Below, piece after piece: positions 1 to 64,000 of a stretch of 64,000 nt of DNA. The notes beneath the pieces were generated by a model, which had not been told where the DNA came from, made no database searches, and saw nothing but the letters and a program-made list of their open reading frames with translations. The stretch spans positions 1 through 64,000 of the forward strand of contig JAIETF010000028.1 in assembly GCA_019745415.1 (NCBI GenBank), read 5' to 3'. This DNA is from Candidatus Obscuribacterales bacterium. Its GTDB lineage: Bacteria; Cyanobacteriota; Vampirovibrionia; Obscuribacterales; Obscuribacteraceae. How positions within the stretch are numbered: position 1 is the first letter of the stretch; every line of letters starts with the position of its first letter. The translations under genes and the position numbers were made by a program.

Positions 1-30
1 GCCTGAAAATAGCGACTGAGGAGGCATTAA

Positions 31-843
31 GTGGCTGACGGTAACAAAGCGCTGGCTGATATAGGAATTTTCGGCGGTTCCGGCTTTTATAAGCTCTTTG
101 ACGACTATGAAGAAAAGATGGTGGAGACACCCTACGGCGCACCAGCTGCCCCTGTGGCAATCGGCAAAATGGGTGGCAAACGAGTAGCCTTTCTGCCGCG
201 ACATGGCGAGAGACACCAGTTTCCGCCCCATAAGGTGCCGTACAGGGCCAATGTCTATGCCATGAAAAAACTTGGCGTCAGCCGCATCATTTCGCCATGC
301 GCCGCCGGCTCGCTCCAACCAGACGTCAAACCGGGAGAATTTGTGGTGTGCGACCAGTTTGTCGATCGCACCTCGGGACGTACAGATACCTTTTATGATG
401 GACCGATTGCCACCCACGTTTCTCCGGCCGAACTCTATTGCCCTGAGCTAAGAGAACTGGCAGTGGCTGCCGGTGAAAAGTCAGGCATCAAGATGCACAA
501 GCAAGGCACCGTGGTTGTCATTCAAGGACCGCGCTTTTCCACCAAAGCCGAGTCGCGCTGGTTTACCTCCATGGGCTGGGAAGTAATCAATATGACTCAG
601 TACCCCGAAGCTTTTCTGGCTCGCGAACTGGAAATGTGTGTGGTCAATATTTCTTTGATCACCGACTTCGATAGCGGTCTGGTCGGCAATGTCGAGCCGG
701 TTTCGCATTCTGAGGTGGTGAAAGTTTTTGGGCAGAATATCTCAAAACTGCAAAGCTTGCTCAAAAATCTAATCAGCGAAATTCCCGATGTGCGCGAAAA
801 ATGCGACTGTCCCGACACTCTCAAACATGCACGCATTGAGTAG
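31..843 (+). CDS. mtnP: S-methyl-5'-thioadenosine phosphorylase
   Basis: This enzyme phosphorolyses methylthioadenosine, a by-product of polyamine and SAM metabolism, to adenine and methylthioribose-1-phosphate in the cytoplasm. The 270-residue length is normal for the family. The N-terminal GIFGGSGFY phosphate loop, the FLPRHGERHQFPPHKVPYRAN block, the Ser-Pro-Cys-Ala-Ala-Gly-Ser segment, the IQGPRFST segment and the NMTQYPEAFLARE block with the nucleoside-contacting Met are all visible and are diagnostic of MTAP-type purine nucleoside phosphorylases. A GTG start follows a GAGG element about 7 bases upstream. The hypoxanthine and guanine salvage genes lie some 8 kb away and may act on related purines. 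The match is strong. Distinguishing MTAP from 5'-methylthioinosine phosphorylase would need a substrate test. Confidence 0.93.
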   Translation: MADGNKALADIGIFGGSGFYKLFDDYEEKMVETPYGAPAAPVAIGKMGGKRVAFLPRHGERHQFPPHKVPYRANVYAMKKLGVSRIISPCAAGSLQPDVKPGEFVVCDQFVDRTSGRTDTFYDGPIATHVSPAELYCPELRELAVAAGEKSGIKMHKQGTVVVIQGPRFSTKAESRWFTSMGWEVINMTQYPEAFLARELEMCVVNISLITDFDSGLVGNVEPVSHSEVVKVFGQNISKLQSLLKNLISEIPDVREKCDCPDTLKHARIE

Positions 844-880
844 AATCACTGTGATTAGACTCGCTTAGAGTAAAAATATC

Positions 881-1075
881 ATGTTCAGAAATCTCTCAGT
901 CAATCATTTAGTGGCGCTCCTGGCCTTTGTTTTGGCCCTGGCTTCCTTTTTGGTTTTGCGCCGCTACCACATGCCCGACAAAGTCTGCGTGGGTGGAGCC
1001 ATACTATCTATATTGGCTGTGGGAATTTTCTGGTCATGCGTTCTTTTGGGCACAGACGATGACGAAGAGGAATGA
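881..1075 (+). CDS. small two-helix membrane protein
   Basis: A 64-residue protein of unknown function. It has two hydrophobic helices (about residues 8-26 and 36-57) joined by a short basic loop (RRYHMPDK), and an acidic tail of six Asp/Glu residues. Its stop codon lies one base before the ATG of the following M16 peptidase, and its 3' end carries that gene's GAGG ribosome binding site, so the two are very probably co-transcribed and translationally coupled. No family was recognised. The initiating ATG lacks a strong Shine-Dalgarno sequence. It could be an accessory of the M16 pair or simply an inner membrane protein. Confidence 0.6.
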   Translation: MFRNLSVNHLVALLAFVLALASFLVLRRYHMPDKVCVGGAILSILAVGIFWSCVLLGTDDDEEE

Positions 1076-1076
1076 G

Positions 1077-2492
1077 ATGGTCAGCCGTAAATTAAAATGC
1101 CGCCAGTCAGCCTTAGCTGCCTTGACTCTTTTGGCAATTATGCAGACTGGCGCTTTGCCGAGCAGCGCCGCCGAAACCGAGAAAACTACTGCAGTCAAGA
1201 TCGATATCAAAAAGCCTTTGATTCCAGTAACTCGCGACTATACACTCAAGAACGGTCTAAGGCTGATTGTCTCAGAAGATCATTCGGCACCAGTGGCGGC
1301 GCTCGTTCTGATTTACGATGTCGGCGCCAGAGACGAGCAGAAAGGCCGCTCGGGTTTTGCCCATTTCTTTGAGCATATGATGTTTCAAGGCTCAGACAAT
1401 GTGGGCAAGATGGACCATTTCAAATATATAGAGAATGTTGGGGGCACACTCAATGCTTCTACCCATGCTGATTTCACCAATTATTTCGAGAAAGTGCCGA
1501 GCAACCAAATAGAGCTCTGTCTCTGGCTCGAATCAGATCGCATGCGCTCGCTCAAGATAAACGCCGAGAACTTCAAAAATCAGCTTGAGACCGTAAAAGA
1601 AGAGAAGAGGATGCGAGTGGACAACCAAGCCTACGCACCGGCCTCGATTAGATTAGAAGAGTTGGCTTTCGATAATTGGGCCAATGGGCATCCAACCATC
1701 GGCTATTTTGAAGACCTTGAAGCCTCAGGTCTGAAAGACGTGAAACAGTTCTTCGACACCTACTATGCACCTAATAACGCCACCTTGGCTATTGTCGGCG
1801 ATGTCAATGCCGATGAAATGGTGAAGCTGACCGAGAAATATTTTGGCACCATTCCGAGGGCCAAGGTGCCTTCTCGTCCAGATCTCTCTGAACCCAAACA
1901 AAGCAAGCCAAAAGCCGAAGTCGTAGAAGACAAACAAGCCCAGATGCCCGCCTTTTGGCTTGCCTGGAAGGCACCGGGAAGAAGAGAGAAAGATTTTTAT
2001 GCTCTCAATATCTTGCAGAATATTCTCTCAACGGGCGAATCATCAAGACTCTATCAACGCATGGTCAAAGGCGAACAAGTAGCTCTCTCGGTTAGCTGCT
2101 CTTATGAAGAGAGAAGAGGCCCATCTCTGTTTGAATCTTTCGTCATTCTCAAACCAGGACACTCACCCGAAAAAGTAAAAGACATCCTGCTTTCTGAAAT
2201 TGAGAAAGTGCAAAAGGAGAAAGTGAGTGCCGAAGAATTACAGAAATCGAAAAACCAGATTTTGAGAGGTCTATTTTCGTCATCATCTTACAACTCATTG
2301 CAAAGAAGCCTGGGCCGAGCGGAGTTGCTGGCTGAGTATACAGCCTTCTTCAAAGACCCCACTTTGATAGACAAAGACCTCGATACTTATATGGGCATCA
2401 CTGCCGAAGATATACAAGATTTAGCTCGTCGCCTCTTCACCAAAGAAGGAATGACCACTTTGGATGTTAAGCCCGTAGCCGCAAAGAAATAG
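1077..2492 (+). CDS. M16 family zinc peptidase, catalytic chain
   Basis: A 471-residue secreted or periplasmic metallopeptidase. The ATG at 1077 was chosen over upstream in-frame codons because it follows a GAGG site and opens a signal peptide (basic N-terminus, hydrophobic core, Ala-rich cleavage region near residue 30). The inverted zinc motif HFFEH is at residues 96-100, and a third-ligand Glu lies near residue 176 in the KEEKRM segment, the spacing expected for M16. The C-terminal half has the non-catalytic M16 fold, but the Arg/Tyr substrate-binding pair typical of that half is not obvious here (ALSVS in place of a Tyr-containing stretch). The next gene encodes the complementary chain 23 bases downstream, so a two-chain M16B enzyme is likely. 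Confidence 0.88.
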   Translation: MVSRKLKCRQSALAALTLLAIMQTGALPSSAAETEKTTAVKIDIKKPLIPVTRDYTLKNGLRLIVSEDHSAPVAALVLIYDVGARDEQKGRSGFAHFFEHMMFQGSDNVGKMDHFKYIENVGGTLNASTHADFTNYFEKVPSNQIELCLWLESDRMRSLKINAENFKNQLETVKEEKRMRVDNQAYAPASIRLEELAFDNWANGHPTIGYFEDLEASGLKDVKQFFDTYYAPNNATLAIVGDVNADEMVKLTEKYFGTIPRAKVPSRPDLSEPKQSKPKAEVVEDKQAQMPAFWLAWKAPGRREKDFYALNILQNILSTGESSRLYQRMVKGEQVALSVSCSYEERRGPSLFESFVILKPGHSPEKVKDILLSEIEKVQKEKVSAEELQKSKNQILRGLFSSSSYNSLQRSLGRAELLAEYTAFFKDPTLIDKDLDTYMGITAEDIQDLARRLFTKEGMTTLDVKPVAAKK

Positions 2493-2515
2493 GATTGAGG
2501 GATTAAGAGACAGTC

Positions 2516-4114
2516 ATGTTGAAAAACAAAATGAACAAACAAGCTTTATTCGCCCAATCGATTTTGCTGGCATTAGCTTTCAGCTTGCAGAATGCGGCGG
2601 TCGCAGCGGCTCCAATAGTTAATGGAGAAGCAAAGGTAAAGCCCAATTCGGTGAAAACCAAAGCAGCATTAAACAGAATAGGAAGCCAAAAGAAGAGCGA
2701 AATCGCTCAACCAAAAGCAGTGAGCGCTGAAGCTATTAAGACTGAAACTATAGACGAGTCTTTCCGCAAATCAGCTCCGGTTTTGCCTAAACCAAGACCG
2801 TTCACTTTGCCTAAGATTGAAAAGCATCGCCTTTCAAATGGGCTAGAGGTACAGTTTCTAGAAGACCACCGCTTTCCCTTCACTTCTTTCAATTTTGGCT
2901 TCAAGACTGGCTCGGCCTATGAAAGCAAAGACCTTACCGGCGTAGCCGATGCTACGGCCAAGATGCTTAATGAAGGCACCGAAACTCTAAGCAGCAAAGC
3001 TCTGGCCGATAAGGTCGAGTTCATGGGAGGTGCCATTAAGGCCAGTGCCGACTACGACTATAGTATTCTCAGCGCATCCTGCCTATCTGCTTACAATCAA
3101 AATATGCTCGACTTGCTGGGAGACGTCCTTCTTCATCCCAGTTTTCCTGAAGATGAGTTGAAGCTTTTCAAAGTCAATTCTATCCAGTCTCTCGCCATGA
3201 AAAGGTCTCAACCAGACTTCCTCGTGGAAGAACGCTTTTCTAAAGTCGTTTTCGGCAATCACCCTTATTCATTGGTATCGCCCAGTGAAAGCGATATCAA
3301 TAAATTGACCAGGGCCGATCTGGTGGATTTTCACCACGCCAATTATGTGCCCAACAATGCCGTGCTGATTATCGTCGGCGATGTTAATGCAAGCGAAACC
3401 TTGCAATATCTGGAAAAGACCCTGGCAAAAAATTGGCCGAGCAAACCAATAGAAGCCAATAAATTAGAACTAGCCCCCGAGAAAAGAGAGCGCAAAATCT
3501 ATCTGGTCGACCGTCCAGGCTCAGTGCAAACTTCTATCAGAGTGGGAAATCTTTCCATCAGAAGAGATGACCCAGACTATTACGCCATGCTTGTGGCAAA
3601 CCAGATACTGGGTGGCACAGCCCACGCGCGTCTCTTCATGAATATTCGAGAAGACAAAGGTTACACCTATGGCGCCTATAGTCGCCTGGCGCCGCGCCGC
3701 GAACCAGGAGCCTTCTTCGCAAAAGCAGAAGTGCGCACCGAGGTGACCAATCCTTCCCTTCTGGAGTTTATCTATGAGCTGACAAAGATGCGCACTACCA
3801 GGGTTAAACCAGATGAGTTGAAGGCTGCAAAAAATTACCTAGCTGGCTCCTTCCAACTAGGGCTGGAGACCCAGGCAGGTATCGCCCAGAGATTATTGGA
3901 AGCCAATATCTATAATCTCAGCGACGACTATCTTGAGAAATACGCCGACAAGATCATGGCAGTGAACGAGGATGACGTGCAGAAAGCCGCCCAAAAGCTA
4001 ATTGACGAGAACAACCTGGTTATCTGTGTTGTCGGCGATGCCGGCAAAATCAAAAATGAACTTGCTCTCTTTGCACCGGTAGCGGTTTACGACAGCGACG
4101 GTAAACTGAAATAA
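2516..4114 (+). CDS. M16 family peptidase-like partner chain, non-catalytic
   Basis: A 532-residue exported protein with an N-terminal signal segment (residues about 8-32) and a Lys/Ala-rich linker of about 60 residues before the M16 fold. At the place of the HxxEH zinc motif it reads GVADATAKMLNEG, so no zinc ligands remain. It keeps the Arg-x5-Tyr pattern (REDKGYTYGAY) that in two-chain M16B enzymes contributes the substrate carboxylate-binding pair. It follows the catalytic chain by 23 bases in the same direction. The pair matches the known arrangement in which one subunit carries zinc and the other carries R/Y. A stand-alone chaperone-like role cannot be excluded. Confidence 0.85.
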   Translation: MLKNKMNKQALFAQSILLALAFSLQNAAVAAAPIVNGEAKVKPNSVKTKAALNRIGSQKKSEIAQPKAVSAEAIKTETIDESFRKSAPVLPKPRPFTLPKIEKHRLSNGLEVQFLEDHRFPFTSFNFGFKTGSAYESKDLTGVADATAKMLNEGTETLSSKALADKVEFMGGAIKASADYDYSILSASCLSAYNQNMLDLLGDVLLHPSFPEDELKLFKVNSIQSLAMKRSQPDFLVEERFSKVVFGNHPYSLVSPSESDINKLTRADLVDFHHANYVPNNAVLIIVGDVNASETLQYLEKTLAKNWPSKPIEANKLELAPEKRERKIYLVDRPGSVQTSIRVGNLSIRRDDPDYYAMLVANQILGGTAHARLFMNIREDKGYTYGAYSRLAPRREPGAFFAKAEVRTEVTNPSLLEFIYELTKMRTTRVKPDELKAAKNYLAGSFQLGLETQAGIAQRLLEANIYNLSDDYLEKYADKIMAVNEDDVQKAAQKLIDENNLVICVVGDAGKIKNELALFAPVAVYDSDGKLK

Positions 4115-4153
4115 AGCCTATTGCTTAGACTGATTTCTTAGACCTAAGTGAGC

Positions 4154-5122
4154 TCAACGCAGTCCGGTCTGACAAATGAGGCTGAAAATCTGCTCGGCTT
4201 GTATTGTTTCAGGAGCTACTGAATCAAGCTCCAGTAGCTTGTTTACATGCTTCTCCATGGCATCGAGCTGCCAGGCGGCCAGTTCAATTGTTACCAGTGT
4301 GGAATAAGCAAAGATCGAACTAGCATTCTGCTTGATTAACATTGCCATCAGATCACGAGCACGCTCTTCCTCTCCGTTGGAAAGTTCAATCAAAGCCAAA
4401 CGAGGATAGACCCAATCAAAACCAGCTTCGTCTCGCAACAGCTCAAGCAGAAGCGGTCTAGCCTGACTTTCCTTTTTGGTATAAATAAACTTGAGAGCAT
4501 CAAGAAACTTAGACATAGACTGATTGCGAATTTCCTTAAGCGGCAGTCTGGTCTTTCTCAAAACTCTCGCTCTCTCTCCTTCGGCATCGCCGCAGGCAAT
4601 AGCACGATCTAAGGCCTTGCGCATCGGCTCGACATAGCCCAACTTTTCAAACCGTTCGGCCATAGTCAGGTACTGTCTGGCCGAACCGCCTTCGGGCACA
4701 TAATGAACAGGCAAGCCAACATGGGGAAGGACAACGTCCTCCAAGACCTTATGCACTGTATCGCCAGCCAACTTGCCGACAAAATCAAAGGCAAAAACAG
4801 CTTTATCTTTAGCTTTACGAGTCAGTTCATTCTTGTCCAAAAGCCGCCCCCCTTCACCGGCGGCATACTTTACCAATTCAGAAGCTGTCTCCTGCACACC
4901 AGTGACAGTATCGGTAACAAACACAGAAGCCTGAACAGCTGTCATCAAAGCCAGCATCTTACGTCTTTCGGCTTCGGGCATCGCCCCCTCTGGGGATAGA
5001 CGTAAAACTTGCTTGCTGCAAAAAGACATCTGCGACAACCAAACAAGTGCCTGGTAACGCAGCATTAGCCTTTGATAGTCGAGAACATCCAGGTCGCCGG
5101 GCACTACTTTTGGTGGCAGCAT
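4154..5122 (-). CDS. hypothetical protein with TPR-like C-terminus
   Basis: A 322-residue protein with no recognised family. The N-terminal half is helical, with a Lys-rich stretch (KNELTRKAKDKAV) followed by a weakly amphipathic segment. The C-terminal 150 residues form short helix pairs with Ala/Leu spacing resembling degenerate TPR or HEAT repeats. There is no clear signal peptide or membrane helix. It lies 31 bases downstream of the single-span membrane protein at 5154-5855 in the same direction, so the two probably form an operon, and it converges on the M16 pair. It may be a cytoplasmic partner of the membrane protein. Confidence 0.6.
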   Translation of the reverse strand: MLPPKVVPGDLDVLDYQRLMLRYQALVWLSQMSFCSKQVLRLSPEGAMPEAERRKMLALMTAVQASVFVTDTVTGVQETASELVKYAAGEGGRLLDKNELTRKAKDKAVFAFDFVGKLAGDTVHKVLEDVVLPHVGLPVHYVPEGGSARQYLTMAERFEKLGYVEPMRKALDRAIACGDAEGERARVLRKTRLPLKEIRNQSMSKFLDALKFIYTKKESQARPLLLELLRDEAGFDWVYPRLALIELSNGEEERARDLMAMLIKQNASSIFAYSTLVTIELAAWQLDAMEKHVNKLLELDSVAPETIQAEQIFSLICQTGLR

Positions 5123-5153
5123 TTGAACACGACTCTATTTATGTGACGGTATC

Positions 5154-5855
5154 TCAGTACCAGGTATACTCAGTTATTGTACCGTCAGTATATGTAATCT
5201 CGCCACCGCTTGGGTGATCTCCAGCCCAGGGCGAATAGTTATAACGCTTAGCCACCTTGACTCGGTTATGTCCTTTACGAGCAATTTTGCGCTTGCGCTC
5301 TTTTCTGACCGCCTTCTTTTCCGGCTCGGCGGTATTCTTATCTGATTTATCAGCCTTGACCTCATCTATAAAGACCGGCTGATGAGGTTTGAGCGCCGGA
5401 AAGACTCTATAGAAACCGGCAGTCAGAGCTTCCGGCTTGATACTTTGACTGGCCTTATAGAGGTGGTAAGAGGCAAAAGCCAAAAGCCCAACCAAAGCAA
5501 TACCAACAAAACTGCGTCCAGCTAGAAAGAGAAAATCGCGCACCATGGCTTGCCGCGCTATTCTCCAACCCATGTCTGAGGAAGATGCATCTGCCGCAAT
5601 TCTAGAACTAGGACTAAAATCTCCAGGATCTGTAGAGTCTATAGAGCCTGTCGACTCTTTCGAGTCCCAATCCTGAATCTCTTCGATCTTGATATCTTCA
5701 GACTTACGGGAAGCATCGGCAAAATCTATTTTCGCCATTTCCAGAGTAGCGGTAAGACCCTGCAACTCTTCCTCCAATTCAGAGAGTTCCTCGTCTGCAT
5801 CGAATTCACTCTGATAAGAGCCGGGGGCAAAACAAATTGTTTCTGAGCTGGCCAT
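5154..5855 (-). CDS. hypothetical single-pass membrane protein
   Basis: A 233-residue protein. Residues about 17-45 are acidic and heptad-like (EEL, LEEELQG), suggesting a short coiled coil. A Ser-rich linker follows, then one transmembrane helix near residues 110-130 (LVGLLAFASYHLY). The C-terminal part is strongly basic (KKAVRKERKRKIARK) and then Tyr/Trp-rich to the end (ITEYTWY). The acidic cytoplasmic half and basic distal half are unusual. The family is not recognised. The ATG at 5855 lies directly below a 12-base palindrome that includes its AGG ribosome binding element. It leads the operon with the gene at 4154-5122. Confidence 0.6.
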   Translation of the reverse strand: MASSETICFAPGSYQSEFDADEELSELEEELQGLTATLEMAKIDFADASRKSEDIKIEEIQDWDSKESTGSIDSTDPGDFSPSSRIAADASSSDMGWRIARQAMVRDFLFLAGRSFVGIALVGLLAFASYHLYKASQSIKPEALTAGFYRVFPALKPHQPVFIDEVKADKSDKNTAEPEKKAVRKERKRKIARKGHNRVKVAKRYNYSPWAGDHPSGGEITYTDGTITEYTWY

Positions 5856-5860
5856 TTCTA

Positions 5861-5872
5861 CCTATATATAGG
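5861..5872. promoter_or_regulatory. 12-base palindrome at the 5' end of a membrane protein gene
   Basis: The perfect palindrome CCTATATATAGG lies 6-17 bases before the ATG of the leftward gene at 5855, and its AGG supplies that gene's ribosome binding site. It could be an operator or a weak -10 region. Function is inferred from position only. Confidence 0.35.
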
Positions 5873-6057
5873 TTTGGAACTGTGTGCTGGAACAAAGAGC
5901 TAAGGTGCCACAGATGCCTGCCGATGTCAACATCGAAGCCAGAGACATGCCGCCTATGGACCGCAGACCAATTTAGAAAGCCCAACCCTAGAGTGTAAAG
6001 GGCAATATAAATCGTCGCTCATCAACTTTGCAAAAGGGCAAAGTCTAGACTAATCTC

Positions 6058-6086
6058 CTGACAAGCTTCAGTGTTTTTACTAGTAT
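6058..6086 (+). promoter_or_regulatory. sigma70-like promoter upstream of cpaB
   Basis: CTGACA and TAGTAT are separated by exactly 17 bases, each one or two mismatches from consensus. The element points at cpaB, about 110 bases downstream. The call rests on sequence match and spacing only. Confidence 0.55.
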
Positions 6087-6198
6087 CTCGCCAACGCTCT
6101 CTGGAAGAATGGTAGAAGTTGCCGAGATCTTCCATGTCTGCAACATATTCAAACTTATGATTTAAAAATCCAGTGATTGAGAAATCCAGGAGGTGTGA

Positions 6199-7152
6199 AT
6201 GAATCCACTACGCTCTCTATTTTTGCTGCTCTCACGCACGCCCCCAACCTTGATGGTAGCGGTCATAGTCGGGCTTTCAGTCGTAATCACCATGGCGATT
6301 ACGACAAGTTCCGACGCCAACAGAAGAGAATTAGAAGAAGCCATAAAGAAAGCTCAAGAAAAATCATCGGCAAAACTAAAAGTGGTTTATGCAGAAAAAG
6401 ATATTCCGGCCGGAGCCAATATCGAAGCAGATTGGCTTAGTGAAAAAGAAATAGAAGCAGGAAGAGCCCCTCTGGATGCACTTCCCAGTGCTTCCAGCGC
6501 CATTGGTCGCACGACTAAATATGGTGTCAGCGCCGGTCAACTTCTATCTTCACATGACCTAGCACCTCTGGGTATAGCTATCGACTTCAATTCCCGTCTC
6601 AAAGAGGGAATGAGAGCCGTCACCTTTGCTGTAGATTCTAATTCAGGTGTTGCCGGCTTTATTGAACCACAGAGCCATGTTGATGTACTTTCGATGGTGG
6701 GTAATGGCGCCGAAACTAGAGTAGCACCGATTCTCTCTGACGTTGAAATCATTGCCGTAGGTCAGACCTATGAAAGAGCCCCCAAGGGCGGTGCCAATCC
6801 AGCGTCTTCAGTAACTGTGGCGGTAACCCCCGAAGACACACAGAAGCTAGTCAAAGCCGTTGCCGCAAGCAAGCTCTATCTCTCACTGCGCAATGACAAA
6901 GATCATAGTCCAGTAACTACGGTAGACGTAACCGCGCTCTTCGCTCAACCGAAGAAAACTGTCGCCAACGAGCCTGTACTCACCGCACTGGAACCACCGC
7001 CGATGCCCGGTCTCCCCGACATCACCCCCGGTCCGATTCCATTGCATTTGAATGGCTCAGCACCAATGGCGGTGAATGTTCCCCCACCCTTGCACGAAAT
7101 CGAGATTTGGTCTGGCAATAAGAAAGATGTGCTGCAAGTAGCTAAGCAATAG
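6199..7152 (+). CDS. cpaB: Flp/Tad pilus assembly protein CpaB (RcpC)
   Basis: A 317-residue protein with an N-terminal transmembrane helix (about residues 18-37), a helical stalk, then a SAF domain (LKVVYAEKDIPAGANIEADWL, residues about 55-110) and an RcpC/CpaB domain (about 125-250, including AVTFAVDSNSGVAGFIEPQSHVDVL). In Tad pilus systems CpaB sits in the periplasm and supports secretin and pilus assembly. The Pro-rich C-terminal tail (about residues 270-300) is an addition. The start is fixed by a strong AGGAGGT site. No other core Tad assembly genes (CpaC, CpaF, TadB/C) are present in the window, although TadE/TadG-like genes lie at 7.2 kb and 29.5-35 kb. A terminator follows immediately. 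Confidence 0.9.
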   Translation: MNPLRSLFLLLSRTPPTLMVAVIVGLSVVITMAITTSSDANRRELEEAIKKAQEKSSAKLKVVYAEKDIPAGANIEADWLSEKEIEAGRAPLDALPSASSAIGRTTKYGVSAGQLLSSHDLAPLGIAIDFNSRLKEGMRAVTFAVDSNSGVAGFIEPQSHVDVLSMVGNGAETRVAPILSDVEIIAVGQTYERAPKGGANPASSVTVAVTPEDTQKLVKAVAASKLYLSLRNDKDHSPVTTVDVTALFAQPKKTVANEPVLTALEPPPMPGLPDITPGPIPLHLNGSAPMAVNVPPPLHEIEIWSGNKKDVLQVAKQ

Positions 7153-7180
7153 AGCTAAGCGAATTAACCAAGCAGGAAAA

Positions 7181-7219
7181 ACAAAGAAGTGAAGCAGGCT
7201 TTCACTTCTTTGTCTTTTT
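7181..7219. terminator. bidirectional intrinsic terminator
   Basis: A perfect 13-base-pair stem (7181-7193 with 7201-7213) with a 7-base loop is followed by CTTTTTTG on the plus strand and by a shorter T-run on the minus strand. It sits between the converging cpaB and the TadE-like gene and probably serves both. Confidence 0.85.
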
Positions 7220-7227
7220 TGTTTCCC

Positions 7228-8019
7228 TTACTTACTAATCTCTTCGGGTAAGCCCTGCTCGACCGAATCATTCTCATTCTTAGAGCCGGAGGAAAAGCCC
7301 GCGGGCGGATTGACCTTGTGGGTGCCTTGACAGTTCTTGGGATTTTTCAATTTAAAGACATATGTTGTGTGAAACCACATATGCATACGATCGTTTTCCA
7401 AAACTGAAGCATCACTCAATAAGAATGAAGCCGGCACGAGCACTTTGGTGGACATAGTCACTGTTATCTTGCGCAGTTTCGGAGTAATCATATCTTCCAA
7501 GCCTGTCATGCATGGCTTTTCGATGAACAAGCCGGGATTGGCACAACCATCGAGATAGTGCCAGGCAGCATACTGCACATTGCGTGTATCTTTACCGTCC
7601 ATGGCTGCTTTTCCAGCCAGATAGGCGGCGGTCTTGCAGCAGCGCTTGTTGTAGTCTTTGGCGAGACCGAGCACCGCCACATTCATGGCAATTATAGAGA
7701 GCAAGGCAAGGAATAAGGTACCAAAGCCGAGTTCCAGAATATCTTCTTTTTTCTTTTTGTTCTTCTTTGGCTGAGAAACAGGTTTTTCAGCAGATGCAAG
7801 TGGAACTTTCTGAGAATCCGGGGGCAGTGGTTCGGAAGCCTCAGTGGCCTCAGACTTAGTTTCGGACTTAGTCTCAGACTCAGTTTCGGACTTAGTCTCA
7901 GACTCAGTTTCGGACTCAGTTTCAGACTTAGTTTCAAGACCCGAGTCTAGACCAGATTCGGCTTGGCTTGCTTCATCCTTTTCTCGTTTGTCTGCGTTGT
8001 CGCTAGCTAATTCTGACAA
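7228..8019 (-). CDS. TadE/TadG-like membrane protein with Ser-Glu-Thr repeat N-terminus
   Basis: The protein has three parts. An acidic N-terminus carries seven tandem four-residue units of the form E-T-K/E-S. A Lys-rich stretch (KKNKKKKED) follows, then one transmembrane helix in TadE/TadG style (LELGFGTLFLALLSII with downstream DYNKRCCKTAAYLAG). The last part is a 150-residue extracytoplasmic domain with several Cys. The frame is open to a TTG at 8037 touching the hpt stop, but the TTG at 8019 has an AAAGGG site 6 bases upstream and is preferred (263 residues). The downstream position after hpt suggests co-transcription. A role as a minor pseudopilin-like protein is inferred from the helix pattern. 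Confidence 0.65.
   Translation of the reverse strand: MSELASDNADKREKDEASQAESGLDSGLETKSETESETESETKSETESETKSETKSEATEASEPLPPDSQKVPLASAEKPVSQPKKNKKKKEDILELGFGTLFLALLSIIAMNVAVLGLAKDYNKRCCKTAAYLAGKAAMDGKDTRNVQYAAWHYLDGCANPGLFIEKPCMTGLEDMITPKLRKITVTMSTKVLVPASFLLSDASVLENDRMHMWFHTTYVFKLKNPKNCQGTHKVNPPAGFSSGSKNENDSVEQGLPEEISK
7849..7935 (-). repeat. 12-base tandem repeat encoding E-T-K/E-S units
   Basis: About seven tandem copies of a 12-base unit, varying at one codon between Lys and Glu, lie inside the N-terminus of the TadE-like gene. In-frame copy number change would alter the length of the acidic segment without a frameshift. Confidence 0.8.
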
Positions 8020-8037
8020 GACATGCCCTTTTCTCAA

Positions 8038-8589
8038 TTAAGAAGACAGTTTTAACTCGCCGAGGAAAGGCAACTCTCTAAACTTCTCAGCATAGTCGAG
8101 ACCATAACCGACCACAAAGAGATCTTCAATTGTAAAACCAACATAGTCGGCTTCGATGGGCACCACTCTTCTAGAAGGTTTATCTAGAAATACAGCCATT
8201 TTCAAAGTAGCTGGATTGAACTGATCCTTGAGATAGTCCATAAAGAAACGAGCGGTTCTGCCGCTATCAATAATATCTTCCACCACCAAAATATGGCGGC
8301 GCGAAATATTGGGAAGCTCTAAATATGGAGTCTGTACATGACCGGAGCTTTCGGTGGCGCTGCCATAGCTTGCCAGTCTGACAAATTCGATTTGCAAGGG
8401 GTCTTCGGTCTTGATATGTCTGACGATATCAGCGAGGAAACAGAAAGCACCTTTCATCACCCCGATGATTACCGGATTCTCAAGCTTGCAAAGGTCCTTA
8501 CTGATCTCTGCGCCAAGCTCTTTGATTCTCTCTTGAATCTCTTCCTGAGAGTAAATGGTCTTGATGCTTTCTACTTGTGGTGTCGCCAT
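8038..8589 (-). CDS. hpt: hypoxanthine phosphoribosyltransferase
   Basis: This enzyme converts hypoxanthine (and often guanine) plus PRPP to IMP or GMP in purine salvage. The 183-residue length is typical. The PRPP-binding loop reads VVEDIIDSGRTA, and the upstream catalytic-region segments IIGVMKGAFCFLADIVRHI and the downstream KPSRRVVPIEADYVGF block fit Hpt. A GAGGGG site lies 8 bases before the ATG. Guanine deaminase lies upstream in the same direction, and the TadE-like gene follows directly. The match is strong; guanine versus hypoxanthine preference is not readable from sequence. Confidence 0.93.
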   Translation of the reverse strand: MATPQVESIKTIYSQEEIQERIKELGAEISKDLCKLENPVIIGVMKGAFCFLADIVRHIKTEDPLQIEFVRLASYGSATESSGHVQTPYLELPNISRRHILVVEDIIDSGRTARFFMDYLKDQFNPATLKMAVFLDKPSRRVVPIEADYVGFTIEDLFVVGYGLDYAEKFRELPFLGELKLSS

Positions 8590-8690
8590 AACTGCCCCTC
8601 TTGAATGGATGTATATTAGCAGGTGAACAGAAGAAGGTAATTAACGGGCCGGCTTGAGTTTAGACTTATTATTCAGACTTCTCGAAATAT

Positions 8691-10025
8691 CTATTTAGAT
8701 TTTTCGAATAAGAGGCGTCCTCTCACATAAGTTTGGTCTATCAACCGATCGTCGCCCAAGAACACCAGGCAAGAGAGTATCTCATCGGTGGGATGACTCA
8801 TTATATTGTCTACGATGCCGCTCTTGGCGCGCGGGTCTACCACGATAAAGTCAGCCTCTTTCCCCACTTCCAGCGAACCAACTTGTTCGCCCATATAAAG
8901 CGCTCTTGCACCACCCAAGGTTGCCCGATAAAAAAGTTCACGCGGCTCAATCCAATAATCGGGCTGAATAAAGTTAGCGTCTTTCATTACTTCGAAAAGT
9001 GACATATGGGGACCTGCTGCCACATCGGAACCAAGACCAAAGAGACAACCGCATTCTCTCGCTCGTTTGTAATGAAAGACACCACTCTTGAGAAAGAAAT
9101 TTGAGCTTGGACAATGAGCAAGAGCCGAGCCGCTCTCTTTTACATGGGCAAAGTCTTGATCATCAAGATGAATTGAATGAGCAAAAACACTGCGCTTTCC
9201 TGTCAAACCAAAACGACTGTACATGTCCAAATAGCTGCGGCTCTCAGGAAACATAGAAGAAACTGTTGAAATTTCTTCACGCGCTTCAGAAAGATGTGTA
9301 TGTAAATAGGTCCCAGGCAAACTATTCCAGAGTTCACCGCAACCTCTCAGCAATTCTTTAGTGGATGTAACACCGAAGCGAGGCGTAAAGGCATACTGCA
9401 AAAGACCATCCGCCGCCCCGTGCCAGCGCTGGGCCAAAGCCAGAGACTGGGCTAAAGACTCTTCAGTCTTCTCGGTAAGAGCCTCGGGTGAATGGAAATC
9501 CATCATCACCTTGCCCATAATCACCCGCGCTCCGGCGGCTTCAGCTTCTTCAAAAGCTATGCGGCAGGCAGTCTCATGAATCGTCGTGAACACCACGGCA
9601 AGAGTAGTGCCGTTAGCCGCCAGTTCCTTAAAGAACCAACGCGCTATCTTGCGGGCATGGTCGTCTTCGGCAAAGCGAGCTTCAGCCGGAAAAATATATT
9701 GATTGAGCCAAGAAAGCAAGTGTTGGCCGGACTTAGCAGTTTGGGTCACTTGGGGCAAATGCAAATGCATATCCACCAAGCCGGGCATAATTAATCGCTC
9801 GGAGCAGTCAACAAGGACTGCGCTGCTTCCCACCTTGCCAAGCAGTATTTGCCCTTCCAAACTGGAAGCGTCTTGAACCGCAACGATCCGGCCTTCTTCA
9901 ACGGCTAAAAGACCATCTCGCAGGTCGATAAAATCATATTGCAGGGACTGACAATCGGCCCCTTCTTTGCTCACAGGGCTTACAATATGGCCGCGATAGA
10001 GATAAGTTGTTTTTGCAGAACCCAT
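8691..10025 (-). CDS. guaD: guanine deaminase
   Basis: An amidohydrolase converting guanine to xanthine and ammonia. The first metal motif is in MPGLVDMHLHLPQ, the middle His ligands are in the TYLHTHLSEA and FAHSIHLDD blocks, and the substrate loop AHCPSSNFFLKSG and the distal GLGSDVAAGPHMSL segment with the catalytic Asp fit guanine deaminase specifically. The ATG at 10025 is chosen, giving 444 residues. The frame extends to a TTG at 10040 and a GTG at 10037, none with a strong ribosome binding site. It lies about 100 bases upstream of hpt in the same direction, which suggests a purine salvage unit. Confidence 0.9.
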   Translation of the reverse strand: MGSAKTTYLYRGHIVSPVSKEGADCQSLQYDFIDLRDGLLAVEEGRIVAVQDASSLEGQILLGKVGSSAVLVDCSERLIMPGLVDMHLHLPQVTQTAKSGQHLLSWLNQYIFPAEARFAEDDHARKIARWFFKELAANGTTLAVVFTTIHETACRIAFEEAEAAGARVIMGKVMMDFHSPEALTEKTEESLAQSLALAQRWHGAADGLLQYAFTPRFGVTSTKELLRGCGELWNSLPGTYLHTHLSEAREEISTVSSMFPESRSYLDMYSRFGLTGKRSVFAHSIHLDDQDFAHVKESGSALAHCPSSNFFLKSGVFHYKRARECGCLFGLGSDVAAGPHMSLFEVMKDANFIQPDYWIEPRELFYRATLGGARALYMGEQVGSLEVGKEADFIVVDPRAKSGIVDNIMSHPTDEILSCLVFLGDDRLIDQTYVRGRLLFEKSK

Positions 10026-10108
10026 AAGCAACTGCACCAATATACAGAACCAGAATCGAAACTAAAAACGAAACTAAGTATGATAGCTCATTTTGGTCGG
10101 ATGAAAAA

Positions 10109-11095
10109 TTGACGAATTTAGTAAAACTAAAACTGGATTACCCTCAAAGCAATCAGGTCTTGAGATGCACCCACAAAATCTGGTCTGGCGGTCTAAGCTA
10201 TTTCGACTATCAAACTTATTTTGCCAAACAAAAGAGCAGCGCTTGGGGCCGCAACCTTGAACTCTATGGTCTTGTGGATGAAGACTCGAAGGTCTTGAGT
10301 TCGGCAAAGCTATATAACCTGAAGGCTCGCTATAGGCAAAAGCCCCTCAGTTTGGCTGGAATCGGAGCTGTCTTTACTGCGCCGGAAGAGCGAGGGCGCG
10401 GCTACGCCGCCAAGCTTATTTCAGCTTTGATTGGCGACTTTGATGGGGCACTTCTCTTTTCAGACATAGGAGCAGACTTTTACAACCGGCTCGGCTTTTG
10501 CCAAATGGGTTCTGCCGCCTTTAATCTCACTCTCAAATCAGAGCAAGCAGAAAACAAGAGCCTGGCTGCTGATATTGTGCTGGAACCACTTAGCAAGACC
10601 CCTCTGGAGGAATTGGAGCGCCACTACCTTCAGTGGCAAGCCAGGCAGGTCTTCTCAATCGAGAGAGGTTTGTCATACTGGCAATATAAAGCCGATAAAG
10701 AGCTTTTCCTGCATCAAAGATCGCATCTTGGTTGGCCGCAGCTGCTCACCTTGAGGTTGAGGAATAAAGAAGGCTATGCCCTGCTTGAATGCGGTGGATC
10801 AACCTTGCGAATACTTGAAATTATCGATTGGCAAGATCCCCAAATCTTCTTTGAGGCAATTAAATGCCTGACATCTAGGTTCAAAACGCGAAAGCTAAGA
10901 GGCTGGGAGAGTACCTTGAAAAGTCTCTACCCTGGTTTTCGCCTTGGCTCGATCTTTCGAGATTGCGAATTATATTTTGAAGAACGCAGTTGGGGACATC
11001 CGATGCTAGCGGCGAATTGCACCCTTATGGAAGATTGTTTGAACGAAGTTTTTGATCTCAGCCCTTCACCATTCCTCGAACTGGATCATTTATAG
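10109..11095 (+). CDS. GNAT family N-acetyltransferase
   Basis: A 328-residue acetyltransferase. The acetyl-CoA-binding motif A is clear: GIGAVFTAPEERGRGYAAKLI (about residues 88-108), followed by DIGADFYNRLGF, the usual strand-turn that ends the GNAT core. The C-terminal 170 residues are unlike small GNATs and may form a second, degenerate acyltransferase-like domain, as in Eis-type proteins. The substrate is unknown. Start choice is weak: a TTG at 10109 opens the frame, and the ATG at 10101 is in another frame and stops after two codons. The next gene follows 8 bases downstream. Confidence 0.75.
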   Translation: MTNLVKLKLDYPQSNQVLRCTHKIWSGGLSYFDYQTYFAKQKSSAWGRNLELYGLVDEDSKVLSSAKLYNLKARYRQKPLSLAGIGAVFTAPEERGRGYAAKLISALIGDFDGALLFSDIGADFYNRLGFCQMGSAAFNLTLKSEQAENKSLAADIVLEPLSKTPLEELERHYLQWQARQVFSIERGLSYWQYKADKELFLHQRSHLGWPQLLTLRLRNKEGYALLECGGSTLRILEIIDWQDPQIFFEAIKCLTSRFKTRKLRGWESTLKSLYPGFRLGSIFRDCELYFEERSWGHPMLAANCTLMEDCLNEVFDLSPSPFLELDHL

Positions 11096-11103
11096 TAGAA
11101 GGA

Positions 11104-12741
11104 ATGAATACAGCCACTAAACTGACCAGCCATCTGATTATCGAACAGCTCCTTCTAGAGGGGGCGAGCGCCATTTTTCACGCCCCTCGCTCTAATCCTT
11201 CGGTGCTGGTGCAAATGGCTCAGGCATCTCAGATGCTCAAATGCGGACGTCTTCTCACCGAAAAGGCGGCAGCCTTCACTGCCATCGGTAATTTTCAGGC
11301 CACCGGCCGGCCGCCTGTGCTTTTGCTCTCCCCTGGGCAAGGGCTGCTTAATGCCATGCCGGCAATCTTTGCTGCCAAACAGATTCAAGCCCCCTTGGTG
11401 CTTTTGGCTGAACAACAAAGTACCCAAATTTTAAATGATGATCCGGTCCTCGCCCTCGACAACCTGGCACCGGTGGCCAAATTGTGCAAATGGTCGGCCG
11501 AGGCAAGGTCGACTGTGGAAGTAACCAGACTCTTGCGCCGAGCCTTCACCGAAGCTCTGGCACCCCCTAAAGGACCGGTCTTGGTCTCTTTGCCGGTGGA
11601 CATTCTTTATCAATTCGCCCAGGCGGAAGTAATCAACCCGCCCCACACCAGTCCGCTTGGTGCAGCAGCCGACAATTTTCTCAAGAAAACAGCACGCTCC
11701 CTTTCAGGCGCGGCCAATCCCTGCATCATTGCCGGCAATGAAGTGAGCCAATATCGGGCCCGCAAAGAAGTGGTGGTACTGGCAGAAGTTCTGGGTTGTC
11801 CGGTCTACACCGAACCCATGCCCACCGGTGTCAACTTTCCCAACCGACATCCGCAGTTTGGGGGAGTTCTGCACTTTGGCCTAAGCAGTGTCAGAGAGAA
11901 ACTAAAGGAACATGATCTGGTTCTCGCCCTGGGGATGCAGACCAGACTTTCGGCTGAAGCCGACAAATTGTCTCTTTTCAACCCAAAGGCTGCCATCATC
12001 CAGGTTAATGTCGAGCCCACCTTGTCGGGCAAAAGTTTGCCCTGCATAGCGGCAGCCACAGCCGATATTGCCGAAACACTAACTAAATTGCGGGCTGAAA
12101 TACAGCTAATTACCGACTCTAAAGTGCTGTCGACAGCCAAGATAAGAGCGCAGGAAACCGTCCGTCTTATCTCTGAGGAGCGGCGTAAATTAGAAGAAGA
12201 CCTGATGTATCCTTCGGGGGATGATCCGATAAGCCCATTCTGGTTGATGCGCACCCTTGACGGCGTCAGACCTACCGAATCGGTCGTGGTCAGCGATGTC
12301 ATCAGCGTTGAGTCGGATCCTTGCTCGGTGATGAGCCTAGAAACAAGCTCTAGCTATCTCGGCTCTAATGCTTGTATTGACGGCTATGCTCTGCCAGCCG
12401 CTCTCGGAGCCCAGCTCGGGGTCAGAGAAATTCCAGTTATCTGTCTAACCACCGACGAATCAGCCCTGCATTCTATGGAAACCATCTGGTCGGCCGTCCA
12501 CTATGGTCTGCCACTTAAAGTCGTGATACTTTCAGCCGGAGGCGCCGCCCGCCTCATGCATCATTCTCCCGAGAGTGCTGCAATCTTCCCCTTCGGCTCT
12601 CCGCCTGTGAGCTTCAAAGCAATGGCTGAAGCCTTTTCTATGAAAGCCTTTGCCGCCAAGAAAATGTCGGAATTGGAGACAGCAGTGTCTCAAATGTTCG
12701 AAACTGAGGGTCCAACCCTGCTTGATGTCAAGATAAAGTAA
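11104..12741 (+). CDS. acetolactate synthase-like ThDP-family protein with degenerate cofactor motif
   Basis: A 545-residue protein with the three-domain architecture of acetolactate synthase/benzoylformate decarboxylase enzymes: PYR domain (1-170), central domain (190-330) and PP domain (370-545). The ThDP-activating Glu is kept (E53 in LLTEKAAAF). The GDG-x(24-27)-NN diphosphate and metal motif is altered: the usual GDG reads T450-D451-E452, and the usual NN after VVIL reads Ser-Ala-Gly-Gly. The fold is therefore clear, but catalysis with ThDP is uncertain. Eight bases separate it from the acetyltransferase upstream, and it precedes korA, so it may act near 2-oxoacid metabolism or have a non-enzymatic role. 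Confidence 0.78.
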   Translation: MNTATKLTSHLIIEQLLLEGASAIFHAPRSNPSVLVQMAQASQMLKCGRLLTEKAAAFTAIGNFQATGRPPVLLLSPGQGLLNAMPAIFAAKQIQAPLVLLAEQQSTQILNDDPVLALDNLAPVAKLCKWSAEARSTVEVTRLLRRAFTEALAPPKGPVLVSLPVDILYQFAQAEVINPPHTSPLGAAADNFLKKTARSLSGAANPCIIAGNEVSQYRARKEVVVLAEVLGCPVYTEPMPTGVNFPNRHPQFGGVLHFGLSSVREKLKEHDLVLALGMQTRLSAEADKLSLFNPKAAIIQVNVEPTLSGKSLPCIAAATADIAETLTKLRAEIQLITDSKVLSTAKIRAQETVRLISEERRKLEEDLMYPSGDDPISPFWLMRTLDGVRPTESVVVSDVISVESDPCSVMSLETSSSYLGSNACIDGYALPAALGAQLGVREIPVICLTTDESALHSMETIWSAVHYGLPLKVVILSAGGAARLMHHSPESAAIFPFGSPPVSFKAMAEAFSMKAFAAKKMSELETAVSQMFETEGPTLLDVKIK

Positions 12742-12809
12742 ACAAAAACAAGCTCTTTATTACTGAAATTCAAATTCATCTCAAAAAGCTTAGCGAAAGT
12801 GGTATTTAC

Positions 12810-12863
12810 AGCCCCTTTGCTCTAATTTGGGGCTAAACTTTAGCAGAAGGGCGAAAAGCCCTT
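12810..12863 (+). promoter_or_regulatory. paired hairpins in the korA leader
   Basis: Two short stem-loops stand in the 164 bases before korA: AGCCCC (12810-12815) pairs with GGGGCT (12829-12834), and AAGGGC (12847-12852) pairs with GCCCTT (12858-12863) around a GAAAA loop. They could be a weak terminator for the upstream gene or a leader control element. No T-run follows either stem. Confidence 0.3.
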
Positions 12864-12905
12864 GAGAAAGCTACGACTAACAAGACTAACAATAGGAAAT
12901 GCACA

Positions 12906-14732
12906 GTGAAAACGTTAGCTGCAGACAGCAAAGAAAAACTGGAGAAGGGTAAAATCGTCAATGATTTTTCCATCCAGGTAGCAACAGTAAACGGCTCTGG
13001 AAGCCAATCTTCTAACAATGTGCTCATGCGCTCCATCTTCCAGATGGGCATTCCAGTGAGCGGCAAAAACCTTTTCCCCTCTAATATCGCCGGTCTTCCA
13101 ACCTGGTTCACCATCAGAGTTAATAAGAACGGCTATATTGCCAGGAAGGAAGAGATTGACATTCTGGTGGCCATGAATCCTCAAACCGCCATCGAAGACG
13201 TAAAGAGCCTGAGAAGCGGCGCGGTCTGCATAAGCCCGGTTGAACTTAAGCTGGATGCAGTGAGAAGCGACGTCAAACATTATCAAGTGCCTTTCAGCGA
13301 ATTGGCTGCTAAAGCCAGTGACAATCTGAAGTTGCGCAAACTGCTCACCAACATGATTTATGTCGGTGTAGTGGCCGAATTGCTCGACATCACTCATTCT
13401 GAAATAGAGAATGCCATCGCCAAGCAATTTGAAGGCAAAGCCAAGGCTGTCGACCTTAACCTCAATGCCGTTAAACTCGGCAGAGAATGGGCGAAAGAGA
13501 ATCTGACCAAGGAAGACAATTTTGTTGTCGAGCCCATGGACAAAACTCAAGGCAAAATAATCATCGACGGCAACGCCGCAGCTGCTCTTGGTTGCATGTT
13601 CGCCGGCGTCACCGTGGTGGCATGGTATCCAATCACACCTTCTTCCAGTCTTTGCGAACAGTTAATCGACTATTTGAAAGAGCACCGCATCGACAAAGAA
13701 ACAGGCAAAGCCAGCTTTGCCGTAGTGCAAGCCGAAGACGAACTGGCAGCCATCGGTATGACCTTGGGCGCCGGTTGGGCTGGAGCCAGATCGATGACTT
13801 CCACCAGTGGCCCCGGTATTTCGCTCATGTCTGAATTTGCCGGCTATGGTTATTTCACCGAAATTCCCGCCGTCATCTTCGACGTACAGAGAGTCGGTCC
13901 GTCCACCGGCATGCCCACCCGTACTTCTCAAGCCGATCTCACTTCCACCTTCCTGCTCTCTCACGGCGACACCAAGCACATTATTCTTTTGCCCGGCTCG
14001 GTGACTGAATGTTATGAGATGTCTATGGAAGCCTTCGAACTGGCAGAGAAATTCCAAACTCCAGTTTTTGTGCTCACCGATCTCGACTTGGGCATGAACA
14101 ACTGGATGTCTGATCCTTTCGAGTATCCAACCAAACCAATCAATCGCGGTAAAGTGCTCGATGCAGCCGCCTTGGAAAAAGCCGGTAAGTTTGAGCGTTA
14201 CGCAGATATAGACGGCGATGGTATCCCCTACCGTACTTTGCCCGGCACTGACCACCCACTCGCCGCTTACTTCACCCGCGGCTCCGGTCACACCGAGAAA
14301 GCCACCTACACTGAACGTCCTGAAGACTATGTCAATTTGATGAATCGTCTTGAGAAGAAGTTCAACACTGCTCGACAGTTCGTTCCGAAACCACAGGTAG
14401 TGACTGAAAAAGACGCCAAGGTCGGAATCATTGCCTTTGGCTCCAGCCATTTTGCTGTGGAAGAAGCTAGAGATGAGCTGAAAGAAGCCGGTATCAAGAC
14501 CAGCTATCTGAGAGTGAAAGCTCTGCCCTTTACCGCAGAGCTCAAGAAGTTTGTGGAAAGTCATGAACGTGTCTATGTCGTGGAGCAGAACCGCGACGGT
14601 CAGTTGCATGACCTGATTGCTCTGGAATTACCCAGTCAGGCCACCAAGCTTCGTTCAGTCAAACACTACAACGGTCTGCCCCTCAACGCCAGATTCGTCA
14701 CCGAAGCTGTTTCAGGGGAGGAGAAAAAATAA
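12906..14732 (+). CDS. korA: 2-oxoacid:ferredoxin oxidoreductase, gamma-alpha fused subunit
   Basis: This subunit takes part in CoA-dependent oxidative decarboxylation of a 2-oxoacid, probably 2-oxoglutarate, with ferredoxin as acceptor. Residues about 15-190 form the gamma domain (TVNGSGSQSSNNVLMRSIFQMG) and about 215-608 form the alpha domain (TSGPGISLMSEFAGYGYF, QRVGPSTGMPTRTSQADL). This is the KorA arrangement. The GTG start is preceded by AGGAAA. The stop overlaps the korB ATG by one base, so the subunits are translationally coupled. Pyruvate or branched-chain oxoacids are possible substrates, since the family shares these motifs. Confidence 0.88.
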   Translation: MKTLAADSKEKLEKGKIVNDFSIQVATVNGSGSQSSNNVLMRSIFQMGIPVSGKNLFPSNIAGLPTWFTIRVNKNGYIARKEEIDILVAMNPQTAIEDVKSLRSGAVCISPVELKLDAVRSDVKHYQVPFSELAAKASDNLKLRKLLTNMIYVGVVAELLDITHSEIENAIAKQFEGKAKAVDLNLNAVKLGREWAKENLTKEDNFVVEPMDKTQGKIIIDGNAAAALGCMFAGVTVVAWYPITPSSSLCEQLIDYLKEHRIDKETGKASFAVVQAEDELAAIGMTLGAGWAGARSMTSTSGPGISLMSEFAGYGYFTEIPAVIFDVQRVGPSTGMPTRTSQADLTSTFLLSHGDTKHIILLPGSVTECYEMSMEAFELAEKFQTPVFVLTDLDLGMNNWMSDPFEYPTKPINRGKVLDAAALEKAGKFERYADIDGDGIPYRTLPGTDHPLAAYFTRGSGHTEKATYTERPEDYVNLMNRLEKKFNTARQFVPKPQVVTEKDAKVGIIAFGSSHFAVEEARDELKEAGIKTSYLRVKALPFTAELKKFVESHERVYVVEQNRDGQLHDLIALELPSQATKLRSVKHYNGLPLNARFVTEAVSGEEKK

Positions 14733-15763
14733 TGACAGCAGCAGCACCTAAAACCAATCGAATTGGTTTAACCCTCGCCGATTACAAAGGGTCTCCCTCG
14801 ACCCTTTGCGACGGCTGCGGCCACGATGCCATCACCAGCCAGATCATCAAATCATTTTTTGAACTAGGCACTCAGCCGCACCAAGTTGCAAAACTATCTG
14901 GTATCGGCTGTTCATCCAAGACCCCGGCTTATTTCTTGAACCGGGCCCATGGCTTCAATGCCGTTCACGGCAGAATGCCGTCCATCGCCACCGGCGTCAG
15001 CATGGCCAATCACAACCTAACCATGATTGCCGTATCAGGCGACGGCGACACCGCCTCAATCGGTCTTGGTCAATTCTGCCACTTGGTCAGACGCAATGTA
15101 CCGATGATCTATATCGTCGAAAACAATGGTGTTTACGGACTCACCAAAGGTCAGTTCTCAGCCACCGCCGACCTTGGCTCCAAGCTCAAGTCTGGTGTTT
15201 TGAACGAACTCCCGCCCATCGACCTTTGCGGTCTGGCCATCGAGCTCGGATGCGGTTTTGTCGGTCGCTCTTTTGCCGGCGACCCTAAACAGCTCACCGC
15301 CCTCATCAAAGCCGCCGCTTCCCATAAAGGTACCGCCGTTATTGACGTCATTAGCCCCTGCGTCACCTTCAACAACCACGAAGGTTCAACCAAGAGCTAC
15401 AAATACGCCAAAGAAATGGAAACTCCTCTGCATGAGCTTGGTTACATTCCTTTCTTTGAGCAAATCAACGTCGAATATGAGCCGGGCTCTGTACAAGAAG
15501 TGGAAATGCATGACGGTTCTCGCATCACCCTCAAGAAAACCGATCATGACTATGATCCCACCTGTGCAATCAATGCCATGAAAACAATCAAGCAAGCCCA
15601 CAAAGATAAGCAGTTCCTTACCGGTCTGCTTTACATTGATGAAGAAAAACCAGACTTCACCTCGCTTTTACGAGTGGGAGAGGCTCCGCTTGCTACTTTG
15701 CCCGAGTCTGTAACCAGACCAAGCAAAGATGTTCTCAAGCAAATCATGCAAGAACTTATGTAA
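14732..15763 (+). CDS. korB: 2-oxoacid:ferredoxin oxidoreductase beta subunit
   Basis: A 343-residue ThDP-binding beta subunit. The CDGCGH segment (C26, C29) and the later Cys in GIGCSSK and in the LGCGFVG region fit the [4Fe-4S] ligand set of this family. The ThDP-Mg motif is intact: GDGDTASIGLGQFCH followed by ENNGVYGLTKGQ. It forms a complex with KorA, encoded one base upstream. In anaerobic or microaerobic bacteria the enzyme links the TCA branch to reduced ferredoxin. A strong terminator follows 21 bases after the stop. Confidence 0.9.
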   Translation: MTAAAPKTNRIGLTLADYKGSPSTLCDGCGHDAITSQIIKSFFELGTQPHQVAKLSGIGCSSKTPAYFLNRAHGFNAVHGRMPSIATGVSMANHNLTMIAVSGDGDTASIGLGQFCHLVRRNVPMIYIVENNGVYGLTKGQFSATADLGSKLKSGVLNELPPIDLCGLAIELGCGFVGRSFAGDPKQLTALIKAAASHKGTAVIDVISPCVTFNNHEGSTKSYKYAKEMETPLHELGYIPFFEQINVEYEPGSVQEVEMHDGSRITLKKTDHDYDPTCAINAMKTIKQAHKDKQFLTGLLYIDEEKPDFTSLLRVGEAPLATLPESVTRPSKDVLKQIMQELM

Positions 15764-15784
15764 GACCACCTCATATAAGAACTA

Positions 15785-15818
15785 AAAAGAGGACGACGCT
15801 CGTCGTCCTCTTTTGTTT
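15785..15818 (+). terminator. intrinsic terminator after korAB
   Basis: A 14-base-pair perfect inverted repeat (15785-15798 with 15801-15814) rich in G-C at its centre ends in TTTTGTTT. It closes the korAB unit and, through the A-tract on its other side, may also end the leftward gene at 15838. Confidence 0.88.
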
Positions 15819-15837
15819 GAATTGCACAGCACTTTTT

Positions 15838-16179
15838 CTAGTAAGAAGACTTTTCTTTGAAGGTCAGATAAATTGAAAAAAGAAAACTGAGCAGCACCAC
15901 TGCCATAAACGACTTGGCAGAAAACCATAAAAGCTGGCTTGTCTGAGCAGGCAGATATTTATCAACCAGACCTAGAACCAAGGGCAGTATCAGAAAAGCT
16001 AAAGGGGCCGAGAAAAACAGCAGAGACCAAGCAGTCTTCTTAAGTAGATAGTCGTCCGGCGTTTCTTCAAGCGCCCGAAGCTTTTCAAGTCTTTCATAAT
16101 CATTAGCCACCGACGCCTCTTCGCGCCGACGTATGGCCTTCACCAGGAGGTCCTGGGCATCTCTAATATCTACTTTCAT
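15838..16179 (-). CDS. small two-helix membrane protein
   Basis: A 113-residue protein of unknown family. The first 50 residues are charged and helical (AQDLLVKAIRRREEASVANDYERLEKLRALEE), resembling a short coiled coil of the UvrB-interaction type. Two transmembrane helices follow (about 49-72 and 84-106). The ATG at 16179 is preceded by a long non-coding region shared with the divergent M48-like gene. No operon partner is visible on this strand. Confidence 0.6.
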   Translation of the reverse strand: MKVDIRDAQDLLVKAIRRREEASVANDYERLEKLRALEETPDDYLLKKTAWSLLFFSAPLAFLILPLVLGLVDKYLPAQTSQLLWFSAKSFMAVVLLSFLFSIYLTFKEKSSY

Positions 16180-16299
16180 TTTGTGTACGCTGTGAAGGCG
16201 CTGACTAGTAATAGACCAATTGGTCGAAGCGAAAGAACCAATTTAATAAATTCGCACTGCCCCAGTGTGCTACTAATCGAGCCCGTTGTCAAGCATTTC

Positions 16300-16328
16300 T
16301 TGGCAATTTCTCAGGTTTTGCCCAAAAT
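16300..16328 (+). promoter_or_regulatory. candidate promoter for the M48-like gene
   Basis: TTGGCA and CAAAAT are 17 bases apart and lie about 55 bases before the ATG at 16383. The -35 is one mismatch and the -10 two mismatches from consensus. Confidence 0.4.
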
Positions 16329-16382
16329 CTGTAGGGGCACATAGTAGATGTCGGAACCAAACTAGAAGAGCGGGTCATTCTT

Positions 16383-16937
16383 ATGAAGCCGTCCAGAGCA
16401 CTTAAACTCTATTATTCAATTACTTTTGTTCTAGGGCTCCTGCTCACGGTTCCCTTAGCCCATTGGGTGAGAACAGACGATGTCGGCATGAGAGGTGCTG
16501 CCATCATGATTCTTTCCTTGAACGTTTTGTTCATCATGATCATGCCCCTAGTTATAGACTGGGCGGAAAGCCGCTATTTCAAAGCTCGATTCTTGGCGCT
16601 GGAAGAAGTAGCCAAAGACAATCCTGAACTAGCCAATATGCTGGAAAGCCAGTGCGAGAAACTAGCCTTGCCCGGTCTCAAGCTAGCCGTAGTCGATGAT
16701 GGCTCGGAAGTGTTCTCTTATGGACTCTGGCGCAATAATCCCAGACTGATCATGTCTGCCACCCATTTGCAAAAGACAGCGGAAAAAGACATTGCCCCCT
16801 CGGTAGAAGCGGAGTTGACTCGCTTCGCCAATCAAGACCATACTCTTATGTTCCTTCTATTTGCCGCCTTCCAAGTGATGGTGCAAAACATTCTTGTCTA
16901 TTTAATGGGTCTGCCCCACTTGCCTTTCCTGCATTGA
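16383..16937 (+). CDS. M48-like membrane protein lacking the HExxH zinc motif
   Basis: A 184-residue membrane protein. Two helices lie near residues 10-28 and 38-58, followed by a soluble segment whose order resembles HtpX/M48 peptidases: a substrate-strand region (GLKLAVVDDGSEVFSYGLWRNN), a strand then LIMSATHLQ, and a helix where HExxH is expected. That helix reads VEAELTRFANQDH, keeping the shape and the Asn-x-Asp-His that follows but losing both His ligands. A last helix (LLFAAFQVMVQNI) follows. The assignment is from pattern only. If right, it is a pseudoprotease. The last 36 bases overlap the converging MEMO1 fusion gene. Confidence 0.5.
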   Translation: MKPSRALKLYYSITFVLGLLLTVPLAHWVRTDDVGMRGAAIMILSLNVLFIMIMPLVIDWAESRYFKARFLALEEVAKDNPELANMLESQCEKLALPGLKLAVVDDGSEVFSYGLWRNNPRLIMSATHLQKTAEKDIAPSVEAELTRFANQDHTLMFLLFAAFQVMVQNILVYLMGLPHLPFLH

Positions 16938-18572
16938 TTCGCTGCGAAACACTTCAAACTTGCCTTCTTTCCAAGCATCTTTAGGCAAACCGGCTTTCAA
17001 AGCTAATTGCTCAAGAGTCTCTTCAAGAGTCCAGCCATATTCCACAGCCACACTGGGCAGAAAGACCGACTGTTTGCCGCGACACTTAAGCAAGACACCA
17101 TCGCGCCCGATCTTGATATCGCTATAGGCAGGCACCTTATGCGGCGGCGTCAGCACACTGACTTCTACATCTAGAGAATCTAATTCGCTTGCAGTGACAG
17201 GCTTAAAGCGAGGATCTTTGGCAGCGGCAGAGACGGCATTCTCAATTACAGTTAAATAGAGCGGCTTGACCGGAAAGATATAGCCGATGCAACCACGCAG
17301 ATCCCGCTCACCAGCTTCGGTCTTGTGCAAAGTCACAAAGGCTCCGTGCGGCAGTTTCATACGTTCGCTGATGACAACGCCGGCTTTCTCGAGGGCAGAA
17401 AGATCAGGTACGCGGCCCGCCTTAACGTACTCCTCTAAAGTAATGCGGGCAATCTTGAGTAGACTCTCTTTCTCCTCAGCCGTCAAAGGCTTAGGTTCAA
17501 GTAAACTTTCTCTGACTGCATTCCAACCGCCTCGCTTGCTTTCAAAAGCAATAGACATGTAAGAAACTGTATTGAAATCATGCTCTAAATCGACAGACTG
17601 ACCCATCTCTTTTGTTGCGTCAAGAGATGTGCGGTAATTGAGGAGAATACCGCGACAATCTTCAGGCAAAAGTGCAAGCAAGACAGAAAGCGCATAAACA
17701 CCGCATATAGTATCATCGGTGCGCTTATAAAAGCTCATAAAGCCCTCTAAGTCTACCCGCTCAAGATAGCTCAAAGCTTCCATATCGAGGGCTTTCAAAC
17801 GACTCAAGAACTTCCCCTCATCGCCTTCGCTCTTAAACGGTTCGTACTCAAAGCGCGGACCATAGTGTGTAAAGTCGGAACTGACTACCACTAAATCGCC
17901 GTCCTCCATCTGTGAGGCGAGCTCGCGAGCAATAAAGCGAGCCTCGAAGGCGTCGTTGAGTGTACCGATCATTATTGGCACAATAGTAGCCTTGGGAAAC
18001 TTAGCTTTGATAAAGGCTAATTGCAACTCTAGTGAATGCTCATGATGGTGAGCCCTAGTCATCTCTTGAAAGAGTATATTCTCCTTCAGTTCATCAACCA
18101 CTTCGGTATCGCATTCGATCTCGCCAAGCACTGTCTGAAAAGACTTGTCATAGGAAAGAGCGGCACCGTGAAAACCTTTGTAGTGGGATGGTCCCAAAAG
18201 AAAGACCCGCTTTACTTGCTGATTACCAACCGATAGATACGAGAATGCAGCAGTCTTACCCGAATAAGAATAACCGGCATGCGGCGCCACCACTGCTAGT
18301 ATTGCCGGCTTTGACGCCGTGTTCTCTTTCGAGGCGGCAATCAGTCCGACACCTGTATTCTTCCCCTTAGCACAGGCTTGCTGCCAAGCTAATTTTTCAT
18401 AGTCACGCAGTTGCCCTGCCAGCTTGGAGGGCTCATCGTCATACCAGGTGCCGGCAAACTTAAGAGGTCTTTTCCCAGACTGTCCGAAAAGAAACAATTG
18501 GCCTCCGCTCAATCCGCTAAATCCACTAAATAGGATCCAAACGAACAGAACCACTAGAAGACGAATCACCAT
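16902..18572 (-). CDS. MEMO1-AMMECR1 fusion (AmmeMemoRadiSam proteins B and A)
   Basis: A 556-residue protein in which two members of the AmmeMemoRadiSam system are joined. Residues about 32-330 are the MEMO1 domain, with metal-ligand positions visible as HAGYSYSG, GPSHYKGF and TDDTICGVY (two His and one Cys). Residues about 350-545 are the AMMECR1 domain (RDLRGCIGYIFPVKPLY, then AAAKDPRF, then DVEVSVLTPP). A hydrophobic N-terminus (about residues 3-25) suggests export or anchoring. The radical SAM partner is not in the window. The 5' end overlaps the TonB-C-like gene by 47 bases, so the true start may lie slightly downstream. The substrate of this system is unknown. Confidence 0.85.
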   Translation of the reverse strand: MVIRLLVVLFVWILFSGFSGLSGGQLFLFGQSGKRPLKFAGTWYDDEPSKLAGQLRDYEKLAWQQACAKGKNTGVGLIAASKENTASKPAILAVVAPHAGYSYSGKTAAFSYLSVGNQQVKRVFLLGPSHYKGFHGAALSYDKSFQTVLGEIECDTEVVDELKENILFQEMTRAHHHEHSLELQLAFIKAKFPKATIVPIMIGTLNDAFEARFIARELASQMEDGDLVVVSSDFTHYGPRFEYEPFKSEGDEGKFLSRLKALDMEALSYLERVDLEGFMSFYKRTDDTICGVYALSVLLALLPEDCRGILLNYRTSLDATKEMGQSVDLEHDFNTVSYMSIAFESKRGGWNAVRESLLEPKPLTAEEKESLLKIARITLEEYVKAGRVPDLSALEKAGVVISERMKLPHGAFVTLHKTEAGERDLRGCIGYIFPVKPLYLTVIENAVSAAAKDPRFKPVTASELDSLDVEVSVLTPPHKVPAYSDIKIGRDGVLLKCRGKQSVFLPSVAVEYGWTLEETLEQLALKAGLPKDAWKEGKFEVFRSESMQERQVGQTH

Positions 18573-19026
18573 GAGGATCTGCCTTTGAATCGAACACTAT
18601 TGTTATCTTAGCGCGGCTCATGCCCGATGGCAAAAGATTGAGGGGCTTGCTTTCCTGCAGGGCATTTATGGCTGCGGCTTCCGCCTCGGCACTTTTCGGC
18701 GAACTGGTCACCGAAAGATCGCCCAGAGAGCCGTCCGAACTAATTTCGGATGTAATCGTCACATGATTATTACCGTCAGCCAAAAGCCACTTGCTGATTA
18801 TCTTGCTCCAAGTCTGATTGCAATAGGCGCGAATTGCAGCCTGTGAAGCACCTCCGCTTTGAGATGGCGCACCGCTCTTGGCAGAAGCGGCTGTAGTCTT
18901 GCTTTTGCCGGTGGTGCTTTTGCCGGTGACGCTCTGACCGGGCGCCGCATCAGCTAGCGATAAAGAACTGAGGCTGAATGCCAGAGCTAGTAAGAGCATC
19001 GGTGCTGAAAGCTTGCCATTGAACAT
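18526..19026 (-). CDS. secreted TonB C-terminal-like protein
   Basis: A 166-residue exported protein. The ATG at 19026 is preferred because GGGAGAAA precedes it and a signal peptide follows directly (LSAPMLLLALAFSLSSLSLADA). A Ser/Thr/Gly/Lys linker (about 27-60) leads to a 90-residue domain with TonB C-terminal features: a helix with Trp then VTITSEISSDGSLGDLSVTSS, an Ala-rich helix, and a closing strand ITIVFDSK. This domain often occurs without a TonB membrane helix in secreted proteins. Two bases separate it from the FIST gene upstream, and it overlaps the MEMO1 fusion downstream, giving a three-gene operon. Confidence 0.7.
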   Translation of the reverse strand: MFNGKLSAPMLLLALAFSLSSLSLADAAPGQSVTGKSTTGKSKTTAASAKSGAPSQSGGASQAAIRAYCNQTWSKIISKWLLADGNNHVTITSEISSDGSLGDLSVTSSPKSAEAEAAAINALQESKPLNLLPSGMSRAKITIVFDSKADPHGDSSSSGSVRLDPI

Positions 19027-19028
19027 AG

Positions 19029-20282
19029 CTATTTCTCCCTGAAAATGCCGAAACTGGAAGTGTAATTGTGCAGATAGGTGGACTTTCCAACCGTGCCTAT
19101 TTCGCCGTTGCAAAAGAAGCCTCCGATGGGAATTTCGCCTAGATAACTCCTCAATGTATCACTGTCATAATTGGGTTTACCATAGAGCCCCTGCCCACGT
19201 CCCAAACAAGAAAACAAAAGGGCGCCGCGGGGTTCGCCTTTTCTTTCTTTATCTTCCACATAACGTGAAAAAAGCTGGTTCAAATCTTTCTCGGACGATC
19301 CGGCATCACGCAGATGAAACTGCACGGTCCTTTCCGGTCGCAAAACCTCGCCGACCAAAAGTGCACCGCTCAAGGGTTCAATGCCGATTATCGACCTGAC
19401 CAAGAAATCGCCGGTCTTGAGTTGGTCTTTGAATTCATCCATGGCCACTCCGATAAAGAGCTGATCCTTTACCAGTTTCTGGTCTTTCTCCGAAAGTCTT
19501 TCCACCGCCTCCTTAAGTACCGATACGGCTGGTTTTCCATCTAGTTCGTATAAAAGATTGCGGTCACAGCGCGTGACCCGACTGATTTTGCCAAAAGCGC
19601 GGCAGCCCTGGACAAGCACCGGATCTACCTGAATATTTCCCTTTAGGGTAAGGGCGACAAGCCCGGAACGGAATACTCTATCCTGGGCAAGCATGCGAAT
19701 CTCACCGGCCTTATGCCCCCCTGAAGCTAAACCACCCAGCTTGACCGACCGGGGGAAAGCATAGTCAAGACCTTGCACAAAAGGTTCAATCTTGAAACTA
19801 AAAGGGTCCCCAAGCAATATGAAAACCGGTTCTTCCTGTCCCTGCACCTGCATGAGCTTTTCCCAGCTATCGGGCGGATCATCAAGGTCGGGAATGGCAT
19901 CGCTGCCGATATGGAAGGCGCGCATTTCCACCCCGGGCAAAATAGCTCCGGTTAAGGCTATGGCAGACTGATTCTCTGCTTCCACGCCACCGCCAATCAG
20001 CCCGGCACCGGTACAGCCGATAAAGGAAGTCGGCGCCAGCCGCTCTTTTAGATAGCGACTGATTGGCTCCAATTTCTCACGATATTCAGGCGAGACAAAA
20101 AGCAAGAGTAAATCAGGGTTGCCACCGAGCTTAAAACTCAAAGTGCCGGCCAATGAATGGCAAAGCCTGAGGGCAGATCTCAGAGTGGTGTCCTCGCTGC
20201 AATCGGGTAATTGCGCCAGAATCTCCTCTGGAATTTCTTCAGGTAGATCTTCAGTTAGCTCTAGAGAAGAAGCCCACTTCAC
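19029..20282 (-). CDS. FIST N/C domain sensory protein
   Basis: A 417-residue soluble protein. The FIST_N domain (about 40-230) shows FIGCTGAGLIGGG and LLGDPFSFKIEPFVQGLDYAFP, and the FIST_C domain (about 250-400) shows FLVRSIIGIEPLSGALLVGE and the closing GALLFSCLGRGQGLYG plus GGFFCNGEIG. FIST domains are thought to bind small molecules such as amino acids and to feed signalling pathways. No kinase or cyclase is fused. The GTG start has a GGAG element at a good distance. It heads an operon with the TonB-C-like and MEMO1-AMMECR1 genes, suggesting a shared envelope or nutrient sensing role. Confidence 0.88.
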   Translation of the reverse strand: MKWASSLELTEDLPEEIPEEILAQLPDCSEDTTLRSALRLCHSLAGTLSFKLGGNPDLLLLFVSPEYREKLEPISRYLKERLAPTSFIGCTGAGLIGGGVEAENQSAIALTGAILPGVEMRAFHIGSDAIPDLDDPPDSWEKLMQVQGQEEPVFILLGDPFSFKIEPFVQGLDYAFPRSVKLGGLASGGHKAGEIRMLAQDRVFRSGLVALTLKGNIQVDPVLVQGCRAFGKISRVTRCDRNLLYELDGKPAVSVLKEAVERLSEKDQKLVKDQLFIGVAMDEFKDQLKTGDFLVRSIIGIEPLSGALLVGEVLRPERTVQFHLRDAGSSEKDLNQLFSRYVEDKERKGEPRGALLFSCLGRGQGLYGKPNYDSDTLRSYLGEIPIGGFFCNGEIGTVGKSTYLHNYTSSFGIFREK

Positions 20283-20336
20283 TTAGCACACTCCACATGA
20301 GACACCGAATATCTTAGCCTATTATCTGTATCCAAG

Positions 20337-21863
20337 TCAGCAAAGCAAGCGTTTCAATACTTTGCCTGTAGAATTACGGGGCAGCCTTTCAAGAAACTCT
20401 ATGGTGCGAGGCATCTTATAGTCGGCCAAATGAGCCTTGCAAAAACTCTTGATTTCATCTTCGCTGAGGGAAGCACCGCTTCTCAGAACTATGCAGGCTT
20501 TCACCCTCTCACCCATATAACGATCTGGAACACCCACCACTGCGCATTCGGCGACGGCAGGAAGGCGAAGCAGGACTTCTTCTATCTCGCGGGGATAAAT
20601 ATTCATCCCCCCTCTGACAATCAGTTCTTTGGAGCGACCTACTATATATAGATAGCCTTCGGCATCAAGATAGCCAAGATCTCCGGTGTAAAACCAGCCA
20701 TCCTTTATTACTTCGGCAGTGGCCGCCGCATTATTGAAATATCCCTTCATTATGCAGGCACCCTTGAGCAAGATCTCTCCAACCTCGGTCCTTTCTAGAA
20801 CAGAGCTGCTGTTAAACCTGATGCCATCTTTCTCTATAGCAATCTCAATTCCAGGGAAGACAGAGCCGACGCTTCCAAGCCTTGCATCATCCTCAGGATT
20901 GAGAGTGGCAATTACAGTCGTTTCGGTAAGGGCATAGCCTTCAAGCACGGGCACCTTCAAACGTTCTTTCAAGGACACGAGCAAGTCTTTGGGCATAGCC
21001 GCACCACCAGTAGTGCAAAGACGCAAACTATCCAAGCAACTGTCTTTACCTTCCTTATCTAATTCCATCAAAATAAACTGATGCATGGTCGGCACCGCCG
21101 GTAGTACTGATACCGCCTCTGATCTAATTAACAAGAGCGCTGCAGCGGCATCGAATTGCTTCATAAGCACTATACCGCAGCCCGCCTTCATGGCACCGGC
21201 CAGCACTACGAGTAAGCCATATAGATGACAGAGTGGCAAAACTCCGAGCAGTATGTCATCTTGATTGAGGCAAAAACGCAATGGATATGATTGGATGGTA
21301 AAGGCCACATTGCCATAACTTAGAACCGCGCCTTTGGGCTTACCGGTTGTACCGCTCGTATAGACAATCAAGGCAGCAGAGGCGCTATCGAGATCTTGTC
21401 CAAGACTCTCCGGTGCAACAGAGTAAGCCTGGTTCTCATTGAGTTCAAGCATTAGGTCTAGACTTAGCTCTAGACTCGTCTTCAAATTCTTGCTGAACTT
21501 AGTTTCGCCATTTCTCATTTCGCGCTGAGTAATGAGAGCTCTCGCTTGTGAATCATGCAAAATATGCTCAATCTCTTCTTCTTTAAGAAGTGGATTGACC
21601 GGCACTACTGTGATGCCCAAATTATTTAGGGCTAAAAAAGAAACAACAAATTCGGGCGAATTGAAGAGATAGATTGCTACTCTATCGCCCTTTCTAAGTC
21701 CTTGCCGGGCCAGTTTTTCGCTTAGATGAGAGACTTTGTGCTGGATATCACTATAGCTATAGTTGTGGCTGCCGAAGACTAGAAAAGTCTTCTGCGGATG
21801 CTCGCGGCAAGCATCAAAAAACAGCTGAATTAGCGGACTTTGCTTCAATTGTGATAAGCCCAA
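20337..21863 (-). CDS. long-chain fatty acid-CoA ligase / AMP-binding enzyme
   Basis: A 508-residue ANL superfamily adenylating enzyme. The P-loop core A3 reads YTSGTTGKPKGAVLS, A5 GYALTETTV, A7 YTGDLGYLD, A8 GRSKELIVRGGMNIYPREIE, and the catalytic Lys of A10 is in PRNSTGKVLKR. The order and length match fatty acyl-CoA synthetases. Chain-length preference cannot be read. The TTG at 21863 is the only convincing start, with a poor ribosome binding site, and lies 9 bases after the thioredoxin-like gene. It could alternatively activate another carboxylic acid. Confidence 0.87.
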   Translation of the reverse strand: MGLSQLKQSPLIQLFFDACREHPQKTFLVFGSHNYSYSDIQHKVSHLSEKLARQGLRKGDRVAIYLFNSPEFVVSFLALNNLGITVVPVNPLLKEEEIEHILHDSQARALITQREMRNGETKFSKNLKTSLELSLDLMLELNENQAYSVAPESLGQDLDSASAALIVYTSGTTGKPKGAVLSYGNVAFTIQSYPLRFCLNQDDILLGVLPLCHLYGLLVVLAGAMKAGCGIVLMKQFDAAAALLLIRSEAVSVLPAVPTMHQFILMELDKEGKDSCLDSLRLCTTGGAAMPKDLLVSLKERLKVPVLEGYALTETTVIATLNPEDDARLGSVGSVFPGIEIAIEKDGIRFNSSSVLERTEVGEILLKGACIMKGYFNNAAATAEVIKDGWFYTGDLGYLDAEGYLYIVGRSKELIVRGGMNIYPREIEEVLLRLPAVAECAVVGVPDRYMGERVKACIVLRSGASLSEDEIKSFCKAHLADYKMPRTIEFLERLPRNSTGKVLKRLLC

Positions 21864-21872
21864 GAGACTATC

Positions 21873-22541
21873 TTATTTGGCGTTGGCACTCAGTATTTTA
21901 TTCAGCCCTTCTTTTACACTATTCTCGCCTGAAAAGCCAACCGAGTAAGAGACAACTTCGCCTTCTTCATTAAGAAAGACCACGGTAGGAACAGGGCTTA
22001 CTTCATACTGATCAAGCAGACTTTCGCTGCCGGGATCATCAACATCAACACGCATAAATTTGACCTTGTCTTTATACGAGGTCTTGAACTTATCCATGAC
22101 ACCATTGAGTTGCTTACAGGGCTGCGCCCAAGAAGCATAAAAATCGATCACAGTCGGCTTGGCGCCTTCCATACCGCGTACTCGCCCCAAACCAAGCATG
22201 GAAGCAATCATGCGAGTCTGAGGACCTGTCTTAGGCTTGATCACGGCGCTTGGCAAGCCGGCAAGCAAAGTATTGGCCTTCTGCGATATAGCGTTCCCTC
22301 TACCAAGACGCACTGCTATGCGTAAGTTCTCTTTTGCTTTCTGAAAATCTTTGCTGCCGATATAGGCTTCACCTAAAGCCAATCTGGCCGGAGCAGACTC
22401 AGGGGTTTTCTCAACAGCCTTCACAAGTTCGGAAAGAGCCGGCTTAGTAACGGTTCCGGCCGAGACCTGGCTAAATTGCAGGCAGAGCAAAGAAAGCGCC
22501 ACTAAAGAAGCTCTGCTTGGAACTGCGGTGTTATTTCTCAA
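21873..22541 (-). CDS. exported thioredoxin-fold protein with TPR segment and altered active site
   Basis: A 222-residue protein. The TTG at 22541 is preferred over 22571 because GGAG precedes it and a signal peptide follows (LVALSLLCLQFSQVSA). Residues about 35-95 contain a TPR-like pair (RLALGEAYIGSKDFQKAKENL). A thioredoxin domain follows (about 115-222), with the cis-Pro in EVSPVPTVVF. The active site reads WAQPCK instead of WCGPCK, so only the second Cys remains. A dithiol oxidoreductase reaction is therefore unlikely. Binding, single-Cys chemistry or a scaffold role is more likely. It overlaps the upstream hydrolase by 11 bases. Confidence 0.8.
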   Translation of the reverse strand: MRNNTAVPSRASLVALSLLCLQFSQVSAGTVTKPALSELVKAVEKTPESAPARLALGEAYIGSKDFQKAKENLRIAVRLGRGNAISQKANTLLAGLPSAVIKPKTGPQTRMIASMLGLGRVRGMEGAKPTVIDFYASWAQPCKQLNGVMDKFKTSYKDKVKFMRVDVDDPGSESLLDQYEVSPVPTVVFLNEEGEVVSYSVGFSGENSVKEGLNKILSANAK

Positions 22542-23547
22542 CTTTATCTTCTCCAAGTTTTGAACCTTCAATATGGGTATTGACCCAGGTAAGCAGTTTC
22601 TCGATTACCTCTTGAGTAAACTGGTTCTCTTCAAAAATTAGGTGCTCGCCATTGGGAATGAGAGCAATCTCTTTGTCAGGAGTGGCCATCTCATTGAAAA
22701 GTTCCACGGTTCCAGTTGGTTTGACCAATTTATCCTGCACCCCTTGCACAATCAAAACAGGCTTATTCTTTATCTCTTTAACGCTCTCATGATTCTGGTT
22801 CATAAAGAGCTGAAACTGCAAAAGCTCTTTAGGAGACAATTTCATGCGAGCAAGCGGATCGCTCTGCCAAGCTTCACGTAGTTCTTGTTTGTCTGTGGCT
22901 TGCTTGATCACACTTTCGCCGACATTAATCTGTTTATGCGGGTCGGCCAGAAAATGCAAAGCTACTTTGAGAGAAGTGCGGCCCTGCTTAAAGCGGTCCC
23001 CTGCAGGTACTGAAGAGATGAGACCATCGACTAGCTCAGGGTAAAGAGCAGTGGCTCGCAAGGCGATGGCACCACCCATAGACTCGCCCAATAAAAAAAT
23101 CGGCTTACCCGGATGGGCTCTACGAATCACTTTGAGCGTACTCTTTATGTCAGCCAAACAACCTTCAAAATCGACCCGCTCGCGACCACGAGCCTCCATC
23201 CAAGAGCCAAAACCTCTTACATCAATGGCATACACCGGATAGCCAAGAGCGCTCAGTGTTTTACCTAAAGGCTCATAAGTACCGTTATGTAGACCGAGAC
23301 CATGCACACAGAGAAAGACTGCTTTCACCGGCTTAGCAGATTCGTACCAGCTCAAACAAGGAGCATTGCCGCGTCTCACTTTGCTTTTTGTATTGGCGTT
23401 TGCTTTTGGAGTGGCACTAAAATCGGTGGCAGCCCCTTCGCGAGCGGCAAGGGCGCAGGCTCTTTCAAAGCAAAGCGTTTGACTGATTAGAACGGCAATT
23501 AGAGTAAGACCTAAATTGCTTGTCCTTTTCGTTAGCAGTGAGTGCAT
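22531..23547 (-). CDS. exported alpha/beta hydrolase, monoacylglycerol lipase type
   Basis: A 338-residue protein with an N-terminal signal segment (about residues 10-33). The oxyanion region FLCVHGLGLHNGTYEPLG, the nucleophile elbow GESMGGA and the late His in IPNGEHLIFEEN make up a complete alpha/beta-hydrolase triad of the serine-aminopeptidase S33/lysophospholipase class. The Asp is probably in QGVQDKLV. The order hydrolase, thioredoxin-like, acyl-CoA ligase in one direction suggests release of fatty acids outside the membrane followed by activation inside, which is inference. The substrate is not identified. Confidence 0.85.
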   Translation of the reverse strand: MHSLLTKRTSNLGLTLIAVLISQTLCFERACALAAREGAATDFSATPKANANTKSKVRRGNAPCLSWYESAKPVKAVFLCVHGLGLHNGTYEPLGKTLSALGYPVYAIDVRGFGSWMEARGRERVDFEGCLADIKSTLKVIRRAHPGKPIFLLGESMGGAIALRATALYPELVDGLISSVPAGDRFKQGRTSLKVALHFLADPHKQINVGESVIKQATDKQELREAWQSDPLARMKLSPKELLQFQLFMNQNHESVKEIKNKPVLIVQGVQDKLVKPTGTVELFNEMATPDKEIALIPNGEHLIFEENQFTQEVIEKLLTWVNTHIEGSKLGEDKVEK

Positions 23548-23647
23548 GGGCGATTACCCTAATAAACCAGAAACCCGAAAGTTATTGAGTTACCTCTTTG
23601 ATTGTCCCAGAAGCGCCCAGTTCTGTAATTTCACAATGCTAATGCAA

Positions 23648-23764
23648 AGCCGCTAGCGATTGAATATACGCCGCATAGCGGCTCCAGCCGCGCTCAACTT
23701 ATAAGGAATTAATATGGGTGAGCGAGAGAACTCCCTTTGCAAGCACAGCCTTAGCTTGATTTAA
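23648..23764 (+). promoter_or_regulatory. stem-loop and possible 16-codon leader ORF
   Basis: AGCCGCTA (23648-23655) pairs with TAGCGGCT (23676-23683). Downstream, an ATG at 23714 with AAGGA spaced 6 bases opens a 16-codon frame ending at 23764. Together they could be a leader peptide arrangement for the MFS-like gene at 23841. Codon quality cannot be judged at this length. Confidence 0.25.
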
Positions 23765-23840
23765 ATGAGCCTCGGGCACTTCTCAAATGACTGGTATGCA
23801 ATAGCGGACAATTAGACTGGTATTCGGGCAAGCCAATTTA

Positions 23841-25193
23841 ATGAACAGAGTCCTTAAAGTATCCGCTTCTACACTAGTCGAAGCGGATTTAAGCAGAGAT
23901 AAGGGGCGGTCAAAACGACAGCTGTTTGCCTTTGCCTTGGCACCTATTTTTTTGACTAGTTTGGCAGACTGGTCGATGCTCTTGTATCTAGCCTCTTTCG
24001 CCGTTTTTACCACACCGGGACCAACTTACGACAGCCAGATAAGAGGCAGTCTTTTGATTTTCATCCCGCTCATTTTCTTTATGACCGTAACAGGTTATCT
24101 GTCTGAAAAGCTAAGTGCTTTAGAGCAACAAGTAAGCAACTGGAATCGACTGGATAAAGCCAAGCTGTTTCGCCTGGTTATAGCCTTAGCACTGACATCA
24201 AGCCAACTGCGCCAAACCCTAGGACCCGAAAGCATTGCCGCTCTGCTCTGTCTAATTCTGCTTTCATCTCATTGGTCTTTGCTCTTCATATTGAAGAAAG
24301 TCTTGCCATTGGCCGACAAAGAGAACTTCAATAAAAATCTAGCCCCGGCTGTAGCATGCTGGTGCTTAGGCCAGGCGGTTAGTCTGAAATTGGCTCCGGC
24401 GCTAACTAATGCTTTCGGCGCCAACTGGCCTCTCAATATATGTTTGATACTCTATTTGATATCAATCCTGACAGTATATTTCAGACTTTTACCGACGCCT
24501 AAGACAACAAGCTACAAGCACTTAGATAGCTCTGCCCCAATACACTCTAAGCAGCTTAAAGCGAATGCCTTTTCAGAACACACCTTTTTGAAAGATACTT
24601 TCCCGCACGGCTTGATGGTCGGCTTGATGAGCCTGCCCGCTATCGCTTTGCTGACAGCTTGCTCGATATTTGCTTTGCAAGGCCAGGTGGTGCAGACGTC
24701 AGCCTTGGTCTTTTTGCCCATGTCTGAGTTAGCGGCTGGACTGAGTCTCTCATTTGCTGCTGGTGCTCTTCTGTCTCCATTTATAGAACAAAGACTTTCT
24801 ATAAAGAAACTTTGGTTGGTTATGTCACTCTTATCACTATCTCTATATTTAGCCGGAGCAATTTGCAAGGGTTCTACCCTAGCGGTTTTCTGCCTCTATG
24901 CCTCGACGGCTTTGACAGGAGCCACAGCCATAGGCGAAGAAGCAAGATTTCTCAGCGGTCTCAACCAAAGCGGCAACGCAGGAGTAATTATCAGCCTTCG
25001 TAATGTCGGAGTCTTGTTCTTGAGCGCTCTCATTGCTATATATCTAGAAGAGAGTCTAAGCCTGGTTTCCAGCCTCTATTTCCTCAAAGAACTAAATGCA
25101 GTGGGCGCTGTAGTTGTAGTCGGTTCGCTGATAATGGCACCGATAACCGTGGTTTTCGGAACTAAAGTGAAAAAGTTACTGGCAAAAAAATAG
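23841..25193 (+). CDS. MFS-like polytopic membrane protein
   Basis: A 450-residue integral membrane protein with about 12 hydrophobic helices and a hydrophilic central loop (about residues 215-250) dividing it in half, the usual layout of major facilitator transporters. No signature motif such as GxxxDRxGRR is present, so family membership is tentative and the substrate unknown. The stretch after the second helix is short and there are few charged residues in the helices. The ATG has a weak ribosome binding site. The gene stands alone between a leftward hydrolase operon and the first HTTM module. Confidence 0.6.
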   Translation: MNRVLKVSASTLVEADLSRDKGRSKRQLFAFALAPIFLTSLADWSMLLYLASFAVFTTPGPTYDSQIRGSLLIFIPLIFFMTVTGYLSEKLSALEQQVSNWNRLDKAKLFRLVIALALTSSQLRQTLGPESIAALLCLILLSSHWSLLFILKKVLPLADKENFNKNLAPAVACWCLGQAVSLKLAPALTNAFGANWPLNICLILYLISILTVYFRLLPTPKTTSYKHLDSSAPIHSKQLKANAFSEHTFLKDTFPHGLMVGLMSLPAIALLTACSIFALQGQVVQTSALVFLPMSELAAGLSLSFAAGALLSPFIEQRLSIKKLWLVMSLLSLSLYLAGAICKGSTLAVFCLYASTALTGATAIGEEARFLSGLNQSGNAGVIISLRNVGVLFLSALIAIYLEESLSLVSSLYFLKELNAVGAVVVVGSLIMAPITVVFGTKVKKLLAKK

Positions 25194-25271
25194 AGCCGTC
25201 TAGTTCTATAGTTGTAAGTTGCTTTATTATCTATTACTGTTTCTCTTAGTTAATGGTACGGAGTAGGCAAG

Positions 25272-26030
25272 ATGAGGCAATCCCCCGCCGCTGAAGGCAA
25301 GGTACAAAACATTCCTTTAGTATTTCTAGGAAGCGCCGGCTTGAAGAGTCTGGCTATCGTCGCCATTTTTGCCATTGCAGTGACCTCTTTGACAGCCTGC
25401 AGCGGAGGCAGTGAACCTGGCGGCGGCAAAACTTCAAGCAAACCAAGTAAGCCTGAAGCACCAAAAGAACCGCCGCTTGTCACCGACGAAGAGATATCGC
25501 GTTATGTCGATGCCGAACCTGATACGAAAGTAGCTTTTCCTGAAGCCGAGTTCAAAGAAGCTCATCCCTATATTTTTACGCAAAACAAACCAGGTGTAGG
25601 GGTAGAGATCTTGAAGAAGCACCTTGATGATGCGGTCAAGGCTCAAGCAGGTCAAACTAAATTAGGGCAGTATTGCACCCGTCTCGGGATCGGACTGTGG
25701 ATGCAGGGCGGAGATAAGTGCAAAGAGTCGATGAAGTACTTCCTTCTAGCCCAGCGCATTTTTTATAAACAGCCCCAAGAAAAACGCCCGATGCCCAACT
25801 GGTTTTTCAACTGCCATCTCTATCCAGGTCTCTATTACAACGGTCAGAGAAAATGGGCCGAAGCCGAGCAGGACTGGAGAAAGTGCATTAACATAGCGGC
25901 CGGTGCGCCTATAAATTTGATCTCCAAAGAATGGCGCAAAATTTCGCTGCAACAATTGCATATAGCTTTGGTTGGACAGGGTAAGACTGTAGAAGCCAAG
26001 GCCGTGCAGGAACAAATCAAGAAGATGTAA
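25272..26030 (+). CDS. TPR-like lipoprotein of the first HTTM module
   Basis: A 252-residue protein with an extended N-terminus, a hydrophobic segment (about 25-42) and a lipobox LTAC, so it is probably a lipoprotein. A Ser/Lys/Pro linker follows, then helical pairs with TPR character (LGIGLWMQGGDKCKESMKYFLLAQRIF and the closing LQQLHIALVGQGKTVEAKAVQEQ). A GGAG element precedes the ATG. It lies 26 bases upstream of the companion gene and is in the same run as the HTTM gene. A similar TPR gene ends the second HTTM module, which supports a functional link. Confidence 0.7.
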   Translation: MRQSPAAEGKVQNIPLVFLGSAGLKSLAIVAIFAIAVTSLTACSGGSEPGGGKTSSKPSKPEAPKEPPLVTDEEISRYVDAEPDTKVAFPEAEFKEAHPYIFTQNKPGVGVEILKKHLDDAVKAQAGQTKLGQYCTRLGIGLWMQGGDKCKESMKYFLLAQRIFYKQPQEKRPMPNWFFNCHLYPGLYYNGQRKWAEAEQDWRKCINIAAGAPINLISKEWRKISLQQLHIALVGQGKTVEAKAVQEQIKKM

Positions 26031-26056
26031 CTTGGCTAAACCGGAGGTAGTCCGGT

Positions 26057-26728
26057 ATGCCTCAGCAAACCGAAAGCAAAAAAGAAGAGCCTCGTCCTAG
26101 TCTATTATTCAGTCTGGGCAAGCTAATTTTGCCTCCGGAATTATGGCAAAAAATAAGGAAGCCTGTGATCAGCTTCTTTATTCTTTTTCACGCCATGCTC
26201 AATTTTTGCTATATGTTCAACCATCATCCTTTTATAGCTCAAGTAAACCTGCTTTTCCACGGCTATTACTTCTTTATGGGGCTTGATCAAGACTTTGGTG
26301 TCTTTGCCCCCAAACCAAGAGATCAAAATCCACATATGATTGCTGTAGTGCGCTATGCAGACGGCACAACATTGCTATGGGAATCACCCAGAATGGAACG
26401 ACTTGGTTTTCTCGAGAAGATTCCCAAAGAGCGCTATCGCAAATTCTTCGACGACAATACTTGCTGGAGCAAGGCTCCCCATGCCTGGCCGGACATCGCA
26501 AAATATATAGCCCGCAATTCTTTCCTAGATGAAAACAATCCGCCGACAAGTGTCTCACTGATTAGATATTCATCAAAAATACCACCTGCCCCGATACCAA
26601 ATCCGCTGGCAATCTCAGAAGAAGAAAAAAATCCCAAGTGGTTACCAAATCCACCCCATTACGAGCACAACTTGCTTCTCACCATTCAAATTAAACCAGA
26701 GGATTTGAAATGCCACTCAAGACCCTAG
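26057..26728 (+). CDS. HTTM companion protein (family A)
   Basis: A 223-residue protein of unknown family with one N-terminal transmembrane helix (about 34-52) and an extracytoplasmic domain. The domain carries a pattern shared with the genes at 35571 and 36366: F-A/S-P-x-x-R, then DGT, then PRME, then a basic helix, then YIARNxFxxxNPP, then a Pro-rich turn. A GGAGG site fixes the start. The last 19 bases overlap the following HTTM gene, the same overlap style as in the second module, so the two products probably work as a pair. The pattern recalls single-span partners found next to HTTM genes elsewhere, but no named family is claimed. Confidence 0.7.
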   Translation: MPQQTESKKEEPRPSLLFSLGKLILPPELWQKIRKPVISFFILFHAMLNFCYMFNHHPFIAQVNLLFHGYYFFMGLDQDFGVFAPKPRDQNPHMIAVVRYADGTTLLWESPRMERLGFLEKIPKERYRKFFDDNTCWSKAPHAWPDIAKYIARNSFLDENNPPTSVSLIRYSSKIPPAPIPNPLAISEEEKNPKWLPNPPHYEHNLLLTIQIKPEDLKCHSRP

Positions 26729-27642
26729 CTAAACTCTGGGATCAATTCTGGTTCTCGGAAACCTCACCACTGGTGGTGGCGGTCTTTCGTATTTTGATCG
26801 GGCTCATTCTCATTCTTTTTGTCTTGCTTCTTACCTGCGACTTATTTGTTTGGTTTGGTCAATACGGCATTACCTCCAATCAGACAGCCCGCAATTTCGC
26901 TCATTTTGTCGGACTAAATGTCCTCAATTTAAATCGAGACAACGACGGTCTTTTGATTGCCTTCTTTACATTGTTTTTTCTTGCAGCAGTCTCACTGACT
27001 GTGGGCTACAAGACACGCATCTCGACTTTCATAGTCTATCTTTGTCTAACCAGCCTCTATCACCGCAATCCATTTTTATTCAATTCAGGCGACACCTATA
27101 TGAGGGTGATGAGTGTCTGGCTGCTCTTCTCGGCCAGCGGACAAGCTCTTTCTCTAGACAATTGGCTAAAAGGCAAGGAAAGTGCCGACCTAATCTACAA
27201 ACCGGTTAGCATCTGGCCCCAGAGACTATTGCAACTGCAACTCAACTTGGTCTACTTGCACACAGTGGTGGCCAAAGCCTGGGGAGATAGCTGGGTTGAC
27301 GGCACTGCCGTTTACTACAGCACACGCATCGAAGACTTGGTAAGAATAAAGATACCCTATATCTTCGACCAACTATGGCTTTGCCAGTTTTTCAGCTGGG
27401 GCACCTTGGTCATCGAAGCAGCCCTCTTTTCTCTAATTTGGATCAAAGAACTGCGTTATTACGTCATCGTGCTGGCAGTATTTTTCCATCTGATGATCGA
27501 CTTGCACATGAACATTCCACTTTTCGAGTGGATCATGATTTTCTCTTATGTCTTATTCATTGATAGCGAAGACTTGCGCAGATTCTTGCTCTGGGGACGC
27601 TCCAAGCTGAGGCTCTCGCAGAAAGAAGCTGTTAAGTCTTAG
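26710..27642 (+). CDS. HTTM domain membrane protein
   Basis: A 310-residue polytopic protein of the HTTM (horizontally transferred transmembrane) family related to vitamin K-dependent gamma-carboxylase. The N-terminal WDQFWFSETSPLVVAVFRILIG block, the central HRNPFLFNSGDTYMRVMSVWLLFS segment and the QLNLVYLHTVVAKAWGDSWVDGTAVYYS stretch are typical. About seven helices are visible. The catalytic residues of true gamma-carboxylases cannot be confirmed, and the soluble C-terminal domain is absent. It overlaps its companion gene by 19 bases and the converging TPR gene by 11 bases. The substrate is unknown. Confidence 0.85.
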   Translation: MPLKTLAKLWDQFWFSETSPLVVAVFRILIGLILILFVLLLTCDLFVWFGQYGITSNQTARNFAHFVGLNVLNLNRDNDGLLIAFFTLFFLAAVSLTVGYKTRISTFIVYLCLTSLYHRNPFLFNSGDTYMRVMSVWLLFSASGQALSLDNWLKGKESADLIYKPVSIWPQRLLQLQLNLVYLHTVVAKAWGDSWVDGTAVYYSTRIEDLVRIKIPYIFDQLWLCQFFSWGTLVIEAALFSLIWIKELRYYVIVLAVFFHLMIDLHMNIPLFEWIMIFSYVLFIDSEDLRRFLLWGRSKLRLSQKEAVKS

Positions 27643-28402
27643 AATAAGTCTTGACCTCAAATTTGAGATCTTCCGCCAGTACTTTCAAATTGCGAGATAC
27701 TGCTTTACGCAAAGAGGCAGCCTCGTTTGTGGCGATATCTTTCACCCCGACAAAGCTTTCAGCAAAGCAACGCCTGGCTATCTCAAGTCTCTCAAAACGC
27801 AGGGGCAACTCGCGAGTGGCATTACCCCATAGGTAATAGAGCACTCCTTGATCGTTTCGTAAGGCGGCACGGGCCATCTGAGCCGCGCTGCCGTCTAATT
27901 TTTCAAGAGGTCGCAATAGACGTCCAGCCTGCCGAAATAAAGGCTCCGCCTCTTGAAAGAGACCACATTCGGCCATAACCATGGCCGCTTCTCTTTTCAA
28001 TTGCATTCTTCTTACCAGGTGTAAAACATCGTCATGTTCGGCGGCAACGCTGCGGTCGGCGCTCATGAGCGTATCTCGGGCAGCGGCAAAATTACCGCTC
28101 TCCCGATAATAGATAGCCAATTTCTGCAAGGCCTGCGAGAGTTCCAGAGCTGATTTGCCGCTTTCTCTGGCAAAATTCACCTCAGCCTCGGCTTTCTCTT
28201 TATCAGCAAGCAGTCGCTCCGATTGAAAAGTATCGTTGTTATATGTAGTGATGCCGCCGTGCGAAACCATATAGACAGTCACGGCTAGCCAGGCGGCAAG
28301 GGCAAGGGCTGCCAGGGTGACAAAAGTACGGGCGATAATTTTACGCCCCTGTCCCTTTTTAGCTTTGCTACTGTTTTTTGTCTGGCCGCTCGCTTGGTTC
28401 AA
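27632..28402 (-). CDS. single-pass membrane protein with TPR domain
   Basis: A 256-residue protein. The frame opens at an ATG (28486), but a TTG at 28402 has GGGAGG 8 bases upstream and leads straight into a basic N-terminus and a single helix (about residues 25-48), so it is preferred. The rest is helical with TPR repeats (ALQKLAIYYRESGNFAAARDTL and the repeat after it), then Arg-rich helices. It converges on the HTTM gene with an 11-base overlap and is divergent from the TPR gene at 28522. A role near the HTTM module is only positional. Confidence 0.7.
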   Translation of the reverse strand: MNQASGQTKNSSKAKKGQGRKIIARTFVTLAALALAAWLAVTVYMVSHGGITTYNNDTFQSERLLADKEKAEAEVNFARESGKSALELSQALQKLAIYYRESGNFAAARDTLMSADRSVAAEHDDVLHLVRRMQLKREAAMVMAECGLFQEAEPLFRQAGRLLRPLEKLDGSAAQMARAALRNDQGVLYYLWGNATRELPLRFERLEIARRCFAESFVGVKDIATNEAASLRKAVSRNLKVLAEDLKFEVKTYSKT

Positions 28403-28521
28403 TGCATTCACCTCCCTAATAATTTTGCCCAGACTGACAAGTCCTACCACCAACCGACTTATAAAGATGTTAAAATCTGCCCTCATGCGGCTTCAGCCGG
28501 TCAGTAAAAAGGAGCAAACGA

Positions 28522-29319
28522 ATGTCTGAGAGACATCTTCATCCCCTAAGCAACAAGAATCAAAAACATCTGATCCTGGCATTATCTTCAATTTTCATAC
28601 TTGCTCCCGCTGCCACCGCTGCAGGTGCACCGACTCCGGGAGCAACAAAAGCAGAAAAGACAGCCGGCGAAGCAAAAGCAAGCAAACCTGAATCTAAAGA
28701 AACTAAATCCGAAAGCAAAACCGAAACCGGCTCGGTCAAGCTAGTCAATGAAAAAATAGTGCCTTTACTTAATGCCGGTTATGAGTCTTTGAGCAAGGGC
28801 GACTATGAAAAAGCCGAGCAAACACTTGAGAAAGCGGTTGCCATGGACGAAACCTCTATTTCGGCCAAGCGCTATCTGGCCTTTGCCCAGCTCAAAAAAG
28901 GAAGCAGCCTAAAAGCACTGAAAACGCTGCAGAGTCTAGCCAGGCTTACCCAGCCCGGTCCACTTGACTGGTATATCTTTGGTGAGGCTTATCTTTCGGC
29001 CAGTGCCGCCGCCCATGCAAAATCTTGTTTTAATCAAGCTCTCACTCTCAGTCCCGAGTATTCTGCCGCCCGCGCCGGACTAATTAGAAGTCAAATAAAA
29101 CTAAGAGAGTTCGACGAAGCATTCAGCACCTCGCAAGACGCTTTGTCAAAATCAGCCGATCCAGCCATCCGCAAATATTTTCTCAGCCTTTATCAGCGTT
29201 CATACAACCTGAAAGAAGCGGCAAAGCGAACTTATTCCAATCCAGTGCCTGAATCTGAACCAGTTTCTCAGCCGCAAGAGACAAGTCCCATAATGATTCA
29301 ACCGACGAGCGGCAACTGA
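28522..29319 (+). CDS. exported TPR protein
   Basis: A 265-residue protein with a signal peptide (hydrophobic residues about 17-33, Ala-rich end), an acidic-basic low-complexity linker (about 40-70, KSESKTETGS) and TPR units (AGYESLSKGDYEKAEQTLEKAV, KRYLAFAQLKKGSSLKAL, FGEAYLSASAAAHAKSCF and others). The tail is Pro/Glu-rich. GGAG precedes the ATG at a good distance. Probable function is protein-protein scaffolding in the envelope. It precedes the TadE/TadG locus by about 240 bases. Confidence 0.75.
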   Translation: MSERHLHPLSNKNQKHLILALSSIFILAPAATAAGAPTPGATKAEKTAGEAKASKPESKETKSESKTETGSVKLVNEKIVPLLNAGYESLSKGDYEKAEQTLEKAVAMDETSISAKRYLAFAQLKKGSSLKALKTLQSLARLTQPGPLDWYIFGEAYLSASAAAHAKSCFNQALTLSPEYSAARAGLIRSQIKLREFDEAFSTSQDALSKSADPAIRKYFLSLYQRSYNLKEAAKRTYSNPVPESEPVSQPQETSPIMIQPTSGN

Positions 29320-29347
29320 TAAGGCTGAACCAGGCAGTCGTCGCAGC

Positions 29348-29377
29348 TTGACAACGCTTTTTTCGCCATGATAGCCT
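29348..29377 (+). promoter_or_regulatory. candidate promoter upstream of the TadE-TadG locus
   Basis: A perfect TTGACA is followed after 18 bases by TAGCCT, with TGA just before it as in an extended -10. It is about 190 bases before the TadE-like gene. The -10 is weak, so support is moderate. Confidence 0.35.
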
Positions 29378-29563
29378 GGTAACAGTACTAACTTAGAGAT
29401 TACGTCATCTTTTTCGGGAGGTCGTAAGCTCTGTTCACTTGACTGAAAAAAGGCAAAGTCGAATGGAGCAGTTACACCTAATTAGATTTAGGGAAAAATA
29501 TAGGTTAGTTTTAGTATTTGCAATTTGGTAATGGTCTCTACAAAGTGAGCGTGGTGAATATAT

Positions 29564-30157
29564 ATGTTTAAGTACAGGCGCGGCACTAGGAAGAAAAAGG
29601 GAGCGATGGCGGCTGAGTATGTCGCCACAATGTATGTTCTCTTCCTCTTTATATTCTTTCCAGTCTTGAACCTGGGCACTGTTTGTCTACGGTCTTTTTT
29701 CTTGTGGTTTGCCTGTAACCAGGCAGTCGTACTGGCAGCCAAGGCCAAAACATTCAACACCTTGATCAGAGTTCCAGATACAGCCAGCGGCACTCCTTAT
29801 CCGGGAGCTTACGCCACAGCCCAGCAGAGGGCGGCTCAAATTAGAGACATGTTCCCAGGCATTAACTTTGCCATGAGTGCCATCAACCCTGAAGTAGACA
29901 TCGTCGTCACGCCCATTCCCAATGTCACGCCTCCGCCTGGACCAGGTTTTAAGGTGATTGGTCCGGCTACCCTACAAAGCGTCAGTCATGTACCTGACGT
30001 TGATTCATTTGTATACAGTATTAGGGTTACAATAAGGGGCTCGGTGGATCCTCTTATTCCGGTACCCTGGTTCAGCATTCAAGGGCTCTCAGCTCCTATG
30101 AATATGAACGTCACATGTCAGGCGCAGTTTGAAAATCCCCCAGGTCTTCAGTTCTAA
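29564..30157 (+). CDS. TadE-like pseudopilin protein
   Basis: A 197-residue protein with a basic N-terminus, a TadE-type helix (GAMAAEYVATMYVLFLFIFF) and an extracytoplasmic domain of about 140 residues that is Pro-rich in the middle. TadE proteins are processed by the prepilin peptidase in Flp pilus systems and act in pilus biogenesis or adhesion. The following TadG-like gene lies 76 bases downstream. The Shine-Dalgarno sequence is weak. The exact membership between TadE and TadG cannot be decided, but the helix signature is clear. Confidence 0.75.
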   Translation: MFKYRRGTRKKKGAMAAEYVATMYVLFLFIFFPVLNLGTVCLRSFFLWFACNQAVVLAAKAKTFNTLIRVPDTASGTPYPGAYATAQQRAAQIRDMFPGINFAMSAINPEVDIVVTPIPNVTPPPGPGFKVIGPATLQSVSHVPDVDSFVYSIRVTIRGSVDPLIPVPWFSIQGLSAPMNMNVTCQAQFENPPGLQF

Positions 30158-30232
30158 TTCAAAATTGTATTTTTCGAAAATCTTCCCCAAGCAAAACTAC
30201 ATACGAGTAACTCTCTAAAGGACCAAAACTAA

Positions 30233-32695
30233 ATGATTGATTCCAAACTGAGGCGACAGAAAGGAGCGGCAGTCACCGGACTAGTCCTTGCACTATTCAT
30301 TTTTATAATGATGATCGGCTTCTTCGTGTTTGACACGTGCCGATTGCAGATGGCTCAGCGTGAGCTGACCGCCACTTGCGACGCAGCGGCATTGGCCGGT
30401 ACAGCCATGCTCACATCGCAGGACATAAGTGACGACGACGCCAGCGATACAAAATTACTAGCAGCCCAGCAAAATGCTGCCGGCTATGCCAGAAATATGT
30501 TCCAGGCAGGCAACCTCTTGGGAGCCAGTCTGAGCAGCGCCACCACAGTCAGCACTTATGCAGCCACCAAGGTACTAGGTACTCCCGGTAGCTGCAGAGT
30601 GATGGTCTCTCTGGCCGACCCGCAGAACAACTATGTCGGAGTGCCACCGACTTCACCGGCTTGCCGCAACGGGCGAGCCATCATGGTTTATGCCGGCTAC
30701 ACCTATACTCCGGTCTTCATGGGCATGGTCGGAGTCTCGACTGTAGGATTGAACGCTGCCTCAGGCGGCGGTCTACCTCAGGTTGATGCTGTGCTGGTCT
30801 TCGACTATTCCGGTTCGATGGACGACGCCACTTCGGTTACCTTTATGCGCCGGGCTTGGAACCCGAACGCTGTCGTTTCCGGAGCAAACGCTTCCAGCGC
30901 TCTGATGGAGATGTCCTCCGGCACTGCTGTGCCCAACCGCGGTCAGGTTGCCTACTATGAAGTGCCTTCGGCGACAGTTTCGGGCGACAGCAACAGACTT
31001 TCAAACTATCTGGTGCACAACTACAACGCCAACCCAACCGGTTTGAACGTCAACGTTCTGCCCCCGATGAACTTGCAGTTGGTCGACAACTCCGACTCGC
31101 AGGCTAACCCTCACTTCAAGTTCGATGAAAAACTGAGAGTCAACCTATTGGCTTTCAACCCTTCTTTGACCTTCACATCCGGCAATGCTTTCCTCACCCA
31201 CCACAGAGCCGACTACGGCACCCCTCCGGGTAACTGCACCTTGCAGCCTAGTTTCTCTGGACCAAACTATATTGGTGGCTACGGTAGGTACTTCGCCGGT
31301 ACACCCACTGTAGACACCGGCAATGCCAATAACACCGCGCTTGCCTATAACCCCAACGATGTGACCACCCTCATGCAGGGTCCGACCACACCGCACACTG
31401 CCTATGATCCGAACAATACCGCCAATATCTCAGCCAACCGCTGGATCACCGATATGGTCGTGAACATAGCCAGTCCCGGTACATATCCTTATGTACAACC
31501 GCTCAATGGTCCCAATACTTTTGTCAGCTTCAGCTACACCTTCCCCTCGCAAGAGCCCGATGCCACAATCAGAGGTCAGACCTATTCTTTCCCCAACCTG
31601 GCATATCTTGTTGAAGCAGCAAGAGGAAACCTAGATCCTGAGGGCGGTTCAGCCAACCTGCGTTTCCAAAGAGCCTTGCTCGACCGTGGAACAAGCCTTT
31701 ATCTGGCTCCCTCGTACACAGCAGCTGCTACCGGCATGTCCACTTCTGATGTCAAAGCTGGTTATCAGCTCGCCTATCAGAGACTGGCAATGCTCTTCTC
31801 TCAGCCAATCGCTACAGCCATCGACGGAGCCGACGGAGGTTTCTTCCAGAAGATCAACACTCTCACCGACTGCCGCTTTGGTCTCGTAGGCTTCTCCAAC
31901 CGTGCCGGCGCTCAAGGCGCGTCCTACACCTTCAACTCGCTCGGATGCGACCATGGTACAGGCTTCTCCGACTACGGCGCCTTCTTTGTGTCGATGATGT
32001 ACAACGGCTATAACATCAGACATATTGAGCGAGGGTATCCAACGAACAGTACGTCTCCAAACCGATCAAACGGGGCAAACCCATCAGAAAACAATACAAC
32101 CTTGCCTTCCGGTTCGGGATTCCGTCTGCCCAGACATATTCTCAACAAGAATGAGGCTCAAGCTACATCACTAGGCTCTATCACAGGCTGCCGCAAAGCT
32201 GCCAACATATCAGCCGGAGTATCGGCAGCTTGGTCTTCATTCGACAACAACGCCGACGCCAACGGACTTGAAAATGGTCGCCCGATTGACAGAACCGATT
32301 GCGGTGAAGCCATGACTGCTGCCTATAACATGTTCGTCAATGCCGGCGCCTACAATGTGGACAACCTCTCTGAGAGCCGCCCAGCTGGTAAGCATGCCAT
32401 CGTCTTCTTCACAGATGGTGTGCCCACAGGGGGCGACACCGGTTCGGAAGCCACAGAATGCAGAAGCAGAGCAGACAACTGCCGCACCAAAGGTATCGCT
32501 ATATTCACAATCGGTCTGGATGTGACCAATAACCCGGTACTCCAGAATGCGCAGTCGGTCTTCCTCGGTAATGGTTCGAACGGTCTAGCCGGTCGCGCCA
32601 AGAACGGTGGTAAGTTCTTCCCCTGCGCAAGCGCCGACACTGTAGAGCAAGCTTTCGCCGCCGTGGCTAGACGCTTGACCCAGTCGCAACGCTAA
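30233..32695 (+). CDS. TadG-like protein with interrupted vWA domain
   Basis: An 820-residue protein. Residues 1-65 are a TadG-type helix region (KGAAVTGLVLALFIFIMMIGFF, then TATCDAAALAG). A von Willebrand A domain follows with MIDAS residues D191-Y-S193-G-S195, and its later elements FFTDGVPTGGD and IAIFTIGLD occur near residues 725-765. Between them lies an insertion of several hundred residues, Asn/Pro/Ser/Tyr-rich and without a recognised family. vWA domains in TadG-like proteins suggest metal-dependent adhesion or matrix binding outside the cell. AAAGGA precedes the ATG. A strong terminator follows. Confidence 0.82.
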   Translation: MIDSKLRRQKGAAVTGLVLALFIFIMMIGFFVFDTCRLQMAQRELTATCDAAALAGTAMLTSQDISDDDASDTKLLAAQQNAAGYARNMFQAGNLLGASLSSATTVSTYAATKVLGTPGSCRVMVSLADPQNNYVGVPPTSPACRNGRAIMVYAGYTYTPVFMGMVGVSTVGLNAASGGGLPQVDAVLVFDYSGSMDDATSVTFMRRAWNPNAVVSGANASSALMEMSSGTAVPNRGQVAYYEVPSATVSGDSNRLSNYLVHNYNANPTGLNVNVLPPMNLQLVDNSDSQANPHFKFDEKLRVNLLAFNPSLTFTSGNAFLTHHRADYGTPPGNCTLQPSFSGPNYIGGYGRYFAGTPTVDTGNANNTALAYNPNDVTTLMQGPTTPHTAYDPNNTANISANRWITDMVVNIASPGTYPYVQPLNGPNTFVSFSYTFPSQEPDATIRGQTYSFPNLAYLVEAARGNLDPEGGSANLRFQRALLDRGTSLYLAPSYTAAATGMSTSDVKAGYQLAYQRLAMLFSQPIATAIDGADGGFFQKINTLTDCRFGLVGFSNRAGAQGASYTFNSLGCDHGTGFSDYGAFFVSMMYNGYNIRHIERGYPTNSTSPNRSNGANPSENNTTLPSGSGFRLPRHILNKNEAQATSLGSITGCRKAANISAGVSAAWSSFDNNADANGLENGRPIDRTDCGEAMTAAYNMFVNAGAYNVDNLSESRPAGKHAIVFFTDGVPTGGDTGSEATECRSRADNCRTKGIAIFTIGLDVTNNPVLQNAQSVFLGNGSNGLAGRAKNGGKFFPCASADTVEQAFAAVARRLTQSQR

Positions 32696-32723
32696 GCCCA
32701 TAGAAAATAGCGAAAAGAAAAGG

Positions 32724-32756
32724 ACCGGTCTCAAAAATGAGACCGGTTTCTTTTTG
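32724..32756 (+). terminator. intrinsic terminator after the TadG-like gene
   Basis: A perfect 10-base-pair stem (32724-32733 with 32738-32747) with an AAAA loop is followed by TTTCTTTTTG. It separates the TadG-like gene from the collagen-like gene. Confidence 0.85.
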
Positions 32757-32866
32757 TCCTTCACCCATACTTCACGCTCGACAGGGAAAATTGTATGTGA
32801 GTAAGTGTGCCCAATCCTTGCAAATATCTTTTCCCAAAGAACTTGCAAAATTCAGGAGGAGGTTAG

Positions 32867-35461
32867 GTGGTAAAAAACCATAGTGAGGTACCTCGCAGTC
32901 GTAAGTCGCTCAAGGAGCGGCTGCGTGGTATCACTGCAATCGAGTTGGGAGCCGTGGTGTCTATCCTTATTGTGATATGCGCCCTAGCCCTCAACATCGC
33001 CGTTCTAATATTTGCTGCTGATATGTGCGACAGAGCCTGTAAGGACTGCGCCCGTTCAGCCGGACAAATGGCAAGAGTGGGTCAAGCTGTTGATGCTATG
33101 CAAGCATCACTAAGCACCCACCCTGTAGACGGCACGGTCATCCAAAGCTTGACTGCCGAGCTAGTAACCTATGAAGACTATCTGCAGTCGCCGAACAACG
33201 GTTCGCCAACGACTACCGGTACCAATGGACCCATTGGTACAACAACCGGTGGTGCAGCAGGCGTGCCCTTGCCTGGCTCGGGAGGTCCTGGAAGTTCTCC
33301 TGGTCCTTTCGTATCGGTAAGAACCACCCTTGTAGCCCGTATTCCGGCTCCAATCGTGTTCTTCCAAGCCAATTTCGGTGGCGCAGCCAATGCCGGACAA
33401 GGTTCTCTCGCTGCAGGCAACGGTTTGATCACATTCCAGAGCTTGTACACTTATCCGATTACCAACACAGCAGGCCCGATAAGCCTTGGTAATACGGGCG
33501 GCGCTCCCGGTCCCGGCGGCGCTTCAACAACCGGAACAAGTAGCCCCGGCGGACCTGGTGGTCCCGGTGGTCCCGGCGGTCCTGGTGGTCCCGGCGGCGG
33601 TGGTGCTTCCACCGGCGTTCTGGGTAGCACCGACGCTGGTCCCACAGGTCCTATTGGTCCCGGTGGTCCTTTGGGTCCTGCCGGTCCTAACGGTCCCGGT
33701 GGTCCCCAAGGTCCCGGCGGTCCTCTCGGTCCCGGTGGTCCCAGTGGTCCCGGTGGTCCCTTAGGTCCCGGCGGTCCCAGTGGTCCTGGTGGTCCCCTCG
33801 GCCCTGGTGGTCCTGGTGGTCCCGGTGGTCCTGCTGGTCCTGGTGGTCCCTTAGGTCCTGGTGGTCCCAGCGGTCCTGGTGGTCCTGGTGGTCCCGGTGG
33901 TCCTGGTGGTCCCGGTGGTCCCAGTGGTCCCGGCGGTCCTAAAGGTCCCGGCGGTCCTGGTGGTCCTGGTGGTCCTGGCGGTCCTGCTGGTCCTGGCGGT
34001 CCTGCCGGTCCTGGCGGCCCTGCCGGTCCTGCCGGTCCTGGCGGTCCTGCCGGTCCCAAAGGTCCTGCCGGTCCTGGTGGTCCCAGTGGTCCCGGTGGTC
34101 CTGCTGGTCCCGGTGGTCCTGCTGGTCCTGGCGGTCCTGGTGGTCCTAGTGGTCCTAAAGGTCCCGGTGGTCCCGGTGGTCCCAGTGGTCCCGGCGGTCC
34201 TGCCGGTCCTGGCGGTCCTGCTGGTCCTGGCGGTCCTAGCGGTCCTGCCGGTCCTGGCGGTCCCAGTGGTCCTAAAGGTCCTGGTGGTCCCGGTGGTCCT
34301 GCTGGTCCCGGTGGTCCTGCTGGTCCCGGTGGTCCTAGCGGTCCCGGCGGTCCTAAAGGTCCTGGCGGTCCCGGCGGTCCTAGTGGTCCCGGCGGTCCTA
34401 GCGGTCCTGGTGGTCCTGCTGGTCCTGGCGGTCCTGCCGGTCCTGGCGGTCCCAGTGGTCCCGGCGGTCCTAAAGGTCCTGGCGGTCCCGGCGGTCCAAG
34501 CGGTCCCGGTGGTCCCAGCGGTCCTGGTGGTCCTGCTGGTCCTGGTGGTCCTGCCGGCCCTGGTGGTCCAAGCGGTCCTGGTGGTCCAAGCGGTCCTAAA
34601 GGCCCTGGTGGTCCTGGCGGTCCTGGCGGTCCCAGCGGTCCTGGCGGTCCCAGTGGTCCTGGTGGTCCTGCTGGTCCTGGCGGTCCTTCCGGTCCTGGCG
34701 GTCCTGGCGGCCCAAGCGGTCCTAAAGGCCCTGGTGGTCCTGGTGGTCCTAGCGGTCCCGGCGGTCCTAGCGGCCCCGGTGGTCCTAGCGGTCCCGGCGG
34801 TCCTAAAGGTCCTGGCGGTCCCGGTGGTCCTAGCGGCCCTGGCGGTCCCAGCGGTCCCGGTGGTCCTAGCGGTCCCGGTGGTCCTGCCGGTCCTAAAGGT
34901 CCTGCTGGTCCCGGCGGTCCTGGCGGTCCTAGCGGTCCTAAAGGTCCTGGCGGTCCCGGTGGTCCTAGCGGTCCCGGCGGTCCTAGCGGTCCTGGTGGTC
35001 CCAGCGGTCCTGGCGGTCCTAGCGGTCCGAGCGGTCCCGGTGGTCCCAGCGGTCCTAAAGGTCCTGGCGGTCCCGGTGGTCCCAGTGGTCCCGGCGGTCC
35101 TAGTGGTCCCGGTGGTCCCAGTGGTCCCGGCGGTCCTGGTGGTCCCGGTGGTCCCGGCGGTCCCAGCGGTCCCGGCGGTCCTAGTGGTCCTGCTGGTCCT
35201 AGCGGTCCCGGTGGTCCCAGCGGTCCCGGCGGTCCCGGCGGTCCTACCGGTCCCGGCGGTCCTAGTGGTCCCGGCGGTCCCGGCGGTCCTAGTGGTCCCG
35301 GCGGTCCCAGCGGTCCCGGTGGTCCATTCGGTCCTAGTGGTCCCGGTGGTCCCGGCGGTCCTAGTGGTCCCGGCGGTCCCGGCGGTCCTGGTGGTCCAGG
35401 CGGCGTCGGTGGTCCCGGCGGTCCCAGTGGTCCAGCTGGTCCAGGAACAGTCGGCGGATAA
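32867..35461 (+). CDS. TadE-anchored collagen-like protein
   Basis: An 864-residue protein with a very strong AGGAGGAGG site before its GTG. Residues about 20-65 are a TadE/TadG-type membrane helix with a Cys-rich following segment ([13 protein letters not shown]). A 150-residue non-repetitive region follows, and from about residue 225 to the end the chain is Gly-Pro-X repeat, where X is mainly Gly, Ser, Ala, with Lys at intervals. Such Gly-x-Y tracts form collagen triple helices, so the product is predicted to be a trimeric stalk fixed in the envelope by a pseudopilin-type anchor. There is no C-terminal sorting or globular head domain. The gene has its own leader after the upstream terminator and is closed by a UUCG-loop terminator. 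Confidence 0.8.
33547..35446 (+). repeat. collagen-like Gly-Pro-X coding repeat
   Basis: About 1.9 kb of 9-base-period sequence built on GGTCCNGGN, encoding Gly-Pro-X triplets. Because GGTCC is near-palindromic when read in register, the opposite strand also stays open and reads as Gly-Pro-Pro/Leu. The tract has no stop codons in several frames, so many long ORFs here are artefacts. Confidence 0.9.
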
Positions 35462-35508
35462 GCCAAGTCCGAGTCCGAGCCCAAGAAATGGGTTCCTTGA
35501 GCAAAATC

Positions 35509-35536
35509 AAAAGCCCCGCTTCGGCGGGGCTTTTGC
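35509..35536. terminator. bidirectional UUCG-loop terminator
   Basis: An 11-base-pair stem (35509-35519 with 35524-35534) closed by a TTCG loop, with T-runs on both sides, sits between the rightward collagen-like gene and the leftward companion gene. Confidence 0.9.
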
Positions 35537-35570
35537 CTTTATATCTTTGCTTAGACTCTGAAACCAGTTT

Positions 35571-36245
35571 CTAGTTTGATACCAGATCTGATGGCATCAC
35601 TCTATAGACAAAATGCAGGATCTTTCTTGTGTGATAGGGAGACTGATCACGATAGATCCAATTTTTCGGGTCGGGGGGCGGTGTTTCGTGATACAGAAAA
35701 TAGAAGCTTATCTTCACAGGTTGATTGTCTGCATCGAAATTGGCACGAGCATAATATCTTGCCACCGAAGGAAAAAAGACTCTGTTCATTTCCACCGGCA
35801 AAAAGTGTGAAAAGATACTGCGCAACTTCTCATGAATAAAGCGCTCATGAACAGAAAGCAGCTCCATTCTGGGCACTTCTCTATACTTGAGCGTGCCGTC
35901 TGCAAACTCGATTACCAATAATGTATGGAAATTATATGTGCGCAGATCTGGACCAAAGAGACGCCAAAACTGCCTTAAGTTGAGAGGTGCAAAGACTGTT
36001 CTGATCTTGCGTCCCTCTTTATAGCTCAAGAAAGGAAGCTCTGAAATGCCCATAACTAGGACTATTGCAAGGAAAGAGAGAAGGACGGCGTTGTAGGAAA
36101 CATACTGAAAGTCTAAAGGACGTCTGCGGCGCACAGGCAGACTGGAAGCTGCTTTGAAACAATCTATATTAGATGAACCGGCACCAGCAGAGCCTTCAAC
36201 GTTTTCGTGAGAGTCATTTTCGCTATTGTAAATGCCCTTTTCCAC
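35571..36245 (-). CDS. HTTM companion protein (family A), divergent copy
   Basis: A 224-residue protein of the same uncharacterised family as those at 26057 and 36366. It has one transmembrane helix (about 50-68) and an extracytoplasmic domain with the shared blocks FWRLFGPDLR, ADGTLKYREVPRME, a basic helix, FFPSVARYYARANFDADNQP and HETPPPDPKNWIYRD. A GTG start with AAAGGG upstream is used. It is divergent from the companion at 36366, with a 120-base gap, and converges on the collagen-like gene. Both copies share the long PPPDxKxW block that the 26057 copy has in altered form, so these two are the closer pair. Confidence 0.7.
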   Translation of the reverse strand: MEKGIYNSENDSHENVEGSAGAGSSNIDCFKAASSLPVRRRRPLDFQYVSYNAVLLSFLAIVLVMGISELPFLSYKEGRKIRTVFAPLNLRQFWRLFGPDLRTYNFHTLLVIEFADGTLKYREVPRMELLSVHERFIHEKLRSIFSHFLPVEMNRVFFPSVARYYARANFDADNQPVKISFYFLYHETPPPDPKNWIYRDQSPYHTRKILHFVYRVMPSDLVSN

Positions 36246-36286
36246 AAAACCCTTTATTGCTTTAGAAACGCCTGTTTTCTGGGTAA

Positions 36287-36342
36287 GAAAGTGAGGTATG
36301 ATCAGAGCTCAAAAGGCAGACTACACTTAGAAACTCACTTTC
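36287..36342. promoter_or_regulatory. inverted repeat in the divergent companion promoter
   Basis: GAAAGTGAG (36287-36295) and CTCACTTTC (36334-36342) form a 9-base perfect inverted repeat in the 120-base gap between the divergent companion genes. It may be an operator or a leader structure controlling both. Confidence 0.35.
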
Positions 36343-36365
36343 CCACACTCTCATAATACAAGACT

Positions 36366-36992
36366 ATGAGCGAATGTACAGATAGCACAAAGAAGGCACC
36401 AGCTCCTCGCATTCGCAAGGCAAGTGAGTTTGAGCGCACAATTATCAGCCTTTACTTAGCGACCTTTTTCGTCGTTGTGATCGCTTGGCTCTTGCCTGAC
36501 AAAGTCTTTCCCGAAAAGTGGAAATTTACTCAGTACACCTGGCCTATCATGGCTTCAACTGGTTGGGTGCAATGCTGGAGTCTTTTCTCTCCTGAAGTTC
36601 GCGAAACAAATGTCCACTGCAATGCCTTCATTACTTTTAAAGACGGCACAAGCAAGCTTTATGAGTTTCCACGCACACAGAAAATGGATCTTCTCACCAA
36701 ATTCAAAAGAGAAAAAATGCGAAAGCTCTTTATCGACAATTTCGCCTGGCCTTCGGGGCGTCCATTCTATCCCAGTATCGCCCGTTTTATAGCAAGAGCA
36801 AATTATGACAAAGACAATCCACCAGATACGGTGACAATGTTCTTCCAATATCACGACACACCCCCACCAGACACAAAAAAGTGGGTGTATCGTGATGAAC
36901 TACCAGAACACACAGGAACAGGAATGCTACTCACCTATAAAGTTACCGCGCAAGATCTAGCAGGATTAGATGATGTCCAGTCAAGCAAGTAA
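36366..36992 (+). CDS. HTTM companion protein (family A), module 2
   Basis: A 208-residue protein with one transmembrane helix (about 27-47) and the family blocks SLFSPEVRETN, DGTSKLYEFPRTQKM, FYPSIARFIARANYDKDNPP and PPPDTKKWVYRDE. It overlaps the following HTTM-DCC gene by 23 bases, the same arrangement as the companion/HTTM pair in the first module. Strong similarity to the divergent 35571 gene indicates a duplication. Function is not known; a periplasmic substrate-binding or tethering role for the HTTM protein is an inference from context. Confidence 0.75.
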   Translation: MSECTDSTKKAPAPRIRKASEFERTIISLYLATFFVVVIAWLLPDKVFPEKWKFTQYTWPIMASTGWVQCWSLFSPEVRETNVHCNAFITFKDGTSKLYEFPRTQKMDLLTKFKREKMRKLFIDNFAWPSGRPFYPSIARFIARANYDKDNPPDTVTMFFQYHDTPPPDTKKWVYRDELPEHTGTGMLLTYKVTAQDLAGLDDVQSSK

Positions 36993-38340
36993 TTCGACAG
37001 ACAAGCAACTGCAAAGACCGCGGTGGCTGGAATACTGGGACCGTTTCTGGTTTGAACCGAGATCACCGGTTGCTATAGCTATTTTCCGCATACTATTTGG
37101 CTTGATCGTTCTAGAGAACCTGGTCATACATATTTGGCCTGATTTCGATATTTACTACAGCAAGAACAATCTTATTCCAATTAGAGACATGATTCCGCTC
37201 TATTGGCATAACGACCACATGTTCGACCTATTGCTTCTCTTTCCCAACGAAGACAAATATATCTACGCTTGTTTCTATGTGCTAGTCGGCGCGGCAGTCT
37301 GTATGACCTTAGGTCTCTTCACCCGCCTATCCAGTTGGCTTGTTTTTCTTTTGATGATGTCGTTTGGTCATCATTTCGAACTCAACCAAAACGCCGGGGA
37401 CAACTATATTCGCATCACCGCTATGTGCCTGGCAATGAGTAACTGCGGCGACGCTCTTTCAATCGATGCGGTGCTCAAATCGCTCAAGCAAGACTGGAGG
37501 AAAACCGGTTTTCAACCTGTCTACAGCGCTCCTTGGGCCCAGAGATTGATTCAGTTGCAATTGATGATTGCCTATATGCATACTTGGCTTTGCAAGATAG
37601 AAGGCGCTCGCTGGAATGACGGTACGGCTGTCTATTATGCAGTACGTTACGATGACATCATACGTTTTCCGATTCCCCATTTTCTTGATCAGCTCTGGTT
37701 TTATCAGTTATCAACCTGGGGGACTCTCTTTGTTGAATTCATAATTTGGAACCTGATATGGTGGAAACCGGCTCGCTACTGGGTGATGCTCACCGGTGTT
37801 CTGCTTCACCTTGGTATCGAATACTTTATGAATCTGCCCATGTTCGAGTGGACTTTTATGTTCACCTACATATTGTTCATTGATCCGGAAGACATGACCA
37901 AACTTTGGAACAAGCTGAAAGCTTGGGTTGAAGCGAAGTTTGGTCCACCTCAAGTTGTAGTTTTTGACAGTGCTAATCTTGCCTGCGTTAAATATATCGG
38001 CTTCCTGCATCGCATGGACATACTCGGGCGCCTCAAGCCGGTAGACGGCAGAGCCCCCGAGAACAAAGAGTTCTTGGCAGAATCCGGTGCTGAGAATATT
38101 GATGGTCAAGTCATGTACTATGACGGCAACAAAAAATGGCTCACCGGTTTCGATGCATTCCGCGCAGCAGTTATTTCTTCACCGCTTCTGTTTCCACTCG
38201 GGGTCTTGGGCAGTATTCCGGTCATCTCGCTGCCAGTCTCAATGCTTTATGCCTTTTTTACTGCCACTTCAGGCTATTGGTTCGGCATGAATAAATCAAA
38301 GGCAACTGCAGAAATTGTCAGCGGAGGTGCCGCCACATGA
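36970..38340 (+). CDS. HTTM protein fused to a degenerate DCC (DUF393)-like domain
   Basis: A 456-residue protein. Residues about 20-310 are an HTTM domain with the N-terminal WDRFWFEPRSPVAIAIFRILFG block and the central HHFELNQNAGDNYIRITAMCLAMS and QLMIAYMHTWLCKIEGARWNDGTAVYYA segments. Residues about 330-440 resemble the DCC/DUF393 thiol-disulfide domain (VVVFDSANLACVKYIGFLHRMD, then MYYDGNKKWLTGFDAFRA), but the usual Asp-x-x-Cys-x-x-Cys start keeps only one Cys. The HTTM-DCC combination is known in other bacteria. It overlaps its companion by 23 bases and the TPR gene by 4 (ATGA). Confidence 0.82.
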   Translation: MMSSQASNSTDKQLQRPRWLEYWDRFWFEPRSPVAIAIFRILFGLIVLENLVIHIWPDFDIYYSKNNLIPIRDMIPLYWHNDHMFDLLLLFPNEDKYIYACFYVLVGAAVCMTLGLFTRLSSWLVFLLMMSFGHHFELNQNAGDNYIRITAMCLAMSNCGDALSIDAVLKSLKQDWRKTGFQPVYSAPWAQRLIQLQLMIAYMHTWLCKIEGARWNDGTAVYYAVRYDDIIRFPIPHFLDQLWFYQLSTWGTLFVEFIIWNLIWWKPARYWVMLTGVLLHLGIEYFMNLPMFEWTFMFTYILFIDPEDMTKLWNKLKAWVEAKFGPPQVVVFDSANLACVKYIGFLHRMDILGRLKPVDGRAPENKEFLAESGAENIDGQVMYYDGNKKWLTGFDAFRAAVISSPLLFPLGVLGSIPVISLPVSMLYAFFTATSGYWFGMNKSKATAEIVSGGAAT

Positions 38341-39080
38341 AGAAAGTATTTGCCATGCAAGTATTTTTTGTCATTGCCGTATTTGCCATCGTAATTGGTG
38401 CTACTTTTCCCAGTCGTTATCAATCGATCGAATACCAAAAAAACAATCGCTATGACGACCAAGTCAAAAACCAATTGGAACTGGCCCAGCTTCGTTACCA
38501 AAAGATCTTGGGCGATCCGGATCATAAAGTGAGCGATGTCTGGACTGCTAGAGATACGCTTGTTGATTGTCTTTGGGAAAGTCAACGTTTTGACGAAGCA
38601 ATCAAACTTCTCACTCAGCAAATGGCTGAGACCTGGCCCTTGAAACAAAATCAATATAACCATGCTTGGGCTGAGACCAGCCGCAAACTGGGCGATGTAC
38701 ATAGAGATGCCTTCCAAATCGAGGCTGCTATTGTGGTTTATCAAAGTGTCTTGGACCACGACAAACAATATCTCAAAGCTGATGATCCACTCATTGCTAG
38801 AGACCTCAATAATCTAGCCATGGCCCTCTATATGCGCGGTTCAGCCTTCGAAGAGAAAGACAAACGCAATCAAGAATTTGCCAAAGCGGAAAGCTACCTG
38901 AAGCAAGGCTTGGAGATTCTCAAAAAGAACAATATAGAAAAGAGCACAAAAGCCTCCTCAGTTTATTGGAATCTCTATTTGGTAGTGAGAGACCAAGACA
39001 AAATAGAAGAAGCTGAAGGTTATCGAAGCACCGCCCTGGCAATTGACAAGAGCATGAATCGAGTTTGCCGAGAGCCCTGA
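38337..39080 (+). CDS. TPR protein of the second HTTM module
   Basis: A 247-residue protein with a hydrophobic N-terminal helix (about 6-24), then TPR-like helix pairs (SQRFDEAIKLLTQQMAETWP, HRDAFQIEAAIVVYQSVLDHD, LNNLAMALYMRGSAFEEKD, and AESYLKQGLEILKK). It is translationally coupled to the HTTM-DCC gene by an ATGA overlap. Its likely location is the periplasmic side of the membrane, where it would scaffold the module. A TPR lipoprotein heads the first module, so a TPR partner is common to both. Confidence 0.75.
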   Translation: MKKVFAMQVFFVIAVFAIVIGATFPSRYQSIEYQKNNRYDDQVKNQLELAQLRYQKILGDPDHKVSDVWTARDTLVDCLWESQRFDEAIKLLTQQMAETWPLKQNQYNHAWAETSRKLGDVHRDAFQIEAAIVVYQSVLDHDKQYLKADDPLIARDLNNLAMALYMRGSAFEEKDKRNQEFAKAESYLKQGLEILKKNNIEKSTKASSVYWNLYLVVRDQDKIEEAEGYRSTALAIDKSMNRVCREP

Positions 39081-39383
39081 TAGTAAACTTGATAGCGACA
39101 CTGGTCCCCTGTCTCAAATTTAATCTGGACAAAGGTTTCGAGCAACCAAGGCAACTCCGGAAGCAAAATATGTTCACTATTTTGCACTAGACTGGGCTCG
39201 GAGCAGTTCTCCACTATAATTATGGGGTACGAGTTATGGCGCTAAGTCACCCGATTGGGGGATATTTTCAAGGCTAAGCCGATTAATTCACTGATTCTTT
39301 CACTTTACGAACCTATCGGCCCATGACATACTGATATTAGGTACGGCGGTAGTGAAATTCATATATCAAAAGGACGGTGCTGA
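39081..39383. other. intergenic region before the signalling cluster
   Basis: No gene was found in these 303 bases. A perfect TATAAT at 39215-39220 has no good -35 at 17 bases. AAAAGGA precedes the ATG at 39384. The sequence has no strong stem-loop. Confidence 0.5.
39215..39220 (+). promoter_or_regulatory. candidate -10 element
   Basis: TATAAT matches the consensus fully, about 165 bases before the receiver-kinase gene. The -35 region is poor, so an activator or another start site may be used. Confidence 0.35.
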
Positions 39384-40718
39384 ATGTCTTCAGACACCAT
39401 TTCTGTGCTGATCGCGGAAGATGAAGCCGTGACCAGACTGGGTATGAAATTTGCGCTCAAGACCTTTCCAGATGTGGAACTGGTGGCCGAGAGCGCAGAC
39501 GGGGTCAGTGCCATTTTGCAGGCACTGGCTACCAAGCCGAGCATAATCTTAATGGACATAGGCTTGCCCAAAGTAGACGGTATTACGGCTGCTCGCAAAG
39601 TCAAAGAAGCTCTTCCCAAAACCAAAGTGATCGTCTTTACCGGCGCCGAAGACGCCGATCTAATGGACTCAGCCTTCAAAGCCGGCGTCGATGGCTATTG
39701 TCTCAAGAAAATGTCGGGGGAAGATCTCTATTCGGCAATCAAGCTGGTCAACTCAGGTGAAAAATATATTGCCCGCGAACTGCGCAGCACTTCTAAAGAA
39801 CAAGAGAAGCATCAAAGCAAGAGAGAAGGTCTGGCCAACGAACTACTGAAAGAACAGATGGCCAGCGGCTCTCAAAACACCATCATCGGTGAGCGCTACC
39901 AGGTAGAAAAAGTCTTGGGCCGAGGCGGCATGGGCATTGTCTACAAGGGCCGCCATATATTCATGAACAGGTCGGTAGCCATAAAGATTCTGCATCCCGA
40001 GTTGGCGGCCGATGCAGCTGTGGTGGCACGCTTCCGGCATGAGGCCAGTACACTCAGTCAATTCAATCATCCCAATTTGATTTCGGTTTTTGATTTTGGT
40101 GTGACCAAGTTGGGTGAACCCTTCATGGTTATGGATTTCTGCCAAGGCAAAAGTTTAGAGACCCTTATCAGCATTCGAGGCAAACTCAAGGCAAAAGATT
40201 GTATTCCCTTATACCTACAGGTTTGCGAGGCACTAAAACTGGTGCACCAAGCCGGTATATTGCATCGAGATTTAAAGCCAGGCAATCTCATTCTCACAGA
40301 AGAAGGTCACATAAAGGTCGTCGACTTTGGGCTCTGCAAGAGTTTCGACGGCATGGAACGCCTGGTAAAGCTGACTTGTACAGGAGAGGTAGTCGGGTCT
40401 CCTTCTTATATGAGTCCAGAACAGTGCATGGGCAAATGCCTGGATGAAAGAAGCGACATCTATTCATTAGGCATATCGATGTACGAAACACTGACTGGAG
40501 AACTCCCCTTTCAAGCTGATTCATACTACGAAATCTTGAACATGCATATCAGAGGAACCGCTCCGCGGGAACCTTTGCTTATGGCATGTGTGCCACCGGT
40601 TATGGAAGAAATTGTCTATAAATGCATCGATAAAGATCCCTATGCTCGCTATCAATCAGCCGATGAACTTTCTCAAGCTCTGATTAAAGCCAGCGTCTAT
40701 CTAGAGCAAAAAGTTTGA
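39384..40718 (+). CDS. receiver domain-Ser/Thr kinase fusion
   Basis: A 444-residue signalling protein. Residues 5-125 are a response-regulator receiver with acidic pair E12-D13 and phospho-acceptor D58 (ILMDIGLP). A linker follows, then a Hanks-type kinase (about 170-440) with glycine loop GRGGMGIVYKG, catalytic Lys in SVAIKIL, HRDLKPGN catalytic loop and DFG. The kinase is complete, so phosphorylation of the receiver by a histidine kinase may control Ser/Thr phosphorylation of other proteins. AAAAGGA precedes the ATG. It is followed after 25 bases by the hybrid histidine kinase, which is the natural donor candidate. Confidence 0.9.
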   Translation: MSSDTISVLIAEDEAVTRLGMKFALKTFPDVELVAESADGVSAILQALATKPSIILMDIGLPKVDGITAARKVKEALPKTKVIVFTGAEDADLMDSAFKAGVDGYCLKKMSGEDLYSAIKLVNSGEKYIARELRSTSKEQEKHQSKREGLANELLKEQMASGSQNTIIGERYQVEKVLGRGGMGIVYKGRHIFMNRSVAIKILHPELAADAAVVARFRHEASTLSQFNHPNLISVFDFGVTKLGEPFMVMDFCQGKSLETLISIRGKLKAKDCIPLYLQVCEALKLVHQAGILHRDLKPGNLILTEEGHIKVVDFGLCKSFDGMERLVKLTCTGEVVGSPSYMSPEQCMGKCLDERSDIYSLGISMYETLTGELPFQADSYYEILNMHIRGTAPREPLLMACVPPVMEEIVYKCIDKDPYARYQSADELSQALIKASVYLEQKV

Positions 40719-40743
40719 TAAGCGAAAGCAAAGCCTTGAAATA

Positions 40744-43740
40744 ATGACTGAATTCAACAAAAGATTATTAAAGCTGCTGAGAAAGCCTATCTGGAATGTT
40801 CTAGAGAAGAGCCGCGACCGCGGTTTTTCAGATGGACTGCGCAATCATCTCATACAACTCATGCTTTTGGCGGAAGAAGAAACTACCAGCTTGCAAGATC
40901 TGAAGAGCAATTTCGCCCCCTTTATAAAGCTAATTGAATATTCGCCGACCTTTCTATTTATCAGCGACAGCAAAGGAGAAGCAGTCTATATAAATGAGCG
41001 CTTTTCAGAATACACCGGTCTGGAAATAAGCGCTTCTCTAGGCTCAGGCTGGCTTGCGGCAGTGGATATCAGAGACCGGCAGATGGTGCAGGATTCATGG
41101 TTGGAAGCCGTAGCTACCGGGAATCCTTTTGAACTGGAATTTCGCATCAAATCTGGTTACGATCAGCATAGCCGGTGGTATCTTACTCGCGCACTGCCCT
41201 ATGTTGACCCTAAGGGCAATATCACTAAATGGTTCGGCACCTGCACCGAGATAAATACCCAGAAAAAACTGAAGGAAGAATTAGCGCAAAAGGTCTTGAC
41301 CCTCTCTAATCTGGTCAAAGAAAACCAACGGTCTAAAGACAAACTGGCTGAAAGCGAAAAGGTCTTTCGCATAGTCTGTGAGACTTCGCCGCATTTAATT
41401 GCTAAAGTCTCAAACGAAGGAAAGATTGCCTATTGTAACGGGCGCTTTCAGCACTATACGGGTTTTAGCGAAAGCGATAAGTTTTGGCAAGAAATAGTCC
41501 ACTCGGAAGATCTCGATAAATTCGAAAGAATCTGGGAGCAGTCGATGAGAGAAAAAACACCGCTTGATTTAGAGGTGAGACTGCGCAACAAACAAGGTCA
41601 ATTTCGTTGGCATCTAATTAGAGGGCTGCCTGTGCAAGAAACAGCCAGCGATTGGTGCCTGACCTGCACCGATATGGAGTCGCAGCATAACTTGATGACC
41701 GCTCTTTCTAAAGCAAAGGAGAGTGCCGAAGAAGCCTCGCGACTAAAGTCGTCCTTCGTGGCTAACATTTCTCACGAATTGAAAACACCCCTTAACGGCG
41801 TTTTGGGTATGACTCAATTGCTCTTGGCTATGGAACTGCCTGAGACAGCACGTGAATATTTGAGCGTAGTTGCCGAAGCAGGACAAAGTTTGCTTGGAGT
41901 CATTAACGATGTGCTGGATTTCTCCAAAATAGAAGCTGGCAAACTTGAACTTATCTTAGAACCTCATTCACTCAAGGCACTGATCGATGGCACCGCCAAT
42001 GTTGTAGCCCCGCAAGCGGAAGGCAAGCAACTCTTCTTTCTTACCTATTTAGATCCCTTCCTGCCCGAAACATTAGTTTTAGACGGACAGAGAACTAGAC
42101 AGGTGCTCTTCAATCTTCTCAGTAATGCAATCAAGTTCACCGAAATTGGCGGTATCGTTCTTAGTGCCACCATGGTAAGTGAAGACGAAAAAACTTGCAC
42201 AGTCCGTTTCTCGGTGATGGATTCGGGTATTGGTATATCACCCGAAATAAGACAGAGAGTCTTTGAGCCCTTTGTGCAAGACACTTCTATAGAGGGCTTC
42301 AAGAGCGGCACCGGTCTTGGTCTGAGCATCTCGCAAAATCTAGTTGAACTAATGGGCGGTACTCTAGATATTGAAAGCGAACCAGGTAACGGCTCTGATT
42401 TCAGCTTCACGGTAAAATTAACCAAGGCGGTAAATACTGCACCATCAACGATATCACCACTTTTAGATATGCGGAATCTCTTCGGCAAGACGATCATTCT
42501 AGTAGGCCGCAGCCGCCATATGACCGAGCGCCTGGCTCGTTACCTGGGAAATGTCGGGCTGAAAGTAAGAGCCCAAACTACAGCCACACCTTGGGCTCAA
42601 GTCAATTGTCTTCTAGAGGAAGAAAATACACGTGCGCAAGAGGCCTATCTTATAAGTATGGGAAAAATTCCCAAACAATGGCTGAGAGATAAAGCCTTTC
42701 TAGAATGTCGCTTCAAAAAAGTGATCATAATCAATGACCCGATTATGAGTCTGGATTTGCACAGAAATAATCACCCCGACTGTGTCTATCTCACCTGCCC
42801 GGTGAAATTCACACATCTCTTAGCGGCCTTGAAAGGCGTAGAAATACAGGCAATTTCTGCTGGACAACCGGCAGACAGATCGGGGCGCCGCAGCGAACCT
42901 AATGCTGATTTTGGACATAATAAAGGAGAGAGATTAGCCTTAATCGCCGATGATAGCCCCATTAACTTGAGAGTGGCAAAACTCTTGCTGATGCAACTGG
43001 GCATTAATGCCGATACAGCGGCAAGCGGTCAAGAAGCTATTTCACTGGCAGCGCAGAAAGACTATGACATTATCTTTCTAGATTGCCAGATGCCGGGTAT
43101 GGACGGCTTTGAGACCTGCAAAGAAATTAGAGAAGATCAGGCGGCAAAAAGCCGCTGGACTCCAATCATAGCAGTCACAGCCAGTGCCTTTAGCCTGGTC
43201 AAAGAAAAGTTCAGTAAAGCAGGCATGGACGATTTTCTGCCCAAGCCGATCATATCTGAGAATGTTGTCAATCTCTTGAACAAATGGCTTGATGACGGAC
43301 ATTTCAATTTACCGCCCCAACCAAGATTAGCAGCTATAACAGTAATGAACGAAGACACCACGGCAAGTGATATCTATGAAAATCAACTTGACTTAGCCAA
43401 GCTCTCAAAAAACTACGGGCCAGAGCATGTACAACTCTTGCAGTTATTCAAAGAGCAGGGGCGAGACTATACCAGACAAATAAAGGAAGCCCTGCAACTA
43501 GGAGACTTTGCCCAGGCTGCCGACCGTGCCCACGGCTTCAAAGGGGTTTGCGCCACAGTGCAGGCCCAGCATCTGCAGCAATTGCTGAAAGATTTAGAAG
43601 AAGAGTTGCGTCAAGGAAAAGTAGGCACGTCAACAATATTGCTGGGCTCAGTCTCGGCTAATTTGTCCAGCTTCCTAGAAGAAATTGAAATATATCTGGC
43701 TAATGCTAAAAGCAAGTCTCACTCAGATAAGACTTTTTAA
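40744..43740 (+). CDS. hybrid histidine kinase, PAS-PAS-HisKA-HATPase-receiver-HPt
   Basis: A 998-residue cytoplasmic sensor without transmembrane helices. Two PAS domains (about 60-185 and 205-325) precede HisKA with phosphorylated H344 (SHELKTPLNG) and a HATPase with an N-box and GTGLGLSI. A degenerate receiver-like stretch (about 575-700) lacks the Asp pattern. A full receiver follows with D780 (FLDCQMPGMDG), and an HPt domain carries H930 (RAHGFKG). The order allows an internal phosphorelay, which could pass phosphate to the neighbouring receiver-kinase fusions. It converges on the second fusion gene with an 18-base overlap. Confidence 0.9.
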   Translation: MTEFNKRLLKLLRKPIWNVLEKSRDRGFSDGLRNHLIQLMLLAEEETTSLQDLKSNFAPFIKLIEYSPTFLFISDSKGEAVYINERFSEYTGLEISASLGSGWLAAVDIRDRQMVQDSWLEAVATGNPFELEFRIKSGYDQHSRWYLTRALPYVDPKGNITKWFGTCTEINTQKKLKEELAQKVLTLSNLVKENQRSKDKLAESEKVFRIVCETSPHLIAKVSNEGKIAYCNGRFQHYTGFSESDKFWQEIVHSEDLDKFERIWEQSMREKTPLDLEVRLRNKQGQFRWHLIRGLPVQETASDWCLTCTDMESQHNLMTALSKAKESAEEASRLKSSFVANISHELKTPLNGVLGMTQLLLAMELPETAREYLSVVAEAGQSLLGVINDVLDFSKIEAGKLELILEPHSLKALIDGTANVVAPQAEGKQLFFLTYLDPFLPETLVLDGQRTRQVLFNLLSNAIKFTEIGGIVLSATMVSEDEKTCTVRFSVMDSGIGISPEIRQRVFEPFVQDTSIEGFKSGTGLGLSISQNLVELMGGTLDIESEPGNGSDFSFTVKLTKAVNTAPSTISPLLDMRNLFGKTIILVGRSRHMTERLARYLGNVGLKVRAQTTATPWAQVNCLLEEENTRAQEAYLISMGKIPKQWLRDKAFLECRFKKVIIINDPIMSLDLHRNNHPDCVYLTCPVKFTHLLAALKGVEIQAISAGQPADRSGRRSEPNADFGHNKGERLALIADDSPINLRVAKLLLMQLGINADTAASGQEAISLAAQKDYDIIFLDCQMPGMDGFETCKEIREDQAAKSRWTPIIAVTASAFSLVKEKFSKAGMDDFLPKPIISENVVNLLNKWLDDGHFNLPPQPRLAAITVMNEDTTASDIYENQLDLAKLSKNYGPEHVQLLQLFKEQGRDYTRQIKEALQLGDFAQAADRAHGFKGVCATVQAQHLQQLLKDLEEELRQGKVGTSTILLGSVSANLSSFLEEIEIYLANAKSKSHSDKTF

Positions 43741-45126
43741 GACCATAGAGACATTGGCAGCGCTAAGATACCGGGCCGAAGGTTCTTTCTGCAAAAGCAC
43801 ATCTAATACACCAAGCAGGGCTTCCGGCAGTTCACCGGAGAATTTAGTCTCCAAACGCGGCGGTGATTCTTCCACCTGCTTCATAAAAACCATCATGGCG
43901 GTCGGAGCAGCAAAAGCAGGCTCGCCGCATAGAGCTTCATACATAACCAGCCCTAAAGAATAAAGATCGGTGCGATAATCAAGAGCCAGACCACGACACT
44001 GTTCTGGGCTCATATAGAGTGGACTGCCGAGAATCTCAAAGGCATCGGTTGATTTGAACTGATTTCCTTTGCCCACAGGTTGCACCTTAGATAGACCAAA
44101 GTCAACGATCTTTACTCGTCTACCCTTTACAGTCTCTTCCACTACAATATTGCCGGGCTTTAGATCACAGTGCACGATCCCGTTTTCATGCGCCTCGGCT
44201 AAACCATCGCAAACCTGTACAAAAATCTCAAAAAATTCAGATAGTGGGATCGGTCCACGAGCAGAGAGTAAAGCGTCGAGACCCCGTCCTTCGATAAAAT
44301 CCATAACCAAGTAGGGCATGCCGTCACTGGTCAAACCATAGTCATAAACAGTGACGATACTGGCATGCTTAAGCGATGCCAAGGCCCTCGACTCTTCATG
44401 AAAGCGCTTCAACCATTTCTTATCGCCGCAGAGTTGATGCTGCAAGAGCTTGATAGCCACCTTTCTACCCATAAGCAGATGGGTAGCCTGATAAACCATA
44501 CCCATACCGCCATGGCCGATAAAGCGTTCAACTTTATACTTGCCTAGAAATATTGTGCCGACCAGAAGCTTGGGAGCACTCTCCCGCGGCGGTCTCACAG
44601 TTGAACCGCTGTCTAGCAAGATTCCTATCTCATCCACGGTCAATTTTCTTGTCAAAAGCTCGATGATATCGCGACTGCGACCAGATGGCACATTCTCAGA
44701 GAGCAGCATCTGCACAAGCCTTGGTTCGATAAAGAAATGTCCCTGGGCAACGCGCATGGCATTGGCTGCCAATTCGTCTTGCGAGATAAATTTAGAGCAA
44801 AAGCCGTCGGCTCCAGCGTTAAGAGCCTCATAAAGACTCTCATGGTCATCTTTATTGGTGACCATCAAGACACGCGTTTGCGGCGCGAGCGCCTTTATCT
44901 GCCTTGTCGCCTCTATGCCATTGAGCCCAGGCAAAAGAATATCCATCAAAGCCAGATCAGGACGCAATTCAACCGTTTTGCGCACCGCTGCATCACCTTC
45001 AGTGGCTTCACCGACGATATCAAAGGAATGTTGCTTCAAACAAGTAGATAGACCAAGGCGCACAATCTCTTGGTCTTCAACTAACAAAATTGATATTGGC
45101 TCGTTCAATAGCTCAAAAAGGTACAA
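43723..45126 (-). CDS. receiver domain-Ser/Thr kinase fusion, HCD type
   Basis: A 467-residue paralogue of the protein at 39384. The receiver has phospho-acceptor D62 (LALMDILLP). Between receiver and kinase is a stretch with LuxR-like spacing (DIIELLTRKLTVDEIGILLDSG) that looks like a remnant helix-turn-helix. The kinase has GHGGMGMVYQA, Lys in VAIKLL, HCDLKPGN in place of HRD, and DFG. Loss of the Arg before the catalytic Asp marks a non-RD kinase, which does not need activation-loop phosphorylation. The TTG start at 45126 has no good ribosome binding site, and another TTG (45108) is possible. Confidence 0.85.
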   Translation of the reverse strand: MYLFELLNEPISILLVEDQEIVRLGLSTCLKQHSFDIVGEATEGDAAVRKTVELRPDLALMDILLPGLNGIEATRQIKALAPQTRVLMVTNKDDHESLYEALNAGADGFCSKFISQDELAANAMRVAQGHFFIEPRLVQMLLSENVPSGRSRDIIELLTRKLTVDEIGILLDSGSTVRPPRESAPKLLVGTIFLGKYKVERFIGHGGMGMVYQATHLLMGRKVAIKLLQHQLCGDKKWLKRFHEESRALASLKHASIVTVYDYGLTSDGMPYLVMDFIEGRGLDALLSARGPIPLSEFFEIFVQVCDGLAEAHENGIVHCDLKPGNIVVEETVKGRRVKIVDFGLSKVQPVGKGNQFKSTDAFEILGSPLYMSPEQCRGLALDYRTDLYSLGLVMYEALCGEPAFAAPTAMMVFMKQVEESPPRLETKFSGELPEALLGVLDVLLQKEPSARYLSAANVSMVLKSLI

Positions 45127-45160
45127 GTAAGCAATGACACAACTAAAATATACTCCTATT

Positions 45161-46639
45161 CTACTCTTTGGTAAGCATATAGGCCGAAAAAGTATTGCGA
45201 TATCCCGGATATTCGAAATATGGGTGCTTATCTAATTCATCCTGACTATTGGGAGAAAGCGAAGCCATTTGCACATATTTCTCATAAACCAATTTCATTA
45301 CGCCTGTATCTTCAAGCCGCTGACGAATATCACCATCTTCAATAAGCAATAGACGAGGTGGATTCTTTGAGTTCAAGGAAGCATTGATGCCGTTATAGAA
45401 AGAATTCTCAAGATTGAGAAGCCTGACTCTATCTTGCTCATTATCGGTGCCATGGTGAAACGCCATAAATGGATAGACATAGGTACAAAGCGCCGGTTTG
45501 AGCTTGAGTTGCTCGATAAGGGGAAAGCCCGGACGGGCATACCAGGACAAGACCATGACCCGCTCACATTTTAAGTCTTTGAAGAATTCAGCAAAAATTG
45601 ATAGATCGGTCTTTATGCGAAAGAGAGAATTGTATTCCTGAGCGCCGATAAAAGCGAGCGAACCAAAAAAAATCAAGGGAAGAACAGCAAAAGCAAGGAC
45701 GCGTTGCTGCCTTATACAGGCAGAAAAACCTAGAGAGGCAAAAAAGAACATGGGTAAGAGAAAAGGTGTAGTCAAAATCTGACTGGAAATAAAATAGGCA
45801 AAACCAAGCAAGGACGAGAAGAGAAGCAGACGAATCAGTTGCCCATGCCTAACTGTATAAGCCATTGATAAAGACAGCATCACCAAAATTGCGTAAATAG
45901 CATTACGCAAGTCGGGCGACTTCTCCATCCAATAGAGATAGTCGTTGAAATTCTTGAAATCAAGCCAATCGACATATGCGACTGTATCTAAATAGCGCCC
46001 GATGGAGCCGGTGTCTATGGCAAAACAAAGCAAGAAAGAGAGAGCCGGATAGGCGAACACTGTGATAAGAAGTAGGGAAACAGCCTTCTTTCGCAGAGCA
46101 AAATAATAATAAGCGGCAGCAGCCGTTATGAGAAGCAAATAAAGGGTTAAACAGGGTTCAAGAGAAGAAGCAAGCACCAAATAGAAAGCGGGCACGACAA
46201 AACTGCGGCGCCCATGCCTGGGCAAATAGGCTAGAAACGGGGCGAGGAAAATAGGAAAAAGCTGTCCGGCGGAGCACAAATTGTTGAAGGTGAGATTGGC
46301 AAAAACAATCACGACTAAAGGCAGAAGCTTAAGGACAGCAGTATCAAAACAAAGACTAGAGTTAAAGCTGCGAGCCTGTCTCAGACAAAAACAAACAGAC
46401 CCGGCGGTTAAAATACCCACTAAAAAATTCAAAGCGGCAATTGTATTTACACTTGTAAAGCGAGCCAGCCAGCCAAAGGGATAGAGCAGAACAAGAAGAG
46501 GAGGCCAAATTCGATCAAAAAAATTGACCGACAGTGTCAAGCCCTCGCTGCAAAGCATACGCACACAGGTGAGATGAGCCGCTGTGGACGGCTCAATATT
46601 AAGCGGATGCAAAGCCAATCTAACCAGGAAAATTCCCAA
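45161..46639 (-). CDS. polytopic membrane protein, GT-C-like
   Basis: A 492-residue protein with about ten hydrophobic helices and a soluble C-terminal region after residue 350, as in GT-C glycosyltransferase families that use lipid-linked donors. No metal-binding signature was found, so this is weaker than the call for the upstream neighbour. The TTG at 46639 is the first standard start, yet the frame stays open upstream to just after the neighbouring stop and reads a basic patch followed by hydrophobic residues. A CTG at 46681 or an ATT at 46666 could therefore be the true start. It is the last gene of the leftward operon from 52621. Confidence 0.55.
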   Translation of the reverse strand: MGIFLVRLALHPLNIEPSTAAHLTCVRMLCSEGLTLSVNFFDRIWPPLLVLLYPFGWLARFTSVNTIAALNFLVGILTAGSVCFCLRQARSFNSSLCFDTAVLKLLPLVVIVFANLTFNNLCSAGQLFPIFLAPFLAYLPRHGRRSFVVPAFYLVLASSLEPCLTLYLLLITAAAAYYYFALRKKAVSLLLITVFAYPALSFLLCFAIDTGSIGRYLDTVAYVDWLDFKNFNDYLYWMEKSPDLRNAIYAILVMLSLSMAYTVRHGQLIRLLLFSSLLGFAYFISSQILTTPFLLPMFFFASLGFSACIRQQRVLAFAVLPLIFFGSLAFIGAQEYNSLFRIKTDLSIFAEFFKDLKCERVMVLSWYARPGFPLIEQLKLKPALCTYVYPFMAFHHGTDNEQDRVRLLNLENSFYNGINASLNSKNPPRLLLIEDGDIRQRLEDTGVMKLVYEKYVQMASLSPNSQDELDKHPYFEYPGYRNTFSAYMLTKE

Positions 46640-46683
46640 TAAAACCAGGGTAGCCGACTCAAGAATAGTAAAGCGCTTCAGTT

Positions 46684-48300
46684 TTATAGGTCAGTCCTCT
46701 TATAGACGTAGAAATTAGCTGCCTCGCCAAGCTTGGCATAATCTTTCATGTGGGTCTCGACAAACTTGTATTGTTCAAGATAACCGCTCACCGGCGCCAC
46801 CTGAATATAGATAAGCGGTGGTCTATTTTTCTTGATGTCTTCTGCATACTGAGAGATAACTTCAGGCTCTCTTGCCAAAAGTCTTTTCACTTCGGCAGTC
46901 GGTCGCTGAGTATCTTTGATAAAGGCTAAAACAGAAAGAATACAACAATGTAAGTGTCTTGACGTAGGACTGAGAGCTAATTGTGTCAAAAGGGGATAGC
47001 CCGGCGAGACTCCGTTGGAAATAAAAAGTACGTTCTCTTTTGGTTTGGCATATTTGAGCAAGGTATCGGTAAAGGGCGAATCAATATCACTATATGGAGA
47101 ACTAAGCTTTAGACCGAATACAGTGGAAAAACCAAGATTTGCCAAATCAAACTGCCGCTCGGCTCTGGTCTGAGTGACTTCTTCCAGAGCATTGACCAAA
47201 CTGTAGCCGCCGATTAGACAAACCAGCAAGATTGGCATGAAAGCCTGTAAATCTTTGATTGGCAATTTAGAAAGGCGATAAGTGAAGACACCTCCTAAAC
47301 TGGTCAAGAGCATACACGCCCCGGCGAAAACTGGAATATCATGATAATTCCAACCCTTAAACTGCATCAAATACGGTATCACCGACAGCAAAGAAAAAAC
47401 CGTAATAGGAAGCAAGACTTTGTAGCGCGGCATAATTAGTAGAGATAGCGAACTGCCCGCGCAAAGCAAAAAGAAAACCCCTCTTTTGTCGCAAGCCCCC
47501 AAGCTATTGGCTAAACAGGTGTCCCAGAATTGATAGCCCTTAGCAAAGGCAGGAATGAGGAAATGGAAGTAGTTGTCATACATCGCCGGCGGTGCCAAAA
47601 GAAAATGACCGGCATAGAGCAAAGCAAAGATCAAACAAGCCATATTCTCAGCACTAAGTAAGACAGACTTGATTTCACCTCGGCGCCTCAGGGCAATAAA
47701 GAGCACCAATTCCACAAAGAACGCCACCAAAACAAAATAATGCTTCAAGCAAATACCGATAGAGCCGAAAACACCAATTAGGGCAGCTTCCGCCCCCTTG
47801 AAACCGGCACCCAAATAACGGGCATAGCGCAAGAGCAAATAAGGGAAATAAAAGAGTACGAAAATCTCTTCTCGCTGCCCAAAGTCATAGCGCAGATGGA
47901 AATTGAAAAACAAGAGCCCGCAAATCAAACCTAGATAAAGCAGCTCTCTATCTTTAATTTCTTTGGCGGGCAGTCGCTTAAAAATGACAAAAGAAGAAAG
48001 TAAGGCACTGACTGCCATGAGACCAACTAGGCAAAGATTGAAAGAGAGAGTCTGCGGTACCTGCAAGATTTTGGAAAAGTAAGCGGGTATGGTGTCGAGG
48101 TACCAAATCAGGGGCGGATTAACATCAAACATATCGACATAGGGAATCTTTCCCATGGTAATTAGTTCGGCGCATTGCAAGTGCAAAGCCGGATCCCAAC
48201 CAATTCGCAAAGGATGCGCGAAAATGGAAACCAACATGCGCAAAGAAAAAATGAGAACTAGGAGCAATGCCAATAAGAAGTAATGCCCAGGCTTGCTCAC
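46684..48300 (-). CDS. GT-C fold membrane glycosyltransferase-like protein
   Basis: A 538-residue protein with about 10-11 membrane helices. The N-terminal region after the first helix holds WDPALHLQCAELITMGKIPY followed by DVNPPLIWYL, which resembles the first periplasmic loop with its acidic residue in ArnT/GT39/GT83-type enzymes. DFGQREEIFVLFYFP matches the second loop of the same families. The C-terminal 90 residues are soluble. A GTG start overlaps the preceding gene's stop by four bases. Donor and acceptor are unknown; lipid-linked sugar transfer to protein or lipid in the envelope is the family expectation. Confidence 0.65.
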   Translation of the reverse strand: MSKPGHYFLLALLLVLIFSLRMLVSIFAHPLRIGWDPALHLQCAELITMGKIPYVDMFDVNPPLIWYLDTIPAYFSKILQVPQTLSFNLCLVGLMAVSALLSSFVIFKRLPAKEIKDRELLYLGLICGLLFFNFHLRYDFGQREEIFVLFYFPYLLLRYARYLGAGFKGAEAALIGVFGSIGICLKHYFVLVAFFVELVLFIALRRRGEIKSVLLSAENMACLIFALLYAGHFLLAPPAMYDNYFHFLIPAFAKGYQFWDTCLANSLGACDKRGVFFLLCAGSSLSLLIMPRYKVLLPITVFSLLSVIPYLMQFKGWNYHDIPVFAGACMLLTSLGGVFTYRLSKLPIKDLQAFMPILLVCLIGGYSLVNALEEVTQTRAERQFDLANLGFSTVFGLKLSSPYSDIDSPFTDTLLKYAKPKENVLFISNGVSPGYPLLTQLALSPTSRHLHCCILSVLAFIKDTQRPTAEVKRLLAREPEVISQYAEDIKKNRPPLIYIQVAPVSGYLEQYKFVETHMKDYAKLGEAANFYVYKRTDL

Positions 48301-49805
48301 TTGTTTTTCCAGATTCTCAATACTCTTTTGGTGGTTTCAATTTCATAGCGATAGTCTCTCAAGACCGAACCACAGAGAAGCGGTCTGACAAATGTCGACC
48401 AACCGGTAATACCGTTCAAACCGCGATACTCGATGATGTTTGCCGGCACATCGCGAGCTTCGGCTTTGCCAAGCCTTATGCTCTTAATGCGAACCTGCCA
48501 GGTGGTGGTGATCAACTGTTGATTGTCTTGACCAGTGGGGTCAGAACTGGTGGTGGTGACATTGCCGTGATCGATCAAATAATTGGCATCAACTTGTTTG
48601 ATCTGGTCGGTCGAAAAAACACATGCGGGCTCATTAAACTCAAAATAGCATTGCACCGGCACATTATCAAAATAGGCAGTGACTCGCAAACGACTATTCT
48701 CCACAACATACGGCACATCAAAATAGTCTTCCTTAGTTTTAGCGAGGCCACTCTCGTTGCGCTGCGAGGCTTCTAAAGCACGCATCTCGGCTCTAAATGC
48801 CGGGTCGAATGTCTCGAGGGCCGCTCCCGCCAAGAAACTGGCTTCACTATTGCCAAAGCGCTTACGCACCTGCCTATAGGCAGTTTTAGCTTGCTCGATA
48901 TAACCGGCTCTTTGCAAACAGTTGGCTAAACAATAGAGGGGTCGAGGATCTTGCGGACGATTGGTGACGGCTAAACGAAAGAGAGGCAGAGCTTCTTTGT
49001 ATTTGCCTTTGTTATACAGAGCCATGGCAGATGCAAAAGGATTAGAAGCTCCGGCGATTTTGTCTAAACGCACCAAGCTTTTATCTTTATCAAAGGCGAC
49101 CTTATAGCCTGATAGGAAGTCACGACCAAGGACGGCCACTTCTTTATCTTTATTAGATAGATAAATCGGCATCTGCGGACGTTTGATACCACCGACAGTG
49201 ACATCATAGACAGAGTAGATGCCATCTTCTCTGCCATCTCTACCGCCGAGGGCTATCATCGATAGATTACTTTTTTCGGCCACTTTCATGCCTAAAACAG
49301 ATTCACTACGCTCACTATCAAGCACGACCGACACTTCTTTACCGCCGATATTGGCGGCAACAATAATGCGTCCATCTACTTCCTGACCTTTCAGTTCGGC
49401 AGATTTGGGCAAGATATCTTGCGGTACTTGCATATTGCTCAAGCCCTGGGCTCCTGCCAGGGGCGGGTTCTTTTTAGAAGGCATGGCTAGAGCTTTGCGA
49501 GCCAGCTCAGCCCCTTCCGAATCGGGAAAGCGATTAATCAATGTGGCAAAAGCCTGCCTGGCCGAGCCAATCTGTCCCATTTTTTGATAACACATGGCCC
49601 GATAGTAGAGCGGGCGAAAATCGTAGGTAGCATCTTTCTCAGCCTGCTGAAAATAATTGAGGGCATTCTTGTATTCACCGGCTTTATAACAACGCACGCC
49701 GCTCTGAAAAGTAATATCGTTGCCCTGAGCAAAAACCGCCCCGATCGACATAATCGCGAAGAGACCAAAGGCCGCTACTTGCTTAACAAATGGAAGATTC
49801 ATCAT
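48297..49805 (-). CDS. exported TPR protein with two degenerate retropepsin-like domains
   Basis: A 502-residue protein with a signal peptide (hydrophobic residues about 9-24, then AQG). TPR units near residues 30-90 (ALNYFQQAEKD, YQKMGQIGSARQAFATLINRFP) come before a retropepsin-like domain (GGKEVSVVLDSERSESVLGMK and VLGRDFLSGYKVAFDKDKSLVRL). A second TPR pair follows (about 250-330), then another such domain (FEFNEPACVFS and GSVLRDYRYEIETTKRVLRI). Neither has the Asp-Thr/Ser-Gly catalytic triplet: they read Asp-Ser-Glu and Glu-Phe-Asn. The folds are probably binding modules. The stop overlaps the next GTG by four bases. Confidence 0.7.
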   Translation of the reverse strand: MMNLPFVKQVAAFGLFAIMSIGAVFAQGNDITFQSGVRCYKAGEYKNALNYFQQAEKDATYDFRPLYYRAMCYQKMGQIGSARQAFATLINRFPDSEGAELARKALAMPSKKNPPLAGAQGLSNMQVPQDILPKSAELKGQEVDGRIIVAANIGGKEVSVVLDSERSESVLGMKVAEKSNLSMIALGGRDGREDGIYSVYDVTVGGIKRPQMPIYLSNKDKEVAVLGRDFLSGYKVAFDKDKSLVRLDKIAGASNPFASAMALYNKGKYKEALPLFRLAVTNRPQDPRPLYCLANCLQRAGYIEQAKTAYRQVRKRFGNSEASFLAGAALETFDPAFRAEMRALEASQRNESGLAKTKEDYFDVPYVVENSRLRVTAYFDNVPVQCYFEFNEPACVFSTDQIKQVDANYLIDHGNVTTTSSDPTGQDNQQLITTTWQVRIKSIRLGKAEARDVPANIIEYRGLNGITGWSTFVRPLLCGSVLRDYRYEIETTKRVLRIWKNK

Positions 49806-49823
49806 TTGACTCTCTTTTCTCGC

Positions 49824-50273
49824 TTAGCGCGATGTCCCAAAAATTCGATAATAAACATCGTCGGTGAGCTTGTTGTACAAAATCCATTCGTTGGTCACCA
49901 GAGTCGGATCGTTCTTCTGACGACTGCAAAAATCAAGATGTTCCAGTTTCTTGAGACCTTCATCATTAGGGAACTTTTCGTTAAACCAATTGCGGGCTTC
50001 CAGGTTCCAGGCTGTCTTGAACTCACTCTGAAACTTATGGATAGGCTTGTGGGGGTACTTGAACTTGAGATAGACATCGTACTGATAGCTATCGTCCTTG
50101 ACACCAACCATATTCTCAGCCCTTGAGACCGGTTCATCGAAAGCGGCTTCAAAGATCTTAGCCGGCACGAACTTGGTTCTCTCCTGAAAGACATTAGCGC
50201 TATAAAGGCCTAGGCCGACCACAACCGCCAGCACTACAGCCACAACGCCCATTGTTTGTTTTGAATTAGACAC
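49824..50273 (-). CDS. small membrane-anchored protein
   Basis: A 149-residue protein with a single N-terminal helix (about residues 6-28, VVAVVLAVVVGLGLYS) and a charged, Lys- and aromatic-rich extracytoplasmic domain. The GTG at 50273 is chosen because GGGAAG precedes it; the frame runs upstream to 50309 without a better start. No family was recognised. It stands between the twin His-rich proteins and the TPR/retropepsin-like gene in the same operon. Confidence 0.6.
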   Translation of the reverse strand: MSNSKQTMGVVAVVLAVVVGLGLYSANVFQERTKFVPAKIFEAAFDEPVSRAENMVGVKDDSYQYDVYLKFKYPHKPIHKFQSEFKTAWNLEARNWFNEKFPNDEGLKKLEHLDFCSRQKNDPTLVTNEWILYNKLTDDVYYRIFGTSR

Positions 50274-50321
50274 CGGTATTACTTCCCAAAAGAACCAACC
50301 GGTGGTCAATTATATCAAACG

Positions 50322-51476
50322 CTAGGCAAGCAGGACTTCCCGGCAAGTTTTATCGCGCAGACGCCATATAGCGCCATCGGCGGTGAAATGATGGAAGTTG
50401 ATGCAGGCCTGAATGATGGTAGCCGTGGCCACAAAGTCGAAACCATAGTTCTCAAGTACCTTAGGAATGCAGACATAAATGAGAAAACCGGCCGATATGA
50501 CCATACCCCAGTAAAAACGACCATCTCTAGAAAAGCACTCGCGCAAGACATGTCGACTGACCTCTGCCATGCGGTCGCGAGAAATCTTCAAAGCTTTCTC
50601 TTTCAAAAAGAAACTGACCGAAACAGCAAGATATTGACTGCCATGGAAGAAGGGCGGTCCGTAGACCCAAAGAATGGCATGGGCCATACCAGTTGACAAG
50701 CCGATGCCCAAAATGGTGAAGACCAGACAGAGAGATGGCAAGGGAAAGTACTGTTTCTCGAGTATGGCTTTGCGCAGCAAGACATAGACGAAGGCACAAG
50801 ACATGACCGCAAAAATAACGGTACAAACTTGAGCCAGTATTTCGGGCAGGGCATAGAAAGGCAGCTTGACGCCCCAGAGATCATCGGGTGAATGGTCGCG
50901 ATAGCAAAGAATTCTAGATATGACAAAGGCGGAAAAGCTATGCATAAACCAACGATAAGTTTCGCGTTCCCAATTCTTCAGGACATAGCCGCGTTTATAG
51001 CAATAGACCAGAGAAATCCCGAATGTCTGTCCGACATAATGCTGAAAGACCCACATCAAATGCAGATAGACACAAAAGCCTGCCGCCCTTGGATAAAGCA
51101 AACAAAGTGAAAAGAGAAGCAAACTCATCCAGGGAAGATAGTAAGCGTAAAGCTTGAATCTCTCCCGGTTTTCCGCTGTCGAATAGATGCGCATATAAGT
51201 CGAGACAGTATGAGCATCGGCAAATAAATAGGTGCCTAAAGTCTGGGCTAGAAGCAGACCATATGAAGCAGTGCCAGCCAAGCCCGGCGCCTTGGGATCG
51301 AGAGTATCCCAATGAAACCAATAAATTTGGAGCATGAACAAGATCCAGAAGAATCCGCCCACCACAAAAAGATAGTCGAATACTGGACCCACAACCCAAG
51401 AATAAGGGCTTGTCGAGGTCGCCACCGCCTGCGGTTGCGAAGGAGCGCTATCTGAGCCGAAGGTTGCACTTACCAT
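50322..51476 (-). CDS. His-rich polytopic membrane protein, copy 2
   Basis: A 384-residue protein of unknown family with about nine helices. The ATG at 51476 has a GAGGT site and opens MVSATFG, matching the N-terminus of the neighbouring paralogue. Conserved with that paralogue are FADAHTVSTYMRIY, FQHYVGQTFGISLVYCYKRGY, PPFFHGSQYLAVSV, and NFHHFTADGAIWRLRD near the end. The many His and Asp residues in or near helices suggest metal binding. The last block resembles a motif seen in other uncharacterised bacterial membrane proteins, but no function is known to me. It follows the paralogue after 20 bases. Confidence 0.7.
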   Translation of the reverse strand: MVSATFGSDSAPSQPQAVATSTSPYSWVVGPVFDYLFVVGGFFWILFMLQIYWFHWDTLDPKAPGLAGTASYGLLLAQTLGTYLFADAHTVSTYMRIYSTAENRERFKLYAYYLPWMSLLLFSLCLLYPRAAGFCVYLHLMWVFQHYVGQTFGISLVYCYKRGYVLKNWERETYRWFMHSFSAFVISRILCYRDHSPDDLWGVKLPFYALPEILAQVCTVIFAVMSCAFVYVLLRKAILEKQYFPLPSLCLVFTILGIGLSTGMAHAILWVYGPPFFHGSQYLAVSVSFFLKEKALKISRDRMAEVSRHVLRECFSRDGRFYWGMVISAGFLIYVCIPKVLENYGFDFVATATIIQACINFHHFTADGAIWRLRDKTCREVLLA

Positions 51477-51496
51477 GGGACTACCTCTTAATAGAA

Positions 51497-52621
51497 TCAG
51501 GCCAAGAGTATTTTTCGGCAATAAGGGTCGCGCAGACGCCAGATAGCGGCATCAGTTATGAAATGGTGATAGTTGACGCAGGCAAGAACCAAGCCGCCGA
51601 CCATCGAAAAGTTAAATCCAATCTGCATAAAGAAATGCGGGATACCAACATAAAAGAAAACGCCGGAAAGAATGACCAATCCCAAATACTTCATGCCTGG
51701 TGCACCCATAGCCTGTTTGGATATCTCCCAGGTATTCATACCTTCAGGCATGCCGCGCTCTTTTAGATAATAGGCGAGACAAACAGCAAGATACTGACTG
51801 CCATGGAAGAATCCAGGCACATAGAACCAGAACATTGTATTGGCAACATCTTTAGATAGACCGAGACAAGCCACTGTGAAAATCAAAAGGAAGGCTTGCC
51901 AGGGCATGACCTTATCTTCACGCAGATACTTGCGGACAAGCACGATGACGAAGGCTACAGCCATAAAGAAGAAAAGGAAACGAGATGTATTGTGGAAGAC
52001 CTCGGGCAAAGGTCCCCAAAAAGGAATGTCGACACCGTACCAGTTGCGCGGACTGAGGTCGCGAAAGGTGAGGAAGCGAATCGTAGTCCAGCCGACCATA
52101 GAGAACATAAACCAGCGAAATATCTCTTTCTCTATGGCTGTCATGTAATAGCCGCGCTTATAACAATAAATGAGCGCTATACCAAAGGTCTGCGCCACAT
52201 AATGCCAATAAACTGTAATAAGGTAGATGTAGACAAAGATACCGGTTAGCTCAGGCTTACTCAGTCCCATTATGAACATAGGAATAGTCGAGTAAGCCAG
52301 CCAGGTGCGGTGGAATTTAAAGCGAGCCTGGTCTTCGGCCGATCCCCAGATGCGCAGATAAGTAGCGCTATTATGCGAATCGGCAAATAAATGTTGAGAG
52401 AGAAAGCCGATAGTAACAAGCCAGAAAGAAGCCGGGTCAGTCAGCGATGTGGGTATTGTCCAGCCCAAATAGAGATAATTGACGACATAAAATATAAGAG
52501 CGCCGCCGCCGCAAATGAAAAAGAAATCGATGAAAGGAGAGATGATCCAGGGGTAGGGTTTTTCTGATGAAGCGCTCTTAGGAGCGTCCATACTGCCTGC
52601 GGACATTGTGCTGCTTACCAC
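51497..52621 (-). CDS. His-rich polytopic membrane protein, copy 1
   Basis: A 374-residue paralogue of the protein at 50322. The GTG at 52621 (GGGAG upstream) is preferred, because its N-terminus MVSSTMSAG aligns with that of the second copy. Shared blocks are FADSHNSATYLRIW, YWHYVAQTFGIALIYCYKRGYY, PGFFHGSQYLAVCL, and NYHHFITDAAIWRLRD. The helices run through most of the chain. Position-conserved His and Asp residues could form a metal site, as in membrane di-metal oxygenases, though this is inference. It leads the leftward operon of six genes. Confidence 0.7.
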   Translation of the reverse strand: MVSSTMSAGSMDAPKSASSEKPYPWIISPFIDFFFICGGGALIFYVVNYLYLGWTIPTSLTDPASFWLVTIGFLSQHLFADSHNSATYLRIWGSAEDQARFKFHRTWLAYSTIPMFIMGLSKPELTGIFVYIYLITVYWHYVAQTFGIALIYCYKRGYYMTAIEKEIFRWFMFSMVGWTTIRFLTFRDLSPRNWYGVDIPFWGPLPEVFHNTSRFLFFFMAVAFVIVLVRKYLREDKVMPWQAFLLIFTVACLGLSKDVANTMFWFYVPGFFHGSQYLAVCLAYYLKERGMPEGMNTWEISKQAMGAPGMKYLGLVILSGVFFYVGIPHFFMQIGFNFSMVGGLVLACVNYHHFITDAAIWRLRDPYCRKILLA

Positions 52622-52667
52622 TGCGTCTCTCCCTCTTGATTTTGGAGTTTCTCTCCAACCCAACTCA

Positions 52668-52679
52668 ATTATAATTTTA
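52668..52679 (-). promoter_or_regulatory. candidate promoter -10 region for the membrane operon
   Basis: On the minus strand TAAAAT is followed directly by TATAAT in a 12-base block about 45 bases before the GTG at 52621. A TTAGAC lies 16 bases before the first box. Either box could serve as the -10. Confidence 0.4.
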
Positions 52680-52748
52680 CCCCTACAATCCCCAGTCTAA
52701 CACCTGTTTACCAACATAAAAGTACCCCATAAATACTTCACGCTCACT

Positions 52749-53726
52749 TCACACTCGACTTAAATAGTACGGCGCAGTTCTCTCCACCGTCTGCTTGAAC
52801 GGGGTGGCAACAAAACCCAGTTCTTCCTTTGCTTTGTCACTTTTGAAAAATATTCGTTTACAACTCAAAAAGGCCTGCTGTCTGGTTAGGGTTACTTTCT
52901 CTTTCGGCGCCCCGGCCATCACCGCCAGTTCGGCAAATTCGCCGGCTAGACGGACAAGCCATTCCGGCAGCTCGAAAAGAGGCGGGCGACAGTTATAAAT
53001 TTGAGCAAAAATGCAAGCCGCCTCTCTAAAAGTAAGATTGGCACTGACCAAGTTATAGCGTTCACCGGCTCGACCCTTCGAAATAGCGCTCAAATGGGCG
53101 GCGACCACATCTTCGATGTCTGAAAAGGGAATACCACCGGGGGGAACAGCCAACACCCCATCTTTCATACTGCGAAAAATAGCCAAATGGTGAGGATGGG
53201 TATCGCCCTCGCCGAAAACAATACCGGGATTGAGCAAGACTACATTCAAGCCCTGCCTGAAAAACTCAAGGCAGACCTGTTCTGCTGCATGCTTGGTATC
53301 ACAGTAAGAGAGTCCTCTACCGGCAAGGTTGTAAACAATAGTCTCATCCCCGAAGCTTCCCTCTTTGACTAGCTCTTGGTCGGGCAGGCCGAGAGCGGCG
53401 ATGGAGCTTGTCTGGATGACGCGAGCACCCATGGCATGGGCTATTCTCATCAGATTACGAGTGCCTTCTACATTTACTCTCATCTGTTCGGCTAGATCGC
53501 TTGTGCGATAGCTGACCATACCGGCTAAATGATAGACAACATCGAAGCGCCTGGTGCCGATAGAGCTTTCTACAGACTGCCAATCTCTTAAGTCGCAAGA
53601 AATAAATTGGTAATCGAACGGGGGCTTGTTGCGGCCAAGAAGGGTGAGATTATACCCGGCTTGGGCAAGGGCTCGCACCAGATGCTTACCGATAAAGCCC
53701 GAGGCGCCGGTCACCAAAACATCCAT
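52749..53726 (-). CDS. extended SDR, NAD(P)-dependent epimerase/dehydratase family
   Basis: A 325-residue extended short-chain dehydrogenase. The nucleotide-binding GASGFIGKH is at the N-terminus, an Asp-type CDLR follows the second strand, and the active site YxxxK is in YCDTKHAAEQ, preceded by the Ser in TSSIAALG. It resembles dihydroflavonol reductase/HpnA-like enzymes. The substrate is not known. It is the last gene of the seven-gene leftward operon, and its ATG overlaps the stop of the SDR gene upstream by one base. Confidence 0.82.
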   Translation of the reverse strand: MDVLVTGASGFIGKHLVRALAQAGYNLTLLGRNKPPFDYQFISCDLRDWQSVESSIGTRRFDVVYHLAGMVSYRTSDLAEQMRVNVEGTRNLMRIAHAMGARVIQTSSIAALGLPDQELVKEGSFGDETIVYNLAGRGLSYCDTKHAAEQVCLEFFRQGLNVVLLNPGIVFGEGDTHPHHLAIFRSMKDGVLAVPPGGIPFSDIEDVVAAHLSAISKGRAGERYNLVSANLTFREAACIFAQIYNCRPPLFELPEWLVRLAGEFAELAVMAGAPKEKVTLTRQQAFLSCKRIFFKSDKAKEELGFVATPFKQTVERTAPYYLSRV

Positions 53727-54724
53727 TATCGGCGCGAACCTTTATGCGGGTCTATCGTCTCGTTGTTGACCTTGCCGGCATAAGCTCTATAACTAGACAA
53801 TGCCAGATTAAGCGGAGTCACCTCAGTAAGTTGGCTCAAAACGTTGTTTTGGGTGACATTGTCTATAGTGGCAAGATAGGCTTGGTCGCTACTCAAGATA
53901 GGAACATCGCTGATTTTCTCACTTATTGATGCAAGCACCGATGCCAGCTTGTAAGGCAAAGGCAGGAAAGGTTTCGTCTTTCCGACTACAGCCAGAAGCC
54001 TTTCCACAAAGATTCTCATTGTCAGCTTCTCAGCCCCACCAATTTCAAGAGTGGTCCCCGCAAGATCGGCTCGCGCAAAAGTCTCGACTATAGCCAAGGC
54101 TAGATCACCGACATATACAGGCTCGATAAGATTGTGTCCACCGTCTATCAAGGGTATAAAGGGGCGCGAAGCGGCTATTTCTAAATAACGCTTCACCAGT
54201 TTACTGTCGCGTGTGCCCACCTGACGGCCGACTATCAAAGACGGCCTCAAAACTGTAAGACTTTCTGCCAGCTGCGCCCTTGCCGCTTCTTCCGCCAAGG
54301 CTTTGCTTTTGAGATAAAGCGACTGAGACTCTCTATCAGCACCAAGGGCGGTGACCATCACAACTCTTTCCAGCCCAGCTTTCAGGGCACAAGAGGCGAA
54401 AACAGAAGCCATTTGGGGATGCAAACCCTGAAAAGTTTCACCACGGCGCGGGGCAATTGAGCCGATAAGATGCAGCCCATAACTTACACCAGCAAAAGCG
54501 GCAGTCAGAGCCGCATCGTTAGCAGTATCAGATTGTTCAAGTTTCAGTTGAGCGATACAAACTTCGGCACCGAGCGATTCCAGGGTGGCCCGGTCCACCG
54601 GTCTCGACTGGGGACGTACCAGCGCTCTCACTGCATAGCCTCTATCAATTAGGGCTTTGACTGCATGTAAACCCAAATAGCCGCTGGCGCCGTCAACTAG
54701 AACAGTTTTCATGTCTGTGTTCAT
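53726..54724 (-). CDS. SDR/NmrA-like NAD(P)-binding protein
   Basis: A 332-residue protein with GASGYLGLH at the N-terminus, an Arg-rich cofactor-specificity stretch (RALVRPQSRP) suggesting NADP(H), and a possible active-site YLKSK motif after the third strand. It is an atypical member, close to NmrA or complex I NDUFA9-like SDRs. ATG codons lie at 54724 and 54712 within a 12-base tandem repeat, so the start is uncertain by four residues. It overlaps the DUF962 gene by about 32 bases and runs into the next SDR by one base. Confidence 0.78.
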   Translation of the reverse strand: MNTDMKTVLVDGASGYLGLHAVKALIDRGYAVRALVRPQSRPVDRATLESLGAEVCIAQLKLEQSDTANDAALTAAFAGVSYGLHLIGSIAPRRGETFQGLHPQMASVFASCALKAGLERVVMVTALGADRESQSLYLKSKALAEEAARAQLAESLTVLRPSLIVGRQVGTRDSKLVKRYLEIAASRPFIPLIDGGHNLIEPVYVGDLALAIVETFARADLAGTTLEIGGAEKLTMRIFVERLLAVVGKTKPFLPLPYKLASVLASISEKISDVPILSSDQAYLATIDNVTQNNVLSQLTEVTPLNLALSSYRAYAGKVNNETIDPHKGSRR

Positions 54725-55100
54725 GTCTGTGCTTTCTTCTCGGCTTGGCTCGGCTGAAACCGCTGAAGCTATTGCCCATGCTATTTAAGTTGGTCGCCCT
54801 CGATTTGAAGCCGCTTGCCTTCAAGATTTTCTTGACCAAGAGTATTTCACCTACTTCATTACCTTGACTTCTGTGGCCAATGAACTGCAACCAATAGCCG
54901 AGGACCAAACAAGAAAGGCCAAGACCCTTCTCTTTGAGGTTGCTGGAGAAAAGCTTGTAAATACCAAAAAAAGCTAGAGGCACGCCGAAAATGTGCAGCA
55001 AAGAATTGACGGGATGCTTATGACGCTTGGCATAATCGCTGAGGAAGCCCACCGCCGCATTCTTAGTTTTGCGCAAAACCACTGTTCTTGGAAAAGTCAT
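54693..55100 (-). CDS. Mpo1-like (DUF962) membrane protein
   Basis: A 135-residue protein matching DUF962. It has HKHPVNSLLHIFGVPLAF, a helix, then YWLQFIGHRSQGNEVGEILLVKK. The His residues in the first block and in the FIGH motif are the conserved ones. The yeast member Mpo1 is an Fe(II)-dependent dioxygenase of 2-hydroxy fatty acids in phytosphingosine breakdown. The C-terminus is a His/Arg-rich tail (HRHEHRHEN) encoded by a tandem repeat. Its place among SDRs and a GH3 enzyme suggests lipid-related chemistry. Confidence 0.72.
   Translation of the reverse strand: MTFPRTVVLRKTKNAAVGFLSDYAKRHKHPVNSLLHIFGVPLAFFGIYKLFSSNLKEKGLGLSCLVLGYWLQFIGHRSQGNEVGEILLVKKILKASGFKSRATNLNSMGNSFSGFSRAKPRRKHRHEHRHENCSS
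54708..54731. repeat. 12-base tandem duplication across a gene overlap
   Basis: TTCATGTCTGTG (plus strand) occurs twice in tandem. On the minus strand it gives two alternative ATG starts for the SDR and, in the other frame, the His-Arg-His repeat at the tail of the Mpo1-like protein. Confidence 0.8.
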
Positions 55101-55107
55101 CTAAACC

Positions 55108-56130
55108 TCACTTCGCTTGAGAAATTCTGACAATTGTCTCCTGCATAGCCTGCGAAAAGCCGACACAGTCGGCACAGGGATAGCCCAGAACTTTGCGGGC
55201 TTTCTCAATACTGAAGCCCTGATTGACTGCAATCAACCGATAGGCTCCCGGCGAAAACCGAGCAAACTGTGCCTTGCTTTTCTCGTTAAAGATACCTGAT
55301 ATTGAGCCGATTGTACCCATGATCTCAAACAGAGATTTAACCACTGCTCTTGGCAAATTTTTCTTAATACGAGGCACTCCTAGGGCATCTGCCACGGTAT
55401 CAAAGAGCATTTTCTTACTAACAAACTCTGGGTCGGTTACATTAAAAATCTGGTCGTAGGAAGCTTCATTCAAGAGACAGACCTTAATAAGGCTGCTCAA
55501 GTTGCGCACATAAACTACATTAGTCGACCTGGCGCCGCCGTCCACAAGAATTGCTTGTCCTTTAGAGACAGATTGCATAACTCGCTTCAACCAGGCTCTC
55601 TCGCCCTCACCATAGATGAAACCCGGTCTCAGGATTGTTATAGGAAGCCCACCGTGCATAAGCCCCTGCAGATACTTTTCGCTTTCCACCTTGCTATCAG
55701 CATAGGCTTCGCCACAGAGACATAGGGGAGCTTGCTCATCAAGATCAAATTGGTCATGCTGCCCGGTAATCACCGAAAGAGAGCTAATATGAATGAACTG
55801 CTTCACTCCACAAGCCTTAGCAGCTTGGAAGGCATTCTCGGTACCTTTGAGATTGACCGCAAATATTTTTTGCCTATCGGCAAGAGGATCGACAAAACCA
55901 GCAGCATGCACCACTACGTCTAAGCCTTCAAAGGCCGCTTCAAGAGCGGCTTTGTCTAAAACATCGGCAGCGGCTGTCTCGAGGTCGCCCCGCCTTAGAA
56001 CAGCATCGACTCGCCGAGCTATAGCCCGCACTTTGATAGCAGAATTTTCAACCGATGACTGGTCGGATAGATAAGAAACCAAGTCGGAACCGACAAGACC
56101 GGTAGCGCCGGTAATACCAACTCTGATCAT
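55108..56130 (-). CDS. extended SDR, 3-beta-HSD/epimerase-like
   Basis: A 340-residue SDR with GITGATGLVGSD at the N-terminus, DVVVHAAGFVDP after the fourth strand, ISSLSVI and YADSKVESEK as Ser and YxxxK active-site blocks. It resembles 3-beta-hydroxysteroid dehydrogenase/HpnA-type enzymes. The ATG at 56130 is preferred because GAGGG lies 8 bases upstream; an ATG at 56154 overlapping the GH3 stop by 4 bases is the alternative. It lies inside the seven-gene operon, between the GH3 enzyme and the DUF962 protein. Confidence 0.8.
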   Translation of the reverse strand: MIRVGITGATGLVGSDLVSYLSDQSSVENSAIKVRAIARRVDAVLRRGDLETAAADVLDKAALEAAFEGLDVVVHAAGFVDPLADRQKIFAVNLKGTENAFQAAKACGVKQFIHISSLSVITGQHDQFDLDEQAPLCLCGEAYADSKVESEKYLQGLMHGGLPITILRPGFIYGEGERAWLKRVMQSVSKGQAILVDGGARSTNVVYVRNLSSLIKVCLLNEASYDQIFNVTDPEFVSKKMLFDTVADALGVPRIKKNLPRAVVKSLFEIMGTIGSISGIFNEKSKAQFARFSPGAYRLIAVNQGFSIEKARKVLGYPCADCVGFSQAMQETIVRISQAK

Positions 56131-56150
56131 TGCACCTGCCCTCGATGCAG

Positions 56151-57821
56151 TCATAAGGCGGCAATCCGATCGGCTATTCCGCCCTGACTTAATAAAGGAA
56201 TCTTGACCTGCGCCTCCGGCGCGCCTTCCATAACGCGCATCTGCCTTAGACGAGCATAGGTGCCGGCCTTAAGAAGTTGCAAGCGTGGTGGTCCAAGGCG
56301 GCGGCTGTCTCTCTTGTCGCAATATTCCTGATTGTTCTCTTTAAGGTGGCGGTCGAATTCCTGCAAGAACTTTCTTTCAAAATCTTCGTTGCCGAAAGCC
56401 GAATGATCTACCTCGGCATAACATAGATAGTAGGGCGGCCGGTCCAGTACCACTTCGGCGGTAAAATGCTTAATCTCAGAGAGGTCAAGCTTTGCCACCG
56501 AGCCCTTCAAAGCTGCTAGAACCTGTTCTTCGGTAATCTTTTCTCCGGTGACCGAGCTGACACCACCGCCTTTTCTGACAAAGCTCAAAACAGGAGTGGC
56601 ATGCAGAATATCTTCAACCAGCATCAGGTCATTGATGTTATAGCGATAAAGACCGGCACTGGTGGTGAAATATATGAAGTAGCGCTCGCCCTTCTTCAGT
56701 TCATCGGCAAGAAGAAAACGAGGGCTGGCATTCTCAATCTCATCTTCATGGACAAATTCAAAGAAATGAGATGTTACCGCCAAGGGTCCGGCGGCGGATT
56801 TGGAATCTATGGGTACCGTGCCTCGGCCTTCCGAAGCCATATAGCCGAAATCTCGGATCTTGATGTCGCCATAAAGCTCGGGTAGTTGTTCGAGATAAAA
56901 ACCCATAGGGCCGCCTTTCCAACAAGAGAAAACTTCTACATCAGGAAAAGCTTGTTTAGGCAAAATCTGCCCTTCTTTCTCTAAGATGGCTGCCAGCTGA
57001 GCAGCACGGCTGGGATCTGGCCTGAGATAGGGAGTGAAGGCATTGAGAATACGACTGCTCACTCCTTCGGTATAACGAGGATTGATAGCCCCCCTAGCTA
57101 TATCATCGATGAGACTCTCAGCACGATGTCGCAATTGGTCAGCCAGTAGTAGAAATGAAGAAGGATTGCAACCGAGCATGGCGCTTACGTTCTGCACCAA
57201 GGCGGCGCGCAAAAGCAAATAATATTTGGCATCAACATCTTTGATCTGACAAAGTTCAAAGGGTAGGGCGAAATGTCTTCTAATCACCGGGCTCTGATTG
57301 CGATTGAGCATGCCCGAGACGGCACCATAAGGCAGGCCGCACTCAGTTCTGCCTTCTTCGTCGTTAGAGGTGATGATCAAGAACTTGCCAAACGCCCCGC
57401 GGGGATGATCTTTGATCAGATGGTAATTATGTACCTGGAAGGCATGAGTATAATCGCGCACATGGCTTTTGTTTATAGGCACGAATTTGGGCTTGGCTGT
57501 GGTACCGCTTGTAGTGGCAAACATAAAGGGCTCGTCAACGGTCAGTTGCCTCTTGCCTCCCTTGCACAAAGACTCTATATAGGGTTCAAAATAGTCATAG
57601 CCGCTGGCCGGCACCCGCCGTCTAAAATCATCTAGTGAACTTATCTTGTCGAAATGATGAGCACGGCCAAAGCTGGTATCGGCATTTGCTTTGACCAAGT
57701 TCTGCAAGAAAGCTTCCTGCACCCGCCTAGGCTCTTTCAAACCATTAAAAAAACGACGTATATGGCTATGGCGCCTGATGAACTGACCGGCGAGAATATC
57801 TAAGTTAAGCAGTTCATTCAA
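56151..57821 (-). CDS. GH3-type acyl-acid amido synthetase-like enzyme
   Basis: A 556-residue ANL-superfamily protein. The P-loop MFATTSGTTAKPKFVPIN, the middle FGYMASEGRGTVPID block and the YFIYFTTSAGLYRYNINDLML segment are typical of GH3 proteins. In plants these join an amino acid to an acyl acid such as auxin or jasmonate after adenylation; bacterial members have unknown substrates. The TTG at 57821 (GAGGACAG upstream, 8-9 bases) is preferred over 57923, which would overlap the upstream gene deeply. With this start, it overlaps the enolase-family gene by four bases. Confidence 0.82.
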   Translation of the reverse strand: MNELLNLDILAGQFIRRHSHIRRFFNGLKEPRRVQEAFLQNLVKANADTSFGRAHHFDKISSLDDFRRRVPASGYDYFEPYIESLCKGGKRQLTVDEPFMFATTSGTTAKPKFVPINKSHVRDYTHAFQVHNYHLIKDHPRGAFGKFLIITSNDEEGRTECGLPYGAVSGMLNRNQSPVIRRHFALPFELCQIKDVDAKYYLLLRAALVQNVSAMLGCNPSSFLLLADQLRHRAESLIDDIARGAINPRYTEGVSSRILNAFTPYLRPDPSRAAQLAAILEKEGQILPKQAFPDVEVFSCWKGGPMGFYLEQLPELYGDIKIRDFGYMASEGRGTVPIDSKSAAGPLAVTSHFFEFVHEDEIENASPRFLLADELKKGERYFIYFTTSAGLYRYNINDLMLVEDILHATPVLSFVRKGGGVSSVTGEKITEEQVLAALKGSVAKLDLSEIKHFTAEVVLDRPPYYLCYAEVDHSAFGNEDFERKFLQEFDRHLKENNQEYCDKRDSRRLGPPRLQLLKAGTYARLRQMRVMEGAPEAQVKIPLLSQGGIADRIAAL

Positions 57822-59005
57822 AGTTCTGTCCTCAACTGTCGACTGTCTTTTAAACTTACGCCTAGACCAAATTGCTGTTCCGGCTTGAAAGAGACTACTG
57901 CACCAAAGGGTACAGTCTGACATTCTCTAGTCAAATCACGCCTGAGCAGAAATAAATTCATCGCCCCTTCCACATTGGTGAAAGTCTCAGGACAAGCGGC
58001 CAAAGCCAAGTGCTTCTGGGCTGAGGCTAAGATGCCTGACTCGCCAACCTGGGCACCCAGATGGGCTTCTATCTTGTTGGAGAGAGCCAGTTCGGTAAGC
58101 CTAACCGCCGCCATTATGCCGCCGACTTTAGAAATTCTAATGTTAAAGCCTCGACAAGCTTTTGTTTCAATCAATCGATTAGCCGAGTCGAGAGTAGTGA
58201 GAGACTCATCGACGATGATGGTCTCTTTAATGCGACTCTGCAAAATCGCCAGGTCGTGCACCGCGTCGGCGGGCAGAGGCTGTTCAATCGAAGCCGGGCG
58301 ATAGGGACGCAAGACTTCCATCATTCGCTCCGCCCGGGCGAGACTCCAGGCGCAATTAGCATCCAGCCTCAAAATGGTCTGAGAGCCCAAGACTTGGCGA
58401 GCCAACTTAACTTTAGCTAGATCATCTTCGTCATCTCCGCCGACCTTGATCTTCACGGTCTTAAAGCCATAAAGCTTATAAGAGGCAAGCAAAGCCGCTA
58501 AAGTCTGCTTTTTGCCAAAGGGCACCACTCCACCATAGCGAAAGAAAGCATCTTTCGGGTCGGTTCGAAATAGAGAAGAAGCAGCCAAACGGCAACAAAT
58601 AAACTGAGCCATGCCCAATTTGAGCAAGCGAGCCAGGGCATCTAAAAAAGCCAATTCAAAGGCGCAGAAGGAGGCACCAAGACTCTTTGAGTCTAAGCCC
58701 TTCTCGACAAAAAGCCCTTTGAGAAAATCAAGAATTGAAGCAACATCAAGAAAAGAGCGCCCCACCACCAGTGGTGCCAGAACCTCTCTGACATACTGCG
58801 CGGCCTCTTGAACGTTCTCTCCCGTGACATACAGCCTTGGCACTGATTCACCCAGCCCCACGACGGTCAGACCGGAGACTTCGTCTCTAAGATGCAGTTC
58901 GACAAAGACATTCTCAGAAAATCTACGACTGGCAAGTGCATGCCCGAATGCAAAGCGAAAAGGCAGATTGACTATACTGACATGAACAGCGCTGACTTGC
59001 ATCAA
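57818..59005 (-). CDS. enolase-superfamily enzyme, muconate lactonising/dipeptide epimerase subgroup
   Basis: A 395-residue enzyme of the muconate lactonising subgroup. The catalytic KxK is in TVKIKVGG, metal ligands in LRLDAN, SIEQP and VDESL, and the second catalytic Lys in RISKVGG. The subgroup includes o-succinylbenzoate synthase, dipeptide epimerase and N-acylamino acid racemase; these cannot be told apart by eye. No menaquinone genes are nearby, which argues against menC. A GH3 amido synthetase next to it suggests an acyl-amino acid or dipeptide-like substrate. A TTG at 59005 precedes an ATG at 59002. It lies 3 bases after the hydrolase gene. Confidence 0.82.
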   Translation of the reverse strand: MMQVSAVHVSIVNLPFRFAFGHALASRRFSENVFVELHLRDEVSGLTVVGLGESVPRLYVTGENVQEAAQYVREVLAPLVVGRSFLDVASILDFLKGLFVEKGLDSKSLGASFCAFELAFLDALARLLKLGMAQFICCRLAASSLFRTDPKDAFFRYGGVVPFGKKQTLAALLASYKLYGFKTVKIKVGGDDEDDLAKVKLARQVLGSQTILRLDANCAWSLARAERMMEVLRPYRPASIEQPLPADAVHDLAILQSRIKETIIVDESLTTLDSANRLIETKACRGFNIRISKVGGIMAAVRLTELALSNKIEAHLGAQVGESGILASAQKHLALAACPETFTNVEGAMNLFLLRRDLTRECQTVPFGAVVSFKPEQQFGLGVSLKDSRQLRTEL

Positions 59006-59008
59006 TTA

Positions 59009-59971
59009 CTAAGTAACTACCGGCTGGCGGGCAAGTATCCAGTCGGCCAGAACATGTGTGTATTCTTTGATCCAGTTGGCATCAAAATCGAGTGCATGTT
59101 GAGCATCTGGAAAAATACGCAAGTCTTTGGTCTGAGACTTGATACGAGAATACCAACCCTGCAACTTGTCCACATCAACAATGCGATCTGAGCCGGATTG
59201 CAAAATCAAGACCGGCATCTCAATAGAATTGCAAGCCTTTTCAGCCAGCTTAGAAAGCTTGAAAGACTCGACGAAGAAATTGGATGTTGCTTCAGTGAGC
59301 CGCAAAGTATCGCGCTTGAGAAAACCCTGAAAAGTAGGGTTATCGGTGAACATATCCACTTCTATTGGAATAGGCCACTTACGGTGCGCAGCACTGTCAC
59401 CACCTAAGATAGAGGTATAGGCGATTTGCAATTTAGTAGCGGCGCCATAATCTACTTTGGTAAAGATAGCAGGAGAGGTCAAAACCAAGCCGGCAATCGG
59501 TAAATTGAGTTCACCACCGACAGGCTTATAGTCTTTCTGAGCAATAACCGATGCAGCTTTTCCACCCCAGCAATTGCCAAGCAAAATAATAGGGTGTCCA
59601 ACAAAGTCAAAAGCAATTTTTCTTAAAATTACTTCTAGGTCTGCCAAGTAAGCTTTGTAACTGGAGAGATTACCACGGTCGCGAGGATTGAGCCCGGCAC
59701 CGCGTCTATCGGGGGCTATGACATTGATGCCCAGAGAATTGAGATGACTGGCTGTGTTCTCGAACCACTGGCTATGCCCTTCTATACCATGCAGATAGAG
59801 CACCACCGGATGGCCCAACTTGCCCTTCCAAATGCGAGTAGCCAGTTCCACTCCATCAGACATACGCATCTTCACGAAGTCGGGGGCTATTTGCTGTATT
59901 CCGGCAATAGAAGGCAGAGGGGTTGAGACAAGGTCTTTCAAGAAAAATACCGAAGTGGAGGCGCCATGCAA
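59009..59971 (-). CDS. alpha/beta hydrolase with Cys nucleophile
   Basis: A 320-residue soluble hydrolase. The oxyanion loop is LYLHGIEGHSQWF, the Arg/Asp block APDRRGAGLNPRDRG follows, and the nucleophile elbow reads GNCWGGKA, with Cys where most family members have Ser. The Asp is in LQSGSDRIVD and the His in FPDAQHALDFD. A Cys nucleophile is typical of dienelactone hydrolases and some thioesterase-like enzymes. The ATG at 59971 has no good ribosome binding site, and Met35 or Met37 would be alternatives that cut the N-terminal strand. It is the first gene of the leftward operon. Confidence 0.8.
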   Translation of the reverse strand: MHGASTSVFFLKDLVSTPLPSIAGIQQIAPDFVKMRMSDGVELATRIWKGKLGHPVVLYLHGIEGHSQWFENTASHLNSLGINVIAPDRRGAGLNPRDRGNLSSYKAYLADLEVILRKIAFDFVGHPIILLGNCWGGKAASVIAQKDYKPVGGELNLPIAGLVLTSPAIFTKVDYGAATKLQIAYTSILGGDSAAHRKWPIPIEVDMFTDNPTFQGFLKRDTLRLTEATSNFFVESFKLSKLAEKACNSIEMPVLILQSGSDRIVDVDKLQGWYSRIKSQTKDLRIFPDAQHALDFDANWIKEYTHVLADWILARQPVVT

Positions 59972-59991
59972 CTGTTGAGGAAAAGTTTAAC

Positions 59992-60909
59992 ATGCTGGCG
60001 GCGCCGGGCAAAGCAAGCCCAGGACGTAGTAAAGTATTAGACTTTACCCCCAAAGATAATCTTGGACCGATGTTAAAACCAGGGCTACACAACCACCAAA
60101 TCCTAAATAAGACTGATAAGGCGGGCAGCCTCAATAGACGCACCCTGGAAAAGCTGACCAGAATTTCAGAATCGTTGGCCTCGGCTCTTGAAGATGGCAC
60201 TTTCATCGAATCGATAGGCAAAGACATTAAGGCCGGCAAAGAAATCTGTCTTTATCTCTGGCCTTTCATTAAGGGACTGCCCGACAATATCTCTTCTGTT
60301 AAGGAAAAACTAGCCGCCAGTTTTTCAGAGCCGGAAACAGCTGCGGCGCTGGCCCCCGGTCTTAAGCTGTTGCAGCAACTTGCCGATGACGAGAGACATT
60401 ATCAGAACCTTTACTTAAATCAATGCCGGCTAGCCGGTCTAAGCCCGGAAGATTTGCAGGAAGTAGTAAAGAAAGTGCAGGAAAGCACAAGCCCTTACGC
60501 CGATCTCAGCAAAGCAATGGACCAGTTCTGTCAGGCAAGCAGTCCCCGCGAGGGTGTATTAGCAATAATCACCGCTGAACTTGCGGCCACGCAGTTTGCC
60601 CGCATCGCCTTACCGGCTTTCGAAGCCTATTTTGCCGGCAAGCCGCAACAATACCCCAGAGAACTGGTAGACACTGGTCTAGAATGGCTGCGCCTTCACG
60701 CCAAGCCCAACACCAGACACGCCATCTGGATGAGACGGCTCTTGCTGGTTGTAGAAGAGGAAGCAGAACAGGATCAAGATAATAGAGAACTTTCTAATAT
60801 TGGCACGCCCGGCGACCCAGGGTCCTCTAATTATTCTGAACCGGCAGTGGATAAAATCACCAACAGCTTGAAAGCAATCTGGAAAAATGACGAGCACGTA
60901 CTTAACTGA
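59992..60909 (+). CDS. haem-oxygenase-fold (TenA/HDO-like) protein candidate
   Basis: A 305-residue helical protein. The ATG at 59992 (GAGGAAAA upstream) is chosen over 59923, which would overlap the divergent hydrolase. After a basic N-terminus, helices show patterns of the TenA/PqqC/haem-oxygenase-like oxidase fold: CLYLWPFIKGLP, LADDERHYQNLYLNQC, ITAELAATQFARIALPAFEAYF, and LEWLRLHAKPNTRHA. The Glu in the first, Glu in the third and His in the last blocks fit diiron ligands. Assignment is from pattern alone and moderate. It diverges from the GH3/SDR operon with only 20 bases between. Confidence 0.5.
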   Translation: MLAAPGKASPGRSKVLDFTPKDNLGPMLKPGLHNHQILNKTDKAGSLNRRTLEKLTRISESLASALEDGTFIESIGKDIKAGKEICLYLWPFIKGLPDNISSVKEKLAASFSEPETAAALAPGLKLLQQLADDERHYQNLYLNQCRLAGLSPEDLQEVVKKVQESTSPYADLSKAMDQFCQASSPREGVLAIITAELAATQFARIALPAFEAYFAGKPQQYPRELVDTGLEWLRLHAKPNTRHAIWMRRLLLVVEEEAEQDQDNRELSNIGTPGDPGSSNYSEPAVDKITNSLKAIWKNDEHVLN

Positions 60910-60912
60910 TAA

Positions 60913-61686
60913 ATGATGCATCTGACCTTTAGAAATTACAGCCTAATATCTCTTGTCTTGGCGCTTGGCATGAGCACAGCCGTCTTGCCCGCCTGGGCAG
61001 GCAGTGCAAAGAAAGAAAGCAAAATAGCCATAGCCGGTATGGCAAGAGAGAACAAAGACAATTTCATAGATGCCCAAAGCTTTGTAGAAGAGATGTATAA
61101 ATGTGCAGACTCATACGAAGACTATCTCTTTGAATTTCAAATGATTGCCTTCAAAAAGGGTCGCGTAGTCGAAGAAGGCAAGTTCTTTTTCAAAAAACCG
61201 CAACAGATAAGACTGGAAGAAACCGGTTCCTTTAGAAGAGGCTCTATTGCAGTCAGAGGAAAAGAAGGCAAGATCAAGGCTAAAGCCGGTGGTGGTCTTG
61301 GCTTTATTGTTGTAGAACTTTCTCCCGATTCCGGGCTTTTGCGGTCAGCCAACGGGCATCCCATGGTTGAATCAGACCTCGCCTCATTAGCCCAGGCTCT
61401 GAGGTCTTATGTCAGACAAGGTAAGTCGCTGCGGGTCACATCCGAGCCAATTGACTACGGCGAAGACGAACTAAGCGAGAAAGTACATATTCTCGAAGTC
61501 TATCATGACAAAGAACAGACCGACATTTTTAAGCGAGTAACAGTGCATCCGCGCACTAAGCTACCTGTTGAATGGTGGGATTTTGAGAGAGGAAAGCTAG
61601 TCAGCCATTCAAAATGGAAGAGCTTCAAGGGTAATGTAGGTTTATCAGATCAGGTTTTCACCATCAAGGGAGAAAAAGTACAGTAA
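60913..61686 (+). CDS. LolA-like/DUF1571-type exported protein
   Basis: A 257-residue protein with a signal peptide (LISLVLALGMSTAVLPAWA). The mature part is a half-barrel lipid-binding type: YEDYLFEFQMIAFKKGRVVEEGKFFFKKPQQIRLEE, a strand-rich central part, and YHDKEQTDIFKRVTVHPRTKLPVEWWDF near the end. This is the layout of LolA/DUF1571 lipoprotein-carrier-like folds. It follows the HDO candidate after 3 bases and overlaps the ICMT-like gene by one base, so it is part of a four-gene rightward run. Confidence 0.7.
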   Translation: MMHLTFRNYSLISLVLALGMSTAVLPAWAGSAKKESKIAIAGMARENKDNFIDAQSFVEEMYKCADSYEDYLFEFQMIAFKKGRVVEEGKFFFKKPQQIRLEETGSFRRGSIAVRGKEGKIKAKAGGGLGFIVVELSPDSGLLRSANGHPMVESDLASLAQALRSYVRQGKSLRVTSEPIDYGEDELSEKVHILEVYHDKEQTDIFKRVTVHPRTKLPVEWWDFERGKLVSHSKWKSFKGNVGLSDQVFTIKGEKVQ

Positions 61687-62342
61687 TGGATGCGCATTTC
61701 TTCAATCCACCCACATGGGCTGTAGTAGCCCTGGCTACAGTGGCGGTAGCCCTTTCCACGCCTGTTCTGGCTAAAGGTTTCTCACGCCGCGGCAAAGGTG
61801 TATTTTACGAATCAAACTTCCTCATTCAGCGCGCACCACAACTAGTATCAGTCTTCAATATCGTGCTTGTCTTTATTAGCTTCTTCACTTATAACAATCA
61901 CATAAGTCCGCCGCTGGCCACCCCACTCTTCACACTCACGCAGGCAGAACCGGGCGCGCTCGGCATAGTTTCTTGGCTGGGTGTATTGGTAATGCTCTCA
62001 GGCTTCGTCTTTATGATCGGTGGTTGGTATTCATTGGGCGAAGCTTTTTCTACCGATGCGGAACTTTTAGACGGGCAGAAAGTCAAAGATACTGGTCTCT
62101 TGAAATTTGTTATGCATCCCGCCTATTCAGGCATAATCCAATCACTCACCGGTGCATCAATTGCCGCCCTCTCACCCTTGAGCTTGGGTCTGGCAGTTTT
62201 TGTAGTGGCTCCGCTCTGGCTTAACCGAGCCAAGTACGAAGAAGAACTTTTGATCAAGACCTTTGGTGACAATTACAAGGAATATGCAGCCAAACTGAAG
62301 TGGAGACGATTGGTACCAAGTTTCTTCCCAATTGGTGTCTAG
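61686..62342 (+). CDS. isoprenylcysteine carboxyl methyltransferase-like membrane protein
   Basis: A 218-residue membrane protein with about five helices. The C-terminal half has the ICMT/phospholipid methyltransferase pattern: VKDTGLLKFVMHPAYSGI, a helix, then NRAKYEEELLIKTFGDNYKEYAAKLKWR. In this family the conserved MHPxY and EExLxxxFGxxYxxY residues bind SAM and substrate. Bacterial members methylate varied substrates, so the acceptor is unknown. TAATG coupling with the LolA-like gene puts it in the same operon. Confidence 0.78.
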   Translation: MDAHFFNPPTWAVVALATVAVALSTPVLAKGFSRRGKGVFYESNFLIQRAPQLVSVFNIVLVFISFFTYNNHISPPLATPLFTLTQAEPGALGIVSWLGVLVMLSGFVFMIGGWYSLGEAFSTDAELLDGQKVKDTGLLKFVMHPAYSGIIQSLTGASIAALSPLSLGLAVFVVAPLWLNRAKYEEELLIKTFGDNYKEYAAKLKWRRLVPSFFPIGV

Positions 62343-62394
62343 TCTAAATGAAAGGCTTAGGCTAGAATCTTTACAACACAAAAGCCGGTGCCCG

Positions 62395-63027
62395 ATGAAA
62401 AAAATTCTGCATATCTTTGTTATATCCTCCCTGCTTCTAGCTGCAACCTCGCTGCCCTCATCAGCCCGCGATTCAAAAGCAAAAAATACAGGCAAAAGCG
62501 CAGGCGTCAGCGATCCTGATCGCGATCTAAATCGCGAATTAAATAAGGTAGAGGCCAGGGATAACTCCCAGTGGGCTTCCGGCTCTATCGTAATCAAGGC
62601 GCCGCCTGAAGTTGTCTGGCAAGCTGTGCATGATGAACGCAACAGCGACCCCGATCTGGCTTACAGCAAAATACTTGAACAGGGCGAAAACGAATGTAAG
62701 CTGGAGCAGAAATTCACATTCATTCCGGTTATAGGTACCGCCGTCTGCCAAATGTACAATCACGAAGTGCCCAACGAACGTATCGACTACAAACTAATAA
62801 AGTCGGACCGCTTCAAGGCAATGGAAGGTTCTTGGGTATTGACCGCCATGGAAGAAGGTAAGACCAGACTGGATCTTTCCACAAACCTCGATATGGGCAT
62901 ACCTGTTCCCAGAGGCATGGTCAACGCCATCACCGCTAAAAAGTTGGCGACAAGATTAAAGCACGTAAAAGAAATGGCCGAAACCAGACACGCAAAGTTG
63001 GCCCAAAATAAGAAAATCACCCATTAG
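62395..63027 (+). CDS. exported SRPBCC/START-like protein
   Basis: A 210-residue protein. The ATG at 62395 is preferred because a signal peptide follows directly (ILHIFVISSLLLAATSLPSSA); the frame is open to 62332, overlapping the ICMT gene. After a charged linker, the SRPBCC fold shows SIVIKAPPEVVWQAVHDER, a strand-rich middle, and a C-terminal helix (MVNAITAKKLATRLKHVKEMAE). SRPBCC domains hold hydrophobic ligands in a deep pocket. It ends a four-gene rightward run that may act on lipid-like compounds in the envelope. Confidence 0.75.
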   Translation: MKKILHIFVISSLLLAATSLPSSARDSKAKNTGKSAGVSDPDRDLNRELNKVEARDNSQWASGSIVIKAPPEVVWQAVHDERNSDPDLAYSKILEQGENECKLEQKFTFIPVIGTAVCQMYNHEVPNERIDYKLIKSDRFKAMEGSWVLTAMEEGKTRLDLSTNLDMGIPVPRGMVNAITAKKLATRLKHVKEMAETRHAKLAQNKKITH

Positions 63028-63076
63028 ACCAGCCGCTGCGGCTGTCTAACAAGTTTCTTGCCTTTAATGGTAAATT

Positions 63077-63114
63077 CCCCCTTGTTATCACCAACAAGGG
63101 GGTGTATCTTTTTC
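63077..63114 (+). terminator. intrinsic terminator after the SRPBCC gene
   Basis: A 10-base-pair stem (63077-63086 with 63093-63102) with a 6-base loop is followed by TGTATCTTTTTC. It lies about 50 bases after the stop at 63027. Confidence 0.75.
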
Positions 63115-63160
63115 CAGCAGTTTCGATTTCGAGACCACAAGCTCAGACTAGGGAGTATCT

Positions 63161-64000
63161 ATGAAAACCAATCTTGTTTTTGCTCTTTCTCTTGCCCTGT
63201 CTATGCTGCAGATTTCCACAATCAATTGCCCACCAGCCAGCGCCTATTGCCAAGAACGCTATCAGCAGGGGGTCGAAGCCTATCAAGCCGGTGAGCTGGA
63301 CGAAGCCCGCAACCACTTTTTCACCTTTATTCAGCACAACAAAAACTATTACCCCGCCCACTATCAGCTGGGCAACACCCTGGTCAAGCTAGGCGAGTAT
63401 GGTCTGGCTCGCAGACAATATCAACTGGCCTTGAATCTCAATCCACCGGCCAATATCGCAACTGCCTGCAAACAAGCTCTAGCCCAACTTGCCTATCTTC
63501 CTGAAAATAAGAAGATAAGCCCTGATGTGCAAAACAACACAGTTTCAGGACGCCCTACACTTTACGAAGAAATGAGCCGCAAGGCCGATGAGCTAGACTC
63601 TCAGCGCCGTGCCAGTCTGGAAATGGAGAAGAAACGCATTCTCGAAGAAGCCGATAAACAAGCCAAACAGCTTATCAGCCAAGCCGAGCAGAAAGCTGAC
63701 GAATTGCACAAAAGCTCAAACACGAGACTCTATGCCTTCAACGACAAAGGCGAGATTACCGGCGAAGCAGGAGTGGGCATATCAACCCGCGCCTATAATT
63801 CTATTATGCAACCGGCCCAAGAAGAGGCTGAACGCATCAAGCAAGCAGCAAGAGAGAGGGTCAATCGCCTCAGCGCCGGACCTTCAGCTGCTGCCATCGT
63901 CTCGGGACTGAGCAATCAAAGTCAAATCAAATCAGGAACCAGGCTATCGAGCGATTCCAGTTTGAATTTGCGCAATTATATTCACAGTTCAGACCAAGGC
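63161..64000 (+). CDS. exported TPR/coiled-coil protein, 3' partial
   Basis: The gene begins at the ATG at 63161, with GGGAG 6 bases upstream, and runs open to the window end (280 codons seen). It encodes a signal peptide (residues about 5-27, ending in an Ala/Ser stretch), then TPR units (YQQGVEAYQAGELDEARNHFF, YPAHYQLGNTLVKLGEYGLARRQYQL), then a long charged coiled coil (about 135-190, rich in Glu, Lys and Gln). A further helical section follows to the edge. The remainder of the gene is outside the window, so length and function are unknown. Confidence 0.75.
   Translation, partial: MKTNLVFALSLALSMLQISTINCPPASAYCQERYQQGVEAYQAGELDEARNHFFTFIQHNKNYYPAHYQLGNTLVKLGEYGLARRQYQLALNLNPPANIATACKQALAQLAYLPENKKISPDVQNNTVSGRPTLYEEMSRKADELDSQRRASLEMEKKRILEEADKQAKQLISQAEQKADELHKSSNTRLYAFNDKGEITGEAGVGISTRAYNSIMQPAQEEAERIKQAARERVNRLSAGPSAAAIVSGLSNQSQIKSGTRLSSDSSLNLRNYIHSSDQG

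Follow-up and report, generated by a model that had tools for sequence, protein, structure and literature searches.

A conserved seven-gene operon of Obscuribacterales with a GH3-type ligase and an enolase-superfamily enzyme that also pair in Chloroflexota and Planctomycetia

The operon and its neighbors

The window, by which we mean the whole 64,000-nucleotide stretch analyzed here, is contig 5 of a 5.73-Mb genome (98% complete, 5.2% contamination) whose GH3 shares 96% identity with the GH3 of Candidatus Obscuribacter phosphatis. Seven open reading frames (ORFs) lie on its minus strand from 59971 to 52749 (Table 1), separated from abH through SDR3 by 3, -106 (as annotated; probably -4), -4, 7, -32, and -1 bp, with 85 bp between SDR3 and the following gene. 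A scan of the operon for promoters and terminators found no more sites than shuffled sequences gave, so its status as an operon rests on this packing and on the conserved gene order described below. The first-pass annotation had described a same-strand block of seven genes here, and all the ORFs are indeed present with small gaps or overlaps. Its family assignments also hold, as Pfam backs each named family in all seven genes, among them Hydrolase_4 for abH (135 bits), MR_MLE_C for MLE (126 bits), and 3Beta_HSD/Epimerase for SDR1 to SDR3.

Table 1. Genes of the operon and its flanks
Feature	Position	Strand	Description
abH	59009..59971	-	Hydrolase_4; Cys nucleophile in GNCWGG; signature HGIEGH...DRRGxG; first operon gene
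MLE	57818..59005	-	Enolase superfamily, muconate-lactonizing subgroup
GH3	56151..57923	-	Likelier start TTG 57821, about 556 aa
SDR1	55108..56154	-	Extended SDR; same type adjoins MLE in planctomycetes too
Mpo1-like (MPO)	54693..55100	-	PF06127/DUF962; conserved RHxHP, LH, GHxxQGNE motifs
SDR2	53726..54724	-	Extended SDR
SDR3	52749..53726	-	Extended SDR, HpnA/3wj7-like; ends tight block; missing from sister-family operons seen
u60	59923..60909	+	Divergent neighbor, kept beside operon; no confident family
Divergent neighbor	60913..61686	+	Remote DUF1571 homologue (hhalign)
u61b	61686..62342	+	Divergent; PEMT/ICMT-like integral membrane methyltransferase family; kept beside operon
u62	62332..63027	+	Divergent neighbor, kept beside operon
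MEM1	51497..52663	-	His-rich integral membrane protein, no Pfam family; downstream of operon
MEM2	50322..51521	-	MEM1 paralogue

The start of abH is called at a TTG codon, and later starts are possible. The GH3 frame, if read from the ATG at 57923, overlaps MLE by 106 bp. The TTG at 57821, which is probably the start rather than this ATG, overlaps the MLE stop codon as TTGA and is preceded by GAGGACAG; homologues of the protein it would begin are 554 to 612 aa long.

The divergent genes u60, u61, u61b, and u62 are kept next to most copies of the operon. For the divergent gene at 60913 the match to DUF1571 reaches 91% in hhalign (controls, <1%), and in planctomycetes DUF1571 also sits between GH3 and MLE; by this remote homology, DUF1571 is a further part common to the window and the planctomycete loci. 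MEM1 and MEM2 lie downstream of the operon in closer relatives only, and the poor predicted structure of MEM1 (pLDDT 65) gave no match in the PDB with an E value below 0.16.

Conservation and co-occurrence

By tblastn and profile searches, the order abH-MLE-GH3-SDR1-MPO-SDR2-SDR3 was found to be conserved across Obscuribacteraceae, with orthologues down to about 37 to 60% amino acid identity (full-order loci L002-L004, L006, L008-L011, L014, L015, L027, L030, L032, L034, L036, L038, L039, and L045; some full-order Obscuribacterales loci are one genome met via two collections). Two further operons are cut by contig ends (L005 and L007), and one lacks MPO and SDR3 (L012). The seven-gene order is not due to chance, because it recurs in many other genomes.

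Among 194 genomes of the class Vampirovibrionia, GH3 occurs in 54, MLE in 51, and both in 50. Three of the four genomes with GH3 only belong to other families and carry divergent GH3s, and the fourth has a fragment; the single genome with MLE only, G007, is 94% complete and belongs to the sister family f2. The two genes adjoin in 47 of the 51 MLE genomes (median distance, 113 bp), the remainder being one pair at a contig end and three f2 genomes. The f2 operons (L131, L132, and L133) read abH-MLE-SDR1-MPO(-SDR2) and have no GH3, nor was SDR3 detected in them; L132 ends before SDR2. Two f2 genomes carry a GH3 elsewhere, of a second, polyketide synthase (PKS)-linked type, and none was found in G007. 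GH3 is thus closely tied to the rest of the operon but may be separable from it, since the f2 operons do without GH3 and SDR3.

The pairing extends to two other phyla. In Chloroflexota, MLE is present in 5 of 301 genomes and adjoins GH3 in all five; abH precedes MLE-GH3 in L075 and L135, and the surroundings of L013 additionally contain a second GH3 together with abH, SDRs, and an Mpo1-like gene. With operon-type MLE taken as scores over about 200 bits, above a gap down to about 190, the 149 Planctomycetia genomes divide into 103 with MLE and GH3, 7 with GH3 alone, 2 with MLE alone, and 37 with neither (Fisher p of about 2e-25, uncorrected for shared ancestry). The two genes lie less than 12 kb apart in 23 of these genomes. 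A recurrent planctomycete arrangement is FabZ-FabG-ACP-FabZ-KS-KS-abhydrolase-GH3-DUF1571-(response regulator, NicO-like)-MLE-abH, and an SDR1-type gene adjoins MLE in L095, L096, L101, L138, and L139. The first-pass annotation had suggested looking for the same gene order elsewhere and for co-occurrence of the GH3 and enolase-family genes, and both searches were strongly positive. Its proposal of a pathway is well supported by the gene order and by the counts in Vampirovibrionia and Planctomycetia, and an operon core that recurs in three phyla very probably represents a real, uncharacterized pathway.

GH3s related to that of the operon sit with acyl-chain synthases, as seen in the planctomycete FabZ-KS clusters and in the large KS-AT-ACP-KR PKS that adjoins, with a GT21-like glycosyltransferase, the second GH3 of Obscuribacteraceae. 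The planctomycete FabZ-FabG-ACP-FabZ-KS-KS genes resemble highly reducing type II PKS and aryl-polyene-like synthases, whose clusters are not known to include GH3 or MLE as standard components. The window genome has no such synthase, and neither the second GH3 type nor its PKS. A search of this genome for a dedicated PKS returned two single FabF-type genes at separate loci, one of them in an apparent fabG-acpP-fabF locus assigned from ORF sizes alone; no dedicated acyl source is therefore visible in it.

Predicted enzymes

The GH3 protein matches all three domains of its family (GH3, 213 bits; GH3_M, 64.8 bits; GH3_C, 68.3 bits; cut-off, 23.6 bits each), and its nucleotide-binding motifs are conserved in an alignment of 16 sequences. 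It has these domains and motifs in common with the plant enzymes JAR1, GH3.12, and GH3.8 but, unlike them, is bacterial and operonic; the best solved plant enzyme scores about 91 bits, and GH3.12 is among the closest solved GH3s. GH3 enzymes catalyze amide ligation of an activated acid, and OlsH, a bacterial member of the family, uses ATP and a free fatty acid to make N-acyl ornithine (PMC12493201). In a 74-row tree, the operon GH3s and the MLE-linked Chloroflexota sequences L013 and L075 form one clade (support, 100/99), separate from the second Obscuribacterales GH3 and from the planctomycete GH3s, which form a single clade; OlsH is a separate clade on a branch of 3.84, far from the operon GH3s.

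Dipeptide epimerases end strand 8 with a DxD motif. The aligned region of MLE reads EG(S/A), keeping the first acid alone, as in N-succinyl-Arg racemase, and membership in the dipeptide epimerases was ruled out on this ground. MLE otherwise has the strand-2 KxK, acidic metal ligands, and strand-6 Lys of its subgroup, with K185, K187, D215, E241, D266, K293, and E346-G invariant, although the KxK pattern is missed in 4 of 64 homologues. The best solved match to its profile is the N-succinyl-Arg/Lys racemase 2p88 (223 bits), and its predicted structure (pLDDT 91.8) is closest to dipeptide epimerases and N-succinyl-Arg/Lys racemase; the muconate cycloisomerase and o-succinylbenzoate synthase (OSBS) models also score, at 90 and 73 bits. 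MLE shares with 2p88 and the related N-acylamino acid racemases the fold, the metal ligands, the putative two-lysine acid/base pair, and, with 2p88, a single acidic residue at the eighth-strand position. It differs from them in its low identity (about 23%), in the signatures PRxYVTGE and FNxRxSKxGG and the invariant EG, and in its constant company of GH3, SDR1, or abH. N-acylamino acid racemases and dipeptide epimerases use a pair of lysines, and two-lysine enzymes of this superfamily carry out 1,1-proton transfer beside a metal-bound carboxylate, often with an amide carbonyl as the second ligand (PMC8142540, PMC5808125). Epimerase, OSBS-like, and cycloisomerase chemistries all fit the MLE sequence and are inseparable at that level.

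Aligned Obscuribacterales copies of abH have a Cys nucleophile, as do L013 and L135, whereas planctomycetes and the Chloroflexota locus L075 have a Ser there; the DRRGxG signature is present in linked copies outside f2. The nearest solved relatives of the abH profile are monoglyceride lipases, which act on lipids. The first-pass designation as a Cys hydrolase needs amending on this point: given the monoglyceride lipase-like grouping and the Ser nucleophiles, abH may act either as an acyltransferase or as a hydrolase. The predicted Mpo1-like protein has both the PF06127 match (35.1 bits; cut-off, 24) and the conserved His motifs that mark the Mpo1 2-hydroxy-acid dioxygenase family; its QGNE variant presumably differs from yeast Mpo1.

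A candidate acyl-amide pathway

The reading that we favor, with a probability of about 0.5, is that the operon encodes the conserved biosynthesis of an acyl-amide, either an N-acyl amino acid or an amino-lipid akin to it, in which GH3 amidates an acid, MLE epimerizes or eliminates, and abH, the SDRs, and the Mpo1-like protein complete the product. The gene set and order, catalytic residues, clades, and co-occurrence are as observed above, and from here on we infer substrates, the order of steps, and the product. GH3 would adenylate a free carboxylic acid, either long-chain or polyketide-like and drawn in planctomycetes from the adjacent KS-pair cluster, and then ligate this acid to an amine or amino acid. 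MLE, as a Mg-dependent two-lysine enzyme, would then abstract the alpha proton of the N-acyl amino acid and epimerize it, or might direct that enolate into an elimination instead. The acyl group would be transferred or hydrolyzed by abH through an acyl-Cys intermediate (acyl-Ser in other phyla), the extended SDRs, SDR1 above all, would interconvert keto and alcohol groups, and the Mpo1-like protein might oxidize or shorten a 2-hydroxy-acyl chain. From GH3 chemistry and two-lysine enolase-superfamily chemistry taken together, the simplest shared metabolite would be an N-acyl amino acid, as the product of GH3 and the substrate of MLE. Activation and amide formation, epimerization, redox steps, and hydrolysis, as the first-pass annotation proposed, are consistent with the conserved residues, but the acyl-amide step appears separable from the rest.

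That separability bears on a possible but doubtful alternative, in which abH-MLE-SDR1(-MPO-SDR2) builds, cyclizes, or aromatizes a carboxylic acid, by OSBS-like dehydration or cycloisomerization of a polyketide-type acid, leaving to GH3 only the conjugation of the completed acid. Besides the abH-MLE-SDR1-MPO-SDR2 operons that lack GH3 in three sister-family genomes, the planctomycete G316 has an SDR1-MLE pair with no GH3 among the matches listed, the MLE scores reach the muconate cycloisomerase and OSBS models, and GH3.12, so near among solved GH3s, acts on substituted benzoates. The closest solved relatives of MLE are nevertheless N-acyl amino acid and dipeptide racemases rather than OSBS, and the MLE-GH3 linkage is very tight in two phyla. 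It is unlikely that the operon is catabolic, salvaging exogenous N-acyl amino acids or amides by MLE conversion of the D form, hydrolytic cleavage, and reactivation of the acid by GH3. Pathways with N-succinylamino acid racemase do pair a hydrolase with a racemase, a logic that the operon could share, but GH3 consumes ATP, the planctomycete genes associate with ketosynthases and dehydratases, no transporter, permease, or regulator lies in the conserved block, and genes present almost throughout the family would seem to serve a core function.

The GH3-type ornithine-lipid pathway of planctomycetes, OlsH/OlsI of Singulisphaera acidiphila, likewise has a bacterial GH3 beside an alpha/beta hydrolase in one operon (PMC12493201), keeps the GH3 nucleotide motifs, and has the chemistry expected here, an amide bond from a free acid. 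That the operon is this pathway is nonetheless very unlikely: the window GH3 scores 103 bits against a cut-off of 620 for the OlsH model (NF052613) and falls outside the long-branched OlsH clade, both GH3 types coexist in planctomycetes, the abH profile matches nothing in four OlsH loci, OlsI is not recognizably related to abH, and instead of an OlsG-like gene the block has the enolase-superfamily enzyme, the Mpo1-like protein, and three SDRs. On the strength of the model score, the tree, and the profile search, identity with OlsH/OlsI was rejected. An alternative menaquinone set, suggested by an order of hydrolase, enolase, and adenylating genes like MenH-MenC-MenE, or a set recycling peptidoglycan dipeptides, suggested by the dipeptide epimerases among the top structural matches of MLE, is highly improbable, as the DxD motif is not kept and the conserved block has no murein peptidase or MenA/B/D genes. 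A classical menaquinone role as OSBS was rejected after a search of the genome for MenD gave nothing over the cut-off.

In the literature outside subscription papers and preprints, a search covering GH3 with enolase-family enzymes, planctomycete PKS clusters, aminolipids, and Obscuribacter lipids found no description of the GH3-MLE pairing; articles about stieleriacines, aminolipids, and planctomycete PKS say nothing of a GH3 together with an enolase. Bacterial GH3s are common, and beyond OlsH almost none has a known product. A GH3 clade tied to a specific enolase-superfamily clade in three phyla, culturable planctomycetes included, is directly testable, and if the enolase-type enzyme acts on the GH3 product, acyl amino acid metabolism would gain a new step. 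We suggest, tentatively, that acyl-amide biosynthesis by a synthase and GH3 with enolase-type epimerization may represent a widespread new class of acyl-amide metabolites or membrane lipids in Obscuribacterales, most Planctomycetia, and a few Chloroflexota. That the operon is conserved throughout its family suggests a product of importance to the cells of this uncultured lineage.

Membrane proteins and repeats

Features in the window
Feature	Position	Strand	Description
MEM1 + MEM2	50322-52663	-	Paralogues; His-rich, multi-helix membrane proteins
864-aa ORF	32867-35461	+	Gly-Gly-Pro-like repeats

Invariant in MEM1 and MEM2, encoded downstream of the seven-gene operon, are H97, H154, H287, H366, H367, and D371; neither protein has a Pfam family, and the AlphaFold model is of poor quality. 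Speculatively, they are possibly a metal-dependent membrane enzyme. A MEM2-type gene is tandemly duplicated in another Obscuribacterales locus (L004:16933-19205).

Collagen-like 9/18-bp repeats span ~1.9 kb of the 864-aa ORF and account for the 65% G+C peak.

GH3 genes in other clusters

A FabZ-FabG-ACP-FabZ-KS-KS-abhydrolase-GH3 cluster, similar to a highly reducing type II PKS, is common among Planctomycetia (L067, L068, L073, L080, L081, L120, and others).

A second Obscuribacterales GH3, ~40% identical to that of the operon, occurs at L028, L029, L031, L033, L035, L037, L040, L043, L044, and L046. Its gene adjoins one for a GT21-like glycosyltransferase, in most cases along with a large NMO-KS-AT-ACP-KR PKS; this candidate glycolipid cluster does not occur in the window genus.
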